Below are positions 1 through 64,000 of a DNA stretch of 64,000 bases, in pieces. The position numbers and the translations under genes are program-made. Where the stretch lies: contig JAGWVU010000013.1 in assembly GCA_018970725.1 (NCBI GenBank), positions 1-64,000 on the forward strand, read 5' to 3'. The number at the start of each line of letters is the position of its first letter. The first letter of the stretch is position 1. The notes beneath the pieces are model-generated. The model saw only the letters and a list, made by a program, of their open reading frames with translations. It made no database searches and was not told where the DNA came from. Source of the stretch: Verrucomicrobiota bacterium. GTDB taxonomy: Bacteria; Verrucomicrobiota; Verrucomicrobiia; Verrucomicrobiales; DEV007.

Positions 1-63
1 ACTGATAGGATTTTCCTTTTCGAGCCCGCCCGCCCACGAACGGCCCATTCAAGCAGGTTGACT

Positions 64-85
64 GTCGCCTCACGGAGGAGGCGAC
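64..85 (-). terminator. Hairpin downstream of acsA, possible terminator
   Basis: A perfect 8-bp stem (positions 64-71 pairing with 78-85) with a 6-base loop lies about 70 bp beyond the stop codon of the minus-strand acetyl-CoA synthetase gene. No clear T-tract follows on the minus strand. It may therefore be a weak or Rho-assisted terminator, or only an mRNA 3' stem. Confidence 0.35.
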
Positions 86-154
86 TCCGGACCGTCGGCC
101 ATCATCCGCCACCGTCGCCGGGAGGGTGATTCGAAAAACCCGCGACACTGAGGC

Positions 155-2131
<1,977 letters not shown>

Positions 2132-2227
2132 GATTCGGTAAGAGGAAACGGAACGGCCTATATCTCGGAGAATCCAATCCGGATGGCCAGAAAAAAAGCC
2201 ACAAACCCGCAGTCCACGGTGCCGCCG

Positions 2228-2941
2228 TCAACGGGGGTTGGCCGAAAGCAGCGCCAGCCCGTCCGCCCCCAGTTCCACAAATGCACCCGGCTGCAACGCC
2301 GGCGCGACCAATTGACCGATGCGGACCCGCACGAGACGCTTTACCTTGTGGTCGAACTTCGCGCACATCAGGCGGATCTGACGCTTGAGGCCCTGCTGAA
2401 GCACGACCGAGGCCCAGCAGCCCCCAAGATTCTCAACCCGCTCGGCCCGGGCCACGCCCTCCATGGTGTGCACCCCCTCGAGAAACCTTGCGATGGTTTC
2501 CGGCTCGAGTGGCTTGTCCAAAAGCACGTGATATTCTTTCTCGATGCAATGGCTCGGATGGGTCAGCGTCTGCGCCAAAAAGCCATCCGACGTCAGGAGC
2601 AAGAGTCCCTCGCTCTCCTTGTCGAGGCGCCCGACGTAGTTGAGGTGCCGGTATTTCGGGGGAAGAATGTCGTAGATCGTCCTCCGATCGTGCGTGTCTC
2701 CCCTCGAGCAGAGGAATCCCTTCGGCTTGTAAAACAGGAGCGTAACCTCCAAGGTCCCGCGAACCCGTTTTCCATCGACCTTGACGGAATCCCCGGGCCC
2801 GACCCGAGTTCCCAATCCGGTTACAGTCCGACCATTCAAGGTCACCCGCCCCTCCTCGACGAGGGCCTCGACCTTCCGCCGGGAACCGAGACCGCAGGAG
2901 GCGAGGAATTTGTTGATGCGGATGCCGTCGGGCTCAGACAT
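2228..2941 (-). CDS. rRNA pseudouridine synthase, RsuA/RluB/E/F family
   Basis: A 237-residue cytoplasmic enzyme that isomerises a uridine in rRNA to pseudouridine. An N-terminal S4 RNA-binding domain (about residues 4-50, with INKFLASCGLGSRRK) precedes the catalytic domain. The catalytic motif GRLDKESEGLLLL near residue 100 contains the nucleophilic aspartate. KRQIRLM near the C-terminus is also typical of the family. The start is placed at ATG 2941, because the in-frame codon two positions upstream is only TTG. Motifs alone do not tell RsuA (16S) from RluB/E/F (23S). It lies 96 bp upstream of acsA on the same strand and may be co-transcribed. Confidence 0.93.
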   Translation of the reverse strand: MSEPDGIRINKFLASCGLGSRRKVEALVEEGRVTLNGRTVTGLGTRVGPGDSVKVDGKRVRGTLEVTLLFYKPKGFLCSRGDTHDRRTIYDILPPKYRHLNYVGRLDKESEGLLLLTSDGFLAQTLTHPSHCIEKEYHVLLDKPLEPETIARFLEGVHTMEGVARAERVENLGGCWASVVLQQGLKRQIRLMCAKFDHKVKRLVRVRIGQLVAPALQPGAFVELGADGLALLSANPR

Positions 2942-3061
2942 GATCAAAGGGGCCGGAGAGTCCGGCGTGGTGGCCCGGGAAGTGCAGCCGGGTCAAAGGT
3001 TGATTGGCCGAGGCAGGGGCGGTAAAAAGCCCGAAGCGGCGCGCCGGGGTTCGGCGGCGGA

Positions 3062-3217
3062 TCAACCCTCGTGCTTGGTCTTCGGAATCCCGATCGGGCT
3101 GGTGCCATCTTTCCACTGTCCCCGTTGCCGGAGCAGCTTGATGCGCTCAAAACGCTTGAGAACGTTCCGCTTCTTGCCGGACCCTGAAGCTCCCTTAAGG
3201 CTGTTGTGTTGCGACAT
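3062..3217 (-). CDS. Small basic protein of the Chlamydiae/Verrucomicrobia type
   Basis: A 51-residue, strongly basic protein that starts MSQHNSLKG and ends PIGIPKTKHEG. It matches my memory of the 'small basic protein' family conserved in Chlamydiae, Verrucomicrobia and related PVC phyla (TIGR04137), which has the same SLK start, a central run of Arg/Lys with KRFERI, and a PKTK ending. The function of that family is unknown. Its size and charge suggest a ribosome- or RNA-associated protein, which is inference. The gene is short but has an ATG, a clean stop and its own intergenic space between the pseudouridine synthase and the WD40 protein. It is a good phylum-level marker. Confidence 0.88.
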   Translation of the reverse strand: MSQHNSLKGASGSGKKRNVLKRFERIKLLRQRGQWKDGTSPIGIPKTKHEG

Positions 3218-3297
3218 GCTGAAATTCCCTGGCTATTGAGGGGACGGGACTCTATCGGTGCCCGGAGGAAATGCAACCGTAAATCGTTCGGGAAGGC

Positions 3298-6288
3298 TCA
3301 CTTCGAAGCCGGGACCGGAGATTTCGCGGCACCGGATTGGTCGAACCGGTAATACATCGACTCATACTTCTTCTTCAGGGCTTCGACCTTGCGTTGCTGC
3401 TCTTCGAGCGTCTTCTGGGTTTCCGTCTTCTCCTGAAGGAGCGATGCGACCGTGGTCTCCTTTTCCCGGGTCAACTTGGTCCGTTCCGCAATGACTTTCG
3501 GGGTCTCCTGAGCGGTCACGGTGGCCTTCTGCACTTCTTGGGCAGCGGACTGCACCTTGGTGAAGGTTTCGCTGATGGTCTTCTGGATTTCCGGCATTTG
3601 CCCGGTGATGGCCTTAAGACTCGTCGGATCGATCGGCTCCGCGCCCTCGGGCATCGGGCTGGACTCGCCCACCAACATGTCGTTCACCGTCCGCGCCGCG
3701 AACAACGCCAGACCGTTCTCGACCACGTCGTCTTTCGCGGCCTCGATGAACTGGCTTCCCTTCTCGATCGTGGCCTTGGCACTGACCAACGTCTGCTCCG
3801 CCTGGGCCAGCGCTTTCTTGGCCTGATCACGCTCCGCCAAGGCCAAGTTCGCCTTCTCATCCAGCGAAATCATCCGCTCACGGTAGTTTCCGAGCGTCTC
3901 GTTCTCCCCATGCAAAGTGAGGTTGACCTCGGCCGCCGCCCACTTGTCCACCTGGTATTGAGCGAAGCGGATATCGACCTTGGCCTTCTCCTGAGCGGAC
4001 CGGGCGGCCGATTCAGCTTGGGCCAGCTGGTTCAAACGGTCTCCGGCCGCCTTCGCCGCGGCTTCTTTTGCGACGACTCCCGCATCAGCGGCCGCCAAAG
4101 CCTTTTTCGCGGCATCGGCCACCCCGCGAGCCGCAGCCGCCGCGGTCTTGGCCGATGCCAACGTCGCCGTCGTCGCGGCAATGGACTTCTCGATCGCCGC
4201 GTTTTCTTTTGGCAAGTTCGCCACCACCAGATCAAGGGCCTTGGCTTCGATTTCCAACTGCGGAATCTGTGCCTTGGCATCGGCCACGGCCTTCTCCAGC
4301 GCCGCGACCTTGGCCCCGGCGTCCCGGCGCCCGGCCTCCGCCTTGGCCACCACCGCCCCTGCCGTTCCCAGCGCGGTCCTGGCCTGCTCCAACTGGTTTT
4401 TGAGATCCGCGTTATCCGGAAGTTGTTCCACCTGCATCTGGAGAAGTTTCACCTTCTGCTCCGCCTTCGCCCGCTCGGCGGCCGCGGCCTGCAGCTGCTG
4501 CTCGGTGGCGGCAAATCCCTGGCGCAGCGCGGCCGCTTCTCCGGTCTGGCGGGTGACCGCCGCCGAACGCTCGTTCATCAAACGGCGCTTTTCCGCCGCG
4601 GCAGCCGTCTTCTCGCCCAAGGCCTTTTGACCGGCCGCCAAAAGGTTCCGCCCCTCGGTGACCTTGGCCTCGCCTTGCTTCACGACAGCGTCGGCCTGAG
4701 CCGCTTTCTGCTCCGCTCCTTTGGCCACCGCATCTGCGTCCGCCCTAACTTTGCGGGCATCCGCTAAAACCTTGTTCGCATCGTCGACCGGCTTGCGCGC
4801 CGCGGCGACCGCCCCGGCCGCGTTCTTGATCGCCTCCTCCAGCGAGGGCAGCTGGGCGGTGAGCTTGGCAATGCTGTCCTTGGCCCGTTGCTGCTGCACC
4901 GCGATCGGGGGCGGATTGCTGATCAACTCACCCACCTTGGCCCCGTCCGCCACATTCCAGACCACAAGGGATCCATTCCAGTCGCCACTGATGACCCGCT
5001 TGCCATCCGACGTGAAGGTGACCGAGGTGACGATGTCGCTGAAGCCGCTGATCTCCCGCTGCAATGCCCCGTTGAGATCCCAGATTTTGACCCGGTTGTC
5101 ACGGCCACAGGTGACCAGCTTCGAGCCGTCCGGCGAGAAATCGATGTCCTGCGCCCCACCACCGTGGGCCGCCCATTTTTTCAGATTCGACCCCTTCTGC
5201 ATCTCCCAAGTCGATACCTGACCGTCCTCGCTGCAGGCGGCGAGGATATTGGAGTCCGGACGCCAACTGATGCCTGTCACCGCCAATTGATGCCCCTTCA
5301 ACTCATAGAACTCGATGCCACTGCCGGCTTCCCAAACATACAAGTCCCCGGTCCGGCCTCCGGAAGCCAGCAGCACCCCGTCCGGGCTGTATTCCAACTC
5401 CAGCAACCAGTCCGGGTGCTTCTTGATGGAATGCAATTGTTCGCCCGTCCGCGTGTCGTAAATCTTCAGGTTCCGTCCCGGACCGCCCAAGGCGACGCGG
5501 CCATGATCCGGGCTGATGTCCGCGGCCAACGCCGTATCGAACTCCTTGCCCACCTCAATGACGCGCTCCCCGGTTTTCACATCCCACGCCACCGCCTTCC
5601 CATATTTGCCGCCCCGGCCGCCACCCGCGACCAGAAGGGACCCGTTGGCGCTGAACGAAATGTCCTCGGGAAATCCCTCGGGGAAAGCGAGGATTCCGAC
5701 CAAGTCGAGGTGCTCGGATTCATAGAGCAAAACCTGTTTCTGGCCGGCGATCGCCACCAACGGCGCCCAAGGGCTGGCGGCGATCGAGGTGATGGCATTC
5801 CCGCGGGCCGTGACCACTTCGGGCTGAAGCAAAACGTGCTCCGGCATGGCCGGGTCTTTCGGACGTCCCGCACCCACCTCGACGGTGGCGGCCAACATCG
5901 GCCCGGTCGATTTCTTGGCCTTGCTGTCCTTGGTCTCGAGAAGCCCGCCCTCGACCCACTTCTTGAGAATGGCGATTTGGGCATCCGCGATCTTCGGTTT
6001 ATTCGGAGGCATCACCGGTTCCTCGGTGTGCGCGGTCAAGGTCACGATCCGGCTGCCATCCGGATTGCCCGACTTCACCACCGCGCCCCCGGATCCCCCG
6101 GTCATCGTCGCGCTGTAAGTCGTCAAATCCAAGCCCCCCTTCGCTTCGTCCGGGTTATGGCAGTTGAGGCAGGCGCTCTCCAGCACCGGCAACACGTGAT
6201 CCACAAAGGTGATCTTCTCCCCGTCCGCAGCGTGTGAAACCGCCAGAACCAAGGCAAAAGCGAAATTTCCGATGACGATGTTTTTCAT
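3298..6288 (-). CDS. Secreted cytochrome c / WD40 / coiled-coil protein
   Basis: A 996-residue exported protein in three parts. A signal peptide (about residues 1-21) precedes a planctomycete-type cytochrome c domain with one CxxCH haem motif (CLNCH at 40-44) and a MPPNKPK segment that could supply the distal ligand. Six or more WD40 repeats follow (about 170-460), with typical DISPD, FSPDG and KIWD blade ends. The last half (about 465-960) is an extremely Ala/Lys/Glu-rich coiled coil, followed by a short tail. The start is ATG 6288; the in-frame codon two upstream is TTG. Cytochrome-WD40 proteins are common in Planctomycetes and Verrucomicrobia, but their role is not established. The gene stands alone, so no partner can be named. 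The long coiled coil suggests a fibrous or cell-envelope scaffold (inference). Confidence 0.88.
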   Translation of the reverse strand: MKNIVIGNFAFALVLAVSHAADGEKITFVDHVLPVLESACLNCHNPDEAKGGLDLTTYSATMTGGSGGAVVKSGNPDGSRIVTLTAHTEEPVMPPNKPKIADAQIAILKKWVEGGLLETKDSKAKKSTGPMLAATVEVGAGRPKDPAMPEHVLLQPEVVTARGNAITSIAASPWAPLVAIAGQKQVLLYESEHLDLVGILAFPEGFPEDISFSANGSLLVAGGGRGGKYGKAVAWDVKTGERVIEVGKEFDTALAADISPDHGRVALGGPGRNLKIYDTRTGEQLHSIKKHPDWLLELEYSPDGVLLASGGRTGDLYVWEAGSGIEFYELKGHQLAVTGISWRPDSNILAACSEDGQVSTWEMQKGSNLKKWAAHGGGAQDIDFSPDGSKLVTCGRDNRVKIWDLNGALQREISGFSDIVTSVTFTSDGKRVISGDWNGSLVVWNVADGAKVGELISNPPPIAVQQQRAKDSIAKLTAQLPSLEEAIKNAAGAVAAARKPVDDANKVLADARKVRADADAVAKGAEQKAAQADAVVKQGEAKVTEGRNLLAAGQKALGEKTAAAAEKRRLMNERSAAVTRQTGEAAALRQGFAATEQQLQAAAAERAKAEQKVKLLQMQVEQLPDNADLKNQLEQARTALGTAGAVVAKAEAGRRDAGAKVAALEKAVADAKAQIPQLEIEAKALDLVVANLPKENAAIEKSIAATTATLASAKTAAAAARGVADAAKKALAAADAGVVAKEAAAKAAGDRLNQLAQAESAARSAQEKAKVDIRFAQYQVDKWAAAEVNLTLHGENETLGNYRERMISLDEKANLALAERDQAKKALAQAEQTLVSAKATIEKGSQFIEAAKDDVVENGLALFAARTVNDMLVGESSPMPEGAEPIDPTSLKAITGQMPEIQKTISETFTKVQSAAQEVQKATVTAQETPKVIAERTKLTREKETTVASLLQEKTETQKTLEEQQRKVEALKKKYESMYYRFDQSGAAKSPVPASK

Positions 6289-6486
6289 GGCCAATGATCG
6301 ATCTCCGAGATCCGGGAACCTTCTCCCGATACGTTTGCGAAAAACAACCGGGCATTTTCCTTTGAAATAGCCGGACGTTTTTTGTTCAAAACAGACGCCT
6401 CACAAGCACGCGACGCAACTCCGATCCTTTCTTCGAATTCGAGCAAACCCGAGCGGCATCGCAACGAAATGGAGGGGGCAGCCCTT

Positions 6487-7503
6487 TCAATTCCCGTCCA
6501 GCAGATTGCCCAGCCCCCCGAGAATCGAACCTTCCTCCATCGTCGCCCCCCCCCCGGTTCGTTGCGGGGCCGCTCGGAAAATGCGGTCCGCCAACCGCGA
6601 GAAAGGCAGGCTCTGCAGCCAGACGGTGCCGTGCCCTTGCAGGGTCGCGAGGAAAAGCCCTTCGCCCCCGAAAACCATCGACTTGAGATTGCCGGCCCGC
6701 TCGATGTCATAGTCCACTCCCGACTCGAACGCGACGATGCATCCGGTGTCGACCCGAAGCCGCTCCCCGCGCAACTCCCTGCGGATGACGGTGCCCCCGG
6801 CATGGAGGAACGCGAGTCCGTCCCCGGTGAGGCGCTGCAGGATGAATCCCTCCCCGCCGAATAATCCGGCTCCCAAGCGGCGCTGGAACGCGATGCTGAT
6901 CCGAGTGCCCTTGGCCGCGCAGAGGAAGGAATCCTTCTGGCAGATGATCTCGCCGCGGAGTTGCGCCATGTCCACCGGGACGATCTTGCCCGGGTAGGGA
7001 GCCGCGAAGGCGACCCGGCGCTTTGCGCTTCCCGTGTTGGTGAAGTGCGTCATGAAGATGGACTCTCCGGTGAGCATCCGCTTGCCCACGTTGAGCAATT
7101 TCCCCATCAACCCCTCCGAGGGACTGGACCCGTCTCCCATCCGGGTCTCGAACACGATCCCGTCCTCCATGTAGTTCATGGCCCCGGCCTCCGCGACGAC
7201 CGTTTCCGCCGGATCGAGCTCGACCTCGACGAGTTGCAAATCATCTCCGAAGATCTCGTAATCCACCTCGTGGCAATTCTTCCGGGAGGGGGTCGGAGCG
7301 GTGGGCCACTCCGGCAGGGGCGGCGGACCGCCCGCCGCGAAAATTTGCGGGCAGACTTCGCCCGCCGGGGCCCAGCCCGCCATTCCTTGCCGCCAGACAA
7401 AGGTCTGCCGGGAGATGACCCCGCTCGCGGCCAGTTGCTGCAACTGTTCTTCGGAGGCCGTCTCCACATTCGCTCCCGTCCCGGTGTAGTGCCACTCGTG
7501 CAT
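6487..7503 (-). CDS. GYF_2 domain fused to AIM24/TIGR00266 domain
   Basis: A 338-residue protein. The N-terminal 50 residues form a GYF_2-type domain (EWHYTG start, [17 protein letters not shown]). The rest is the AIM24/TIGR00266 beta-rich domain: [22 protein letters not shown] near 105-125, [25 protein letters not shown], and a final part resembling the trypsin-like or mitochondrial biogenesis AIM24 fold. The function is unknown in bacteria. There is no signal peptide, so it is probably cytosolic. GYF_2 often sits on membrane or adaptor proteins as a protein-binding module. It starts at ATG 7503, and the intergenic region up to 7587 is shared with a divergent gene. Confidence 0.88.
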
Positions 7504-7586
7504 CGCGCGACTATTTCCGCGCCCGCCGCCCCGGTCAACCTTCCGGACCTGCTTTCCTCTTGCGTCCCGCTCCCGCCCGAAGTGAA

Positions 7587-9386
7587 ATGATCCAGCCCTG
7601 CCGCCTCTCCTCCCCCATGACTCCCGCGCTCCGCCCGCTGCCCCTCCTCGCCCTCCTCTTCGCGTTCACCCCCTGTCCTGCCGAAACCCCGCCGACCGGG
7701 GCCCGGAAGGTTTGGCAACCCGTGCTGGATGCCGCGGCGGTGCCCCATCCCAACCCCGTGACCTCCCTCAACCCGTTCGTCGCCTACACCCATCTGGGCA
7801 CGGATTTCGGGTTTCACGGACCGGCGGAACGGAATCTGGTCTGGTACGGCGGACGCATCTCGGTCGATCTCACAGGGATCGACGCTTGGGCCGGCATGTG
7901 GCATTCCCTGGCCGGACTGGCCGCTTCCGCCGGAGAATCGCTCGACTTCACCGCTCCCTACCCCGCCCCGGTCCGCGCGTCCGCCCAGCCGAGAATCACC
8001 TCGATCGACCTCGAAGCCAAGGGCGCCGGAACCCTGAAACTGGAAATCAAGGACGCCGCCCAGACCCTGCTGTGGCAACATGCCTTCACGCTGCACCCGC
8101 CCGACACCGACCCACCCGCCGTCGCGGTGAACCCCGGGGCGCTGCGCCGCGCCAAGTTCCTCCTCTGGACCGCCGAACCAGGAGCGAGGATTTCCCTCGC
8201 CAAGGTGGCTCTGGGACTCGAGCCCGGTGTCGCCGACATCGAGACCTTCGCCCTCAGGGCCTCTTTCGCCAAGCTGGCCCGGTGTTACTCCCAAGGCACC
8301 GGTTTGCTCCGGGACCGGGCGCACGTCCCGCACGGCGCCTTCGACAACGTCCCCGCCTCCGGCCTCTTCGCCCTCGCCACCGCCGCCGTAAGCACGCCGG
8401 AGATCGCCCTGGTCCAACCGGAGGACGCGCGCCGCATCCTCAACGAGGTGGCCCGCGCTTTGGAAAACATCCGGAAAGCCGGCGGACTCCTCCCCCATTT
8501 CGTCCGGGAAAGCGATGGCCGGCATGTGATCCACCCCGGCACTGAATACAGCACGATCGATACCGCGATCGCTTACCAATCCCTCCTCCTGGCGGCGGAA
8601 ATCCTCGGGGACGCCCCCCTCCGCTCCCGGATCCTCGAATCCATCCGGGCGATCGACTTCCACCCGCTCACGCTCGAGGACGGCACGATCAGCCACGGCC
8701 TGCGCGCGGATGGCACCACGGTGATTCCCTATTCCTGGCGCGATTGGGGCGGGGAAAGCGCTCTCGTCATCCTCCTCCGCGGCATGGCCGAGGCTTCGCC
8801 CCCCACTCCCGTCATGGCCCGCACCGGCCGCCCCTGGCAAGGCACCGGATTCATCGCGGAAATCCAGAGCCTGTTTCATCCGGACTTCGATTCCCCGAGA
8901 CCGGACGCCGTCAGCGGGATCGATTGGTTGCGAGCCCGGCGGAACCATCTGCAGGAACAGAAAGGCTACTGGCCGCGACATCTGCCGGACTCCCCGGCCG
9001 CCCGGCTGGCCCTTTACGGACTCTCCGCCAGCGAATCGGTCTCCGGCACCAGTTACCTCGTGAACGGGGTTGATTTGTCCAATCAGGACAGTCTGCAACC
9101 CCACTACATGCTCATGGCCGGGGCCATCGATCCCGATCCCGCCTCGGTCCGCACCAGCCTCCAGCACCTCGCGGATCAAGGCTGGCTGCCCCCCTGGGGC
9201 CTCGTGGAAACATTCACCGCCGACGGCCGCCACTACTTGCCCATGATCGGCGCCCTCAACGCGGGATTCGAGGCCCTCGGGGCCTACCATTTTCTGACCG
9301 GCTCCAAAAGGCTGCCCAATGCCATCCATCAGGCGAGCCGCTCCCTCCCCGAAGTCCGGACCGCGATGCGGGCTTTCTACCCCTGA
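7587..9386 (+). CDS. Predicted secreted protein, alpha-barrel (glucoamylase-like) fold suspected
   Basis: About 599 residues from ATG 7587. A second ATG at 7617 gives a cleaner signal peptide ([17 protein letters not shown]) and is an equal alternative. After the leader comes a beta-rich region (about 40-210), then a mainly helical region whose segments, such as [40 protein letters not shown]-like stretches and [16 protein letters not shown], resemble the repeating helices of (alpha/alpha)6 glycoside-hydrolase barrels. I cannot assign a family or name catalytic acids, so the enzymatic role is a guess. The gene ends 14 bp before the convergent recN. Export seems likely; function is unknown. 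Confidence 0.7.
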
Positions 9387-9400
9387 GCCTTTTGTCGGCT

Positions 9401-11059
9401 TCAGCCGCCGGCCAGCATCGCCTCCGCCAAACCACGCGCTTTCTCCCCACCACCACCCAGCATCCTCGTCACTTCGGCCACCCGGCGCTCCCCCCTGACT
9501 TCGACCAACGAAGAACGCGTTTTCCCGTCCTCGACCGTTTTCCGAACCACGTAATGGTGATGCGCCAGCGAAGCAACCTGGGGCATGTGGGTGATCGCCA
9601 CCACCTGATGCTTCTCTCCCAGGGCCGCCATCTTGCGGCCCACCGCATGCGCGATCTCCCCGCCCACGTTAGCGTCGATCTCGTCGAAGACCATCAGCGG
9701 AATGCTGTCCTCATCCGCCAACGCGTTTTTCACCGCCAACATCACCCGGGACATCTCCCCGCTCGAGGCAATCACCCGCAACGGTTTGAACGGTTGCCCG
9801 GGGTTCGGCGCGAATTGGAAGTCGATCTGCTCCATCCCCGATGGCCCGGGCCCTTCCAAATACCGGAGCGCAATCTCAAACTTCGATTGCCGGAACCCGA
9901 GATCCTCCAGATGCCCGGACACTTCCCCCGCCAACTCGGGAGCCGCTTGCAGCCGGGCCGCACTTAGCACGCGCCCCCTCTCCCGAAGCTCCTGAAGCCG
10001 CTCCGCCGCCGTCTGTTCCAGACGGTGCAGCTCTTCCCCACGCCCCTCGATCGCGTTCAACTTCCGCTCCGCACGTTCCCCAAACGCGATCACGCTCTCC
10101 ACCGATCCCCCGTATTTGCGCTTCAACGTCTCGATCAGGTCAATCCTCGCCTCCAATCGCACCACTTCCGCCGGATTGATTTCCAACGAGCCGACATACC
10201 GCCGCAACCCGCGCTCTAGCTCCTCCAACTCCACCTGGGCGGTCTCGAATCCCGTCACCAAACCGCTGGTAGCCTCGTCGAAACGCTCCAACTCACGGAT
10301 CGACCGGTGCATCTCGCGCAACTGCCCCAACACGGCCATCGGCCCTTGGGAGAGCCGGCGCGAAACCTCGCCCGCGGCATCGATCAACTTCTGGCTGTTC
10401 GACGCCACCGCGTATTGCATCTCCAACTCGGGCTCCTCGTTCGGCTTGAGGTCCGCCTTCCGGATCTCCTCGACTTGAAAACGAAGCAGCCCCAACTCCT
10501 GCTCCGTCGCCCGTTCCGCATCGCGCAACGCCTCGAAATTCTGCGCCGCCTCACGCCACTCCTGATAGGCGGCCCGATAGGCCTTCACCATCCCGTCCGT
10601 CCCCGCGTAGGCATCCAGCATCGTCAACTGCCGCTCCTGGGACATCAGCGATTGGTGATCATGCGGCCCATGGAGGTCGACCAAAACCTCCCCCAGCTCC
10701 TTCAAGACCTGCAGCGTGGCCGGTGCGCAGTTGATGAACTGCTTGTTCTTGCCCGTGATGCTGAACACCCGCTTGAGCACGATGCCGTCGTCCTCGCAAG
10801 GCTCCAATCCCGACCGAATCAGGATCTCGTTCACCTCGTCCCGGTTCGGCAACTCAAAGACCGCCTCCACCGTGCAATGGGTCTCCCCGGCCCGGACCAG
10901 CTCCCGCTCCGCCCGGTCCCCGAGAATCAATTTCAGCGCCCCCACGATCATCGACTTGCCCGCGCCGGTCTCCCCGGTGACTGTGACCAGTCTCGGACCA
11001 AGTTCCCAAGTGAGGTCATCGACCAAAGCGAGATTCTTGATTTTCAGGACGGCGAGCAT
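9401..11059 (-). CDS. recN: DNA repair protein RecN
   Basis: A 552-residue SMC-like ATPase for double-strand-break repair, at the usual family length. It begins MLAVLKIKNLALVDDL at ATG 11059; the open frame continues far upstream but without family similarity. Walker A is GETGAGKS near residue 30. Long coiled-coil arms occupy about 150-370, and the Walker B/D-loop VFDEIDANVGGEIAHAVG near 460 is followed by the H-loop region QVVAITHMPQVASLA. RecN acts with RecA in the cytoplasm. It is convergent with the secreted protein on its left and divergent from the metallo-hydrolase on its right, with a 48-bp gap. No LexA box was recognised there. Confidence 0.96.
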   Translation of the reverse strand: MLAVLKIKNLALVDDLTWELGPRLVTVTGETGAGKSMIVGALKLILGDRAERELVRAGETHCTVEAVFELPNRDEVNEILIRSGLEPCEDDGIVLKRVFSITGKNKQFINCAPATLQVLKELGEVLVDLHGPHDHQSLMSQERQLTMLDAYAGTDGMVKAYRAAYQEWREAAQNFEALRDAERATEQELGLLRFQVEEIRKADLKPNEEPELEMQYAVASNSQKLIDAAGEVSRRLSQGPMAVLGQLREMHRSIRELERFDEATSGLVTGFETAQVELEELERGLRRYVGSLEINPAEVVRLEARIDLIETLKRKYGGSVESVIAFGERAERKLNAIEGRGEELHRLEQTAAERLQELRERGRVLSAARLQAAPELAGEVSGHLEDLGFRQSKFEIALRYLEGPGPSGMEQIDFQFAPNPGQPFKPLRVIASSGEMSRVMLAVKNALADEDSIPLMVFDEIDANVGGEIAHAVGRKMAALGEKHQVVAITHMPQVASLAHHHYVVRKTVEDGKTRSSLVEVRGERRVAEVTRMLGGGGEKARGLAEAMLAGG

Positions 11060-11107
11060 TGAGTCGGGGAACAGGTTAGAGTATGGACGCTCCCCAGCTT
11101 TTTTCAA

Positions 11108-11902
11108 ATGCCCAGCTCTTCCTCCCTTTCGATTACCTTCCTCGGCACCGGCACTTCCCTGGGCATTCCCGTGGTCGGCTGCTCGTGCGCCGTCTGCACG
11201 TCCGGTGATCCCCGCAACAAACGCTCCCGCTCCTCCATCCACGTTCAATCCCCGGAAACCTCGTTCGTGATCGATACCGGACCGGATTTCCGCTCGCAAT
11301 GTCTCCGGGAAAACATCCGCAAGGTGGAGGCCGCGCTCTTCACCCATCCTCACACCGACCATATTATGGGATTCGACGACCTCCGCCCGTTCTGCTTCGG
11401 GGAACACGCCACCATGCCGATCTACGGGAGCCCGGAATGCCTCACCCAACTCCAACAGGTCTTCGGTTTCGCTTTCGACCCCGCCAGATGGAATCCCGTC
11501 TACCTCAAAGCCGTGGCGCGACCCGTCACCGGTCCCTTCGAGATCGCGGATGTCCGCCTCACCCCTCTCGAAGTCACCCATGGCACGGTCAGGACCACCG
11601 GCTATCTCATGGCCAACAACCAGCGCCCCCTCGCCGCTTACCTCCCGGATTGCAAACATATCCCCGGTGAAACTCTCGATCTCATGAAGGGCGTCGATAC
11701 CCTCATCATCGACTGCCTCCGCCTCCAACCCCACTGGACCCACATGAATCTGGAGGAAGCTTTGGCTGTGCGGGACGCCGTGCATCCCCGTCAAACCTGG
11801 CTGACCCATCTCTCCGACCGACTCGACCACGCCACCCTGCAAGCCGGGCTGGCAGAGGACGTGCAGGTCGCTTACGATGGCTTGAAATTGCTCCTCGCGT
11901 AA
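11108..11902 (+). CDS. MBL-fold metallo-hydrolase, PhnP-like
   Basis: A 264-residue metallo-beta-lactamase-fold hydrolase. LGTGTSLGIPVVGC at the N-terminus leads into a cysteine cluster (GCSCAVC, about residues 20-26) like the extra zinc site of PhnP. The metal-binding motif HPHTDHIMGFDDLR lies near 79-92. A further histidine (VTHGTV) and an aspartate (LPDCKHIPGE) follow. PhnP cleaves cyclic ribose phosphates in phosphonate breakdown. Many homologues outside phn operons have unknown substrates, and no phn gene is nearby, so only the fold and metal-dependent phosphodiesterase chemistry are inferred. It lies 13 bp upstream of the TIGR03790 gene, which suggests one transcript. Confidence 0.9.
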   Translation: MPSSSSLSITFLGTGTSLGIPVVGCSCAVCTSGDPRNKRSRSSIHVQSPETSFVIDTGPDFRSQCLRENIRKVEAALFTHPHTDHIMGFDDLRPFCFGEHATMPIYGSPECLTQLQQVFGFAFDPARWNPVYLKAVARPVTGPFEIADVRLTPLEVTHGTVRTTGYLMANNQRPLAAYLPDCKHIPGETLDLMKGVDTLIIDCLRLQPHWTHMNLEEALAVRDAVHPRQTWLTHLSDRLDHATLQAGLAEDVQVAYDGLKLLLA

Positions 11903-11915
11903 GCCCCGGCCCACC

Positions 11916-13517
11916 ATGTCCGCCCTCCCCAGGCTCCTCCTCCCCGTCCTGACAAGCCTCGCCGCGGCCGCCCTTTCTCCTGCCCAAAATCCTTCTTCTC
12001 CCTCCACTCCGCCCCTCACCAAGGCCTCGCTCTACTCCCCCACCACCCTCGTCGTCTTCAACCGCTCGGTGCCCGATTCCGAATCCCTCGCCCGTTACTA
12101 CATTGCGGCCCGCCAGATCCCGGCCCGCAATCTCATCCCCCTCGATTGCCCCAGCGAGGAAACCATCACCCGGGCGCGCTACCTCCAAACCATCGCGGAA
12201 CCCCTCCGCCAAAAATTCCTCGACGAGGGCTGGTGGATGCCCGAACGCGATCCCGCCACCGGCCGCCAATCCCTCCGCAGCGAGTTCCATATCCTCGCCC
12301 TGATGCATGGCCTGCCCTTGCGCATCGCCGATGATTCCGACCGCCCGCCCGACTCCGAACCCTTGTCAGGAACCGGTGCCAGCCTCGATTCGGAACTGGC
12401 CATCCTCGGACGCCCCTCCCAACCCAAGGGCCCCGTGCCCAATCCCTACCATCGCAGCGACACTCCCTTCCACACCGCCAAAATGCCCATGCAATTGGTC
12501 GGCCGGATCGATGCCCCGTCCCTCAACCGCTGCCGGGCCATGATCGATGAAGCCATCCTCGCCGAAACCCAGGGCCTCTGGGGCCAGGCCTACATCGACC
12601 TCGACGAACGCCAACCCATCGGAAACGATTGGCTCCGCGCCGCCGCCGATGCCTGGCGCAAACTGGGCATTCCCGTCACCGTTAATCTCCAGCCGGACTC
12701 CTTCCCCGGGAATTACCCGATGCGCGACCCCATCCTCTATTTCGGCTGGCATGAACCCCAGGTGAACGGTCCTTTCCTCAACCCGGCCTTCAAATTCCAA
12801 CCGGGCGCCGTCGCCTGCCACATCCACTCCAAAAACGCCGCCACCCTCCGCTCCACCACCCAAAACTGGGCCGGCCCCCTCCTCGCCCGCGGCGCCGCCG
12901 CGGTTCTCGGGACGATCGATGAACCTTACCTCCAACTCAGCCACGATGTCGGCCTCTTTTCCGACCGCCTCTCCCGCGGCTTCACCTTCATCGAAAGCGC
13001 TTTCGCCTCCACCGACTCCCTCTCCTGGATGACCGTCGCCGTCGGCGATCCCCTCTACCGCCCCTTCCCCGGTCCTGACCAACCCATCGATCCCGCGAAA
13101 TTCAAAGAGGACCACCGCTCCCCTTACAAAATCCTCCGCCTCGCCTACGAAAGCTGGGGCGAAGGCAAACCCCTCCCGGAACGTGACTCCAGCCTCTTTT
13201 ACAAGCTGGAGATGGCCAGCGCCAAAACCGAGACCCCCGAACTTCTCGAACACCTCGCCCTCGCCGCCCTCGCCCGGGGCGATCGCGAAGACGCCAGAAT
13301 CCAGTTCCTCAGGGGCAGGAACGCCTACCCGGATCCCAGGGACAAACTCCGGATGGACCTCCACATCGGCTGCATGGAGTGGTCCGCCAAAGAACGACTC
13401 GCCGCCCTCCAAACCTTCCGCAACGCCGCCACCGAGTTCGCGGACCTCAGTGAATCCAAGGCCGCCAGGGAATTGATGGAGAAAGTCGCCAAACCCGACG
13501 CCGCTGCCTCCAAGTAA
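11916..13517 (+). CDS. TIGR03790 family protein (exosortase-associated)
   Basis: A 533-residue exported protein with a signal peptide (residues 1 to about 24, ending in AALSPAQ). It has the family features as I remember them: LVVFNRSVPDSESLARYY, ARQIPARNLIPLDCP and ALMHGLPLRI in the first 140 residues, then LYFGWHEPQVNGPF and RGAAAVLGTIDEPYL. The C-terminal 100 residues look TPR-like (ALAALARGDREDARIQFLRGRN). TIGR03790 occurs only in bacteria that have an exosortase and PEP-CTERM sorting system. Its role is unknown. Neither exosortase nor a PEP-CTERM protein is visible in this window. The gene follows the metallo-hydrolase by 13 bp. Confidence 0.88.
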   Translation: MSALPRLLLPVLTSLAAAALSPAQNPSSPSTPPLTKASLYSPTTLVVFNRSVPDSESLARYYIAARQIPARNLIPLDCPSEETITRARYLQTIAEPLRQKFLDEGWWMPERDPATGRQSLRSEFHILALMHGLPLRIADDSDRPPDSEPLSGTGASLDSELAILGRPSQPKGPVPNPYHRSDTPFHTAKMPMQLVGRIDAPSLNRCRAMIDEAILAETQGLWGQAYIDLDERQPIGNDWLRAAADAWRKLGIPVTVNLQPDSFPGNYPMRDPILYFGWHEPQVNGPFLNPAFKFQPGAVACHIHSKNAATLRSTTQNWAGPLLARGAAAVLGTIDEPYLQLSHDVGLFSDRLSRGFTFIESAFASTDSLSWMTVAVGDPLYRPFPGPDQPIDPAKFKEDHRSPYKILRLAYESWGEGKPLPERDSSLFYKLEMASAKTETPELLEHLALAALARGDREDARIQFLRGRNAYPDPRDKLRMDLHIGCMEWSAKERLAALQTFRNAATEFADLSESKAARELMEKVAKPDAAASK

Positions 13518-13657
13518 CCCTCCCGGGAACGGTCTGGAGCCCGTCAACAGACTCGTGACTCAGGCCTGTCCTGGTCCTTCAGGCTAGGACGTCGCGCCTT
13601 CTGCAAGCCCAAAGAGTCAGGACAGGATCAGACTAAAGCAAAGACCTAGGTTAGGGG

Positions 13658-13794
13658 CACGGAGGAAAAGGATGGCACGGAGAGGGACCCAAAGGAGAGA
13701 ATTTCTCTTCCCCATCCCTGTCATCCCGCCCCTCCGTATTTCATCGGCACCCCAAAAGCCCTCTTCCGCGTCATCCGCCGACGCGATCCTCCAG
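13658..13794 (-). repeat. Dispersed intergenic repeat, copy 1 (inverted)
   Basis: The reverse complement of this 137-bp segment matches 24193-24330 with about 85% identity by eye over its whole length. Shared blocks include GGAGGATCGCGTCGGCGGAT, CGGAGGGGCGGGATGACA and GGTCCCTCTCCGTGCCATCC. It is not inside a gene in either place. Partly self-complementary words (CACGG/CCGTG) suggest a folded RNA or DNA structure. It probably belongs to a dispersed non-coding family in this genome. Confidence 0.85.
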
Positions 13795-13853
13795 GGGACG
13801 GTCAAAAATCGCTACGGCATGAGCCATCCTGGATGATTCCCAAAAAAGCCGCT

Positions 13854-13886
13854 GAAAAAGCAACCTTCATCCCGCTTGACCGTTGG
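13854..13886 (+). repeat. Short intergenic motif, copy 1
   Basis: An A-rich start (GAAAAAGCAACC) leads into TCATCCCGCTTGACCGTTGG. Similar arrangements occur at 51613-51643 and 53324-53356, also outside genes. The match is short and imperfect. Confidence 0.45.
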
Positions 13887-14042
13887 GTGGTGGAAAACCG
13901 CCGATGCTGGCCGGAGGGTCCAGCCCAAAACACTTCCGGGGCAATCCCACCCACCCGGCGACCCGCCGCCAACAAAAAGAAAATTCCCGTTTGCTTTGAA
14001 CTGTTCGTTTGATATGTGTTCTTAGAAACAGAAAACGAAACC

Positions 14043-15464
14043 ATGTTCCTCCTCGATTCCCCTCACTGTTACCGGGCCTTGCGCGATCACGCGCTCGGTC
14101 GCCTCCGGGACGCTCCCCCGGCCCATGCCATCCTGCCCAGACACTATTCCGAACTCGAGCTGCAAAGCCTCTGGTTCTCCGGAGCCTTCGGGGATACCTT
14201 CACCTCGACTTGCGGAAGATCCGTCCGCGTCTCGCGCTTCGGTGAATGGAACCGGATCGGCGGCCCGGATTTCAAGGGCTGCGCTGTCGAGATCGACGGC
14301 CAACAACAAAACGGGGCCATCGAAATCGATCCCGAACCGGAAGATTGGGAACGGCACGGGCACTCGACCAACCCGGCCTTCGACCAAGTCGTCTTGCACG
14401 TGTTCGGCGGTCATGGCCCTGCCGCCCGACGCTTCTTTACCCGCACCTCGGACCACCGGAACATCGTGCAGGTGCGTTTGGATCTCGACCTCCTGAATAC
14501 GCCGGACCGGGATCGCCCGCCCGCTTGCGCAGTCCACGGCCGCTGCTCCACACGCCTTGCGGAATTGGAAAGCCGGGAAATGGAGTCCCTCCTGCAAGCC
14601 TCCGCCCGGCACCGGCTCGACGCCAAGGCCCGGCGTTTCGCGCGCAGTGCCCAAATCCACGGCTGGGATCAGGCGATCTTCGAGGGGATCGCCGGGGCCC
14701 TCGGTTATCACCCGAACCGGCTCCCCATGCGCGTCCTCGCCCAACGGCACCCTCTGCAAAACCTCCTCTCCCATCCCCCCTCCCGCCGCGAGGCCATCCT
14801 TTTTGGCTCCGGCGGCTTTTTGGATGCCGTGGGCCATGACTCCGCCCGCCCTGCCACCCGTTCCTACCTCCGCGGTCTCTGGGAACAATGGTGGCGGCTC
14901 CGGGACTCGGCTTCCGTTCTCCCGGGCATCCGCTGGTCCTTGAGCGGCATCCGCCCACTCAACCATCCCCACCGGAGACTCGGCGCCCTCGCGGCCCTTC
15001 TCTCGGCCTGGCCCGAATTCCGCGCCCTCCTTCCACCACCCGTTTCCGCCCCGCACCCTCCTTTCCCGGACTGGCCGCGCCGCGTGACCACCTTTCTCAC
15101 CAACCTGCAGCACCCCCACTGGTCACGCCACTACACGCTCTCGTCCGCTCCCTGCCAGAGCCCGCTCGCCATCTTCGGCAGGGATCGCATCCACGACATC
15201 CTCGGTAATGTCCTGTTCCCCATCGCCATCCACCAGGATCCCTCCCACTGGACCACTTACCTCTCTCTGCCAGGCGGAAAAATGAACGAGAAACTCGAGC
15301 GGGCGGCCACCCGCCTTCTCGGTCCCCACCCCAAAAAGTCATCCCTCGTGCGCCCCTTTTACCGGCAGCAAGGCCTCCTCCAGATCTATGAGGATTTCTG
15401 CCTGGAGGATACCAGCGGCTGCACTTCCTGCCCTTTCCCCGAACAAATCCGCCAATGGACCTGA
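14043..15464 (+). CDS. DUF2851 family protein
   Basis: A 473-residue protein of unknown function. The family features are clear: ELELQSLWFSGAFG near residue 40, WNRIGGPDFKGCAVEIDG near 75-92, a GAIEID...DWERHGH...FDQVVLHVF run near 97-125, and a C-terminal cysteine cluster in DTSGCTSCPFPEQ. The conserved acids and histidines (GPDF, EID, H) in DUF2851 resemble a nuclease-like metal site, but activity has not been established to my knowledge. The start is placed at ATG 14043; an in-frame GTG lies at 14016. No signal peptide is seen. The next gene begins 173 bp downstream. Confidence 0.88.
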   Translation: MFLLDSPHCYRALRDHALGRLRDAPPAHAILPRHYSELELQSLWFSGAFGDTFTSTCGRSVRVSRFGEWNRIGGPDFKGCAVEIDGQQQNGAIEIDPEPEDWERHGHSTNPAFDQVVLHVFGGHGPAARRFFTRTSDHRNIVQVRLDLDLLNTPDRDRPPACAVHGRCSTRLAELESREMESLLQASARHRLDAKARRFARSAQIHGWDQAIFEGIAGALGYHPNRLPMRVLAQRHPLQNLLSHPPSRREAILFGSGGFLDAVGHDSARPATRSYLRGLWEQWWRLRDSASVLPGIRWSLSGIRPLNHPHRRLGALAALLSAWPEFRALLPPPVSAPHPPFPDWPRRVTTFLTNLQHPHWSRHYTLSSAPCQSPLAIFGRDRIHDILGNVLFPIAIHQDPSHWTTYLSLPGGKMNEKLERAATRLLGPHPKKSSLVRPFYRQQGLLQIYEDFCLEDTSGCTSCPFPEQIRQWT

Positions 15465-15636
15465 CCGATGCACCAGATGTCAGGCACCCAGCCCAATCTC
15501 CGCGAAACCTAGGCCACTGGAAAGAAGGGGCATCGGATCACGTGGAAGACCATGGAAAATCCAGACTTGCCGCTTCCCTCCCCCAGCCCCGCCCACCCTT
15601 CCATCTCCCCCAATCCCCGCACAACCATCTCGCGCC

Positions 15637-18600
15637 ATGCCCGGCCCATTCCTGATCCGCCTCATCACTGGCCTCACCTTGCTCTGCGGAACGCCCTTGC
15701 TCCTCGCGGAAGCTCCCGGCCCCAGCGAACCCTGGCAAGCCGCCTACTCCGGCCAAGACTCCGCGGGAGACCACGTGATCGGCCATTGGAACTTCGAGGC
15801 ACCGGAGGCCACGGCCGATCGCGGCCCCCGAAAGCTGCCGGGCAAACTGGACGGAGCCCGGCCCACAATGGAAGGTCGCTTCGGCGGAGCCATCGAATCC
15901 TTCCCCGGCTGGCCGGGCAGCGATGTCCGCCATGCCCTTGTCGTCGCCCCGCATCCCTCGCTCTCGCCCACGGGCGCATTCTCCGCCGAAATGTGGGTGA
16001 ATCCAGGGCCTGACCTCGCCACCTCCGGCACGGCCTATCTTCTCGACAAAAAATACGCCTCGCACCACGACTACCAATGGGCCCTCACCCCGCCAGAAAA
16101 GGCCGGGGACCGGCGCATGGTGGTGCATCTCGGTTTCGGCGGGGATTCCGAATCGTTTGCGACGGAACCCCTGCGGTTTCCACCAGGAGAATGGCATCAC
16201 CTCGCCTTCACCTATGATGGCAACGGGACGGTCCGTTTCTATCGGGACGGCTCCACCGTCGGCTTGGTGACGCGCCCTGCTCGCGGAGGCATCAGCCCCG
16301 GAGCCCGCGGCCTGAGTATCGGGGATCGCGTCGGCAGCAACTACGGCGGCTTCGCGGGTCGGATCGACGAGGTCCGGCTGTGCCTCGGCGCGCGCGAGTT
16401 CGGCCGGGTCACGATCCGTCTGACCTCGGACCGCACCGTCTTTGTCCGGGGCGAGACGCCACCCCGGCTCGAGGTGATCATCGGCAACCCCCAAACCCAG
16501 CCTTTGGTCGGAGCCTCGCTGGCCCTCGGGGGCTTGGGAACTCCCGGGCAATCCATCCCCATCCCCGAAATCTCGCCCGGAAAAACGCATACTCTGTTTT
16601 ATGAGTTCGATACCCGGCTCCGTCCGGATGACTATCTTGTCCGGGCCCTGCTCTCGCTCCCGGGGGAACCCCCGGCGGAAACCAGTGCCACCCTTCCGCT
16701 GAAACTGGTCGGGCGTCCCCTGCCGCACCGGATGCCGGTGCTCATGTGGGGCATCGGAGGCTCCTCGTTTCCCAGCGAGTTGCCCCGGCTCAAAACCCTC
16801 GGCTTCACCGCGTGCTTCGGGATCAGCCCCGACACTGCCGCCATTTGGTCCGCCGGAAAGCCGGTTGCCCCGTCGCCGTCCACCCTCGATTCCACCCGTC
16901 GGATCCTCGATCTAGCATTGGCCCATGACTTCGGCATCGCCGCCCAAATGGATGCCGGACACTTTCTCAAACGTCAGCCCGGGCTCGCCCGCGTCGATCG
17001 CCTCGGTCAACCCTATGCCCGGCGCGACTGCAACGCCTCCCTGCCAGGGCTCATGGAATTTTCCGAAAACGTCGGCAAAAGCGTCGGGCAGGCGTGGGGC
17101 CAGCACCCGGCCTTTCTCGCCGCCCTGATCAACTCCGAGGTTCGTGATGACTCGGAAATCAGCTTTTCCGAAACGGACCACGAACGCTACCGGACTTTCG
17201 CAGGCGTGGAGATCCCGAACGTGGTGGCGACCAAGACGGGTGTGCCCTGGCAAAACCTCAAGGATTTCCCGGTCGACCGCTTGATCCCTGACGACGACCC
17301 GATCCTCAAGTTCTATCGCTGGTTCTGGACCGTTGGCGATGGCTGGAACGGGCTGCACACCGCCCTCTATCAGGGATTCAAGTCGACGGCCCGGGAGGGA
17401 ATCTGGACTTGGTATGATCCCGCCATTCGCGTGCCCTCCGTGGGCGGAAGCGGAGGTGCGGTGGAGGTGTTGTCCCAGTGGACCTACACCGAGCAGGGCC
17501 CGCAGCGGGTGGGTTTTTTCTGCGACGAATTGTCCGCCATGGCCAAGGCCTCCCCGCAACACCCCAGAGTCATGAAGATGACCCAACTTTTCTGGTATCG
17601 TTCCGCCAGCGCCCCGATCACCAAGGGTCCGGAACAAATCCGCTCCCCCTTTGACGACCACGACCCCGATGCCGCCTACATCTCGATCTCTCCGATCCAC
17701 CTCCGCAGCGCGTTCTGGGCCATGATATCGCGCCCTGTCACCGGCCTGATGTATCACGGTTGGTCCTCGCTCGTGCCCACGGATGGCACTCACGGTTACA
17801 AATACACCCAGCCCGATCTCCAGACGGAATTCAGCCGCCTGCACCACGATCTCCTGCCGCGACTCGGTCCCACGCTCTTGCAACTCGCAGATCGCCAGAC
17901 CGATGTCGCCTACCTCGACAGCTTCACCTCGCAAATGTTCGCGCGGCGCGGCAGTTACGGCTATGGGAGCGACGAAACCTATCTGACCCTGCTGCACGCG
18001 CAACTCCAGCCCCGGGTGCTCTTCGAGGAAACCCTGCTCGAGGAAGGACTTGATCCCTACCACGTCCTCGTCCTTGCGGATTGCGACGTCCTTACAAAAT
18101 CCGTCGCCGAACGGATCGCCGGGTTCCAGAAAAGGGGCGGGCTGGTTATCGGCGATCCCAATCTCGCGCCCGCCATCCGGGCGGACATCATCATCCCCCG
18201 ATACACGCGCGTCAGAAAAGCCGCGGAAGACAAAGCCGCGATCCTCGCCAATGCGGCGCGCCTGCGCGAACAGCTCGACCCCCGGCACACCCGTTTCGTG
18301 GAGTGTGACAACCCGGAAATCCTCACCCGTGTCCGCACGGCAGGCGGCTCCGACTATTTGTTTGTGATGAACGACCGCCGGACCGCCGGTTCCTACGTCG
18401 GCCAACACGGACTTGTTCTGGAAGAGGGGTTGCCCAGCCAGGGCTCGATCCGCCTCCGCAGCGTCGGCCGTCACGTCTACGACCTTGTCCGGGAACGAAA
18501 AGTGCAGGCCACGGAGAGTGACGATGTCACCCGGTGGCCGGTGGAGATCGGCCCCGGTGAGGGCGGTCTGTTTCTGGCCACGCCCCGCCCCGTCGAGCGA

Positions 18601-18891
18601 CTCGGAATCACCTCCCCCGAAACGGTCCGCCGCGGCAAAGACCTTGCCTTGACCGTGACGATCACCGATCATTCGGGCGAAGCCGTCCCCGCCGTCATTC
18701 CGGTCGAGGTCAAGATCACGGACCCCGCCGGCCGGGAAGCGGAGTTCAGCGGTTCCTATGGAGCCGCCCAAGGCAAATTGATGATCCAAGCCACCATCGC
18801 AACCAACGACATTCCGGGCCTCTGGCGGGTCGAAACACGGGAAGGAGCAACCGGTCTCCAGACTTCCCGTTATTTTCAGGTTCTCCCATGA
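15637..18891 (+). CDS. Very large secreted LamG-domain protein with barrel-like region
   Basis: A 1084-residue exported protein. The signal peptide (residues 1 to about 25) is followed by a LamG/concanavalin-A-like domain at about 50-250 (HVIGHWNFE, GAFSAEMWVNPG, WHHLAFTYDGNGTVRFYRDG, GRIDEVRLCLGAREF). A beta-sandwich link follows. The central region begins PVLMWGIGGSSF near 367, with alternating strands and helices (LKTLGFTACFGIS, FGIAAQMDAGHF, AALINSEVRDDSEI) that look like a TIM barrel of a glycoside hydrolase such as the GH42-like group. A Rossmann-like segment (YHVLVLADCDVLT, GGLVIGDPNLAP) and a C-terminal beta domain end the protein. No family is assigned with confidence. It probably degrades or binds an external polysaccharide. 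Start ATG 15637 is chosen for the signal peptide. Confidence 0.75.
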   Translation: MPGPFLIRLITGLTLLCGTPLLLAEAPGPSEPWQAAYSGQDSAGDHVIGHWNFEAPEATADRGPRKLPGKLDGARPTMEGRFGGAIESFPGWPGSDVRHALVVAPHPSLSPTGAFSAEMWVNPGPDLATSGTAYLLDKKYASHHDYQWALTPPEKAGDRRMVVHLGFGGDSESFATEPLRFPPGEWHHLAFTYDGNGTVRFYRDGSTVGLVTRPARGGISPGARGLSIGDRVGSNYGGFAGRIDEVRLCLGAREFGRVTIRLTSDRTVFVRGETPPRLEVIIGNPQTQPLVGASLALGGLGTPGQSIPIPEISPGKTHTLFYEFDTRLRPDDYLVRALLSLPGEPPAETSATLPLKLVGRPLPHRMPVLMWGIGGSSFPSELPRLKTLGFTACFGISPDTAAIWSAGKPVAPSPSTLDSTRRILDLALAHDFGIAAQMDAGHFLKRQPGLARVDRLGQPYARRDCNASLPGLMEFSENVGKSVGQAWGQHPAFLAALINSEVRDDSEISFSETDHERYRTFAGVEIPNVVATKTGVPWQNLKDFPVDRLIPDDDPILKFYRWFWTVGDGWNGLHTALYQGFKSTAREGIWTWYDPAIRVPSVGGSGGAVEVLSQWTYTEQGPQRVGFFCDELSAMAKASPQHPRVMKMTQLFWYRSASAPITKGPEQIRSPFDDHDPDAAYISISPIHLRSAFWAMISRPVTGLMYHGWSSLVPTDGTHGYKYTQPDLQTEFSRLHHDLLPRLGPTLLQLADRQTDVAYLDSFTSQMFARRGSYGYGSDETYLTLLHAQLQPRVLFEETLLEEGLDPYHVLVLADCDVLTKSVAERIAGFQKRGGLVIGDPNLAPAIRADIIIPRYTRVRKAAEDKAAILANAARLREQLDPRHTRFVECDNPEILTRVRTAGGSDYLFVMNDRRTAGSYVGQHGLVLEEGLPSQGSIRLRSVGRHVYDLVRERKVQATESDDVTRWPVEIGPGEGGLFLATPRPVERLGITSPETVRRGKDLALTVTITDHSGEAVPAVIPVEVKITDPAGREAEFSGSYGAAQGKLMIQATIATNDIPGLWRVETREGATGLQTSRYFQVLP

Positions 18892-19084
18892 CCGCACTCC
18901 GTTCCCAACCCGCGGAACCGGGCACAAGCCCCCGGATTCCGTTCCGCTCCGCGGCGCCGCGCGCACCCCGCCGCTCCATTGCATGCCCTTGTTTACTTTT
19001 TCGATAAATGCTGGCAAATTCCCCGGTGCTGGGGAGCTGCCCCCCCCACCCGTCCCGTTTCCGGCAAACTGATTTCCGTATTTC

Positions 19085-21100
19085 ATGGCTTCCTGCCCCT
19101 CTTCCTCCCTCGAGGCGATTATTCGCAGCTTTTCCGGCACTCCTGGCGGGCTCCTGCCCGCCTTGCACGCCATCCAACATGAGCTGGGCCACGTGGACCG
19201 GAGCTGCATCCCGTTGCTTGCGGAGGTTTTCAACCAAACCGTCACCGAGGTCCACGGAGTCATCACCTATTACAAAGACTTCCGCACCGAGGCACCCGCC
19301 GGACCGGTGGTGCAGGTCTGCAGGGCCGAGGCCTGCCAGGCCCGAGGTGGTCGCGCCGTTTGGGATCAAGCCCGGCTGGCCGCCCGGGGCAAGCCCGTCC
19401 ACCTCGAAGAAGTCTTCTGCCTAGGACACTGCGCCCGCGGCCCTGCCGTGGCCGTTCCCGGCGGACTCTGTGGCGACGTTACCCCGCAGGAAATCGAAAC
19501 CATCATCGCCAGGGCCGTTCTTCCCCAGCCCTCCCCTCCCCGCACCGAGTCGGGCCGCGCGGGCAGCGGTGTCACGGTTTTTGTTCCGCGCGACGCCGCC
19601 TCACGGGCTGCCGGAGCGGATGAGGTCGCGTCCGCCCTGGCCGCCAGTCCGGGGATCAGGGTGGTGCGCAACGGCTCCCGGGGGATGCTTTGGCTGGAGC
19701 CCATGATCGAAGTGGAGACCGCCGCGGGACGCATTGCCTACGGTCCGGTCCATGCTTCCCATGTTCCATCCCTGCTCCAAGCTGGTCTCCTGCAGGGCGG
19801 CCCGCATCCGTTGCGGCTCGGCCCCACCGACGAACTCGCGTGGCTCAAGCGTCAGGAACGATTCACTTTCCAACGGGTGGGAATCATCGATCCCCGGTCG
19901 CCAGAGGACTACGAGAGGCATGGCGGCATGGCCGGCTTGCGCCGAGCCCTCGGCCTGTCCCGCGCGGAAGTCATCAAGGAAGTGACGGACAGCGGACTGC
20001 GGGGCCGCGGTGGCGCGGCTTTCCCCACCGGGATCAAATGGCGGACGGTCCTCGAGGCGCGGGGCGAGAAAAAATACATCGTCTGCAACGCGGACGAAGG
20101 GGATAGCGGCACCTTCGCGGACCGCATGCTCATGGAGGGGGATCCCTTCATGCTTCTGGAAGGCATGACGATCGCGGCCCAGGCCGTGGGAGCCGATGAA
20201 GGTTACATCTATGTGCGCAGTGAATACCCCGACGCCATTGAGGCCCTGCTCGCCGCAATCGATGCGGCCCGGGAACGCGGGTGGCTCGGGCAAGACATTC
20301 TCGGATCAGGGTTGAATTTCACCATCCACGTCCGGGTCGGCGCGGGATCCTACGTTTGCGGCGAGGAAACAGCTCTGCTCGAGAGCCTCGAGGGCAAGCG
20401 CGGGGTGGTCCGGGCCAAGCCGCCGCTCCCTGCCCACGTCGGACTCTTCGGAATGCCCACCGTGATCAACAACGTGCTCAGCCTGGCCACGGTCCCGGCC
20501 ATCCTCGCAAGGGGAGCGACCGCCTACGCCGCCCTCGGCATGGGCCGCAGCCGCGGCACCCAAGTGCTGCAACTCGCCGGAAACGTGGCGCGCGGCGGCA
20601 TTCTGGAAGTCGCTTTCGGCACCACCGTGAAAGAGGTCGTCCACGACCTGGGCGGGGGAACCGCCAACGGTCGACCGGTGCGCGCCGTTCAGGTCGGCGG
20701 GCCGCTGGGAGCTTATCTCCCCCCGGAACAATTCGACCTGCCCTTCGACTACGAATCCTTCGCGGCCGTCAACGCGATCGTTGGACACGGCGGCGTCGTG
20801 GTGTTTGACGACACGGTCAACATGGCGGAACAAGCTCGATTCGCGATGGAATTTTGTGCCGCCGAAAGTTGCGGCAAGTGCACGCCCTGCCGGATCGGGA
20901 GCACCCGTGGCGTCGAACTGATGGACAAGATCATGGGTAACGTCAACCGGGAGGCGAACCTCGGGCTGCTCCAAGACCTCTGCGAGGTCATGGCGGACGG
21001 TTCGCTTTGCGCCATGGGCGGCCTGACTCCGCTTCCGGTCCGCAGCGCTCTCAACCATTTCACCGAAGACTTCCAAACGACGAAAGGAACCGCATCATGA
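19085..21100 (+). CDS. Formate dehydrogenase beta subunit (NuoE-NuoF fusion)
   Basis: A 671-residue diaphorase subunit. The NuoE-like N-terminus (about 1-150) has the helical LPALHAIQHELGHV motif and a thioredoxin-like [2Fe-2S] domain with cysteine pairs in CRAEAC and CLGHC. The NuoF part (about 160-665) has the FMN/NADH site (GLRGRGGAAFPTG near 305 and NADEGDSGTF near 335), GAGSYVCGEETALLESLEG, and a C-terminal [4Fe-4S] motif ESCGKCTPCR. It passes electrons between the molybdenum or tungsten subunit and NAD+. The stop overlaps the start of the alpha-subunit gene by 4 bases (ATGA), showing tight co-translation. A fused NuoE-NuoF subunit resembles the two-subunit FDH1 of methylotrophs. Confidence 0.93.
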   Translation: MASCPSSSLEAIIRSFSGTPGGLLPALHAIQHELGHVDRSCIPLLAEVFNQTVTEVHGVITYYKDFRTEAPAGPVVQVCRAEACQARGGRAVWDQARLAARGKPVHLEEVFCLGHCARGPAVAVPGGLCGDVTPQEIETIIARAVLPQPSPPRTESGRAGSGVTVFVPRDAASRAAGADEVASALAASPGIRVVRNGSRGMLWLEPMIEVETAAGRIAYGPVHASHVPSLLQAGLLQGGPHPLRLGPTDELAWLKRQERFTFQRVGIIDPRSPEDYERHGGMAGLRRALGLSRAEVIKEVTDSGLRGRGGAAFPTGIKWRTVLEARGEKKYIVCNADEGDSGTFADRMLMEGDPFMLLEGMTIAAQAVGADEGYIYVRSEYPDAIEALLAAIDAARERGWLGQDILGSGLNFTIHVRVGAGSYVCGEETALLESLEGKRGVVRAKPPLPAHVGLFGMPTVINNVLSLATVPAILARGATAYAALGMGRSRGTQVLQLAGNVARGGILEVAFGTTVKEVVHDLGGGTANGRPVRAVQVGGPLGAYLPPEQFDLPFDYESFAAVNAIVGHGGVVVFDDTVNMAEQARFAMEFCAAESCGKCTPCRIGSTRGVELMDKIMGNVNREANLGLLQDLCEVMADGSLCAMGGLTPLPVRSALNHFTEDFQTTKGTAS

Positions 21101-24100
21101 TCCTCGTTGAACAAGACCTTGGCACCCCGGAACCGAAGAAGGCCTCCCGCCACGAATCTCCCCAAACCGTCGAACTGACCGTGGACGGCGTCTCCATCGC
21201 CGTCCCGGAAGGAACCTCCGTGATGCGCGCCGCCGCTCTCGCGGGCGTGGAAATCCCGAAACTCTGCGCCACGGAAACCTTGGACGCCTTCGGTTCCTGC
21301 CGGCTTTGCCTCGTGGAGATCGAGGGCCGGAAAGGAACGCCGGCCTCCTGCACCACCCTCGTCACGCCGGGTATGAGCGTCACCACCCAATCCCCCAAAC
21401 TGGAGCGGTTGCGGCGCGGAGTGATGGAACTCTACATCAGCGACCACCCACTCGACTGCCTGAGCTGTCCGGCCAACGGCGATTGCGAACTGCAAGACAT
21501 GGCCGGGGCCGTGGGTCTGCGCGAAGTCCGCTACGGGTATCAGGGGGAGAACCACCTGGACCTGCCCAAAGACACGTCGAACCCGTATTTCACCTTTGAC
21601 TCCTCCAAATGCATCGTGTGCTCGCGCTGCGTGCGGGCCTGCGAGGAGGTTCAGGGAACCTTCGCGCTCACGATTGAAGGCCGCGGTTTCGGCTCCCGGG
21701 TGGCTGCGGGCATGAACGGAAACTTTTTCGATTCCCCCTGCGTCTCCTGCGGCGCTTGCGTGCAGGCCTGCCCAACGGCGACCCTGACCGAAAACTCGGT
21801 GATCGAGCATGGGCAACCCCGCAAAACCGTGCTGACGACCTGCGCGTATTGCGGGGTCGGCTGTTCGTTCAAAGCTGAAATGCAAGGCGAGGAGGTGGTC
21901 CGCATGGTCCCCTACAAAAACGGGGGCGCCAACGAGGGTCATTCCTGTGTCAAAGGCCGTTTCGCGTGGGGCTACGCGACCCACCCCGACCGGGTCACCC
22001 AACCCATGATCCGCGAATCGATCGACGACGCCTGGCGTCCGGTTTCATGGGAAGAGGCCATCGATTTCGCCGCCGCCAGGCTCAAGGACATCCAATCCCG
22101 CCACGGACGCACCTCCATCGGCGGCATCACCTCCTCACGTTGCACGAACGAGGAAGTCTACGCCGTTCAGAAAATGGTGCGCACCGCCTTCGGCAACAAC
22201 AACGTCGATACCTGCGCCCGGGTCTGCCACTCCCCGACCGGATTCGGTCTGAAAAACGCCTTCGGGACCTCCGCCGGGACCCAGGATTTCAAGTCCGTGG
22301 AGTATGCGGACGTGATCCTTCTCATCGGGGCCAATCCCACCGACGCCCACCCGGTTTTTGCCTCCCGCATGAAAAAGCGGCTGCGCGCGGGCGCCCGGCT
22401 CATCGTGGTCGATCCCCGCCGGATCGATCTCGTGCGCAGCCCCCACATCGAGGCCTCGCACTTCCTGCAACTGCGCCCGGGAACCAACGTGGCCCTGATC
22501 AACGCCCTGGCCCATGTCGTTGTGGACGAAGGACTCGTCGACGAACGCTTTGTCTCCGAGCGCTGTGAAGGTGCCGACTACGAAAGTTGGAAGTCCTTCA
22601 TCTTGCGCGCGGTGAACAGCCCGGAGGCGACCGAGCCCCTCACCGGTGTGCCCGCCCACGAGGTCCGCGCTGCGGCCAGACTCTACGCGACCGGTGGCAA
22701 CGCCGCGATTTATTACGGTCTGGGAGTCACCGAACACAGCCAGGGATCCACCATGGTGATGGGCATGGCCAACCTCGCGATGGCAACCGGCAACCTCGGC
22801 AAGGACGGGGCCGGAGTCAATCCGCTCCGGGGCCAGAACAATGTGCAGGGTTCCTGCGACATGGGCTCTTTCCCTCACGAATTGGCCGGTTACCGCCACG
22901 TGAGCGACGACACCGCACGCGCCACCTTCGAGGCTTTCTGGGGAGTCAAGATCGATGCCGAACCCGGCCTGCGAATTCCCAACATGCTGGATGGCGCGAT
23001 CGATGGGCATTTCAAGGGAATCTTCGTGCAGGGAGAAGACATCGCCCAGTCCGACCCGAACACCTTGCATGTCCAGACCGCCCTGCGGGCGATGGAGTTG
23101 GTCATTGTCCAGGACCTCTTCATCAACGAGACCGCGAAGCTGGCTCACGTCTTCCTCCCCGGCACCTCGTTCCTCGAAAAGGACGGCACTTTCACCAACG
23201 CGGAACGCCGGATCAACCGGGTGCGGCCGGCCATGCGGTCGAAAACCGGAAAGCAGGAGTGGCAGGCGGTATGCGAGCTTGCCACCGCGCTCGGGCATCC
23301 GATGCACTATGACTCTGCCAGTGCGATCATGGACGAGATCGCCACCCTCACGCCCACCTTCGCGGGCGTTTCGTTCGCGAGGCTCGATGCCTTGGGTAGC
23401 GTCCAATGGCCGTGCAACGAGCAGACCCCCACGGGAACGCCCATCATGCACCTCAACCGTTTCGTGCGCGGGCTCGGGAAATTCACCCGCACCCCGTATG
23501 TGGCCACCGAGGAGAAATCCACCCGCCGCTTCCCGCTCCTGCTCACCACAGGCCGGATTTTGAGCCAATACAACGTCGGCGCCCAAACCCGTCGCACCAA
23601 AAACGTCGAATGGCACCGGGAGGATACCTTGGAAATCCATCCGAGCGATGCCGAAATGCGCGGGATCCGCGACGGCGACGCGGTCACCGTGGCCAGCCGG
23701 ATTGGATCGACCGTGCTCCGCGCCCACCTCAGCGAACGGATGTCACCCGGTGTGGTCTACACCACGTTCCACTATCCAGTGAGCGGGGCGAACATTGTGA
23801 CCACCGAACACTCGGACTGGGCGACCAACTGCCCTGAATACAAGGTGACGGCGGTTCAAGTTTCACCCGGTCATTCCACGGCGAACCTCGAACTGGATCA
23901 ACCGGAGCACCGCCTCAGTGCCTTGGTGCGCATGGCCAACCAAATCGCCCGACAATGGTCGGCGGATCCCTGCGCGGACGCCGTCGCCTGCACCGCCCGT
24001 CACATGGAGTCCTTCTGGGAACATGAGATGCGCGGGGATCTGGCGAGCGCCGTCGCTGCTGGCTCGGTGACCGTTGAACCCGTCGTCAGCGCCGCAGTTC

Positions 24101-24141
24101 GCCAGTTGGCCGGGATCAGCCGCTATCCCGAACCGCGCTAG
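21097..24141 (+). CDS. Formate dehydrogenase alpha subunit (Mo/W, NAD-linked)
   Basis: A 1014-residue molybdopterin enzyme for formate oxidation or CO2 reduction. The N-terminal NuoG-like region has a [2Fe-2S] ferredoxin domain (CATETLDAFGSCRLC about 52-66), a His/Cys cluster segment (HPLDCLSCPANGDC) and two [4Fe-4S] motifs (CIVCSRCVRAC and CVSCGACVQAC). The catalytic part starts with another cluster, CAYCGVGC. The active-site loop is VDTCARVCHSPT, so the metal ligand is cysteine, not selenocysteine, next to the conserved histidine. QGEDIAQSDPN and the C-terminal molydop-binding region are intact. It starts at ATG 21097, overlapping the beta gene. No fdhD-type sulfurtransferase or FdsD subunit lies beside it. 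A soluble cytoplasmic NAD-dependent complex is expected. Confidence 0.94.
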   Translation: MILVEQDLGTPEPKKASRHESPQTVELTVDGVSIAVPEGTSVMRAAALAGVEIPKLCATETLDAFGSCRLCLVEIEGRKGTPASCTTLVTPGMSVTTQSPKLERLRRGVMELYISDHPLDCLSCPANGDCELQDMAGAVGLREVRYGYQGENHLDLPKDTSNPYFTFDSSKCIVCSRCVRACEEVQGTFALTIEGRGFGSRVAAGMNGNFFDSPCVSCGACVQACPTATLTENSVIEHGQPRKTVLTTCAYCGVGCSFKAEMQGEEVVRMVPYKNGGANEGHSCVKGRFAWGYATHPDRVTQPMIRESIDDAWRPVSWEEAIDFAAARLKDIQSRHGRTSIGGITSSRCTNEEVYAVQKMVRTAFGNNNVDTCARVCHSPTGFGLKNAFGTSAGTQDFKSVEYADVILLIGANPTDAHPVFASRMKKRLRAGARLIVVDPRRIDLVRSPHIEASHFLQLRPGTNVALINALAHVVVDEGLVDERFVSERCEGADYESWKSFILRAVNSPEATEPLTGVPAHEVRAAARLYATGGNAAIYYGLGVTEHSQGSTMVMGMANLAMATGNLGKDGAGVNPLRGQNNVQGSCDMGSFPHELAGYRHVSDDTARATFEAFWGVKIDAEPGLRIPNMLDGAIDGHFKGIFVQGEDIAQSDPNTLHVQTALRAMELVIVQDLFINETAKLAHVFLPGTSFLEKDGTFTNAERRINRVRPAMRSKTGKQEWQAVCELATALGHPMHYDSASAIMDEIATLTPTFAGVSFARLDALGSVQWPCNEQTPTGTPIMHLNRFVRGLGKFTRTPYVATEEKSTRRFPLLLTTGRILSQYNVGAQTRRTKNVEWHREDTLEIHPSDAEMRGIRDGDAVTVASRIGSTVLRAHLSERMSPGVVYTTFHYPVSGANIVTTEHSDWATNCPEYKVTAVQVSPGHSTANLELDQPEHRLSALVRMANQIARQWSADPCADAVACTARHMESFWEHEMRGDLASAVAAGSVTVEPVVSAAVRQLAGISRYPEPR

Positions 24142-24192
24142 TGGTCCGCCCAGCCGAAACAGACGGCATCTTCCGGTTCTTTTTCACCGCCG

Positions 24193-24330
24193 CCTGGAGG
24201 ATCGCGTCGGCGGATGACGCGGAAAAGGGCTTTTTGGGGCACGGATGAAACACGGAGGGGCGGGATGACACGGATAGGAAGAGACATGCTCTCCTTCGGG
24301 TCCCTCTCCGTGCCATCCGTTTTATCCGTG
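24193..24330 (+). repeat. Dispersed intergenic repeat, copy 2
   Basis: This 138-bp segment lies 51 bp after the formate dehydrogenase alpha gene and matches the reverse complement of 13658-13794. Differences are scattered substitutions and single-base gaps. It ends next to the IS66-type remnant, but its other copy has no such neighbour, so it is not part of that element. Confidence 0.85.
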
Positions 24331-24429
24331 ACTCATCCGTGGGGGATGTCCCTACCACCGTTAAATCTCAGGAGGGAAGGTTGGTCGGGTGGCTGTAGAT
24401 GTAGGGTAGGTTTTTCAAGGATTCAAGGA

Positions 24430-24606
24430 GTCTTTACCTTCATTCCGCCGCCACCCCGCCGCCATCCAACGGCTCACCATGTTGCTGCCTCCGGCGGTCC
24501 TCCATCGTTTGACCGAGGCGGTGGACATTCTCAGGTTGAGGATCGCGTTCTCCACCCAGTTGTTGTCGATCTCCACCTCGACGTTTCCAGAGTCCGCGTA
24601 TCGGAC
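24430..24606 (-). pseudogene. IS66 transposase C-terminal fragment
   Basis: Read on the minus strand, about 24605 to 24530 encodes VEVEIDNNWVENAIL. This is the end of the DDE transposase domain of IS66, where the family has IDNNxxExAIR with the catalytic glutamate. Downstream the frame loses the RKNW-type similarity. No start codon and no N-terminal part are present. The sequence joins directly onto the end of the TnpA-like frame. Confidence 0.7.
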
Positions 24607-24990
24607 CTAGGCGTTCCAACGGCCCAGGGGGATCATATTGGCTTGGCTGCGGCTGCCGTCAGTGCGACGAGGAGCCGGGAAAGCTCCGAGCACGGGCAAT
24701 GCACACAAAGCGGGCCGAGCGGTGAGTTCAGTTCGATTCGCGCCGGATTCGGACCACTCTGGCGTGAAAGCCGGGGCAGGCTGGATCTCAATCAGTGTTT
24801 GCGCGGCATCACCGCTGCGACCGCGGCGGTCTGAAGCGGTTTCGCGCTCTCGCCGCAAGCGCAACGAGAGAGTAGGCACCGCAATGCCCCGGCGACGGCA
24901 GGATTCAGCTTGCGTGAGGCGAGATCGATGGTAGTCACGGAGCAAGGAGCTCCACTCGGAGGTGGTTCGGCGTTTGGATATACCGGACAT
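24607..24990 (-). pseudogene. IS66-family TnpA accessory protein, C-terminus replaced
   Basis: A 127-residue frame. The first 45 residues (RRTTSEWSSLLRDYHRSRLTQAESCRRRGI and on) form the helix-turn-helix of IS66 TnpA proteins, which bind the element ends. The middle is low-complexity, and the final residues run into transposase-derived sequence across the deletion junction. It could still be translated from ATG 24990, but it has no functional transposase partner here. Confidence 0.68.
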
Positions 24991-25155
24991 TCGCCGATAA
25001 AGCCGGGTGTGAGTAGATGCTCCCCTTCAGGCGCTTACTGAAAAACCGGGGCGGCGTGCAAACGGACCGGAAGATGGAACCTGACGGTTACGGAAAGCAC
25101 TCCTTGTCTCCATATCGGAGGGCAACGTGACTCCGGGTAGCTGCTACGGGCGGCC

Positions 25156-26064
25156 TCAAGTTTGCCTCATCTTGAAGGGACGCAGGACGTAATCGAGGGG
25201 GCCCTTGATGTCTTGAACATCCTCGATCCCGGTTGGTGGCAGCGAATTGTCCGGCGGGACATACTGACTGCGGAACAGCCAGTCCCAGAAAGGAAAAAAA
25301 GCTGCATAGTTGGTATTATAATGTTCCCTGTAAATGGAATGGTGGTAGTGATGGTAGACATTGTCCGCAACGAAACGACGAATGGATCCGGGCAAGGAAA
25401 GCGAACGGGCGCTGGTATGGAGATACTGGCCCCAAGCTGACAACATTGCCGAGACAAAAGGAATCGAGTCCGCTGAGGGCTCGACAATTGCCGCGGTGGG
25501 AACTGAGACAAAGAAGATTCTGAGATATTCTTCGGTCCAATGGTGAAACGAATTCCACGAATTGACCTTCCTCAGGGCATGGTGGACAGAGTGAAACCTC
25601 CACAAAGTAAGAGACATATGCGAGGCCCGATGAAACCAATAATAGAAAAAATCGAACACGAAAATATAGAAGATCATGTGCAAGATCTTCACAGGCCCGA
25701 ACCACTCCGGTTGAACCAAGGGTCTTAGATGCAAATTCTCCGCTATCTTCCAAGTGAAGAATGATGCCGGAGCTGATGCGAAAAAATACAATAACCAGAA
25801 TCCAAAGCCGGAAGCATAGGTTTTGAATCGATTGTGGGGTTTGCCCCCTCGGTCATCTTCAAGACTTTCAAACAAGACAAACACCGAATTGACACAGATC
25901 AAGCCCACCATTGCAGACACCATCGGGATTGCGACGCGAATGGACTGAGCCAGCGGGCCGGTGGGAATCTGAAATCTTAAGCTTTTGACGGCGCCGTCAA
26001 GATGACTGGCCAGCTCAAGAAGCATCACGCAGATAAGTGGGTAGGCAAAAGGACGAATTTTCAT
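25156..26064 (-). CDS. Sterol desaturase / fatty acid hydroxylase family membrane protein
   Basis: A 302-residue integral membrane di-iron enzyme. The family's histidine clusters are present in order: HRASH near residue 150, HSVHH near 160 and HYHH near 255. WNSFHHWTEEYLR lies between the last two. About four hydrophobic segments lie in the first 150 residues. It would hydroxylate or desaturate a lipid or sterol-like substrate using oxygen; the substrate is unknown. The start is ATG 26064; a TTG at 26091 is possible. Base composition is clearly more AT-rich than the neighbours, and the gene abuts an IS66 remnant, so it was probably acquired by transfer. Confidence 0.88.
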   Translation of the reverse strand: MKIRPFAYPLICVMLLELASHLDGAVKSLRFQIPTGPLAQSIRVAIPMVSAMVGLICVNSVFVLFESLEDDRGGKPHNRFKTYASGFGFWLLYFFASAPASFFTWKIAENLHLRPLVQPEWFGPVKILHMIFYIFVFDFFYYWFHRASHMSLTLWRFHSVHHALRKVNSWNSFHHWTEEYLRIFFVSVPTAAIVEPSADSIPFVSAMLSAWGQYLHTSARSLSLPGSIRRFVADNVYHHYHHSIYREHYNTNYAAFFPFWDWLFRSQYVPPDNSLPPTGIEDVQDIKGPLDYVLRPFKMRQT

Positions 26065-26284
26065 CAGCGGCGGTGTCAGGGTGATGATCAAACGACGTGG
26101 GAAAAAGTCGGCTGAAGAAACGCTTCATCGTTAAATGGCTTCGCCCAAAAGTCTAGGAATAAAAATGGGTTTTAAAGTATGCGGCGTTAGGAAAAGAAAA
26201 TGAAACTGGCAAAGATGCTCCGCCGCTTTCACCCCTCCTCCCCGGGCAGCCTGAGCGAGCCTCCGGCTTTTTGGATCCGCAGGC

Positions 26285-28936
26285 TTACCGGGGATGTTTT
26301 TTCCAGTAGGCCACCAACTCGGCGAATTCGCGGATGGAGTAGACGAGAAAGTCGTCCTTCTGCACGTCGATCGGAGCTTTGCCTTTGAACTTGGCGGAAG
26401 CGGCGTCGATCACGTCGAGGGTTTCCGGGGTGAAAGCGCCATTTTCCCGTCGGCCGATTCGGTCTAGGGTTTTGGGGTTTTGCGATTGGGCCTTCATTTC
26501 CAGGAAAATCCGGTTGAGCCAATGGAGGCCTTCGCGTTCTCCGGGAGAGAGATACCAACTGAGAGATGAGGGGATTGGATTGACGAAGCGGTAACAGCTG
26601 AAGCGGAGATTTTGGTGTTGGTTCACTTCCGCGCCAAAGTCCTGGAGCATCCGGTCCGTGTGAAAAAGGTGGCTTTTGCCCCGGTTGCCCAACCCGTTCA
26701 GCGGAACGGCGAGATCTTCGAGTCCGTCTTGGATGGCGCGCAGGCCCGGGATGGGCTGCGGTGGGTCGCTCCATGCGGACGTGCTGTATCTTGGGAAGGC
26801 ATCCAGTTCGATCAGAATCACGTCGCTTGGCGGACGGTTTTTCCCGGTGGCCGCGCTTTTCGCCCAAGGCAGCCAGTATTGTTTGAGCCAAGCCAGCGCG
26901 AGACTGGTGCCTTGGTTGTCGACATAGGCGGCATCGACCAGATGGACGCGGCCCCGGGTGCCCGGTCGGGTGGCGACGTCGTAGTCCAGGCAGCCTGGAG
27001 GCGAGACCAGCGGGAAGGTGGCGCTCATGCGGCACCAGGTGGAAAACGGGGTTTGTTCGACGATCTCATGACCGAGAAGGTCGCGGGCATTGACGGCCCG
27101 GTGGACGAGGTCCCGGCGTTCCTCATCGTTGGGACCGGGCAGGCAGATCTCGGTGAGGCGGGAGAGCTCGAGATTGCTGATGAGCAGGGGGCGGCCTTGC
27201 TCGGCGATGGTGGGGGAAAAGATCAGGGAGGGGAGGGTGCCGGCGGCTTCGCCTTTGCGCAGATCGGAAAAGGAGCGACTGAGTTCGGGGAGATATCCGA
27301 GGTGCGGTTTTCCGGTCTTGGTCCAGACATCTTCGAGCACTTCACCGCGATCCCAGTGGCGGGCCGGTTGCCAGAATCGTTGGAGGAAGAAGGCGATCGG
27401 TGAGGAATCGAAGAGGGCGTGGCGAACGATCAGGGGAGAGAGTTGGTCCTGATAGCAGCGTTCGGTCAGGGGCATTGGCGGGTCCGGAAAGGGGGAGACC
27501 TGATGACCGGCCCAAGCCGCCGCACCCACCATGCCGCCGGAAGCCCCGGTGATCAGCCGGACATTGGGCGCGAAGTCCTGGAGAACCGAGGACAAGAGGC
27601 TGAGCATCTCGACGGTCCAAACCTCGGCGGTGATGCCGCCACCGCTGGCGCAGACCACGACGAGCGGTCCCCGGGACCAATCCGCCGCCAGATCGCGCTG
27701 CTCGAAGATGCGGCCTTGGGCGATGTTTCGATCGAATCCGGCCTCTTGGTCCTTCCTCTCCGCCCGCTGGGCCTCCGGCGGGTGGTTTTTCTCTCCGGTG
27801 CGTGGAAAGATGGAACACAGGGTGGAGAGGGGGCGCTCCGCGGGAAGTTCCCCTTTCAGACGGGAGAATCCATAACGGACCGGGAAAGCGGGCAAAAAGG
27901 GGAGAAGGGCCCCCAAGACGACGAACGGGAGGACGGCCAAGAGGGGGAATCTGCGCAGCAAGAACATGGCGGCACCGTAAATCAGGACCCACCAGGCCAG
28001 CATGATGGTCAATGCCGGGGCGGCGGGGTAGAGGCCAAAGAGTTCGCCGGCGCCTTGAACGCCGGCATGCGCCAGAAGGAGCAGGAGGAAGGCCCAGAAA
28101 CCGAGAATGCTCATCGCCGTCTCCGGTTTCCTCTTCAGATTGCGATTGAACCGATGCAGCAGATGGATGGGGTCGATGAACTTTAGTTTGTCCCGCCTGA
28201 GGAGCCTGAATTTCGCCAGATCAAGGAGGAGAACCAGTGCCGCTCCGGCCAGCATGCCGCCCACAAAACTCCACCAGGCCGGGTCATGGAGCCGGACGCT
28301 TTCCTGCCAGACATTGAAACTTCCATGGCTGCTGCCGGCCTGACCATCCGCTTTCCAGCCGCGATCATCGAGAAAGTAGATCGCGATCCGGAGCAGGAAC
28401 ATGGCGGAAATGAGGTAGGCAAAGGCATTGGTCAGCGAGCGAAAGAGGAAGGACTGCTTCTCCAATTCCCGCAGGAATCTTTCTTTCTCATCGAGCGCCG
28501 CTTTTTTGCCGGGATCGGGCGCCTCACTCTGGTGAAGTTCCTCGAAGTGCCTGGCCAAAGCGGAGGTCCAGTGTTTTCCGTGCCCCTCTGATCTCGGCCC
28601 GCCCGCTTCCTCCTCTGCATCCGGTGGCGCAATCTCGGCAGAGTAATCGAGGAAGAAAAAGACAAAGAAGAAAAAGCCGAAGGTCAGGGCGGTGACTGCC
28701 CCGGCAAGGAGGGCGACGACCGGTTGGTGATGCCAGAACACGAGGGGAACCCCGTATTTTCGGCCGCACCACCAAATTACAATCAGGTGCAGGATGAGAC
28801 CGGGGATCCAAATTCCGGGATGTTGCGCCATCGAATGAAAGACCGACCCGCGCTTCCAGGGAGCGGGATTGAAGAAAAGCTGGCATTCGAGCCAGCGCTC
28901 TTTCAGGAAATTTTCAAGCCAGCGCGGGGTGTTCAT
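26285..28936 (-). CDS. Membrane-anchored patatin-like phospholipase
   Basis: An 883-residue protein. The N-terminal half (about 30-390) contains several hydrophobic segments, for example WIPGLILHLIVIWW, VALLAGAVTALTFGFFFFVFFFLDY, FAFLLLLL-type runs and AVLPFVVLGALLPFL, broken by a charged coil near 95-150. The C-terminal half is a patatin-like hydrolase. A glycine-rich oxyanion loop (CASGGGITAE) lies near 425, the nucleophile elbow GASGG near 464 and the catalytic aspartate in VDAAYVDNQG near 668. The family cleaves acyl esters of lipids. The usual DGG/DGA is DAA here, but the aspartate remains. Start ATG 28936 was picked because the frame upstream has no similarity and would enter the divergent gene's region. 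No partner is evident. Confidence 0.85.
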   Translation of the reverse strand: MNTPRWLENFLKERWLECQLFFNPAPWKRGSVFHSMAQHPGIWIPGLILHLIVIWWCGRKYGVPLVFWHHQPVVALLAGAVTALTFGFFFFVFFFLDYSAEIAPPDAEEEAGGPRSEGHGKHWTSALARHFEELHQSEAPDPGKKAALDEKERFLRELEKQSFLFRSLTNAFAYLISAMFLLRIAIYFLDDRGWKADGQAGSSHGSFNVWQESVRLHDPAWWSFVGGMLAGAALVLLLDLAKFRLLRRDKLKFIDPIHLLHRFNRNLKRKPETAMSILGFWAFLLLLLAHAGVQGAGELFGLYPAAPALTIMLAWWVLIYGAAMFLLRRFPLLAVLPFVVLGALLPFLPAFPVRYGFSRLKGELPAERPLSTLCSIFPRTGEKNHPPEAQRAERKDQEAGFDRNIAQGRIFEQRDLAADWSRGPLVVVCASGGGITAEVWTVEMLSLLSSVLQDFAPNVRLITGASGGMVGAAAWAGHQVSPFPDPPMPLTERCYQDQLSPLIVRHALFDSSPIAFFLQRFWQPARHWDRGEVLEDVWTKTGKPHLGYLPELSRSFSDLRKGEAAGTLPSLIFSPTIAEQGRPLLISNLELSRLTEICLPGPNDEERRDLVHRAVNARDLLGHEIVEQTPFSTWCRMSATFPLVSPPGCLDYDVATRPGTRGRVHLVDAAYVDNQGTSLALAWLKQYWLPWAKSAATGKNRPPSDVILIELDAFPRYSTSAWSDPPQPIPGLRAIQDGLEDLAVPLNGLGNRGKSHLFHTDRMLQDFGAEVNQHQNLRFSCYRFVNPIPSSLSWYLSPGEREGLHWLNRIFLEMKAQSQNPKTLDRIGRRENGAFTPETLDVIDAASAKFKGKAPIDVQKDDFLVYSIREFAELVAYWKKHPR

Positions 28937-29167
28937 GGAGTGGCGGAAGAGGTGGGTGAGGATTGGTTCGCGTGTCAGGCGGCCGGGCGGGAGCAGGGTT
29001 CCCACAGAAAGCTGAAACCAACGAACCACACAAGCTCTTTTCGAAGCGGTGGATCCCCGGTTTGGCGTCTGGAGAGGCTCCGCGGGCTTGGGGTGGGGAA
29101 GGGGAGGGCGCAAAGGGTGGTCCGGCCATGCGCGGCGATTGCTTTGCCTTTGGGGAAGTGCTATGGG

Positions 29168-29989
29168 ATGGGGATGAGCAGGGCGGGAGTCGATGGTTTC
29201 GGGGGACGTTGGCGGGCCGGTTGGGCGGTCTGGGGGCTTTGCGCGTTCCCGGCGTTGGCCGGAGAGGAGGCGATCCTGACGGCGCGGACGGTTTATGCCG
29301 AGGTGGGGGGCAAGGTGCGCGGGGTGAAACCGGAAACCAGGCAGGCCGAGGACGCCAACGGGTATCCCTTGGACGCCCGGATTTGGAAATTGGCCGGAGT
29401 GATCCGGAAGCTCGAGACCGTCGTTTCCGAGGATCATGGAGCGCAGACGACCGAGTTTTATTACACCGCGGAGGCGGGGTTGGTCTTCGCCTTGCAGACC
29501 ACGACCACGGAGCGGGTCGATACCGGTGAGGTGGTGAACCGGCGCGAGGAGCGCTTTTATTGGGACGCCGGAACCGGTGATCTGGTGCAATGGCTGGACG
29601 CCGACAAACAGGCGGTCAGCCCGGTCGATGGGGAGTTCGGGGTGCGGGCGGCGGCGTTGAGTGATTTGGAGGCCGAGGGGCTCGCCTTGTTTGCCGGGGA
29701 CGAACTGGCCGCGGCGAAGGAGAAGGTGATCGACCGGGGGACGGCGACCGGCGTTTTCGAGGGGATCGAGGAGGGGGATTATTTCCACCTGCGGCTCCGT
29801 TTGGCGGACGGCGAAGAGCTGACCTACCTGATCCTGCGGAGCGAGGGGTTGCTGGACAAGGTGGTGGAAAATCCCGGGCGCTATGCGGGAAAGAAACTGA
29901 AGGTGCATTGGGAGGAAAAGGTGCTCGACATCCCGGAGGCCGGAGGAAAGCAGCAGATGACGGTTTGCGTGCGGGTGGAGCAGCCCTGA
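29168..29989 (+). CDS. Hypothetical exported protein
   Basis: A 273-residue protein starting at ATG 29168 (or 29174). A short signal peptide (AGWAVWGLCAFPALAGEE) ends near residue 30. The rest is rich in charged residues and beta-strand-like patterns (VRAAALSDLEAEGLALF, EGDYFHLRLRLADGEELTYLIL, GKKLKVHWEEKVLDIPEAGG). The last 80 residues resemble a small OB-like beta domain, but I recognise no family. It is divergent from the patatin gene and 57 bp before the TPR gene. High G at third codon positions supports coding. Confidence 0.72.
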   Translation: MGMSRAGVDGFGGRWRAGWAVWGLCAFPALAGEEAILTARTVYAEVGGKVRGVKPETRQAEDANGYPLDARIWKLAGVIRKLETVVSEDHGAQTTEFYYTAEAGLVFALQTTTTERVDTGEVVNRREERFYWDAGTGDLVQWLDADKQAVSPVDGEFGVRAAALSDLEAEGLALFAGDELAAAKEKVIDRGTATGVFEGIEEGDYFHLRLRLADGEELTYLILRSEGLLDKVVENPGRYAGKKLKVHWEEKVLDIPEAGGKQQMTVCVRVEQP

Positions 29990-30046
29990 GCGGGAAGCGG
30001 CTTGACTGCGTTTCCATGCTGTCGTAAACGGCTGGGAAGAAAAGCC

Positions 30047-31609
30047 GTGCCGCACCTTAGACATCCCGGGCGATTTGGTCGAACCGCCGCCGGCGCGGTG
30101 CTCACGGCGTTGTGTCTGGGCTGGAGCGGGGCGCAGGTTCCGGGGCAGGGACTGTTGGAGACCGGGGCGCAAGAGGCCCATCCCTTCGCCGACTACGACC
30201 GGGCGCTGGCGAAGGCCCAGGTCGGGGACCTCGACGGGGCGATCGCGGACTTCGACCGGTTGATCGTCTTGAAATCATGGGACGGCCTGGCCTACGCCTT
30301 GCGCGGGGCGACCCGGATGCGGCGCGGGGATCTGGCCGGGGCCATGAGCGACTGCGACCGGGCTGTGGAACTGGATCCGGATCTTTCGACGGCGTATCGC
30401 TACCGGGCCGCGGGGTGGTTGGCGCAAGGAGACTATGCCAAGGCGATCCTCGACAGCGGGAAAGCGGTGGACTTGGATCCGAAAGACGCGGTGGCGTATG
30501 CGATCCGGAGCGGAGCCCGGTTGGCGACGGGGGAAAAGGAGGGGGCCTTGGCGGACGGAGAAGCGGCGGTGGCGGCGGCCCCGAAGTTGGCGATCGGGTA
30601 TCATCACCGGGGCAATGCGCAGCAGGCCTCGGGGAATCTGGATGCGGCCCTGTCGGACCTGACGCGGGCGATGGAGCTGGACCGGACCGATGCGGTGGCT
30701 TGCGCCAACCGGGGAGCGGTGTGGTTGGCGAAAGGGGATTGGCAAGCGGCGGTGCGGGACTCCAGCCGTGCCTTGGAATTGAATCCGGGGATCGCGTCCG
30801 CCTACCGGAACCGGGCGGAAGCGCGGGTCAACCTTGGGGATGAGGCGGGCTCGGCGGCGGATGTCGGGCAAGCTTTGGCGCTGGGTTTGCGGGATGACTG
30901 GCTGGTGGGGCGCGGGGTTCAGGGGTTGCTGGAACGGGGCGGATCCAAGTTCATGAACGGAGAAACGGAGGGCGCCTTGGCGGACTTGGGGGAAGCGCTG
31001 CGGCTCGACGAGGGGAATCTTTCCGCGTTGACCTTGCGCGGGTTCGTGCGCTTCACGGCGGGGGATCTGGACGGGGCGTTCGCGGACAGCGACCGCGCCG
31101 CCGCGCTGAACGCGGAAGCGGCGGACGCGCTCCAGGTGCGGGGGAGCGTCCACCATGCGCGCCGGAAGTGGGCGGAGGCGGCGGCGGATTTCCGCAAGGC
31201 GGGCGCTTTGTCCGGGGCGGTGCGGGACTCCGCGCGATTTTTCCTGTGGTCGAGCGTGGCGCGGGGAGGGGACCGCGCGGGGGCGGACCAGGAATTGACC
31301 GCCTCGCTGGAAGGACGCGCGGAGTCGGATTGGACGCTCACTCTGGCCCATTTTCTTTTGGGGCGGCAGACCGAGCCGGAGTTGTTGGAAGCGGCGCGGA
31401 GGTTGAAACCGGGCGAGGATCCCGAAGAAGGACGGGCCCGGCAATGTCAGGCCCGCTACTACGCCGGGGTGGTCCGGTTGTTGGCCGGGGACCGGGCGGG
31501 AGCGCGGGAGTCGTTCGGGGCGTGCGAGGCCACGGGCTTGACCTTGGCCACGGAATATCAGTTCGCGAAGGCGGAACTGGCCGGAGCGGGAATCGATCCG
31601 AAAAATTGA
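30047..31609 (+). CDS. Exported tetratricopeptide-repeat protein
   Basis: About 520 residues with at least ten TPR units. Repeats such as GDLDGAIADFDRLIVL, GDLAGAMSDCDRAVELDPDLSTAYRYRA, GDYAKAILDSGKAVDLDPKDAVAY and GNLDAALSDLTRAMELD recur about every 34 residues. A signal peptide (TAAGAVLTALCLGWSGAQ) precedes them. The start is placed at GTG 30047, with an AG-rich stretch (GGGAAGAAAAG) just upstream; an in-frame TTG at 30002 would lengthen it. TPR solenoids bind other proteins, so a periplasmic scaffold role is likely. Partners are unknown. The next gene starts 44 bp downstream. Confidence 0.88.
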   Translation: MPHLRHPGRFGRTAAGAVLTALCLGWSGAQVPGQGLLETGAQEAHPFADYDRALAKAQVGDLDGAIADFDRLIVLKSWDGLAYALRGATRMRRGDLAGAMSDCDRAVELDPDLSTAYRYRAAGWLAQGDYAKAILDSGKAVDLDPKDAVAYAIRSGARLATGEKEGALADGEAAVAAAPKLAIGYHHRGNAQQASGNLDAALSDLTRAMELDRTDAVACANRGAVWLAKGDWQAAVRDSSRALELNPGIASAYRNRAEARVNLGDEAGSAADVGQALALGLRDDWLVGRGVQGLLERGGSKFMNGETEGALADLGEALRLDEGNLSALTLRGFVRFTAGDLDGAFADSDRAAALNAEAADALQVRGSVHHARRKWAEAAADFRKAGALSGAVRDSARFFLWSSVARGGDRAGADQELTASLEGRAESDWTLTLAHFLLGRQTEPELLEAARRLKPGEDPEEGRARQCQARYYAGVVRLLAGDRAGARESFGACEATGLTLATEYQFAKAELAGAGIDPKN

Positions 31610-31653
31610 ATTCTTTTTGGTGCGATGTGTGGATTTTGTGCGTCTTGCTCTGG

Positions 31654-32175
31654 ATGCAATTTGTGACCTCCTCCATCGTTCGTTTCCTGCGTCTCCAGAT
31701 CACCGCACCGGGCCGTTCCCGGTCCTTGTGGCTGGGCGCGGGGTTGTCCCTGGCCCTGGCCTGCGCCTCCTGCCAACAGATGTCCCCGAACGTCTACGAG
31801 AGCCGGGACGCGGGAGTGCCCATGCAAACCTTTGCCGGGGTGGTGCAATCCGCGCGACCGGTGACGGTGCAGAATGAGGGGAATCTGGGAACGATTCTCG
31901 GGGCTGCGGCCGGTGGTGTCAGCGGAGCGCAGATCGGGGGTGGCACCGGCACCCACATCATCGGCGGGGTGGCCGGCGCAGCGATCGGGGCCATGGCCGG
32001 CCGGGGGCTTGAGAAGGGAATCAGCAAGAAGAGCGGGATGGAATACGTTGTCCGGACGGAAGACGGGCAACTGCATACGATCGTCCAAGGGCCGGAACTT
32101 CCGCTGGTGGCGGGGCAGAAGGTCTTTGTCCAGCTTTGGGGCAGCGGCCGTTCACGGGTCATCCCGGCCCAGTGA
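31654..32175 (+). CDS. Glycine-zipper (SlyB-like) outer-membrane lipoprotein
   Basis: A 173-residue protein. The N-terminal hydrophobic leader ends LACASCQQM, with a cysteine suited to lipidation. The central GTILGAAAGGVSGAQIGGG and GGVAGAAIGAMAGRGLE form the double glycine zipper typical of SlyB/PcpY-type outer-membrane lipoproteins. The C-terminal 60 residues (MEYVVRTEDGQLHTIVQG, AGQKVFVQLWGSGRSRVI) match the family's small beta domain. Such proteins contribute to envelope integrity. Start ATG 31654 is best; an in-frame GTG lies at 31624. Confidence 0.88.
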   Translation: MQFVTSSIVRFLRLQITAPGRSRSLWLGAGLSLALACASCQQMSPNVYESRDAGVPMQTFAGVVQSARPVTVQNEGNLGTILGAAAGGVSGAQIGGGTGTHIIGGVAGAAIGAMAGRGLEKGISKKSGMEYVVRTEDGQLHTIVQGPELPLVAGQKVFVQLWGSGRSRVIPAQ

Positions 32176-32243
32176 AGGCCCTGTCGGAACCCCGGCCTGG
32201 CCGGATTTCCCCGCGACCCTGAAACGGTCGATCGGGGAGCCGG

Positions 32244-33731
32244 TCAGAGGCCCTCCAGGTCGAGGGCGTTGACGGCCTCGCGGATCGCTGCGGGCGCGGC
32301 GTCGGTTTCGTTCAGCTTGATGCCGGTGGAGGTGATGAAATCGCTGATGGCCTTGTAATACTGGTTGAGGCTTTCGATCTCGTCGACCCGGGCTTGGAAG
32401 GCGGCTTGTTCGCGGATCATGAGGCCGAGGAGATCGGTGGCGCCGAGTTCAAAGCGATCCTGCTCCACTTTTTGGAGTTGCAGGGCGAGATCCGTGTTTT
32501 GCCGGGCGCGCTGGAATTGGTCGAGCGCGAGGGTGACCGCGGAGAAGGCATTGTGCAGTTCGGCGGAGATGCGGTCCATGGCGAACCGGTATTCGTTCTG
32601 GGTCTGCTCAGTTTTGGCCGCGTTTTCCTCTTGCTTGCCCTTGGCCTCGTTTCGTTGGAGGGGGACCCGGAACTGGAGCCCGGTCTTCAGTTCGAAGTCG
32701 CCCGTGTCCTTGTAACGGAAGGCCCCGGTTCCCTGGTTGGCACCGACAAAGGTATCGAGTTTGGGGAGGGCTTTGTTCCGGAAGAGACGGGCATCGACCC
32801 CGAGTTTCTGGAGTTCGATTTCGAGGTAAGCGAGTTCGGGGCGATGTTCGAGGGCGAAAGCGATGGCCCCGGTGGTGACGTCGTCCGGGAGGGGGAAAGG
32901 TTCGGGGAGCCGGTCCGGAGCAAGGGCGCGTCCGGCGATGATGGGTTCGCCGAGATCGTTGCGGTGGAAGAGGGAGAGAGCGATGGAGGCGGCTTCGAAG
33001 GCGCGTTGGGCCTTGAGGAGGGCGAGTTCCCGGCTGATCACCATCTGGTTGTTTTCGACCTCGATGACCGGGGCGACCAATCCCCTTTCGATCTGGGTCT
33101 TGACGGCTTTGGCCCTGTCTTGCGCGATGCGGAGGATTTCCTCTGCCGCAGCGAGTTTGCGAACTTCGGCATGCCAATTGTAATAGGCGAACATGGCCGC
33201 CTTGGTGAAGTCGAGTTGCTGTTTGCGGATTTTGGGGTCCGCCTGTTCCTTTTCGAGCTTGGCCTTGAGGAGGGTGGCGCGGCGTTCGTCGATGGCGCGG
33301 TTTTGGAGGAGGGGCAGTTTGATCCCGACCTCGGGTTGGCCGCCGGCATTGGTGCGGCGTTCATAATAGTAATCGGGCAGGAATCCCTCGGTGTAACGGT
33401 AGCCGCCGTAAATGGTGGAACCCCAGAGGCCGGTGAACTGTTCGAACCCGGCTTCGACAGTCGTGGCCTCGTAGAAACCCTGGGTGTTGTCGAAGATATC
33501 GACGAAAGTTTGGAAGTCGAAGATGCCGCGGGCGCTCCGGAGCTTGCCTTGGGCGACATCGCGTTCGATGAGGGCGGCGAGGTAGGGTGGATACTGTGAG
33601 TAAACGCCGTCGACGAGCTGGGTCAGGGTGAGTTTGGCCGGCGGGTCGGGAGGCTGCCGGGCGATGAGGAACATCGGGCACATCACGGCCGGGAGGACGG
33701 TCAGGATGAGGCGCAGGTCCCGGGATTGCAT
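32244..33731 (-). CDS. TolC-family outer membrane efflux protein
   Basis: A 495-residue protein with a signal peptide (LRLILTVLPAVMCPMFLIA), then a repeated helix-strand pattern: KLTLTQLVDGVYSQYPPYLAALIERDVAQGKL at the front and a second half-repeat from about residue 300 (ELAYLEIELQKLGVDARLFRNKALPKLDTFVGANQG). Long helices such as AMDRISAELHNAFSAVTLALDQFQRARQNTDLALQ are as in TolC. It would trimerise into the outer-membrane duct. It is the third gene of the minus-strand operon after the ABC and HlyD-type genes. The in-frame extension upstream of ATG 33731 lacks a signal. Confidence 0.92.
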   Translation of the reverse strand: MQSRDLRLILTVLPAVMCPMFLIARQPPDPPAKLTLTQLVDGVYSQYPPYLAALIERDVAQGKLRSARGIFDFQTFVDIFDNTQGFYEATTVEAGFEQFTGLWGSTIYGGYRYTEGFLPDYYYERRTNAGGQPEVGIKLPLLQNRAIDERRATLLKAKLEKEQADPKIRKQQLDFTKAAMFAYYNWHAEVRKLAAAEEILRIAQDRAKAVKTQIERGLVAPVIEVENNQMVISRELALLKAQRAFEAASIALSLFHRNDLGEPIIAGRALAPDRLPEPFPLPDDVTTGAIAFALEHRPELAYLEIELQKLGVDARLFRNKALPKLDTFVGANQGTGAFRYKDTGDFELKTGLQFRVPLQRNEAKGKQEENAAKTEQTQNEYRFAMDRISAELHNAFSAVTLALDQFQRARQNTDLALQLQKVEQDRFELGATDLLGLMIREQAAFQARVDEIESLNQYYKAISDFITSTGIKLNETDAAPAAIREAVNALDLEGL

Positions 33732-33813
33732 GGGTTTCGTGGTCGTGTGAGCCCACCCTGTTCCGCTAAACCCTGACAAGGTGAAAATCAAGAATTACGA
33801 AAGGATTCCGGGG

Positions 33814-35139
33814 TTATTTGCTCTTCACCTGTTTGGCGATCGGGTTGTCCTCCGTGATGACGGGAGGGAATCCGTTGATCTGCCGCCACATTTCGAACCA
33901 GAGCGGGACGCGTTCAAGGAGGATCCAGCCCTGGGTGAGCACTCCCTGACGCATCACCGGGGCTTCGGGCCAGGTGACGATCTTCTTTTTCCCGTCGAAC
34001 CCGGTGATCTCATCCGGGACCGGTTCCACGAGGACGCGGAACATGCCTTTCCCGTTGTCCGCCTTGTCCACGAAGATGACCTCTCCGCCGAAGGTGCCGA
34101 TGGCGACGCTGGGCCAACCGGCGAACTGGATGGCGGGCCACCCCTCGAACTGGAGACGGGCGATGCTGCCCTTGCGGGTGATCCGGCCGTCGGGACCGAC
34201 GAGGCGTTCCCGGACGAGCGGCATGTCGTTGCCATCGATCCACATTTCCACCACGAGATTTTTCGTGTCCGGGACGATGGTGCAGAGAGGGGAACCGGAC
34301 TTGAGGAAGGTTCCCTCGTTGACTTGCATCCTGACCACGACTCCATCCCGCGGGGCTTCGACCACAAGCCGCCCGATCTGGTTGACCTTGCTGCGGAGTT
34401 CGTTGGCTTCCTTATCGACTTTCTTGAGGTCGCTCCGCGCGGATTCCATGGAAGCGTTGAGGCTTTCGAGGGCCGCGTTGTTGTCGAGTTCGGTCTTGAT
34501 GAGGGACGCCTCGGCCTTGAGAACTTCGGCGGTTTCCTTGTCCCGGTTCATCGTGGCCACCTCGAAATCCCGTTGGGAGGCGAGGCCCCGGGAGTCCTCG
34601 AAAAGCGACTTGACCCGGTCATATTGCAATTCGGCGGCCTTCTGGGTGAACTGGGCGGCGTCGAGCTGTTTCTGCGCCATCGCGATGGCCTGGGGCATGG
34701 CCTTCTCGACCTGCGCGACCTGCCCTTTGATGCGTTCAAGACGGGCGGCGGCGGCGGCGCGTTGTTCCTCCAGATCCGACAATTGGCGGTTCAGGTTGGT
34801 CAACAATTCGGGGTCGTTGTCCGCCAGCCGGCAGAGCAGTTGCCCCTGCTTCACCGCCTGTCCTTCGGAGACGTGGACCTCAAGGACGCGACCGTCGAGC
34901 GGCGCCTCCACGATCACGGAGCGTTCCAACGGGTTGAAGGCGATGACCTTGCCGGAAGCGGAAACGAACTGCTGCCACGGAAGGACGGCCAGGCCGACGA
35001 GGACCAGACAAAAGGCCATCACCAGCAAGCGGTGGACCCAGCGCAGCCCCGCCGGGAGGAGGGTCCGTTCTTTGCAGGAAAGCCCGGCGAGATGATCCAG
35101 CATCGGCATTGCCGGGTCGGATTCGGAAGCTTGTGCCAT
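33814..35139 (-). CDS. HlyD-family periplasmic adaptor protein
   Basis: A 441-residue inner-membrane-anchored adaptor. The single transmembrane segment (LVMAFCLVLVGLAVLPW, about residues 38-56) is followed by a biotinyl-lipoyl half motif (VIVEAPLDGRVLEVHVSEGQAVKQGQLL, about 75-105), an alpha-helical hairpin (about 110-260) and the second lipoyl half (LVVEAPRDGVVVRMQVNEGTFLKSG). It would bridge the ABC protein and the TolC-like duct. It starts 43 bp after the ABC gene and ends 82 bp before the TolC-like gene, in the same operon. Membrane-fusion proteins of type I secretion and multidrug efflux share this fold, so the cargo is not determined. Confidence 0.93.
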   Translation of the reverse strand: MAQASESDPAMPMLDHLAGLSCKERTLLPAGLRWVHRLLVMAFCLVLVGLAVLPWQQFVSASGKVIAFNPLERSVIVEAPLDGRVLEVHVSEGQAVKQGQLLCRLADNDPELLTNLNRQLSDLEEQRAAAAARLERIKGQVAQVEKAMPQAIAMAQKQLDAAQFTQKAAELQYDRVKSLFEDSRGLASQRDFEVATMNRDKETAEVLKAEASLIKTELDNNAALESLNASMESARSDLKKVDKEANELRSKVNQIGRLVVEAPRDGVVVRMQVNEGTFLKSGSPLCTIVPDTKNLVVEMWIDGNDMPLVRERLVGPDGRITRKGSIARLQFEGWPAIQFAGWPSVAIGTFGGEVIFVDKADNGKGMFRVLVEPVPDEITGFDGKKKIVTWPEAPVMRQGVLTQGWILLERVPLWFEMWRQINGFPPVITEDNPIAKQVKSK

Positions 35140-35182
35140 GAGGAGGATGGGGGAATGGGGTGGAAACTGGGGAAGGAATGGG

Positions 35183-36910
35183 TCAGCCCTTGGCGCCCTC
35201 CGCGTCCGGGGGGACTCCGGGAGGTTCGGGAAGGCGGTAAACGCGGTCGCAACGCTCGAGCAGGTTGCGGTCGCGGGTCGCCAACAACAGGGTCCAGTCC
35301 CGCTCCGGACCGAACAGGGTTTGGTAGACCCGGCTCGATCTCTCCGGATCGAGGCCGTCGAGTACCTTGTCGATCATGAGCAATTTCGGCTTGCCCACGA
35401 TGGCCCGGGCGAGGCACACCTTGACCTTCTGGGAATCCGAGAGGGGGCGTCCGCCGGCCAGCAACTGGGTATGCAAGCCGTCCGGCAGTTCAAGAAACCG
35501 GGCGAGAAGACCGACTCGGTCGAGAGCGGAGCAGACCTCATCGAGGGTGATTTCCTGGCGGTGGAGGCGCACGTTCTCGAGGATGCTGCCGGAGAAAATC
35601 GCGACTTCATTCATCAGCACGGCGCGGGAGCGGAACTCGACGAGCTGCCAGTGCCGGATGTCCATCGCATCCACGATGATGACGCCGTCGTTCGCGTCCC
35701 GCAGGCCGTAAGCCATCTCCAGCAGGGTTCCCGCGCCGGCTCCGATCGGTCCGGTGACCGCGACGCGTTCCCCGGGGGAAGCGCCGAAATCGATGTCTTG
35801 GAAAAGCGGGCGCGGAGCGTTCTCGTAGCGGAAGGTGACGCTGCGGAATTCGACGTCGAACGGTTTGCCCGAAGATTTGACCGGCTCGCCATCGGCGCGT
35901 TCCACGGGGAGTTCGACGAGTTTGCCGAGTTTGTCGACGGCGGCCATGGCGTCATACCAGATCTCGAGATGCTTGCCGAGGCTGACCATGGAATAGACCA
36001 CCGTGCCGACGATGAGTTCGCTGGCCACGAGCTGGCCGAGGGTGAGTTGGCCGCTGAGGACGAGGATGCCCCCGACGGCGAGCAAGGCGGCGGCGGCGAA
36101 GGCTTCGAGCAGGAGGAGCGCGATGATCTGGCGGATGAGGACGGAATAATGCGCCTTCCGGGAGGTGAGATAATGGTTCACCAGGGAATCGGCGCGGTGT
36201 AGCGAGTAGGCCGGGCCGCCCGGTCCCTTGAACATGGTGGGGAACATGACAATCTGCTCGAACCATCCGGCCAGCGCGTGCTTGGCGTAGGATTCCTCGA
36301 TGCTGGAATCGACCCCGCGGCGGCCGAGGAGAAAGACGATCATCGCGAGGAACGACACGAGGACGAAGTTGAAGGCGAGGAGGAAGGGGTGATAGAAGGC
36401 GAGCACGAGGAGGCCGATGCCGGCGCTGAGGACCACGTTCACGGCGTCGAGCAGGATGGTGGCGCAACTTTTCTGGACGGTGGTGACATCGAGAAACCGG
36501 TTCACCAGTTCAGGCGTGTTGGCGGTTTCAAGGGCCTCGCGGCGGATCCGCGGGAGGCGGTAAGCCATGTCGGCCGCGAGCCGGACGAAGATGCGCTGCT
36601 GGATCAGTTCGGCGACGAAATGTTGCGCGGCGCTAATCAACGAGGAGAGCGCGAGGAAGATGAGGAGGGCGAAACTGAAGATCAGAAGCGTCTGGACGTA
36701 GACTTTCTGCTGGCCGCCGAACGCGATGTTCTGCACCACGGAATCGACCGCCAGAGGGGTGGCGAGGTAGAGGAGGCCGGTCAGGACCGAGAAAAAGACG
36801 ATGAGGAGGACATCGGGTTTTTCGGCTTGAAGCAGCGCGAAGAGGCGTTGACGGGGCGCGGGCCCGGTGTGTGGGTGACCGTGGTGGGCGGACGAAGTTG
36901 ATTCAGCCAT
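35183..36910 (-). CDS. ABC exporter with degenerate (pseudo-)ATPase domain
   Basis: A 575-residue protein built as a type I exporter half-transporter. Six predicted membrane segments (about 30-300) precede a nucleotide-binding domain (about 350-570). Every catalytic motif is altered. Walker A is GPIGAGAGT near 390, with Ala for the lysine and Gly for the Ser/Thr. The Q-loop glutamine is Asn (LMNEV near 434), the signature is LSDSQ instead of LSGGQ near 492, the Walker B glutamate is Lys (LLMIDK near 512), and the H-loop has Arg/Asp (ATRDR near 542). The overall NBD fold is kept, so the gene is under selection as protein. There is no peptidase domain. It heads the operon with HlyD and TolC genes. 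It may need an active ABC partner encoded elsewhere or work without ATP hydrolysis. Confidence 0.92.
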   Translation of the reverse strand: MAESTSSAHHGHPHTGPAPRQRLFALLQAEKPDVLLIVFFSVLTGLLYLATPLAVDSVVQNIAFGGQQKVYVQTLLIFSFALLIFLALSSLISAAQHFVAELIQQRIFVRLAADMAYRLPRIRREALETANTPELVNRFLDVTTVQKSCATILLDAVNVVLSAGIGLLVLAFYHPFLLAFNFVLVSFLAMIVFLLGRRGVDSSIEESYAKHALAGWFEQIVMFPTMFKGPGGPAYSLHRADSLVNHYLTSRKAHYSVLIRQIIALLLLEAFAAAALLAVGGILVLSGQLTLGQLVASELIVGTVVYSMVSLGKHLEIWYDAMAAVDKLGKLVELPVERADGEPVKSSGKPFDVEFRSVTFRYENAPRPLFQDIDFGASPGERVAVTGPIGAGAGTLLEMAYGLRDANDGVIIVDAMDIRHWQLVEFRSRAVLMNEVAIFSGSILENVRLHRQEITLDEVCSALDRVGLLARFLELPDGLHTQLLAGGRPLSDSQKVKVCLARAIVGKPKLLMIDKVLDGLDPERSSRVYQTLFGPERDWTLLLATRDRNLLERCDRVYRLPEPPGVPPDAEGAKG

Positions 36911-37126
36911 GCGTCAGGGGTGGGCGTGGATTCCGGGGGAGGAGAGGGGAGTCAACGGGGGAGGACTACCTGCCGAGGCTATGGATCGTGGTCTACGCAA
37001 CGGGCATTGCAACCGGAAAATGGGGTGGGAGCGGGGGAGTGGAGCGGGATGTTCACCGGGCGATGAGGAACCTTTGTCCACAGACAGCTTGACCATAACC
37101 CTGATCCGTTCACCTTTTACGGCTGC

Positions 37127-37747
37127 ATGTCAGACACGCCTTTGGCCATCGATTCTCTTCATCTGCGGTTGGCTGCCGCCAACGGACTGATCCGGCGCCG
37201 GCGCAGCATCAAGCCGGAGCAAATGAGCGACGAGGCGGTGGATCCGATGATTCTGGGGAACATCCTCGAGAACGCGAATTGGGCTCCGACCCATGGGATG
37301 ACCCAGCCCTGGCGCTTCAAGATCTACGAAGAGGAGGGGCGTGAGCGTTTGGCCGAAGGACTCCAGCGGATCTACCGGGAGACGACCCCGAAGAGCGGGT
37401 TCAGAGAGGACAAGCACGACGGGATCCGGACGAAGATTTTCGCGTCGCCGGTGGTCATCGTGATCTGCATGGCCCGTCAGGAATCCGGGGTCATCCCCGA
37501 GATCGAAGAGGTCGAGGCCGTGGCCTGCGCGGTGCAAAACATGCATCTAACGGCTTCCGCCGTGGGGATGGCGGCCTATTGGTCCACCCCGGCGTTCGTT
37601 TACACCGAGGAAATGAAGGCGTTCCTGCGTCTCAACCCGGGGGATCGTTGCCTCGGGCTTTTCTATCTGGGATGGCCCAAGGACAGGGAGAACTGGCCGA
37701 CGGGGACCCGTAGCCCGATCCGGGAGCGATTGGAGTGGACCGAATAA
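37127..37747 (+). CDS. Nitroreductase family protein
   Basis: A 206-residue FMN-dependent oxidoreductase. RRRRSIKPEQM near residue 20 and NWAPTHGMTQPWRFKI near 50-65 are the flavin-binding motifs of the nitroreductase fold. VACAVQNMHLTASAVGMAAYWST near 135-157 and CLGLFYLGWPK near 180 complete the dimer and flavin site. Physiological substrates of the family are diverse (quinones, nitroaromatics, enones). It starts a plus-strand run of genes, 216 bp after the divergent ABC gene. The next start codon lies 8 bp beyond its stop. Confidence 0.92.
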   Translation: MSDTPLAIDSLHLRLAAANGLIRRRRSIKPEQMSDEAVDPMILGNILENANWAPTHGMTQPWRFKIYEEEGRERLAEGLQRIYRETTPKSGFREDKHDGIRTKIFASPVVIVICMARQESGVIPEIEEVEAVACAVQNMHLTASAVGMAAYWSTPAFVYTEEMKAFLRLNPGDRCLGLFYLGWPKDRENWPTGTRSPIRERLEWTE

Positions 37748-37755
37748 CGCGAAAC

Positions 37756-38319
37756 ATGCTGCCTGACATTTTCCATGCCATCCAAGAGTTTTTCCGGTCC
37801 ATTTCCTGGTCCGGGATCGGTTCCTGGTCCCTCGACGCGACGGGGCATCTCGTGGCCTGGTTGTTGATCATCACGGGATTCCTCGGGACATTCCTGCCGG
37901 TCCTGCCGGGCCCCGTCCTCATCGTGGCCGGGGCGTTGGTGCACCGGTTGTGGTTGGGCGCGGACCAGAGTGTCGGCTGGGTCACGATCGGAGCGCTGGT
38001 GGTCTTGCTGGCGCTCTCGATCCTCGCGGATTCCGTGGCCAGCGCGATGGGCGCCAAGTGGTTCGGTGCAACCAAGTGGGGGGTGTGGGGAGCCATCGCC
38101 GGGGGACTCTGCGGCCTGTTTTTCGGCATCCCGGGCTTGTTGGTCGGCCCGTTGGTCGGAGCCTTCGCCGGGGAGCTGTTGCTGGCCCGCAAGCAGGTCG
38201 GCGGATCGCTGAAATCGACCTGGGGCACCTTTGTGGGGATTGCGGTGGGGTTGTTGGTGCGCGGAGGGCTCGCGGTGGTCATGATCGTCTGGTTCATCGT
38301 GGATCTGGCGGTGAAGTGA
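37756..38319 (+). CDS. DUF456 family membrane protein
   Basis: A 187-residue membrane protein. The family signature GFLGTFLPVLPGPVLIVAGAL lies near residues 43-63. Glycine-rich hairpins follow (ATKWGVWGAIAGGLCGLFFGIPGLLVGPLVGAFAGELL), then a final transmembrane helix (GLAVVMIVWFIVDLA). About four membrane segments are seen. The function is unknown. It starts at ATG 37756; a GTG at 37735 would overlap the nitroreductase gene. Fifteen bases separate it from the next gene, so it is probably co-transcribed. Confidence 0.9.
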   Translation: MLPDIFHAIQEFFRSISWSGIGSWSLDATGHLVAWLLIITGFLGTFLPVLPGPVLIVAGALVHRLWLGADQSVGWVTIGALVVLLALSILADSVASAMGAKWFGATKWGVWGAIAGGLCGLFFGIPGLLVGPLVGAFAGELLLARKQVGGSLKSTWGTFVGIAVGLLVRGGLAVVMIVWFIVDLAVK

Positions 38320-38334
38320 GGAAGAGGGGGCGCG

Positions 38335-39369
38335 GTGGAGAAGGTATCGATCCAGGAACTGAAGCAACGGGCGCAGGCACAGCCGCAGCCCTTCGAGATC
38401 CACGCCCAGTTGGAGTCCCTGGCCACGCGGGTCTCCAAGAGCAACAAACCGTTCTTTGAGGCGCGCCTGGCGGATGCGGCGGACCATCTGGTGGTGCGGG
38501 CGTGGGAAGACACGGCCTTGTATCCGGCGTTCGGCCGTCTCAACGGCGGGGATTTCGTGGCCCTGCGGGCCAGTTGGACGCGGGGGGAGTATGGGGTGGA
38601 GCCCCGGGACGCCAGCGCACAGGCCCTGACGGCCGAGGAAGTCGAGGCGGTGCTCCGGGGGCCGGAGGCGTTGCGGCGGCGTCAGGCGGAGGATTACGCG
38701 ACGATCGAGGCCTTGGTGCGTGGCATGACTGACCCGCGGCTGCGGGGGATCAGCGAGCTGTTTCTGGAGCGGTTCGGGGAACGCTTCCGGCGGACGGCGG
38801 CGGCGCGGAACTATCATCACGCCCGGCGGGGCGGCTTGGTGGAACACGTGGCGCAAATGATGCGGTCGGCGGACGCCATCTGCGGGGTTTACCCGGCCCT
38901 CAACCGGGATCTCCTCCTGACCGGGGTGCTGTTCCATGATTGCGGCAAACTCTGGGAGAATGTCTACTTGGAACGGGGCTTCGAAATGCCCTACACCGAG
39001 GTGGGGGAACTGCTGGGCCATATTCCGGCGGGGATGGAGCTGGCCAACCGGCTGTGGCGGGATCTGATGGAGTCCCCGGAGGCGGCGGCCTGGCAATCGC
39101 TGCGTCCCGAGAATGATCTGGTGCGCTTGCATCTGCTGCACCTGATCGGCTCGCACCACGGGGAATACGAGTTCGGTTCACCGGTGCTTCCCCGGACACC
39201 GGAAGCGGCGGCGCTGCATTACGTGGACAACCTGGACGCGAAGATGGAAATGTTCGCCCATGGCTACGAGGTGGCCGCCCCGTTGGGCAGGAATGTCTTC
39301 GAGCGGGTTCGTCCGCTGGCCGCGAACCTGGTGCGCCCGTTGCCGAAATGCGGCGATTCCTCAGAGTGA
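38335..39369 (+). CDS. HD-domain 3'-5' exoribonuclease, YhaM-like
   Basis: A 344-residue protein. The N-terminal OB-fold region (about 20-90, EARLADAADHLVVRAWEDTALYPAF) comes before an HD domain (about 155-330) with HHARRGGLVEHVAQMM, the HD pair in LFHDCGKLWE near 203, HHGEYEFGS and DNLDAKMEMF. This order matches YhaM/CBF1 of Firmicutes, a metal-dependent 3'-5' exonuclease on RNA or single-stranded DNA. It starts at GTG 38335 with a strong GAAGAGGGGG ribosome-binding site. Confidence 0.9.
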   Translation: MEKVSIQELKQRAQAQPQPFEIHAQLESLATRVSKSNKPFFEARLADAADHLVVRAWEDTALYPAFGRLNGGDFVALRASWTRGEYGVEPRDASAQALTAEEVEAVLRGPEALRRRQAEDYATIEALVRGMTDPRLRGISELFLERFGERFRRTAAARNYHHARRGGLVEHVAQMMRSADAICGVYPALNRDLLLTGVLFHDCGKLWENVYLERGFEMPYTEVGELLGHIPAGMELANRLWRDLMESPEAAAWQSLRPENDLVRLHLLHLIGSHHGEYEFGSPVLPRTPEAAALHYVDNLDAKMEMFAHGYEVAAPLGRNVFERVRPLAANLVRPLPKCGDSSE

Positions 39370-39478
39370 GCCGCGGATTCCCCCGCTTCCCTCGTTGACG
39401 GATCGGCTGGAATTGATACATTCGGCGGTCTTGGGGTCGTTTGCGCACCGGTCCCCCGAGCCCCCTCTCCGCATCCCC

Positions 39479-40534
39479 ATGATTTTGTCAGACAAGCGGC
39501 CCGCCGGAAAACCGGTGGCGACCGGAATCACGTCAGGGAAGCCGTCCGAATGGTTTGGCGTCATGTTCTCGCTGGCCTCCGCCATGGCATTGCACGGGGC
39601 CACTGAATCCACGGAGGTGAACCGTCTGGTGGCGGCGGTGAACAACCGTCCCATCACCCAGTCCGAGGTGCGCAACGCGGCGGCTATGCAGGTTCAGGTG
39701 TTGGTGATGCAGGCGGGTCGGTCGTTGCCGACACCGGAGCTGGAACAAAAGGTCAAGGAGATCGAGAAAAACGCTTTGCAAGACCTGATCGACCGCGAGT
39801 TGATCCTTGATTCCTTCAAGAAAATGGGGGCGACCATCCGGCCCCAGCACGTCGACGATGCGGTGACCCGCTTCATCAAGGAACGCTTCGGCGGGGATCA
39901 CAAGAAGTTCGTCCAGGAGTTGAAGAACAGCGGGATGACGCTCCAGCAGTTCCGGCAGATGCAGGAGGAGTCGATCATTGTCCAGGCGATGCGCGCCAAG
40001 AACGCGGATTCGGTGCCGGTCTTCGCGACCCCGGCGGAGATCGAGACGTTCTGGAAGGAGAACCGCGTGCTCTTCGCGAGCCCGGGCGCGGTGAAGTTGC
40101 GGACGATCACGGTCCCGAAATTGGTCAACGGGGATGTCTCGACGGCCCTGAGCCAGAAATCGTTGGTGGAAGAGATCCACGGAAAACTGCGGGGCGGGGC
40201 GGATTTCGGGGCCATGGCGCGGGCCTACTCGGTGGATAGCGGGGCGGAAGACAACGGGGTGCGTGGGACTTTCAAGAAGGAGGAACTGCAGGCCAGCCTG
40301 GCGGACGCCGCTTTTTCGGTTCCGGTCCAGACCGTGAGTAACGTGATCGATCTCGGGGACTTCTACACCGTGATCTTCGTGGATGCGCGGGACGACGGCG
40401 AGGTGGCTCCGCTTTCGGACCCCAAGATCGAGGAGGAAGTGCGCCGCCGCGTGCTCCAGAACAAACGGCAGGAGAGCGTGGAGCGCTGGCTTACCCGGTT
40501 GCGGCGGGATGCCAACATCCGGACTTTCGAGTGA
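39479..40534 (+). CDS. SurA-like periplasmic chaperone / PpiC-type isomerase
   Basis: A 351-residue exported protein. A hydrophobic leader (FGVMFSLASAMALHGA, about residues 26-42) precedes a SurA_N chaperone domain (VNRLVAAVNNRPITQSEV, ALQDLIDRELILDSFKKMG, RFIKERFGGDHKKFVQEL) and one parvulin rotamase domain (about 200-310, VKLRTITVPK, GADFGAMARAYSVDSGAEDNG). SurA of E. coli has two parvulin domains; only one is here. It assists folding of outer-membrane proteins. The next in-frame ATG is 39563, which would leave a shorter leader. It comes 109 bp after the YhaM-like gene. Confidence 0.87.
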   Translation: MILSDKRPAGKPVATGITSGKPSEWFGVMFSLASAMALHGATESTEVNRLVAAVNNRPITQSEVRNAAAMQVQVLVMQAGRSLPTPELEQKVKEIEKNALQDLIDRELILDSFKKMGATIRPQHVDDAVTRFIKERFGGDHKKFVQELKNSGMTLQQFRQMQEESIIVQAMRAKNADSVPVFATPAEIETFWKENRVLFASPGAVKLRTITVPKLVNGDVSTALSQKSLVEEIHGKLRGGADFGAMARAYSVDSGAEDNGVRGTFKKEELQASLADAAFSVPVQTVSNVIDLGDFYTVIFVDARDDGEVAPLSDPKIEEEVRRRVLQNKRQESVERWLTRLRRDANIRTFE

Positions 40535-40566
40535 GGCCGGAGCAACCTGATGGTTTGGACCCCGCG

Positions 40567-41034
40567 ATGAAGGTGCTGCGGATCTTCATTTCCCCGTCTC
40601 ACAACTATTTCGGCCATCATGGGATGGCTCCGGGCGAACAACCGATGGTGGAAGTCTCCGCGGTGGAGTGCCTCGCGGGGCGGGGACTCGCGGGAGACCG
40701 GTTTCTCGACCACAAACCGGATTACAAGGGACAGGTCACGTTTTTCGAGCAGGAGGTTTTCGAGGACCTGCGCGATTCTTTCGCGGTCTTCGACCGGGAT
40801 GTGGATGCGTTCCGGCGCAATGTGGTCGTGTCCGGTCAAGACCTGCGGGCCTTGATCGGCCGGGAGTTCACCTTGCAGGGCGTCCGGTTTTCCGGTTCGG
40901 AAGAGGCCAAGCCCTGTTACTGGATGGACGAGGCTTTTTGCCCGGGGGCGGAGGCCGCTTTGAAGGGGCGGGGAGGCTTGCGGGCGCGGATTTTGAGTGA
41001 TGGCGTGCTTCGGGTCGACGCGCCGGAGGGATGA
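40567..41034 (+). CDS. MOSC domain protein
   Basis: A 155-residue single MOSC (molybdenum cofactor sulfurase C-terminal) domain. FISPSHNYFGHHG at the start, GRGLAGDRF near residue 40, RRNVVVSGQDLRALIGREF near 80-98, and the cysteine in KPCYWMDEAFCPG fit the family. MOSC proteins bind or transfer sulfur to molybdopterin-type cofactors or reduce hydroxylated substrates. The start is placed at ATG 40567; GTG 40531, overlapping the upstream stop, is possible. Its stop overlaps the MobA-like start by 4 bases, linking it to cofactor work. Confidence 0.9.
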   Translation: MKVLRIFISPSHNYFGHHGMAPGEQPMVEVSAVECLAGRGLAGDRFLDHKPDYKGQVTFFEQEVFEDLRDSFAVFDRDVDAFRRNVVVSGQDLRALIGREFTLQGVRFSGSEEAKPCYWMDEAFCPGAEAALKGRGGLRARILSDGVLRVDAPEG

Positions 41035-41627
41035 GCGGGACGGACTCGTTCGCGGTGGCGTTGTTGGCGGGTGGTCGGTCGCGGCGCTTCGGTTCGGACA
41101 AGGCGCTCCACGTTCCGCCCGGGGAAACCGAGCCGATGTGGCGGTTGCAACTCGCCAAGCTCATGGCGTTGGGGGCGTCGGAGGTGATCGTGTCTGTGGG
41201 AGGATCCACTTCGTTTCCCGGAGGGTTGCCGTCCGAAGCGGTGCGGATGGTTCCGGACGAGCTGCCGGACCAAGGGCCGCTGGGCGGTTTGGCCACGGTT
41301 CTGGGGGCCATCCGCTCGGAGCGGGTGCTCGTGTTGGGGGTGGATATGCCGGCGGTTACGGTGGAGGGGATGCGGCGGCTCCTGGCCTCGGGCGGATTGG
41401 GGAACGGGCGCGGGTTGGTGCCGCATCTGGGCGGGCGTTGGGAACCGCTGCTGGCCATTTACCCGCGGGTGATGAAGGGCGTGGCGGACCAGCGCCTGGC
41501 GGAGGGAAAGCGTTCCTTGCAGGGATTCGTCGATGCCGGGGTGGCGTCGGGCTGGATCGATCCCTGGCCCGTGCCGCCCGCATGCGCCGGCTGGTTCGCG
41601 AATTGGAACGAGCCGGGTCCGGTCTGA
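41031..41627 (+). CDS. MobA-like molybdenum cofactor nucleotidyltransferase
   Basis: A 198-residue nucleotidyltransferase. The motif LLAGGRSRRFGSDKAL near residue 11-26 is the nucleotide-binding loop of MobA-type enzymes. VLGVDMPAV near 103 carries the metal-binding aspartate, and QGPLGGLATVLGAI and GGRWEPLLAIYP are also typical. MobA adds GMP to molybdopterin to make the guanine dinucleotide form. Translational coupling to the MOSC gene (ATGA) supports a role in molybdenum-cofactor maturation, perhaps for the formate dehydrogenase at 19-24 kb. The MobA, MocA and related specificities are not separable by eye. Confidence 0.9.
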   Translation: MSGTDSFAVALLAGGRSRRFGSDKALHVPPGETEPMWRLQLAKLMALGASEVIVSVGGSTSFPGGLPSEAVRMVPDELPDQGPLGGLATVLGAIRSERVLVLGVDMPAVTVEGMRRLLASGGLGNGRGLVPHLGGRWEPLLAIYPRVMKGVADQRLAEGKRSLQGFVDAGVASGWIDPWPVPPACAGWFANWNEPGPV

Positions 41628-41691
41628 AACCGCTGCGCCGCCGCCAAGGAGAGGCTTTGCATTCGGCCGGGGCCATGTCTATGCTCGGAGC

Positions 41692-42375
41692 ATGAACAAA
41701 GCCTCCGTTCGACTTGTCGTGGTCTCAAGTTTCGTGCTTTGGCCGTTTGGGGCCGGGGCCGCCTTTCGGTTTGAGCAGAACCTCGTGGAAGTGACGCCGG
41801 ATTTCGGTCAGGAGCGGGTCACGGCGGTGTTCCGTTTCAAAAACGAGGGAACCGCGGGAACGGTGCGGAGCATCGAAACCTCCTGCGGATGTTTGAGCGC
41901 GGAGAGTGACAAGCGTTCCTACGCACCGGGAGAGAGCGGGGAGGTCAAGGCCACCTTCAACGTGAAGGGATTGTCCGGGAGCGTGGAGCGGTCGATCACC
42001 TTTGTCAGCGGCGCCAAGGGAGAAGCACCGGTGCGTCTCGCCGTTCGGGTCCATGTTCCGGCTCTGGTGGAGATCGAGCCCAAGATGCTTCACTGGGCAC
42101 TCGGTGAGGCCCCGGCGCCCAAGGTCTTCAAAATCACGATGCAGGGTCCCGATCCCGTGCGCATCAAGAGCGCTTCCTCCAGCCGGCGGAACGTGTCCAC
42201 CGCGGTGCGGATGCTCGTCGAGGGGCGGTCATACGAGATCGAGGTGAAGCCAGAGAACACTTCCGAAGCTCTCCTCGGCATGGTCCGCATCGAGACCGAT
42301 TCCCGTTTCCGCGAGCACCAGAAGCAGATGGCTTTCTTCCGGGTCGATAAAAATCAGGACCCGGCCCAGCCATGA
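41692..42375 (+). CDS. DUF1573 domain protein, exported
   Basis: A 227-residue secreted protein. A signal peptide (residues 1-23, ending in FGAGAA) precedes a DUF1573 domain: FRFKNEGTAGTVRSIETSCGCLSAESDKRSYAPGESGEV-type sequence near 45-85 contains the conserved SCGC. The second half is a beta-sandwich (HWALGEAPAPKVFKITMQG). DUF1573 is an immunoglobulin-like fold of unknown role. The stop overlaps the following rhodanese start by 4 bases, implying a coupled function in the periplasm. Confidence 0.9.
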   Translation: MNKASVRLVVVSSFVLWPFGAGAAFRFEQNLVEVTPDFGQERVTAVFRFKNEGTAGTVRSIETSCGCLSAESDKRSYAPGESGEVKATFNVKGLSGSVERSITFVSGAKGEAPVRLAVRVHVPALVEIEPKMLHWALGEAPAPKVFKITMQGPDPVRIKSASSSRRNVSTAVRMLVEGRSYEIEVKPENTSEALLGMVRIETDSRFREHQKQMAFFRVDKNQDPAQP

Positions 42376-42815
42376 AGCCCCACCGGTTTTTCGGGGCCTG
42401 TGCTCGGGAGGTGGTCTGGCTCCTCGGCCTCACGCTGGTGGCGGCGGTCATCACCAAGGCGGCGCATCCCGGCGCACCGGCTTGGTATCTGCAACCGGAT
42501 GCGGATCCTCATGCCGTGAGTCGCGCCGAGGTGCGGGAGCGTTGGAACGACGAGGTTCTCTGGATCGATGCCCGTTCCGCAGCGGCCTTTGAGGCGGGGC
42601 ACCGGGACGGAGCGTTGCGCCTCCCGCCGGACGAGTGGAACGAATTGCTGCCCGACCTATTCGACCAGATCGCGTCCGCGGACCGGCCGATCGTCGTTTA
42701 TTGCGACGGGGCGAAGTGCGGCAAAAGCAAGGACGTCGCGACAAGGTTGCGCGAGGTCGGGGTGGGGGATGTGTTCCACCTCCGCGGAGGGTGGACCACC
42801 TTGCAGGGCGAATAA
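42372..42815 (+). CDS. Membrane-anchored rhodanese-like protein
   Basis: A 147-residue protein. An N-terminal transmembrane helix (EVVWLLGLTLVAAVITKAA, about 13-31) is followed by a rhodanese domain with WIDARSAAAFEAGHRDGAL near 63-81 and the active-site loop YCDGAKCGKSKDVA near 109-122. The family moves sulfane sulfur on that cysteine. ATGA overlap with the DUF1573 gene shows co-translation. A periplasmic location of the catalytic domain is likely, in line with its exported partner. Confidence 0.9.
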   Translation: MKPHRFFGACAREVVWLLGLTLVAAVITKAAHPGAPAWYLQPDADPHAVSRAEVRERWNDEVLWIDARSAAAFEAGHRDGALRLPPDEWNELLPDLFDQIASADRPIVVYCDGAKCGKSKDVATRLREVGVGDVFHLRGGWTTLQGE

Positions 42816-42832
42816 ATCCGCCCGTCTTGGGA

Positions 42833-43639
42833 TCAATGCCAGAGGCGGCGGAAGAAGTCGAGAGGTCCGTGATCCTCCTTCGCCTTTTCGGGCGCCGCAA
42901 GGCTCGCCGGGGCTGACTGGGATTCGGGCGTTGGTTCCGGTTTGAGAGGGGTGGCCTCTTCGGATTTGGAGCGTTCGAGAATCCCCGTGTGGGGGCGCAA
43001 ACGTGAGAAAAATCCCTGACCGGGGGCTTCAATCTCGCCCTTGCGGCTGGTCCGATGGCGGGTGGTGTCGGTCCCGATGGCGGCGACCAAGGTGCGGTTC
43101 GGCGGTTCGGCGGGATCTTCGAGCGACCCTTGGGAACGGCGGTTCAAGGAGTTCTCGAAGATCGGGATGGAGGCCCAGAGCCCGACGATGCTGGTCCGGC
43201 GATGGATATCGCCTCTCCGGCTGTAATTCTCCTCCAGCTGGGTTCGCAGGATCAGCGGGAGCTCGCTTCCCGGATGGATGCCGCTCAAGTTTCCGCGGTT
43301 GCGGTCCGAGAAAATGTAATAGCCCGACAGGACGCGGGTGTTGCTCCGGCGCCCGATGAAGGGGACCGACCTCGAGAGATCCAGGGAAGCGGACCGTGGT
43401 CCATCGAGCTTCAGTTCGGACCGGGTTGGGCTCGAGCTGTCGAACGCGATCCCCGGGGTGGTGGCCGGAGGCGCGGGGGTCACGGCCGGAGCGGCCCCGG
43501 GAGTGGGGGAAACGGTGGGGACGGAGGGCGGTTCCGGCGTGGTTTGGCTGCGGGCCGGGCCGGCGGCAAGGAAGAGCGCGAAGGCGAGGATGGCGGTCCA
43601 TGCCGCCCGGAGCGGAGGACCGTTGTGCGTGGCGTGCAT
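42833..43639 (-). CDS. Hypothetical exported proline-rich protein
   Basis: A 268-residue protein with a signal peptide (TAILAFALFLAAGPARSQ), a Pro/Thr-rich linker (about 32-65, many PTPGA and APPAT repeats), a small globular region (about 70-190, with SVPFIGRRSNTRVLSGYYIF and GIHPGSELPLIL), and a charged proline-rich tail ending DFFRRLWH. I recognise no family. It is convergent with the rhodanese gene (17-bp gap). The Pro-rich linker suggests it spans the envelope (inference). Confidence 0.72.
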   Translation of the reverse strand: MHATHNGPPLRAAWTAILAFALFLAAGPARSQTTPEPPSVPTVSPTPGAAPAVTPAPPATTPGIAFDSSSPTRSELKLDGPRSASLDLSRSVPFIGRRSNTRVLSGYYIFSDRNRGNLSGIHPGSELPLILRTQLEENYSRRGDIHRRTSIVGLWASIPIFENSLNRRSQGSLEDPAEPPNRTLVAAIGTDTTRHRTSRKGEIEAPGQGFFSRLRPHTGILERSKSEEATPLKPEPTPESQSAPASLAAPEKAKEDHGPLDFFRRLWH

Positions 43640-43701
43640 AAACCACTAGAACAAGCTGGAGAGGCCGGGAAGCAAGATGAAACTTCGGAAATCATGGGGC
43701 T

Positions 43702-44523
43702 TCAGGTCCGCGCCGGTTCCACGGTGCGCCGACCGGGAAGCCCCTCCGGTTTGAGGCCCGGGATGACCGAGTTGAAGCGCGGTTTGACGAGCGCGGGACC
43801 GCTCTGAAAGCGCTCTTGGTGCCTTTGCAGGGTGCCGCGGTTGACCGGAAACACGGTGATGAAGTGGAATTTCCCGTGCTCTTCCCAAGCATGGAAAAGG
43901 GCCGCGCCGTGGCTTCCGGCGTCGGGTCGGGAAAAGGGAATCAGGCGGGTCAGGAGGCGGATGGAACTGCCGGCCGGTTGTTCGACAAGGGTCAATCCGG
44001 AGCCATCGAGGGAGGAGCCGTTCACGGTGAGCTGGATCGGGTGGGGGCTGGACCAGGGGTGCCAGACCGCGGCGGACAGGGCGGTGAGGTTCCCCAGCAG
44101 GGTGCCCGATTTGGGGACGGGGCCGAGCAGTCCCGGGCGCAAGTTCAAGCCGGATTCCAGGACCGGTCGGGTCCAGCGTTCCCGTTTGTAGCCGAACGGA
44201 GTCCGCCGGTTGCTCAACAAATAGCCGTAGGTGTGAAGCAGGCCGGCGTTGGTCACGGAGGCCTTGGGGGGCTCCAATCCCGCCACGCCGCACAAGGCGC
44301 AAAGCAGACGCGGATGAACCAGCTCCCGGTGGGCGTTTCCTTCGAGGTTCGAGGACTGGCCCCACGCGGCAAAGCGCCCGGGGCAGGCCGCATCCTCCCG
44401 GACCTCCGCCAGAATCGCGGGATGGGAGCGGCGCAACTCGGCTTCCAAACTTTCAGCTCCGAAACCGGGATCGGCCGCCAGGGCATTGAGCCTGCGGGTG
44501 AGGGACGGCAGCGGAAGAGACAT
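43702..44523 (-). CDS. Hypothetical cytoplasmic protein
   Basis: A 273-residue protein with no signal peptide or membrane segment. Its sequence, such as LTRRLNALAADPGFG, WGQSSNLEGNAHRELVHPRLLCALCGVAGL and TNAGLLHTYGYLLSN, looks like a mixed alpha/beta enzyme, but no motif is recognised. The NLEGNAHRELVHPR stretch and the conserved-looking tail (GTLQRHQERFQSG) would be the best handles for a profile search. It lies on the minus strand 62 bp upstream of the proline-rich protein, so the two may share a transcript. Confidence 0.7.
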   Translation of the reverse strand: MSLPLPSLTRRLNALAADPGFGAESLEAELRRSHPAILAEVREDAACPGRFAAWGQSSNLEGNAHRELVHPRLLCALCGVAGLEPPKASVTNAGLLHTYGYLLSNRRTPFGYKRERWTRPVLESGLNLRPGLLGPVPKSGTLLGNLTALSAAVWHPWSSPHPIQLTVNGSSLDGSGLTLVEQPAGSSIRLLTRLIPFSRPDAGSHGAALFHAWEEHGKFHFITVFPVNRGTLQRHQERFQSGPALVKPRFNSVIPGLKPEGLPGRRTVEPART

Positions 44524-44660
44524 CCGTGCATCGGTGGCGCGGGGGCAGAATTTGTCAACCCGGGCGGGAGTTGCACAAAAATTGCAAATCCCCGGCGGCG
44601 CGGCGTCTTCCCGAAAAAGGGAGGGCGTGCAGCGGGCACCCCTCCCCTCAAGTTTTCCCG

Positions 44661-45374
44661 ATGATCAGGCGGAGGCACACGACCACTCTTCTGGCGGTTG
44701 CCGGATTGGCAACGGCCTCGGTGGCGTCCGCCGGTTGGCAGGGGGATTTTTCCGCCCTGTTGAGCCGCCATGTGAAGGCCGGGGAAGTGGATTCCCGGGG
44801 ATGGACCGCGGCCCGTCAGGATATGCGCCTCCTCCGGGAGGTGGTGGCGGCCATCGCCACGGAGGCTCCTTCGGGGACCCGGAACCAGCGGCTCGCCTGG
44901 TATCTAAACGCCTACAACGCGCTGGCCTTGTCCAAGCTGCTGGACGGGGGCGGCCGCGAAGATGGCTTGCGATCCCGGGATCTCGTCGTGGCCGGGGAAA
45001 TCCTGAGCCTCGATGACCTTGAACGATCCGTCATCGGGCCCGCGTTCCACGATCCTCGCATCCACTTTGCTTTGGTGCGCACGACGATCGCCGGGCCACC
45101 GTTGCGCGATCGCGCGTTCACCGCGGCGGGGCTCGAGGCCGAACTCGAGGCCATCACCCGGGCTTTTCTCTCCGGGAAGCAGGCAGGCGTGCGGATCTCC
45201 AAAGATGGCTTTCAGGTCGAGGTTTCCCCGCTCTTCGAGTGGTTTCGCGATGACTTCGACCGGGGCGACCTGCGTGCCTTCATCAACCGGTATCGGACCG
45301 AGCCGTTGCCGCCGCTGGCCGCAATCCGTTTTCCGACGGGCGGCCCGGGGCATGACGAGGCTCGCCGCCCGTGA
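44661..45374 (+). CDS. DUF547 family protein lacking the conserved cysteine
   Basis: A 237-residue exported protein. The signal peptide (LLAVAGLATASVASA) ends near residue 24. The DUF547 pattern follows: RLAWYLNAYNALAL near 77-90, LSLDDLERSVIGPAFHDPRIHFALV near 117-141, and a second acid-rich region (SKDGFQVEVSPLFEWFRDDF). Where the family usually has LVCA or LVCGS with a conserved cysteine, this protein has LVRTTIAGPP, so the proposed thiol site is gone. DUF547 looks like a transglutaminase-like fold. Start ATG 44661 is chosen for the signal peptide. It converges with the next gene with 3 bp between stops. Confidence 0.82.
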   Translation: MIRRRHTTTLLAVAGLATASVASAGWQGDFSALLSRHVKAGEVDSRGWTAARQDMRLLREVVAAIATEAPSGTRNQRLAWYLNAYNALALSKLLDGGGREDGLRSRDLVVAGEILSLDDLERSVIGPAFHDPRIHFALVRTTIAGPPLRDRAFTAAGLEAELEAITRAFLSGKQAGVRISKDGFQVEVSPLFEWFRDDFDRGDLRAFINRYRTEPLPPLAAIRFPTGGPGHDEARRP

Positions 45375-45377
45375 AAG

Positions 45378-45833
45378 TCAACGCAGCCTTCCGGCGGGCC
45401 CTTCAGGCCATGGGGCACCGATGGAAATCCACCGCTCAAGCACCCGGATCTCGTCCCGGGTCACCTGATCACCCACGGCCGGCATGGCGGCGGTCCCGGG
45501 GTGGGTCCCTTTGAGGCTGCGGATCAACGGACTGCCGGCCGGCTTGCCGGGAACGATGACCGGCCCCGCAGGTCCCGGGGTCATGGCTTCCTCCCGGGAA
45601 GCCAGACTGAGGTGGCCCGGGAGGGCCGGGGGCTCATGACAATACAGGCAGCGCTCCCGCAAAATCGGGGCAACGTGCCGGACGAAGTCGGGTTCGCCGT
45701 TCAGCGCCCCGGCGAGAACCGCGGGCGGCAGCACGTTTGTCCCGACCGGCCGGGTCTCGGAATCGATCGATGGCGCATGGCATGCCGCCAGAGCGATGGC
45801 CCAGGGGATGAACAGGCAATGGATGGCTTTCAT
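45378..45833 (-). CDS. Small c-type cytochrome lipoprotein
   Basis: A 151-residue exported protein. The leader ends IALAACHAP, a plausible lipobox with cysteine 18. One CxxCH haem motif (CLYCHE near 62-67) lies in the planctomycete-type arrangement PILRERCLYCHEPPALPGHLSLAS, followed by GKPAGSPLIRSLKGTHPGTAAMPAVGD, where MP may supply the distal ligand. It resembles the cytochrome module of the larger WD40 protein at 3.3 kb. It would be anchored to a membrane and carry electrons. Nine bases separate it from the next gene upstream on the same strand. Confidence 0.86.
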   Translation of the reverse strand: MKAIHCLFIPWAIALAACHAPSIDSETRPVGTNVLPPAVLAGALNGEPDFVRHVAPILRERCLYCHEPPALPGHLSLASREEAMTPGPAGPVIVPGKPAGSPLIRSLKGTHPGTAAMPAVGDQVTRDEIRVLERWISIGAPWPEGPAGRLR

Positions 45834-45842
45834 GGTCTTCTC

Positions 45843-46883
45843 TCAGCGGGGCGGAACGAAGCCGGCCGGAGGCGTGACCACCTCGAAATCACGTCCCCGG
45901 ATTTTTCGCAACTCCTCATGGAGCACGGGAATCCGCTCGTCCGGTGTGATCGATACCGCCCAATCGATCCCGTTGTCCGCCACCATCATCCCATACTTTT
46001 GGAGGGCGACGAGGAGAATCCGGACTTCCCTGGAAAATCCGGAGGTATCGAGATCCCGGCGGAGGCGCAAGCGCTCGCCCATGCGGGGGAGGTTTTCATC
46101 GGTCAGGCGGCTGGCGAAGTGGGTTGCCGGGTGGACGTAGGCGCGCCGGGTCCGGGAGAAGGTCACCCGCAGGGCGTGACGGATCTCGCCCCGGGCGAAT
46201 TCGTCGTGGCGCGCCACCGCCGGGAAGATGGGCAAACCGGCTGCGTCCGAACTGGTCCACCCGTCCGGACGCAGCCGGTTGGAAGCCAGATCAAAGATGG
46301 AGGCTTGGGAGGCAAGCCAGCCGGTGTCGGTTCGGGTCAACCGATAAAACTCGTAAAGCTTCCGGTTGAAGGGATCGACGATGATCCCGTGGCGGTCCGC
46401 GTCCAGATCCGGTTTCCCCCGCTGCACCTCTTCAAGTGTGAGATTCCGCTCCGGTCCCTTCGAGCGGGAGAAGGCGGCGGGCCAACCTTCGATCACCGCG
46501 TTTCCCGGCACCGGGTAGGGGCCCGGATCCGATTCTTCCGCATAGCCGATGAGGGCCACCGGAACCCGGTCCTGATCCGGCGGCACCAGGACGAAGCCCA
46601 TGTCCGTGTTGCCGCGCAAGGGCTTCTCCCATCCGATCGCCTTGATCATGGCCTGCGAGTTCGCTGCCACCGGCCAGGCATCCACCCGGGTGTTCCATGG
46701 ATTGTCCGCAGGAAAAATCTCCATCCGGGAGAGCATGGCATCGGCCTCCGGGGTATCGAAAGGAATCGACCGGGAAAGCACCGGTTCCGCAGCCCGGGCT
46801 TCAGGGGCGGTCCCTTGGCCGTGGAGGCAAACAAGGGCGAGGGCGGGCCACGCGACCCGCCCGGTTCGGTGCGTCAGGTTCAT
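45843..46883 (-). CDS. Hypothetical exported protein
   Basis: A 346-residue protein with a signal peptide (VAWPALALVCLHGQGTAPEARA). Visible features are IFPADNPWNTRVDAWPVAANSQAMI near residue 50, DADRHGIIVDPFNRKLYEFYR near 160, SSDAAGLPIFPAVARHDEFARGEIRHALRV near 210-240, and YVHPATHFAS near 250. These resemble widespread uncharacterised secreted proteins in which an N-terminal NPWN motif and a conserved RHDE/EIRHALR block occur. The function is unknown. Start ATG 46883 is chosen, since upstream sequence would precede the signal peptide. It is divergent from the antiporter gene. Confidence 0.8.
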   Translation of the reverse strand: MNLTHRTGRVAWPALALVCLHGQGTAPEARAAEPVLSRSIPFDTPEADAMLSRMEIFPADNPWNTRVDAWPVAANSQAMIKAIGWEKPLRGNTDMGFVLVPPDQDRVPVALIGYAEESDPGPYPVPGNAVIEGWPAAFSRSKGPERNLTLEEVQRGKPDLDADRHGIIVDPFNRKLYEFYRLTRTDTGWLASQASIFDLASNRLRPDGWTSSDAAGLPIFPAVARHDEFARGEIRHALRVTFSRTRRAYVHPATHFASRLTDENLPRMGERLRLRRDLDTSGFSREVRILLVALQKYGMMVADNGIDWAVSITPDERIPVLHEELRKIRGRDFEVVTPPAGFVPPR

Positions 46884-46998
46884 GGGGGGATGGTACGGAG
46901 ACCGGGAGCGAACGCCAGTATGCATCGCGAATCGGCATGGATCCGATAACAACATACGATTTTCGCTATCGCCGGAGACCCATTATACACTGTGTCCA

Positions 46999-48282
46999 AT
47001 GTCCGGTCATCAGCTCGCAGTCCAACTTTTCTTTCAGGTCGGCCTCATCCTCATCGCCTGCCGGTTGGTGGGCATCGTGGCCCGGCGCTTCGGACAACCG
47101 CAGGTCGTGGCGGAAATGATCACCGGCGTGTTGCTGGGGCCGTCGTTGCTGGGGCATTTTTTCCCGGACCTTTCCCTGCAGATCTTCCCTAAGGACGGGA
47201 TGAAGGTGCTCTATCCGCTCTCCCAATTCGGCCTGGCCGCCTACATGTTCGTGGTCGGGTTGGAGTTTCGCGTTGACATCGTCGGCCGGCGGATGCGGAC
47301 GGCGGCGGTGGTCTCCGCGGCCGGCATGGTGGCGCCGTTTCTGTTTGGGGCGGCGCTGGCCTGGTGGTTCTTCGGGCGGGCCCCGTTTTTCAGCGAACGC
47401 ACCACGCTGCCCCAGGCTTGCGTCTTCCTCGGGGCCTCGATGTGCATCACGGCCTTTCCGATGCTGGCCCGGATTCTCGTGCACAAGAAGCTGACCGCCA
47501 CTACCATGGGAACGGTTTCGCTCGGGGCCGGCGCGCTTGATGACGTGGCCGCCTGGTGCCTCCTCGCCGTGGTCCTGGCGGCGTTCGACGGGGATTACAG
47601 TCACGCTTGGGTCAGCATTGGCGGAGGTGTCGGCTACGTGGCCGTCGTCTTCCTCGTGCTCAGACCGTTGCTGGCCCGCTGGGCCCGCCGGACCGGGGAG
47701 CGTGGAAGCGTGACCGAGGCGGAGTTCAGTGTCTTCATCATCTTCATGGCCTTGGGCGCGTGGTTCACCGACCTCATCGGGCTGCACGCGGTTTTCGGCG
47801 CCTTCGCGATGGGGGCGGCGATGCCGCGGGGAGTGGTCGCACGGGATCTCGTGGACCGGATCCAGCCCTTCACCGTGGCGGTGCTCCTGCCCTTCTTTTT
47901 CACCTACTCCGGCCTCAACACCCGCATCGGTTTGCTCGATTCCTGGCAGTTGTGGGGAGCTGCCGGAATGATCCTGCTGGGGGCCGTCGCCGGGAAGGGC
48001 GGGGCCTGTTGGCTCGCGGCCCGGGCGACCGGATTGAGCCAGTCCGAAGCGATGGGAATCGGCACCTTGATGAACGCCAGGGGATTGATGGAACTGATCA
48101 TCATCAACATCGGCTTGCAGCGCGGAATCATCACCCCGCAGCTCTTTGCCGCGTTGGTCATCATGGCGGTGGTCACCACCTTGATGGCCTCTCCGGTTTT
48201 CGATTGGGTGATGCGAAAATCCATCGTGGCGACCGAACCCGGGGCGGGTTCGGGAACCGTAATGAAGGAAGTCTTGTCTTGA
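46999..48282 (+). CDS. Kef-type cation:proton antiporter
   Basis: A 427-residue integral membrane protein of the monovalent cation:proton antiporter-2 type. About 12 hydrophobic segments are seen, including PQVVAEMITGVLLGPSLLGHFF, AAYMFVVGLEFRVDIV, LGAGALDDVAAWCLLAVVLAA with the paired DD of the ion site, LIGLHAVFGAFAMGAAMPRG, and GTLMNARGLMELIIINIGL. The C-terminus lacks the regulatory RCK domain of KefB/C. It would exchange K+ or Na+ for H+. It starts at ATG 46999. The downstream flavoenzyme starts 11 bp after it. Confidence 0.93.
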   Translation: MSGHQLAVQLFFQVGLILIACRLVGIVARRFGQPQVVAEMITGVLLGPSLLGHFFPDLSLQIFPKDGMKVLYPLSQFGLAAYMFVVGLEFRVDIVGRRMRTAAVVSAAGMVAPFLFGAALAWWFFGRAPFFSERTTLPQACVFLGASMCITAFPMLARILVHKKLTATTMGTVSLGAGALDDVAAWCLLAVVLAAFDGDYSHAWVSIGGGVGYVAVVFLVLRPLLARWARRTGERGSVTEAEFSVFIIFMALGAWFTDLIGLHAVFGAFAMGAAMPRGVVARDLVDRIQPFTVAVLLPFFFTYSGLNTRIGLLDSWQLWGAAGMILLGAVAGKGGACWLAARATGLSQSEAMGIGTLMNARGLMELIIINIGLQRGIITPQLFAALVIMAVVTTLMASPVFDWVMRKSIVATEPGAGSGTVMKEVLS

Positions 48283-48293
48283 AACCTACGGAA

Positions 48294-49550
48294 ATGATGC
48301 AGAACGATTGCGATGTAATCCTTATCGGAGCCGGTCCGGCCGGTTCCAGTGCCGCGGCGGTGCTGGCGGAGTATGGTCACCGGGTGGTGGTCTTGGAGCG
48401 TGAGAAGTTCCCGCGTTATCATATCGGGGAATCGCTCATTCCCTTCACCTTCCATCCGTTGCAGAGGATCGGAATGATCGACAAGATGAAGCGCTCGCAT
48501 TTCACCCGGAAATACAGTGTCTCCTTTGTCCAACCGGATGGGAAGCGTTCCCAACCGTTTTACTTCTTCACCCGTTACGATCGGGAAACCGTCGCGCAGA
48601 CATGGCAGGTTTTGCGCTCCGAGTTTGATCAGATGATGCTCGACAACGCCCGCGAGAAAGGGGCGGAGGTGCGGGAGGAGACCACCGTGAAGCGTCTCCT
48701 CATGGACGGGGAGCGGGTCGTCGGCGTGGAATGCACCGGCAAGGACGGGGTCAGTTATGAACTTCGGGCCCCGATCACCTTGGATTGCACCGGAAAGGAA
48801 GCCATGGCCTCCAATCGGCGCGGCTGGCGGGTCGGTGATCCCTATCTCAACAAGGTGGCCGTTTGGACGTATTACAAGGGTTCCAAACGGGAGCCTGACA
48901 TCGATGAAGGCGCAACCACCGTGGCTTTCGTTCCCGACAAGGGATGGTTCTGGCACATCCCTCAACATAATGACATGGTCAGTGTCGGTGTGGTTGCGGA
49001 AGGAAAGTATCTCAGCCGCGACGGCGTCCGGGACCCCAAGGCCATGTTCGAACGTGAGGTTGAAGAAAACCAGTGGATCAAGGAGCATCTTGCCGGCGGA
49101 GAGTGCACCGGAGAATTCTGGATCACCAGTGAGTATAGCCGGCATTCCCGGTATGTGGCGGCTCCGGGTCTTTTGTTGGTGGGGGACGCCTTTGCCTTTC
49201 TCGATCCCGTGTTCAGCAGCGGCGTGATGCTGGCGCTGAAGAGCGGCGTGTTGGCCGGCGAGGAAGTTCACAAGGGCTTGGCTGCAGGCGACTTGTCGCC
49301 CGGGCGCTTTGCCCATTACAGCTCGCAGGTTCGTGAGGGGGTGGAGAACATGAGGAAACTGGTTTACGCCTTCTACAACCCCGATTTCTCGTTCAAAGAC
49401 GTCATCATGCGCTACCCCGAGGCCGGGTCCGAAATCACCGACTGCTTGTCAGGCGATCTCAACCGGGATTACACCGGGCTATGGAGCAAAATCCGGGAGT
49501 TCGTGCCCCTTCCGGATGACTTGCCTTACGGCGTTCCGCTGGTGGCGTGA
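48294..49550 (+). CDS. FAD-dependent oxidoreductase, flavin-dependent halogenase-like
   Basis: A 418-residue flavoprotein. The Rossmann motif GAGPAGSSAAAVLAEYG and VVVLEREKFPRYHIGESLIP at the N-terminus are those of flavin-dependent halogenases and related monooxygenases. GWFWHIP near residue 219 fits the WxWxIP motif used to mark halogenases. FLDPVFSSGVMLAL near 303 fits FxDPxxSSG. The enzyme would chlorinate or brominate an aromatic or phenolic substrate, or act as a hydroxylase or reductase. The coupled antiporter upstream may be linked by transcript only. Start ATG 48294 is preferred; TTG 48279 is also possible. Confidence 0.82.
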   Translation: MMQNDCDVILIGAGPAGSSAAAVLAEYGHRVVVLEREKFPRYHIGESLIPFTFHPLQRIGMIDKMKRSHFTRKYSVSFVQPDGKRSQPFYFFTRYDRETVAQTWQVLRSEFDQMMLDNAREKGAEVREETTVKRLLMDGERVVGVECTGKDGVSYELRAPITLDCTGKEAMASNRRGWRVGDPYLNKVAVWTYYKGSKREPDIDEGATTVAFVPDKGWFWHIPQHNDMVSVGVVAEGKYLSRDGVRDPKAMFEREVEENQWIKEHLAGGECTGEFWITSEYSRHSRYVAAPGLLLVGDAFAFLDPVFSSGVMLALKSGVLAGEEVHKGLAAGDLSPGRFAHYSSQVREGVENMRKLVYAFYNPDFSFKDVIMRYPEAGSEITDCLSGDLNRDYTGLWSKIREFVPLPDDLPYGVPLVA

Positions 49551-49586
49551 GGATCTGCCCATCGCTGCGCCGGCCGGTTCCAAGGA

Positions 49587-50474
49587 TCACCGCATCCTCC
49601 TCCGCTCCCGGGTGCGGAAAAAGGTCACTAGGTCCCGGACGTGGTCCCGGTCACGGCTGGTGAGGATTTCCAGCTGATCGATGTCCATGGAGCGGAACAG
49701 ATCGCGCAACGCCTTGCGGTGGGCATCGCCAAGGCCTTGGTAGCGGGCGCGGAAGCCCGGGGAACTGGTGTCGACCTGAACCCACTCGCCGGTTTCCGCG
49801 TCCTCCAGTTCCACGAGGCCGACATCGGGCATCCGGACCTCAAGGGGGTCGGTGATGGAGATGGCCACCACATCGTGTTTGGCCCCGATAGCGCGAAGCG
49901 CCTTGTCGAAGCCGTTTTCGAGGAAGTCGGAAACGAGGAAGACGACGGAGCGCTTGGTGGTGACGCGTCCGAGGAATTCGATGGCTTGGCGGATATCGGT
50001 CCTGGCCTGGCTTGGCTTGAACTCGAGCAGATCCCGGATCAGGCGGAGGACATGGGACGTGCCCTTGGCCGGGGGGACGAAGAGTTCGATTTTTCCGGTG
50101 AAGATGACGAGGCCGGCCTTGTCATTGTTCTTGATGGCGGAGAAGGCGAGCAGGGCGCAGATCTCGGCGGCGACCTCGTTTTTGAGTTTGCGCGTGCTCC
50201 CGAAATCTCCGGACGCGGAGAGATCGACGAGGAAGATGACACTCAGTTCCCTCTCCTCGCGGTAGCGCTTGATGAACGGCTCACCGGTGCGCGCGGTGAC
50301 GTTCCAGTCGATGGCGCGGACATCGTCTCCGGGTTGATAGGGCCGGACTTCCTCGAACTCCATGCCCTGCCCCTTGAAGAGACTGTGATATTCACCGGCC
50401 AGAACGTCGTTGACGGTCTTGCTGGAGTGAATCTGGATATACCGGATCTTCCTGGCCAGTTCCTCGGGGATCAT
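49587..50474 (-). CDS. DUF58 domain protein (VWA-like)
   Basis: A 295-residue cytoplasmic protein. It has the DUF58 signature EVRPYQPGDDVRAIDWNVTARTG near residue 40-62 and IFLVDLSASGDFGS near 80, like the metal-binding DxSxS of von Willebrand A domains. FSAIKNNDKAGLVIFTGKIELFVPPAKG lies near 115-140. DUF58 proteins partner with MoxR ATPases, probably in assembly or metal insertion of other proteins. The MoxR gene is directly upstream on the same strand (9 bp), so the pair forms an operon. Confidence 0.93.
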   Translation of the reverse strand: MIPEELARKIRYIQIHSSKTVNDVLAGEYHSLFKGQGMEFEEVRPYQPGDDVRAIDWNVTARTGEPFIKRYREERELSVIFLVDLSASGDFGSTRKLKNEVAAEICALLAFSAIKNNDKAGLVIFTGKIELFVPPAKGTSHVLRLIRDLLEFKPSQARTDIRQAIEFLGRVTTKRSVVFLVSDFLENGFDKALRAIGAKHDVVAISITDPLEVRMPDVGLVELEDAETGEWVQVDTSSPGFRARYQGLGDAHRKALRDLFRSMDIDQLEILTSRDRDHVRDLVTFFRTRERRRMR

Positions 50475-50483
50475 AAGATCGGA

Positions 50484-51473
50484 TCAAGGCACGTCGACCT
50501 TGGCGAGAATTTGGGCGATGATATCCTCGGAAGTCTTTTCCTCGGCCTCGGCCTCGTAGGTCAAGATCACGCGGTGGCGCAGGACGTCCGGGGCAATGGT
50601 TTTGACATCCTGCGGAGTGACATAACCACGACCCTCAAGCAGCGCATTGGCCTTGGCGGCCATCGTCAGGAAGATCGTGGCGCGGGGGGAAGCCCCGTAG
50701 CGGATGAGCTGCTTCACCGGCAGTTTGTAGGCCTCCGGATCCCGGGTCGCTTCGATCAGGTCGACGATGTAATCCTCGATCTTCTCGTCCATGTAGATCT
50801 CGTCGGCCAACTGCCGGAGTCGGAGGATGTCGGCGGGCTGGATGATGGCCTTGACCTCCGTATTGGGCCGGGAACGGGCCATCCGTTTGAGAATCTCCTT
50901 CTCTTGGGCCTTGGTCGGGTAGGCGACCTTGAGCTTCATCATGAAGCGGTCGACTTGTGCCTCCGGCAGCGGGTAGGTGCCCTCCTGCTCCACCGGATTT
51001 TGCGTCGCTAGGACCAGGAATGGGTCGTCGAGGCGGAAGGTCTCGTCGCCGATCGTGACCTGCCGCTCTTGCATCGCCTCGAGGAGGGCGCTCTGGACTT
51101 TGGCAGGGGCGCGGTTGATTTCGTCGGCAAGGACGATGTTCGCGAAGACGGGCCCCTTGCGAATCGAGAACTCGCCGGATTTCGGGTTGTAAATGAGCGT
51201 GCCCAGGACGTCAGCCGGCAACAGATCAGGCGTGAATTGGATCCGGCTGAAAGTCGCTTGGATCATCTTGGCCAGCGTGGTGACCGAGAGCGTTTTGGCG
51301 AGACCCGGGACGCCTTCAATGAGCACGTGCTGGTTGCACAGCAGGGCCATGATGAGGCGGTCGATCAGTTCGGACTGACCGACGATGACTTTGCGGGCCT
51401 CGGTGCGGATGGCTTCCAGAACGGCGCTCTCCGTAGCCACGCGCTCACCAATTTGTTTGACGTCGACTGCCAT
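50484..51473 (-). CDS. MoxR-family AAA+ ATPase
   Basis: A 329-residue ATPase with Walker A GVPGLAKT near residue 54, LTPDLLPAD-like pore sequence, Walker B VLADEINRAPAKVQSALLEAMQERQVTIGDETFRLDDPFLVLATQNP-type block near 114-162, and an arginine-finger region (GASPRATIFLTMAAKA). MoxR proteins act as chaperones for complex assembly with VWA-domain partners. It begins at ATG 51473. The usual third partners (TPR, BatA/B-like) are not visible here. Confidence 0.95.
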   Translation of the reverse strand: MAVDVKQIGERVATESAVLEAIRTEARKVIVGQSELIDRLIMALLCNQHVLIEGVPGLAKTLSVTTLAKMIQATFSRIQFTPDLLPADVLGTLIYNPKSGEFSIRKGPVFANIVLADEINRAPAKVQSALLEAMQERQVTIGDETFRLDDPFLVLATQNPVEQEGTYPLPEAQVDRFMMKLKVAYPTKAQEKEILKRMARSRPNTEVKAIIQPADILRLRQLADEIYMDEKIEDYIVDLIEATRDPEAYKLPVKQLIRYGASPRATIFLTMAAKANALLEGRGYVTPQDVKTIAPDVLRHRVILTYEAEAEEKTSEDIIAQILAKVDVP

Positions 51474-51612
51474 GGGACTGGGGTAGGTTGGAAGGGGACC
51501 TCTCCCTTACGGAAAATCACGGGCCTTGCAAGTGGATGTAAGGGGAGCATACGCGAAAACCCGGGGCACAGCGCGTTCACCCGCAAACGCTCGGAGCAGC
51601 GTGACAGGGGCG

Positions 51613-51643
51613 GAGAAAAGCACAGTCATCCCGCTTGACTGGT
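51613..51643 (+). repeat. Short intergenic motif, copy 2
   Basis: An A-rich start (GAGAAAAGCACAG) leads into TCATCCCGCTTGACTGGT. It is related to the motif at 13854-13886 and 53324-53356 and stands just before a decayed gene fragment. Confidence 0.4.
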
Positions 51644-51662
51644 CATTTTCAGTGACAAGCCG

Positions 51663-51944
51663 GTGCGTGAACTCACCGCGGACTTCACCACCCGTGCGTT
51701 TCACGGCACGACGCCGGATGCGGCGTTCGTCGATGGACTGGTGCAGGTCTATGAGAAGCGTCGCGCGCGAGGTGATTCCCACAAGCAGGCACTGAAGGAG
51801 TCGTTGAGCATCGTGCTCGCGGCACCGGGGTTTCTGTATTTCGCCGAGCCCGCGCAGCCGGGCATGGCGGATCTGCATGCGGAGAAGACGCTGGCCGAGC
51901 AGGTGGATCGCATGCTCGCGAGTCCAAAGTCACGCGCCTGCTGA
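51663..51944 (+). pseudogene. Fragment of a planctomycete-type DUF1595/DUF1592 protein
   Basis: A 93-residue frame resembling the middle of large secreted cytochrome/DUF1592 proteins of Planctomycetes and Verrucomicrobia. RELTADFTTRAF, ALKESLSIVLAAPGFLYFAEPA and AEQVDRMLASPKSRA are in the right order, but the block between them that should contain SYFLWG is missing. No N-terminus, cytochrome motif or C-terminus is present. It is a degraded remnant. Confidence 0.7.
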
Positions 51945-51959
51945 AGAGCGCCGCGAAGG

Positions 51960-52403
51960 TCATGAGGAAACGGTCGAATCAACTTTCCCGAGAGAAAGAC
52001 CGACAAATGGGGAACAGCTCTTCAATGGTTCCTCATGGTGGTTCTCCGTTTCCAGCCAGGAAACAAATTCCTGCATCAATCCCGGACTCGTCTGAGCGGC
52101 CAGGATGCGGCGGCGCCACTCTTGGATCGGCCCGGGATGGACGCGTCCCCAACGCTCCCACCGTTCCAGGTTCTCCAACGCAATCGCCAAATCACCCGGA
52201 CAAGCCCAAAGATGCGCGGCGATCCGGCGCCATCGTGCGGCGTGATTTTGGGGCGAAAATGGGGGTCCATCTTTCAGGGGACCTGATGACCGAACCGGCC
52301 CAATTTTCCACCGGCAGCCGAAAATGCACCCAAAAACACCCCATGGGTTTCGGAGTCTTTTCCCATCCTCTGTCCCTCCCGGATCGGAACACCATTGCAT
52401 CAC
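51960..52403 (-). CDS. Possible short hypothetical protein or fragment
   Basis: An open frame of up to 147 residues. The C-terminal 85 residues look protein-like, with amphipathic helices (RRIAAHLWACPGDLAIALENLERWERWG, then EWRRRILAAQ) and an ordered tail containing EPLKSCSPFVGL. The first 50 residues look random, and no good start codon precedes the helical part, so the 5' end may be decayed. No family is recognised. The flanking 51945-52643 region otherwise shows nothing. Confidence 0.35.
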   Translation of the reverse strand: MMQWCSDPGGTEDGKRLRNPWGVFGCIFGCRWKIGPVRSSGPLKDGPPFSPQNHAARWRRIAAHLWACPGDLAIALENLERWERWGRVHPGPIQEWRRRILAAQTSPGLMQEFVSWLETENHHEEPLKSCSPFVGLSLGKVDSTVSS

Positions 52404-52643
52404 CCACCCCCGGATTACTCAAGCGCAGATCCCTACAAATGAACAAGTTACGCCGCAAATCGGGCCGTTCTTTGACACGAAGCCCCTCGGCGTGAAGGAC
52501 AAAAACATGACAACGGCGGTCCGGCCTCGGCGGGATCGGCGGCCGTGCCGATCTGCCGGGGAAAATGCCGGGGATGCGTGAGATTCACCGTGGCGAGACG
52601 AAGTGCATTGACATCATGATGCGCGCGCTGTATGCGGTGATGC
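52404..52643. other. Intergenic, nothing recognised
   Basis: This stretch between the possible short minus-strand gene and vapB has no convincing frame, hairpin or repeat. Codon patterns in all frames look random. Confidence 0.6.
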
Positions 52644-52886
52644 ATGAGAACGACGATCTCCATCGAAGACTCTCTGCTAGAGCAAGCCCGCGAGTTGTCG
52701 CGCCAGCGCTCGTGTAGTTTGGGGGAGGTGATCGAGGAGGCTTTGCGAGTGAGCTTCGCCGCGAATCGGAAGGCTTCGTTGCCGCGCGAGCCCACACCTC
52801 TCAAAACCTTTCGCGGCAACGGTCTTCAGCCGGGAGTCGATCTCGCTTCCTCTGCCTCTCTGCTGGAATCCATGGAAGGACGATGA
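52644..52886 (+). CDS. Ribbon-helix-helix antitoxin, VapB-like
   Basis: An 80-residue protein starting MRTTISIEDSLLEQARELSRQR, the beginning of a ribbon-helix-helix DNA-binding domain. SLGEVIEEALRVSF follows. The last 30 residues (TFRGNGLQPGVDLASSASLLESMEG) form the disordered toxin-binding tail typical of such antitoxins. It should neutralise the PIN toxin encoded next and repress their shared promoter. It overlaps the toxin gene by 4 bases (ATGA). Confidence 0.9.
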   Translation: MRTTISIEDSLLEQARELSRQRSCSLGEVIEEALRVSFAANRKASLPREPTPLKTFRGNGLQPGVDLASSASLLESMEGR

Positions 52887-53311
52887 TTTTGCTCGACGTG
52901 AACATCCTCGTCTACGCCCACCGCGAAGACGCCGAGCGGCATCCCGACTACAAGGCTTGGCTGGAGTCCGCCTTGGGTCGGGTCCCCGGAGTCGCGGTGT
53001 CCGATTTGGCGTTGAGCGGATTTATCCGATTGGTCACCCATCCCAAAATTTTTCTGGTGCCCACCCCTCTGGCGGATGCGTTGGGATTCGTCGAGGACCT
53101 CCGCTCCCGCGACTTGGTCAAGGTGCTTGCTCCGGGACCGATGCATTGGAAGGTTTTCCTCGACCTCTGTCGCAAGGCCGACGCTCGCGGCAATCTTGTG
53201 CCGGACGCCTACCACGCTGCGCTGGCCGTTGAGACGGGATGCGAATGGGTCACCGCCGACCGCGGCTTTTCCCGTTTCCCCGGCCTGAAGTGGCGCCACC
53301 CACTGGAATGA
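52883..53311 (+). CDS. PIN-domain toxin, VapC-like
   Basis: A 142-residue PIN-domain ribonuclease. The acidic residues of the site are visible: D5 in LLDVNILVYAHR, the glutamate or aspartate near 39-41 (VSDLALSGF), D110-type in NLVPDAYHAALAVE and D126-type in WVTADRGFSRF. VapC toxins cleave RNA, often tRNA. It is translationally coupled to its antitoxin upstream. The pair sits in a region of gene debris, a common place for toxin-antitoxin modules. Confidence 0.93.
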   Translation: MILLDVNILVYAHREDAERHPDYKAWLESALGRVPGVAVSDLALSGFIRLVTHPKIFLVPTPLADALGFVEDLRSRDLVKVLAPGPMHWKVFLDLCRKADARGNLVPDAYHAALAVETGCEWVTADRGFSRFPGLKWRHPLE

Positions 53312-53323
53312 CCGGACTCTCAG

Positions 53324-53356
53324 AAAACAACAACAATCATCCTGCTCGACTGTTGG
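53324..53356 (+). repeat. Short intergenic motif, copy 3
   Basis: An A-rich start (AAAACAACAACAA) leads into TCATCCTGCTCGACTGTTGG. Two substitutions separate it from the core of copy 1. It lies just after vapC. Confidence 0.4.
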
Positions 53357-53422
53357 AAGCAGCACTCCGATTCCGCATGAGCGGGGGGGCGAGGAAAAGT
53401 ATTTTGCCTCAATAGCTGAAAA

Positions 53423-53845
53423 ATGAATACGACATTTCAGATCGTCGCCTCGCTCCTGAACTGGATCGCGGAGGTCACCGGGTTGACCTATAACGAGGTG
53501 AACATCATTGCCTATTACATCATTTTGCCGTTCGCCTACGTGATTCTTGCCGACCGAATATTCCAGAAGCACACGTTGAAGATCCTTTACGTAGTCGGCG
53601 TCTCGGTTTGCCTGTTTCTTATCACCGACTTTACGGAGTTCTCGGACTGGCTGTTTCAGAAGTCGGTTGACTTTCTCCTCTCATTCCAGTTTCTGGGGTG
53701 GAACTACGTTGTCTCTTCTGTTTTGATTTGCGTGGTCTTTCCAGCGATCGTTTTTATCGTGATGTTTCACTTCGCGTTTCCCAAGTTCTTTCCGGCGATT
53801 GGCCGCCGTCTTTCACGGGGGGGCTCCATCCCTAATGCAGATTAG
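53423..53845 (+). CDS. Hypothetical small membrane protein
   Basis: A 140-residue protein with three hydrophobic segments: IIAYYIILPFAYVILA near 29-44, LYVVGVSVCLFLITDF near 53-68, and VVSSVLICVVFPAIVFIVMF near 98-117. An N-terminal amphipathic stretch (VASLLNWIAEVTGLTYNEVN) precedes these, and the tail is basic. Base composition is clearly more AT-rich than in the neighbours, hinting at transfer. No family is recognised. It starts at ATG 53423. Confidence 0.75.
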   Translation: MNTTFQIVASLLNWIAEVTGLTYNEVNIIAYYIILPFAYVILADRIFQKHTLKILYVVGVSVCLFLITDFTEFSDWLFQKSVDFLLSFQFLGWNYVVSSVLICVVFPAIVFIVMFHFAFPKFFPAIGRRLSRGGSIPNAD

Positions 53846-54197
53846 CTAACAAGACGGCACATTCAGCAGCGGGGAGCGTCCTTGTTTGAATTCAGGCTTC
53901 CATTTCCGCCGCAGATAACCTCGCCCGCATTTCTCAAGCTCCGGCTGCTGCGGCTTGTCCGGATTCTCCCCGCTGCGTTCCGCGCGGTTTCCAGAATTCA
54001 CGGTGTGTCTGCACGCCGCTCATTCTGGAATCCTTCACGCGCCTTGCGGGAAAAACACCTCCCGCAACAGGGCCGGGAGCTTCCGGTCACTCGGACCGAC
54101 CCATGCAAGAAGTCACCTGAGCGGCGGCACAAGAACTCCAAAGGAGGGAGTCAATCCCCGGCTTGAGGGAAGGCGGCGGGTGGGTTAACCTTGGGGC
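53846..54197. other. 352-bp intergenic region, nothing recognised
   Basis: No convincing gene, repeat or hairpin is seen. The frames that stay open here have low-complexity Arg/Ser/Pro content typical of non-coding GC-rich DNA. It probably contains the promoter of the following helicase operon, but no clear box is visible. Confidence 0.6.
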
Positions 54198-55976
54198 GTG
54201 TCCGCGTTTGCGTTGGAGGCATCGTCCGTGGTGGATGAGTTGCGAAGGTTCGTGCACGCCGAGTTCACGTGCCAGCGGGAGGCGTTTGCCCGGCGGATGA
54301 CGCGGTCCCCGGCAGAGCGGGTGAAGCGGGGGACCTGTCTGGACGGATTGACGTTCGAAGGGATGGAGAACGGCCGGGCCGTGTTCCGGCACGGCGGGAA
54401 TGATTCGCGGTTGCGGGAGAGCGACTTGGTCTTGCTGCGCCGCCGGGCGGATGGCGATGCCGTGGAGGGGCGCGAGGCGGTGATTTATCGGGAGGAGGGC
54501 GACAGGATTTGGCTGGCGCGGGAGAACGGCTTCCGGCCGGAACCGGATGGAGGCGGTCCGTGGATGATCGATGAAGCGTTCCTCGATTTGGAATCATTCT
54601 ACCTGGATGGGTTGGATCGGTTGCCCCGGACGGAGATCGGGCGGGAACGGATTCTTCCCCTGCTGACGGGAAGGGCGGAGCCGGGGTTGCACGAGGAAGC
54701 GTATGGCCGGGCCTACAGGGATTTGGAGCCTTCGGCGAGGCCGTGGGAGGATATGCAGCGGGAGGCGATCGCGGGCAGTGTGTCCGCGGACCATGTGTAT
54801 TTGGTGCAAGGGCCTCCGGGGACCGGAAAGACGCGGGTTCTGGCGGAGGTGGTGAAACGGTTGGTGGGGGAGGGGAGACGGGTTTTGGTGACATCGTTCA
54901 CGCATCGGGCGATCGATCATGCCCTCGGCATGGTGGCGAGGGAAGTAGCGGACCGCGAGGCCGTGGGCCGGTTTGGTGCGGCGGTGCATCGCCGGGATGA
55001 GGCATTCGACCGCTTTGAATTTTTCAGTGAGAGTCCGTTGGGGAAGCGGGAAGGATCTTCCGGGTGGGTGGCCGGGGCGACGCCGTTTGCGTTGCGGCGT
55101 CGGTTGGCGGGGGTGGAATTCGACACGATCGTGTTCGACGAGGCGAGCCAGATGACGACGCCGTTGGCGATTTTGGCGATGTTGACCGGGCGGAGCTATC
55201 TTTTCTTTGGGGATCAGCAGCAGCTGGGGCCGGTGGTGGTGAGCCGTTCGCGGCGGGATTCCGGGGAAGCGGGGATTTTCCAGGCGTTGCAAGCGCGGGA
55301 GATCCCCGGGACGCGGTTGAACGTGACCTACCGGTTGAACGATACACTGGCGAGGTGGCCGGGTGAGTCGTTTTACCATGGGGATCTTTCCTCCGCGTCG
55401 GCGGTGGCCGGGAGTCGGCTGCGGAGGGTGCCGGTGGCCGGGGTTCCGGACTGGCAGCGGGAGGCGCTCGATCCGGAGAAGCCGTTGATTTGGCTGCGCT
55501 TTGCCGGGCGTGAAGGCCGGACGGACAACGATGAGGAGAGCGGGGCGGCGGCGGAGCTGATCCGGTTGTTAGTCTCCCGGGGGATGAGGCCGGAGGAGAT
55601 CGCGGTGGTGACGCCCTACCGGAGGCAAGCCCGCCGGGTGCGGCGTCGGTTGGAGACGCTGGAGCCGGGGCGTTCGTGGGCCGGGTGCATGGTGGACACG
55701 GTGGAGCGGATGCAGGGGCAGGAACGGGAAGTGATCCTGGTGAGTTTTTCGGCGGCACAACCTGGATTTGTGCAGGATCAGGCGGAATTTTTCTTCGACC
55801 CGCGGAGGCTCAATGTCTCCGTCACGCGGGCCCGGACCAAGTTGATCCTGTTGGCGAGCGAAAGCCTGCTGGAATTGGATCCGGAGGACCCGGATTTGGA
55901 AGAGGAGGTGGCCCTGTTTCGCTCGTTGCTCGTGGCGGCGGTGGAGGTGGCTCATCCGGGCACACATTCCTCCTGA
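54198..55976 (+). CDS. SF1B helicase, Upf1/DNA2-like AAA domain protein
   Basis: A 592-residue ATPase with the helicase motifs in order: Walker A VQGPPGTGKTRV near 206-217, TSFTHRAIDHAL near 235, Walker B FDEASQM near 314, FFGDQQQLGPVV near 335, an arginine-containing TYRLNDTLARWPGESFY near 376, VVTPYRRQARRV near 474, and motifs V/VI (ERMQGQEREVILVSFSAA, RRLNVSVTRARTKLIL) near 503-555. The N-terminal 190 residues carry no known domain. It would unwind RNA or DNA 5'-to-3'. It starts at GTG 54198. The next helicase gene starts 4 bp after its stop, a tight operon. Confidence 0.9.
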   Translation: MSAFALEASSVVDELRRFVHAEFTCQREAFARRMTRSPAERVKRGTCLDGLTFEGMENGRAVFRHGGNDSRLRESDLVLLRRRADGDAVEGREAVIYREEGDRIWLARENGFRPEPDGGGPWMIDEAFLDLESFYLDGLDRLPRTEIGRERILPLLTGRAEPGLHEEAYGRAYRDLEPSARPWEDMQREAIAGSVSADHVYLVQGPPGTGKTRVLAEVVKRLVGEGRRVLVTSFTHRAIDHALGMVAREVADREAVGRFGAAVHRRDEAFDRFEFFSESPLGKREGSSGWVAGATPFALRRRLAGVEFDTIVFDEASQMTTPLAILAMLTGRSYLFFGDQQQLGPVVVSRSRRDSGEAGIFQALQAREIPGTRLNVTYRLNDTLARWPGESFYHGDLSSASAVAGSRLRRVPVAGVPDWQREALDPEKPLIWLRFAGREGRTDNDEESGAAAELIRLLVSRGMRPEEIAVVTPYRRQARRVRRRLETLEPGRSWAGCMVDTVERMQGQEREVILVSFSAAQPGFVQDQAEFFFDPRRLNVSVTRARTKLILLASESLLELDPEDPDLEEEVALFRSLLVAAVEVAHPGTHSS

Positions 55977-55980
55977 GCCG

Positions 55981-57927
55981 ATGCGCACGCCGACGCTGGT
56001 CATCAAAACGAGGACGCTGCTGGGGCAGTTGGGGGCGCATGGTCTTCAGGCGAGCCGGGCCACGGGGATTCCGGAGGGACCGGACGCGGTATTGTTCGGC
56101 CAGGAGGGCCGGGTCTGGCTGGCGGCCATCTGGCCGGGGGAAGACCTGCAGCCCTCGCTTTTGGAGGAGCCGATGGATTGCGGGCGATTGGTGGCCCGGG
56201 TGCTGGCGTGGAGGGGACGGGTGGCGGCGGAAGCCGGATTGGAGGAGCCCGCCCTTCTCATCCTGGCTCCCGCGCTGGCGGCCGGCGGGGAAATGTCCGG
56301 AGTCCGCGTGATTTCACGGGGGGATTGTGGCCGGAGCGGGTCCTTGGCGGCGGCGATCCTATCGAGCCCGACCGGAAAATTTACGGAAGGTGCGCAGGCG
56401 GTCTGGAGGGCTGCGGCGGTTCCGGAAGTGAGGATCGATGGGGCCGGGCGCGGTATCACGGCCGGGCACCGGGCACGGGTCATCCGGGTTCCCGAGGCTC
56501 TGGTGGCCCCGATGCTGTTGGACTACCGGCAGGAGCGGTGTGTGCGATTGGATGTGGAGGAGGAGGCGCGGGTGCGGCCGCTGGCGACGGATTTCCGGCT
56601 CCGGGTCATCACCGGGGTGGCGGGCTGTGGGAAGACGTTGGTGTTGATTCACCGGGCGCGCTTGCTGGCGAGTGTTTTTCCGCGCAAACGGATTGTCCTG
56701 CTGAGTTTCAACCGCCCCCTGACTAACGACTTGAAATGGCGGTTGGCCCGGCATCCCGAGGCGGCGCGGGTGGAATGCCTGACCTTCCACCAGTGGTTGC
56801 ACCGGATCCGGCCGCCGGGAGGCAAAATGCTCGGACCGGCGGAGCTGCTCCGGTGGGTTGACGCGGAGCGCGGGCAGGCGCCGGAGTTGGAGCGGGCGTC
56901 GACGGAGTGGATCCTTGAGGAGCTGCATTGGATGTTGGATCAGGGATTGGCTGGCGAGGCGTATCTCACCGCGGCGCGGAAGGGAAGAAAGAGCCGGATC
57001 AGCCTTGAGCAGCGGCGTGCCATGCTCGATCTGCTGCGGAGGTTCCGGACCTACCTGCGGGTGAACGGCCGGGCGGATTGGTCCGAGTGGCCGTTGTCGG
57101 TGCTGGAAAATCCGCCGCCCGGCCTCCGGCAGCGGATGGTGGATCATCTCTTGATTGACGAGGCCCAATTTTTTGCGCCGGCGTGGATCGAGTTGCTCCG
57201 GATGGGCGTGCAGTCTGGCGGCCATATCTTCCTCTGCGCGGATCCGACCCAGGGTTTCCTGCGGAGGGGGACTTCCTGGAGCAGCCTCGGGATGGAGGTG
57301 CGGAGCCGATCCCTACGGCTGGAGCAGCCTTACCGGAGCACGCGCGCCATCCTTCGGTTTGCCCGGGCGTTTTACCGGCACCGTTTGCCGGAGGAGGAGG
57401 AGCCGCTCAATTTGCCGGAGGCGGAAGCGTTGGAGACGCTGGCGGAGGGGGAGGAACCCTGGGTGCAGGCCGGCGGCTCCGGGCATGAGCAGATGGAACG
57501 GGTGGCGCGGGAGTTGGAGGTTTTGCGGGAGCGGGGGCTTCCGTTGGAGGATGTGTTGATCCTGCTTGCCGGCCGTTCGGTCTCGGAGGCGGCGTTGGTG
57601 CGTCACCTCGGGCATCGTCTCGGAGAGGGGAGCGTGGTCTCCGCAAAAGAGCGCGCCCGGACGGCGCCGGGGCCCGGAGCGGCGGGAGTGGCCCATCTAA
57701 TGGCGGCCACCGGATTGGAACGACCGATCGTCTTCCTCCTCATGGTGGACGAATTGGCCGAGGAGGAGGAGAATCCGTTGTTGGCTCCGGAAGAGCGGGC
57801 GGAGCGGGTTCTGGCCCATACCCGGCAAATCTATGTGGGGGTGACCCGTGCGATGGAGCGGCTCGTGATCTATGCGGGGCACCGGGGATTGCGCGAGGCC
57901 ATGGGCGTGGGGGGAGTTTGCGCTTGA
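55981..57927 (+). CDS. SF1A-type (UvrD-like) helicase
   Basis: A 648-residue protein. The first 200 residues contain an unrecognised domain (NERD-like position, but no NERD motif seen). The ATPase part has Walker A GVAGCGKTLVLIHRARL near 216, LSFNRPLTNDL near 242, ECLTFHQWLHRI near 265, Walker B LLIDEAQFFAPAW near 389-401, FLCADPTQGFLRRG near 418, LEQPYRSTRAILRFARAFY near 444, and motif VI YVGVTRAMERLVIYAG near 620. It is a 3'-to-5'-type helicase by family. It is in an operon with the SF1B helicase. The combination of two SF1 helicases in one unit is unusual. Confidence 0.88.
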   Translation: MRTPTLVIKTRTLLGQLGAHGLQASRATGIPEGPDAVLFGQEGRVWLAAIWPGEDLQPSLLEEPMDCGRLVARVLAWRGRVAAEAGLEEPALLILAPALAAGGEMSGVRVISRGDCGRSGSLAAAILSSPTGKFTEGAQAVWRAAAVPEVRIDGAGRGITAGHRARVIRVPEALVAPMLLDYRQERCVRLDVEEEARVRPLATDFRLRVITGVAGCGKTLVLIHRARLLASVFPRKRIVLLSFNRPLTNDLKWRLARHPEAARVECLTFHQWLHRIRPPGGKMLGPAELLRWVDAERGQAPELERASTEWILEELHWMLDQGLAGEAYLTAARKGRKSRISLEQRRAMLDLLRRFRTYLRVNGRADWSEWPLSVLENPPPGLRQRMVDHLLIDEAQFFAPAWIELLRMGVQSGGHIFLCADPTQGFLRRGTSWSSLGMEVRSRSLRLEQPYRSTRAILRFARAFYRHRLPEEEEPLNLPEAEALETLAEGEEPWVQAGGSGHEQMERVARELEVLRERGLPLEDVLILLAGRSVSEAALVRHLGHRLGEGSVVSAKERARTAPGPGAAGVAHLMAATGLERPIVFLLMVDELAEEEENPLLAPEERAERVLAHTRQIYVGVTRAMERLVIYAGHRGLREAMGVGGVCA

Positions 57928-57984
57928 AATCCGGGGGGCGATTGGCTTCGACCGAAGGGCGGCGCCGGGCGTAAATCAGAGGGA

Positions 57985-58818
57985 ATGCACCGATCAGTCT
58001 CCCCATCCCTTCAAGCGCTGTTGACGGCGGTCGAACCGGAGCGGGCCGCGCTTCTGGCCCACCCGGTTTACGACGCTCTCCACACGAAAATGGATCTTCG
58101 GCGGTTCATGGAGGTCCACGTGTTCGCGGTCTGGGACTTCATGTCCCTTCTCAAGGCGTTGCAGGCCAGGCTCACTTGCGTGGCTGTCCCCTGGCTGCCG
58201 ACCAAGGACCCTGAAATCCGGGCGCTCGTGAATGCCATTGTGCTGGCGGAAGAGAGCGATCTGATGCCGGACGGTCGTCACCTCAGTCACTTCGAGATGT
58301 ATCTTGAGGCGATGGAGGCGGCCGGAGCGGACACGGTTCGCATCCGGCGTTTCCTTGACGCCTTGGCGCAGGGCTTGCCTTGGCGTCAGGCTTTGGCCGG
58401 CTGCGGGTTGGCTCCGGGAACCCGGGACTTCGTCCAGCACAGTCTGGAAACGGCGGAATCCGGCCGGGCGCACCTGGTGGCCGCCGTCTTCACTTTCGGC
58501 CGGGAGGCGCTCATTCCCGACATGTTCCGGCGCCTGACCGGAGATCTGGCGCGGCGCTTTCCCGAGGAACTGGCCGGGTTCCAGCATTATCTGCAACGGC
58601 ACATCGATCTGGACGGTGACGACCACGGACCGCTGGCCCTGCGCATGATGGAAATCCTCTGCGGGAACGATGCCGACGCGTGGCGCGAGGCCACGGAGGC
58701 GGCGTTGCGGTCCCTGAGGCTGCGCCGCGGGTTGTGGGATTGCGTCCTCGGATCCGCTTCAGCGCAAGCGGGCCATGGAACGGAAAGCATCGCGACGGGC
58801 CACAATGTCCGCCTTTGA
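57985..58818 (+). CDS. DUF3050 family protein (haem-oxygenase-like fold)
   Basis: A 277-residue protein. The DUF3050 features are clear: HPVYDALHTKMDLRRFMEVHVFAVWDFMSLLKAL near 25-58, VPWLPTKDPEIRALVNAIVLAEESD near 68-92, SHFEMYLEAMEAAGADT near 100-116, and a final H-rich helix (GFQHYLQRHIDLDGDDHGPLALRMMEIL). Members have a haem-oxygenase-like helical fold, many with a di-iron site, and unknown substrates. It lies 57 bp after the UvrD-like gene. Its 3' end overlaps the convergent PfkB gene by 60 bp. Confidence 0.9.
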   Translation: MHRSVSPSLQALLTAVEPERAALLAHPVYDALHTKMDLRRFMEVHVFAVWDFMSLLKALQARLTCVAVPWLPTKDPEIRALVNAIVLAEESDLMPDGRHLSHFEMYLEAMEAAGADTVRIRRFLDALAQGLPWRQALAGCGLAPGTRDFVQHSLETAESGRAHLVAAVFTFGREALIPDMFRRLTGDLARRFPEELAGFQHYLQRHIDLDGDDHGPLALRMMEILCGNDADAWREATEAALRSLRLRRGLWDCVLGSASAQAGHGTESIATGHNVRL

Positions 58819-59673
58819 GATCGCGGCGAGCCTGCGGAGACCGAATTCCTCGCAGGTGAAACTGGCGGTCACGGTGCCGAGGAGGATGCCTTCGGCGAGA
58901 TCTTCCAAGTCCACTTCCCGTTTCCCGAGGGATCCGAGATAACCGGCGAGGCCGCCGATGAAGCTGTCTCCGGCACCGGTGGGATCGTGGACCGCACGCA
59001 GCGGGAAGGCGCCGGTGGTGAAGAACTCCCCGGCCCGGCCGAAAAGGAGGGAGCCGTGTTCCCCCTTTTTGAGGATGACGTAGCGGGGGCCCATCGCGAG
59101 CATCTTCTCGCCTGCCTTGATGAGATTGGTGGTCTCGGTCAGTTGGCGGGCCTCGCTGTCGTTGATCACAAGCATGTCGACGCCCTGCAGCAACTCCGCG
59201 AGTTCATCCCGCATCGTGGTGATCCAGAGGTCCATCGTATCGGCGATGGTGAACACCGGCGCCTCGCATTGGCGCAAGACCTTCAACTGGCTGTCGGGAC
59301 CGGCGTTGGCGAGGAGGACGATGTCCGAGCGGCGATAATCTGGGTTCAGTTCCGGCGAGTAATGCGCGAGGACGTTGAGGTGGACGTCCAGGGTTTCACG
59401 GGAGTTCAAGTCCCCGAAATATTCGCCCGACCAACGGAAGGTTTTGCCGTCGGCAACCACCTCCACCCCGTCCATGTTGATTTCCCGGGAGCGGAAAAGT
59501 TTGGCATGCTGGTCGGGGAAATCGGCCCCGACGATGCCGACGAGGTTGACGGGGCAGCTGAACGCGGCCGCCAGAGCGGCGTAGGAGGCGGATCCGCCGA
59601 GCACTTCTCCGGAGGATTCGGTGGGGGTCTTGATGTGGTCGAGCGCGATCGAACCGGCGATGAGGACGGGCAT
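58759..59673 (-). CDS. PfkB-family sugar or nucleoside kinase
   Basis: A 304-residue kinase. GGSASYAALAAAFSC near residue 26 is the first PfkB motif; the catalytic DPTGAGDSFIGG near 237 contains the base and anion hole. VINDSEARQLT near 180 is the usual acceptor-side loop. It transfers phosphate from ATP to a sugar or nucleoside; the substrate is not clear (adenosine, ribose and fructose kinases share these motifs). It starts at ATG 59673, with a terminator for the upstream gene just before it. Confidence 0.92.
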   Translation of the reverse strand: MPVLIAGSIALDHIKTPTESSGEVLGGSASYAALAAAFSCPVNLVGIVGADFPDQHAKLFRSREINMDGVEVVADGKTFRWSGEYFGDLNSRETLDVHLNVLAHYSPELNPDYRRSDIVLLANAGPDSQLKVLRQCEAPVFTIADTMDLWITTMRDELAELLQGVDMLVINDSEARQLTETTNLIKAGEKMLAMGPRYVILKKGEHGSLLFGRAGEFFTTGAFPLRAVHDPTGAGDSFIGGLAGYLGSLGKREVDLEDLAEGILLGTVTASFTCEEFGLRRLAAISKADIVARRDAFRSMARLR

Positions 59674-59707
59674 GGCGGGATGTGGTGGAGCCGAATGGGC
59701 AAAACGT

Positions 59708-59747
59708 AAAGAAAAAAAGGCGGTGTCGCAAGTGGAGCGACACCGCC
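59708..59747 (-). terminator. Strong intrinsic terminator after the periplasmic rhodanese gene
   Basis: A perfect 11-bp GC-rich stem (59719-59729 pairing with 59737-59747) with a 7-base loop is followed on the minus strand by a run of seven T residues (59718 to 59712) and further T-rich sequence. It lies 47 bp beyond the stop of the minus-strand rhodanese gene and just before the PfkB start, so it separates their transcripts. Confidence 0.92.
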
Positions 59748-59793
59748 GGATGCACACAAACACGCCGGGAATCCGAGGAGACCCGGGAGGAGA

Positions 59794-60189
59794 TTACTTG
59801 GCCGCGACCTTTTCGGTGGGCTTGCCGGCGTCGAGCCAGCCGCTAATTCCGGCGGCGAGGTGCTTGACGTTGGTGTAGCCGAGGTCAGCGGCGGCTTTGG
59901 CGCCCGCCTTGTAGGCGTTGCAGCCGGGGCCACCGCAATAGGCCACCACGAGTTGCGCCTTGTCGGCGGGCAGGTGCTTGGCGATTTCCGCGCTGTGGGC
60001 CCGGAAGTCGACCGCGCCGGGGATGTGGCCGCGGGCGAAGGAGCCGGAGCCGTTGACGTCGAGGACGGTCACCTTGCCTTCCGAAATGGCCTTGGAGAGT
60101 TCCTCGATGCTGATGTCCTCGTATTCACCGGCGATCACGAGGGTGCTGGTGGCGAGGAGGGAGGCGAACAGGGTAAGGAGTTTCTTCAT
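59794..60189 (-). CDS. Periplasmic rhodanese-like sulfurtransferase
   Basis: A 131-residue secreted protein. A signal peptide (residues 1-21, LLTLFASLLATSTLVIAG) is followed by one rhodanese domain: VLDVNGSGSFARGHIPGAVDF near 42-62 and the active-site loop YCGGPGCNAYKAG near 84-96. The cysteine would carry sulfane sulfur. It stands alone with its own terminator, in contrast to the membrane-anchored one at 42.4 kb. Confidence 0.92.
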   Translation of the reverse strand: MKKLLTLFASLLATSTLVIAGEYEDISIEELSKAISEGKVTVLDVNGSGSFARGHIPGAVDFRAHSAEIAKHLPADKAQLVVAYCGGPGCNAYKAGAKAAADLGYTNVKHLAAGISGWLDAGKPTEKVAAK

Positions 60190-60403
60190 GGGATACGATG
60201 AATCAGGTTATTGTTTGGGTTGGATTACGATTGTCAGCGTGACAGGGATTCCTCTCAAGGAAAAACCGGTCAGAAACTGAGACGCCCGGGGGCGCAAAAC
60301 CTTGCACCGAAAGTGGAGAAGAATCCTTTCACCGGAATGCTTGTGAAAAATTTCACAAATTCCCGTTGCGACCGTTTTTGCGGCGCATCATGCTGCGGAT
60401 AGA

Positions 60404-60901
60404 ATGCCGCATCAGGTCCCTCTCGAGGTTGAACAGGAGATCGATCAGCGCCTCACGCGTTATCCTGACAAGCGCAGTGCGCTGCTCCCGGCTTTGCACG
60501 CGATCCAAGGCCACTTCCGCTACGTTCCGGAGGATTTGGTGGAATGGGTGGCCGCGAAGCTCGAGTTGGAGGCGATCCAGGTGATGGAGGTGCTCACCTT
60601 CTACCCCAGTTTCCGCCAGAAGGCCCCGGGGCGGTATCACATCCGGGTCTGCCGGACGCTATCCTGCGCCATGGCCGGAAGCCACGGGCTCATGGATGCG
60701 TTGGCCGAGAAAGCGGGGATCGACCGCAGTCACGCGGACCATCATCACCCGATCTGCGTTTCCAAGGACGGTCGCTTCAGCATCGAGTTCGCTGAATGTC
60801 TCGCCAGTTGCGGCACCGGCCCGGTTTGCATGGTCAACGACGACCTCCACGAGCAGGTGCGCCCGGAGGATGCCCGCAAGCTCCTCGACCGGTATTCCTG
60901 A
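60404..60901 (+). CDS. nuoE: NADH-quinone oxidoreductase subunit E
   Basis: A 165-residue complex I subunit. The N-terminal helical LLPALHAIQGHFRYVPEDLV region is followed by a thioredoxin-like [2Fe-2S] fold with paired cysteines in CRTLSC near 85-90 and CLASCGTGPVC near 126-136. It docks beside NuoF in the NADH module. Start ATG 60404 follows an AT-rich leader (60190-60403) that must hold promoters for both directions. Confidence 0.94.
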   Translation: MPHQVPLEVEQEIDQRLTRYPDKRSALLPALHAIQGHFRYVPEDLVEWVAAKLELEAIQVMEVLTFYPSFRQKAPGRYHIRVCRTLSCAMAGSHGLMDALAEKAGIDRSHADHHHPICVSKDGRFSIEFAECLASCGTGPVCMVNDDLHEQVRPEDARKLLDRYS

Positions 60902-60936
60902 TCCCTTCCACCCGTCGGTTCGTAACTCCTCACGGC

Positions 60937-62322
60937 ATGTCCATCACTTACAAGGCAGGCAAAAATCCGCATCCGCTCGAGCATCGGATGATCTTCCGGA
61001 ACATCGACCGGGAAGGTTGGGATCCGGGGATCGAAACCTATTTGGGCGAGGGCGGGTATGAATCGCTCCGCAAGGCGATGGCGATGGCGCCGGGCGAGAT
61101 CCAGGCCCAAGTGAAGACGGCCGGGGTGCGGGGACGCGGCGGCGCGGGCTTCCCGGCCGGGGTGAAGTGGGGATTCATCCCGCCGAACAATACCAAGCCG
61201 GTTTACCTGATCTGCAACGCGGATGAGTCCGAGCCGGGCACCTTCAAGGATCGCTACATCATGCACCAGGATCCCCATCAACTCATCGAGGGGATGGTGA
61301 TCACGGCCTTTGCGATCGGTTGCCACACCGCCTACATTTACATCCGGGAGGAATTCCCCTTCGCCGCGAAGATTCTGGAGGGCGCCATCGAGGAAGCGCG
61401 CGCCAAAAACTTCGTGGGCCGGAACATTCTCGGCACGGGATTCGATTTGGAAATCCACGTGCACCGCGGGGCCGGAGCCTACATTTGCGGGGAGGAAACC
61501 GGGCTGATCGAGAGCTTGGAAGGCAAGCGTCCGTATCCGCGGATCAAGCCCCCGTATTTCCCGGCGGCGATGGGGCTGTATCTTTGTCCGACGATTGTGA
61601 ACAACGTGGAGACGCTCTGCCACGTGACGCACATTCTGAAGATGGGCGGTGAGGAATACGCCAAATTGGGCACCCCGAACAACACCGGGACCCGGATCCT
61701 GTGCGTGAGCGGGGACGTGCAGAAGCCCGGTTACTTCGAGGTGCAGGTGGGCAAGGTGACGATGGGCCAGCTGATCAACGAAATGTGCGGCGGCCTCCGC
61801 ACCGGGCGCACCCTCAAGGCGGTGATTCCCGGCGGCAGCTCCGCCAAGGTTTTGCGCGCGGACGAAACGTTCAAGCTGAAGGACCGCGAAATCTCGATCT
61901 GGGACATTCCGATGGACTTCGATTCCCTCGCCGCCTGTGGTTCCATGGCCGGCTCCGGGGGGGTGATTGTGATCGACGACAGCCGCTCGATCGCCTGGGT
62001 CCTCAACAACATCAACGCCTTCTACGCCCACGAAAGTTGTGGCCAGTGCACGCCCTGCCGTGAGGGATCGCTCTGGATGAAGAAGATTTCCGATCGGATC
62101 GTGGCCGGCAAAGGTTCTCCGGACGACGTGGACACGCTCGAATCCGTGGCTTACCGGATCGACGGCCGGACGATCTGCGCCTTTGGCGAGGCGGCATCCT
62201 GGCCCACAGAAAGTTTCATCGCCAAGTTCCGCGATGAATTGAAGGCGGCGACTTCGGATTCGTTGAAGGGAGCGATCGTCAATCCCGAGACGAAGTTGGC
62301 TGCAGCCTCCCTGAAGGTTTGA
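60937..62322 (+). CDS. nuoF: NADH-quinone oxidoreductase subunit F
   Basis: A 461-residue NADH- and FMN-binding subunit. GVRGRGGAGFPAG near residue 65 and NADESEPGTFKDR near 95 bind NADH and FMN. GAGAYICGEETGLIESLEG lies near 180. The [4Fe-4S] ligands are in ESCGQCTPCREGS near 367 plus a later cysteine in GRTICAFG. It works with NuoE in the hydrophilic arm of complex I. It starts at ATG 60937, 35 bp after nuoE. No nuoG or membrane subunits follow; the next gene is convergent. Confidence 0.95.
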   Translation: MSITYKAGKNPHPLEHRMIFRNIDREGWDPGIETYLGEGGYESLRKAMAMAPGEIQAQVKTAGVRGRGGAGFPAGVKWGFIPPNNTKPVYLICNADESEPGTFKDRYIMHQDPHQLIEGMVITAFAIGCHTAYIYIREEFPFAAKILEGAIEEARAKNFVGRNILGTGFDLEIHVHRGAGAYICGEETGLIESLEGKRPYPRIKPPYFPAAMGLYLCPTIVNNVETLCHVTHILKMGGEEYAKLGTPNNTGTRILCVSGDVQKPGYFEVQVGKVTMGQLINEMCGGLRTGRTLKAVIPGGSSAKVLRADETFKLKDREISIWDIPMDFDSLAACGSMAGSGGVIVIDDSRSIAWVLNNINAFYAHESCGQCTPCREGSLWMKKISDRIVAGKGSPDDVDTLESVAYRIDGRTICAFGEAASWPTESFIAKFRDELKAATSDSLKGAIVNPETKLAAASLKV

Positions 62323-62336
62323 CTACGGGCGGCGGG

Positions 62337-64000
62337 TCAGACTTGTCTGACCTGAATGCGGACCGTGCGGCGCACACCGGACCCGGGATCCAGGGCACTG
62401 ATTTCGTGGGTTCCGGGGACGAGGCGGGCGGTCCGGGTGGCTTCGTCGATCCGGAGGGTGGGGGATGACCAAACAAGGCCCTCGAGGTCCGCGCTGAGGC
62501 TGAGCAGCGCACCGCCATCGGGAAGGTCCGGGTCGAGGTAGACGACCAATCCTTCCACCGGGCAGCGGATCTGGAATTCGCGGGCGGTTTCTGGTCCGGT
62601 GCGCACGGTGGTGCGTTGCCGCAACTGGGCGGGTGCGGTGCGGTGCCAGTCGGCGTAGAGCGGGGGGAGAATGACGCGGCCGTTCGCATCGTAGTCCGCT
62701 CCGCTGGCGGAAGGGGGTAGGAAGCGGCGCAAGACGGGCACTTCCTCGGGATCCACGGCGGGGATGCCGGGGAGGACCCGGTGGCCGGTGAGCCGATCCA
62801 CGGTGATGCGGGCGACGCCGGGTGTGGGGGAAAACCAGGTGGGGGGGCGATCCCGGTGGAGCCGCTCGAGGAGCGCGTGGAAAATCGGTCCGGCCCCGGC
62901 GGTCCCGGAGAATCGGTCCAAGGGGGTGTGATCGAAATTCCCCACCCAGACGCCGACGGTGAACTCCGGGGTGAAACCGAGGGTCCAGCCGTCGCGGAAA
63001 TCGGAGCTGGTGCCGGTCTTGGCGGCGGCGCGGAAGCGGTCGAAATGGAGGGGATTGTTCCAGCCGAAATTGCGGGCGCGGGACGAGTTGTCGCTCATCA
63101 TGTCGGCAAGAACGAAGCAGGCGTCCTCGTCGAAGATGCGTTTGGCTGGGGCCGGGGCGGTCTCCGGGAGCAGGTGCCAGGGTTTGAATTCCCCGAGACG
63201 GGCGAGACAGGCGTAGGCGTTGGTCAGTTCGAGCAAACGGACGGGGGCGCTGCCGATGGTGAGACCGAGACCGTAGGTGGAGGCGGGTTCGGTGAGGGAG
63301 CTGAGGCCGAGCCCGGTCAGGGATTGGTGGAGGGTTTCGGGGCCGCCGATACGGTCGAGCATGCGGACGGCGGGGATGTTCAGGGAGTTGCCAAGGGCGC
63401 GGCGGAGATCGACCGGCCCCATCCAGGTGCGATCATAATTCACCGGACGATACACACCGAGCGGGGTGGGAAACTCGACGGGAACATCGGCGAGAACGGT
63501 GGAGGCGGGGATGCCACGCTGGAGGGCCATGAGGTAGGTGAACGGTTTGAGGGCGGACCCGGGGGAGCGGGGAATCCAGGCGCCGTTGATCTGCCCGCTG
63601 CGCTGGTCCTCGTAGTTCCGGGACCCGGTGAGGACAAGAACCTCGCCCGATGCGTTGTCGATCGCGACGGCGGCGGCGTGGAAATACCGTGACGTGCTGC
63701 GCTGCGAGGAGATGAAGTTGAGATGTTCATCGATGACGGATTCGGTGAAGGACTGGAGTTCCCGGTCGATGGTGGAGCGGACCGAGCCGGGGACGAGGGC
63801 GTCCCGGTGCCGGGCGACGATGAGGTCGACGGCGTGCGGGGCGCGGAAGGCGGAGCCCTCGCGTCTCAGGACGATGCGTTCCGCTTTGGCGCGGGCGCAT
63901 TCCTCTGCGGAGATGTAACCATCCTCCCGCATCCGGTCGAGAATCCAGATTTGGCGTTCCTTGGCTCCTGCGAAATTCCGGTAAGGATTGAAGCGGGTCG
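62337..64000 (-). CDS. pbpC: Penicillin-binding protein 1C-type peptidoglycan synthase (partial)
   Basis: The 3' part of a bifunctional class A penicillin-binding protein; the gene continues past the right edge. The visible 5' end (TRFNPYRNFAGAKERQIWIL) belongs to the linker after the glycosyltransferase domain. The transpeptidase domain has the active serine motif SPGSALKPF, the SxN motif in RRALGNSLNIPAV, and KTG in AKTGTSSDFRDGW. A C-terminal BiPBP_C-like beta domain follows (FQIRCPVEGLVVYLDPDLP). It makes cross-links in the cell wall. It is convergent with nuoF, 14 bp away. Confidence 0.9.
   Translation of the reverse strand, partial: TRFNPYRNFAGAKERQIWILDRMREDGYISAEECARAKAERIVLRREGSAFRAPHAVDLIVARHRDALVPGSVRSTIDRELQSFTESVIDEHLNFISSQRSTSRYFHAAAVAIDNASGEVLVLTGSRNYEDQRSGQINGAWIPRSPGSALKPFTYLMALQRGIPASTVLADVPVEFPTPLGVYRPVNYDRTWMGPVDLRRALGNSLNIPAVRMLDRIGGPETLHQSLTGLGLSSLTEPASTYGLGLTIGSAPVRLLELTNAYACLARLGEFKPWHLLPETAPAPAKRIFDEDACFVLADMMSDNSSRARNFGWNNPLHFDRFRAAAKTGTSSDFRDGWTLGFTPEFTVGVWVGNFDHTPLDRFSGTAGAGPIFHALLERLHRDRPPTWFSPTPGVARITVDRLTGHRVLPGIPAVDPEEVPVLRRFLPPSASGADYDANGRVILPPLYADWHRTAPAQLRQRTTVRTGPETAREFQIRCPVEGLVVYLDPDLPDGGALLSLSADLEGLVWSSPTLRIDEATRTARLVPGTHEISALDPGSGVRRTVRIQVRQV

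Follow-up and report, generated by a model that had tools for sequence, protein, structure and literature searches.

The window analysed here, a stretch of 64,000 nucleotides from a Verrucomicrobiota bacterium, holds an operon of three genes on the minus strand. The first of them (35183..36910) encodes an ABC half-exporter of 575 aa, referred to as pseudo-ABC, whose reading frame is intact and which matches both ABC_tran (E 5e-14) and ABC_membrane (E 8e-10) of Pfam. It comprises a transmembrane domain (TMD; residues 20-333, 35912..36853), supported by a predicted model and by the invariant residues of a family alignment, and a nucleotide-binding-like domain (NBD; residues 345-562, 35225..35878), where Pfam, the alignment and a structural match indicate that the fold is kept while the catalytic residues are gone. 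Downstream lie the genes of a HlyD-type periplasmic adaptor of 441 aa (33814..35139; Pfam HlyD_3, E 5e-16; dN/dS 0.06-0.09) and a TolC-type outer-membrane factor (OEP; 32244..33791; Pfam OEP, E 3e-31; dN/dS 0.13), the latter with a longest ORF of 515 aa that begins at a TTG and a true start that is uncertain. The HlyD and TolC partners that the initial annotation had ascribed to this operon are both present according to Pfam, the former inside the interval that it covered (33814-36910) and the latter just outside. Genes for a TPR protein and a glycine-zipper protein (30002-32175) run convergent to the operon, with no link to it seen.

The motif residues of pseudo-ABC were called from a reading of the DNA, followed by an alignment with five other ABC exporters encoded in this genome. 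These five keep their motifs, whereas in pseudo-ABC all of the named catalytic residues are replaced. Its Walker A motif reads GPIGAGAGT (35726..35752), with Ala393 in the place of Lys and Gly394 in the place of Ser; the Q-loop Gln is Asn434 (35609..35611), within VLMNE; the signature has degenerated to LSDSQ (residues 490-494, 35429..35443); the Walker B Glu is Lys515 (35366..35368), within LLMIDK; and the H-loop His is Arg546 (35273..35275), within ATRD. The replacements described by the initial annotation in an intact frame are thus confirmed on both DNA and alignment. Its broader statement, that every catalytic motif is lost, holds for the named residues but not for the motifs in full, as the P-loop glycines G387, G390 and G392, the Walker B Asp514 and the Leu, Ser and Gln of the signature are still present.

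The top NCBIfam match of this protein is LssB (TIGR03375), at 189.6 bits against a cut-off of 693.1, and a C39-type N-terminal domain is absent from it. Relatives of 740 aa carry an N-terminal extension of ~170 residues ahead of the membrane domain (e.g., L036, 9879-10433). This extension has no match in Pfam or the PDB, and its identification as a C39 peptidase was dropped on that ground.

Between the window protein and those of two congeners, the identity is 89-92% and dN/dS ~0.06 (Nei-Gojobori), with values within the genus of 0.04-0.05 for the TMD and 0.05-0.06 for the NBD. Judged by these substitution ratios, both domains are under strong purifying selection and the gene is not decaying. 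The reading frame is broken in a few assemblies (L032, L112, L234, and L091), by either real mutation or sequencing error.

Pseudo-ABC belongs to a family that a profile of ten relatives detected in 63 of 289 genomes from the order of the window, and also in distant members of the phylum. The same operon was found in sphingomonads and Bacteroidota by tblastn against plasmids. Among Alphaproteobacteria, 2 of 385 genomes sampled from the whole class carry it, as do 49 of 368 genomes from the taxonomic family of one of these two positives. The relatives that could be aligned, 127 from Verrucomicrobiota, Alphaproteobacteria, and Bacteroidota, come mostly from two lineages, with Bacteroidota sampled through plasmids. 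No member of this alignment has the H-loop His (0/127), none combines an intact Walker A, signature and Walker B, and the Walker A Lys is retained in just seven (three Bacteroidota, three far PVC members, and one sphingomonad). Sphingomonad members have otherwise lost this Lys, and most of them the Walker B Asp as well. The losses vary by lineage, since the Walker B Glu survives in 48 of the 127 members and one signature glycine in some; GSGKS-like P-loops are found in a few. To judge from the alignment, the loss of the catalytic set is not a matter of chance but a trait of the family maintained in three phyla, because it is common to every relative with an alignable ATPase-like domain, even though the residues lost are not always the same. 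A rapid maximum-likelihood tree (44 rows) gives full support to the split between the family and the window genome's exporters, although the branches are long and the rooting is by midpoint only. Many members are automatically annotated as 'ABC transporter ATP-binding protein', a misleading name, and no description of the family was found in the open-licence literature on inactive ABC exporters in tripartite systems.

Conservation in this family is strongest in the membrane domain. Eight residues (P52, G166, H174, K210, Q261, G292, A296, and E298) are identical in all 127 members, and are followed by Q293, N137 and Y319 (126/127) and K147 (125/127). At most of these twelve positions, identical in at least 125 members, the ordinary exporters encoded in the window genome have other residues, although G292 is usual among them and P52, N137, G166, H174 and A296 occur in some. 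The mean identity of the TMD exceeds that of the NBD in all family comparisons, for example within Verrucomicrobiota (0.65 vs 0.54) and between Verrucomicrobiota and Bacteroidota (0.32 vs 0.22). This is the opposite of the ordinary exporters (0.23 for the TMD vs 0.46 for the NBD; six distinct proteins, one counted twice), with most of the members and the comparison set drawn from few lineages. The predicted model of pseudo-ABC, of moderate confidence (pLDDT 68), has six long membrane helices (residues 31-63, 68-121, 133-173, 175-222, 232-285, and 291-333). On this model, E298 and H174 would be placed towards the periplasmic side, Q261 in the middle of the membrane, and K147, K210 and Y319 towards the cytoplasmic side. 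A structure search with the model returned ABC exporters throughout, the best being the HlyB/HlyD complex 8dck (Z 25), with a large whole-chain rmsd of 12.8; the modelled NBD alone matches that of TAP1 (Z 24, rmsd 2.5 over 219 residues).

The genetic organization is also conserved. HlyD adjoins pseudo-ABC in 65 of 67 loci on the Verrucomicrobiota side and in all 49 sphingomonad loci, and an OEP gene is present in 59 of the 67 and 47 of the 49, respectively, with several of the absences corresponding to contig ends; in G580 and G697, it was not found within the fetched flank. The trio occurs on plasmids as a self-contained unit, one instance being SARO_RS19820-19810 on pNL2 of Novosphingobium aromaticivorans DSM 12444. 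No recurrent gene for a secreted substrate was noticed across the operon neighborhoods. In the plasmid pTK1 of Sphingobium sp. TKS (L138), an IS3 transposase gene (6445-7808) occupies the place where HlyD and TolC are expected, while the sister locus L132 retains both.

Taken with the family-wide loss of motifs and the purifying selection, this conserved HlyD-OEP operon gives good support to part of the interpretation in the initial annotation, in that a pseudo-ATPase half-transporter would belong to a tripartite duct. The model proposed here, which is held with moderate confidence, is that of a trans-envelope conduit in which a catalytically dead ABC half-exporter would sit in the inner membrane and be joined through the HlyD adaptor to the TolC-type factor in the outer membrane. 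Pseudo-ABC would work as a homodimer, hydrolysing no ATP in its own sites, and its membrane domain would be either a gated pore or a secondary transporter coupled to ions, as in SbmA, whose membrane fold is the same. The nucleotide-binding-like domain would be kept for structure, docking, or sensing.

Other readings start from the same observations. Recent inactivation or an assembly error might be suspected from the missing catalytic residues and from the frames broken in some relatives (L032, L112, and L234), but dN/dS is ~0.06, the operon is intact and the catalytic set is lost in 127 relatives from three phyla. The initial annotation had itself named homologues with intact motifs, relaxed selection and sequencing errors as the signs to look for against its view, and none of them emerged from these data; relaxed selection and sequencing error are rejected on dN/dS and on conservation across the whole family, which leaves this explanation a practically negligible probability. 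Pairing with an intact half-exporter encoded elsewhere, with ATP hydrolysed together with that partner, would agree with the one-sided degeneracy that is common among known exporters (PMC7756269), and some six intact ABC exporters are encoded in the window genome. Within the fetched flanks, however, another full-length half-exporter was found in only 1 of 126 loci, and a separate NBD in three, so that a linked intact partner is not the rule and was rejected as such. Moreover, the operon occurs alone on plasmids. Pseudo-ABC also lacks the Walker A Lys and a signature glycine, residues needed by each of the two composite sites, and a hybrid would therefore be without one whole site and have the second one damaged. 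The pairing with a second, intact ABC protein suggested earlier is thus not supported, and the heterodimer is regarded as improbable.

A nucleotide-gated conduit, in which ATP or another ligand would be bound without hydrolysis and the pore opened by binding alone, agrees with the P-loop glycines and the Walker B Asp that persist in the window protein, with the purifying selection on its NBD, and with the GSGKS-like P-loops of a few members. Nucleotide binding may survive in some members, since those of Bacteroidota and the far PVC ones keep the Walker A Lys, a point that counts against the main model. The losses of this Lys and, in most cases, of the Walker B Asp among sphingomonads argue against nucleotide gating, as they make binding in the usual mode unlikely family-wide, and this reading is considered an unlikely but serious candidate. 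Finally, the protein could move no substrate at all, and rather assemble the HlyD-TolC pair and recruit a cytosolic enzyme or another transporter in a regulatory or scaffolding role. The retention of a whole domain despite dead catalysis speaks for this role, as do the inorganic-carbon enzymes and pumps encoded nearby in Verrucomicrobiota. Nevertheless, the conserved residues are found chiefly in the membrane domain and include polar and charged ones, as a transport path would have, so this role is given a low probability, below that of the heterodimer.

The proposed homodimeric conduit differs from the systems to which its parts are related. It resembles type I secretion systems of the HlyB/LssB kind in the six-helix ABC exporter fold (ABC_membrane plus ABC_tran) and in the operon with HlyD and a TolC-type protein, but is unlike them in the loss of the ATPase motifs, in the absence from the window protein of the C39 or C39-like N-terminal domain that some subfamilies have, in the low LssB score (190 vs 693 bits), and in TMD invariants of its own. 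SbmA imports peptides and lacks a nucleotide-binding domain, whereas pseudo-ABC keeps an NBD-like domain and is accompanied by HlyD and TolC. What pseudo-ABC would share with SbmA/BacA-like peptide transporters (SLiPT) is a membrane domain of the ABC exporter type that is not powered by an ATPase of its own; that of SbmA is driven by the proton gradient (PMC13316013). In TAP, TM287/288, TmrAB, and CFTR, consensus catalytic residues have likewise been lost from a conserved domain (PMC7756269), but these proteins keep one working site, while pseudo-ABC alone can build no canonical site. The type I secretion-related module with SecA_DEAD, reported from Planctomycetes, Verrucomicrobia, and others, also contains HlyD-type and sometimes OEP-type proteins in its locus, and no ABC transporter was found there (PMC4452313). 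The component proposed for its inner membrane is M50-like, with a SecA_DEAD ATPase, in contrast with the dead ABC protein of the window operon, and identity between the two was rejected against the description of that module.

The inner-membrane transporter of tripartite pumps and of type I secretion systems is described as energised (PMC8277102). If the ATPase has truly been lost with the architecture kept, an ABC exporter scaffold can be given another source of power or become a conduit, and the pseudo-ABC family would be the natural counterpart of SbmA inside a tripartite system.

The gene neighborhoods offer a possible route to the function. On the Verrucomicrobiota side, DabA lies within 10 kb of the operon in 9 of 67 loci (G122, G069, G135, G137, G142, G200, G215, G211, and G580), and DabB is found near it with no DabA in range in three others (G119, G159, and G218). 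These operon islands further contain SulP, beta-carbonic anhydrase, a CobW GTPase, and LysR regulators. In the sample of the order, eight DabA genes lie within 10 kb of the operon against ~0.24 expected (Poisson p ~2e-10), and DabA is encoded in 50 of the 63 genomes with the family vs 27 of the 226 without it (Fisher p ~2e-24), statistics that in both cases ignore common ancestry. The linkage is concentrated in one genus. The several DabA types and gene orders involved suggest more than one event. DabA also directly precedes the operon on a Sphingobium plasmid, ending 44 bp ahead of it. For DAB proteins, a role as energy-coupled carbonic anhydrases through which bicarbonate accumulates has been proposed (PMC8438413), and no open-licence paper joining DabA/DabB with HlyD was found.

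Due to this recurrence beside genes for DabA/DabB, SulP, carbonic anhydrase, and PEP carboxylase, the conduit might, in Verrucomicrobiota, serve the handling of inorganic carbon (HCO3-/CO2) or of linked ions, a weaker proposal than the conduit itself. Its most specific form, in which an ABC exporter turned ATP-independent anion or ion conduit would, with HlyD and TolC, join the cytoplasm to the outside and work with DAB and SulP in acquiring or balancing inorganic carbon, is speculative and on balance doubtful. A carbon role dedicated across the whole family is not supported in sphingomonads, where no DabA was seen near the chromosomal loci within the fetched flanks, and where carbon-gene linkage is missing in 48 of 49 loci, the remaining one having carbonic anhydrase and SulP. 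In the window genome, DabA is on another contig, and carbon-gene neighbors are absent from the window. The conduit could therefore act without such neighbors. The two closest relatives beyond the genus of the window have PEP carboxylase immediately upstream of their operon (L030, 423-3221; L031, 5188-7968); as a general partner this enzyme is a weak candidate, being adjacent only in these two loci and near-universal in these genomes. The company of DabA/DabB, SulP, and carbonic anhydrase is still a testable lead, and would give bacterial carbon acquisition an envelope component not suspected before.

Individual islands have further features. In L145 (G069), genes for DabA, beta-carbonic anhydrase, and a CobW-type GTPase (7492-12732) stand in a row upstream of the operon on the same strand. 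In L154 (G580) and L153 (G697), pseudo-ABC is immediately preceded by genes for an ammonium transporter and PII, which in G580 follow DabA and DabB. About ten Verrucomicrobiota loci (L036, L037, L144, L146, and L236-L241) have a gene for a PAS-type sensor close to the operon.
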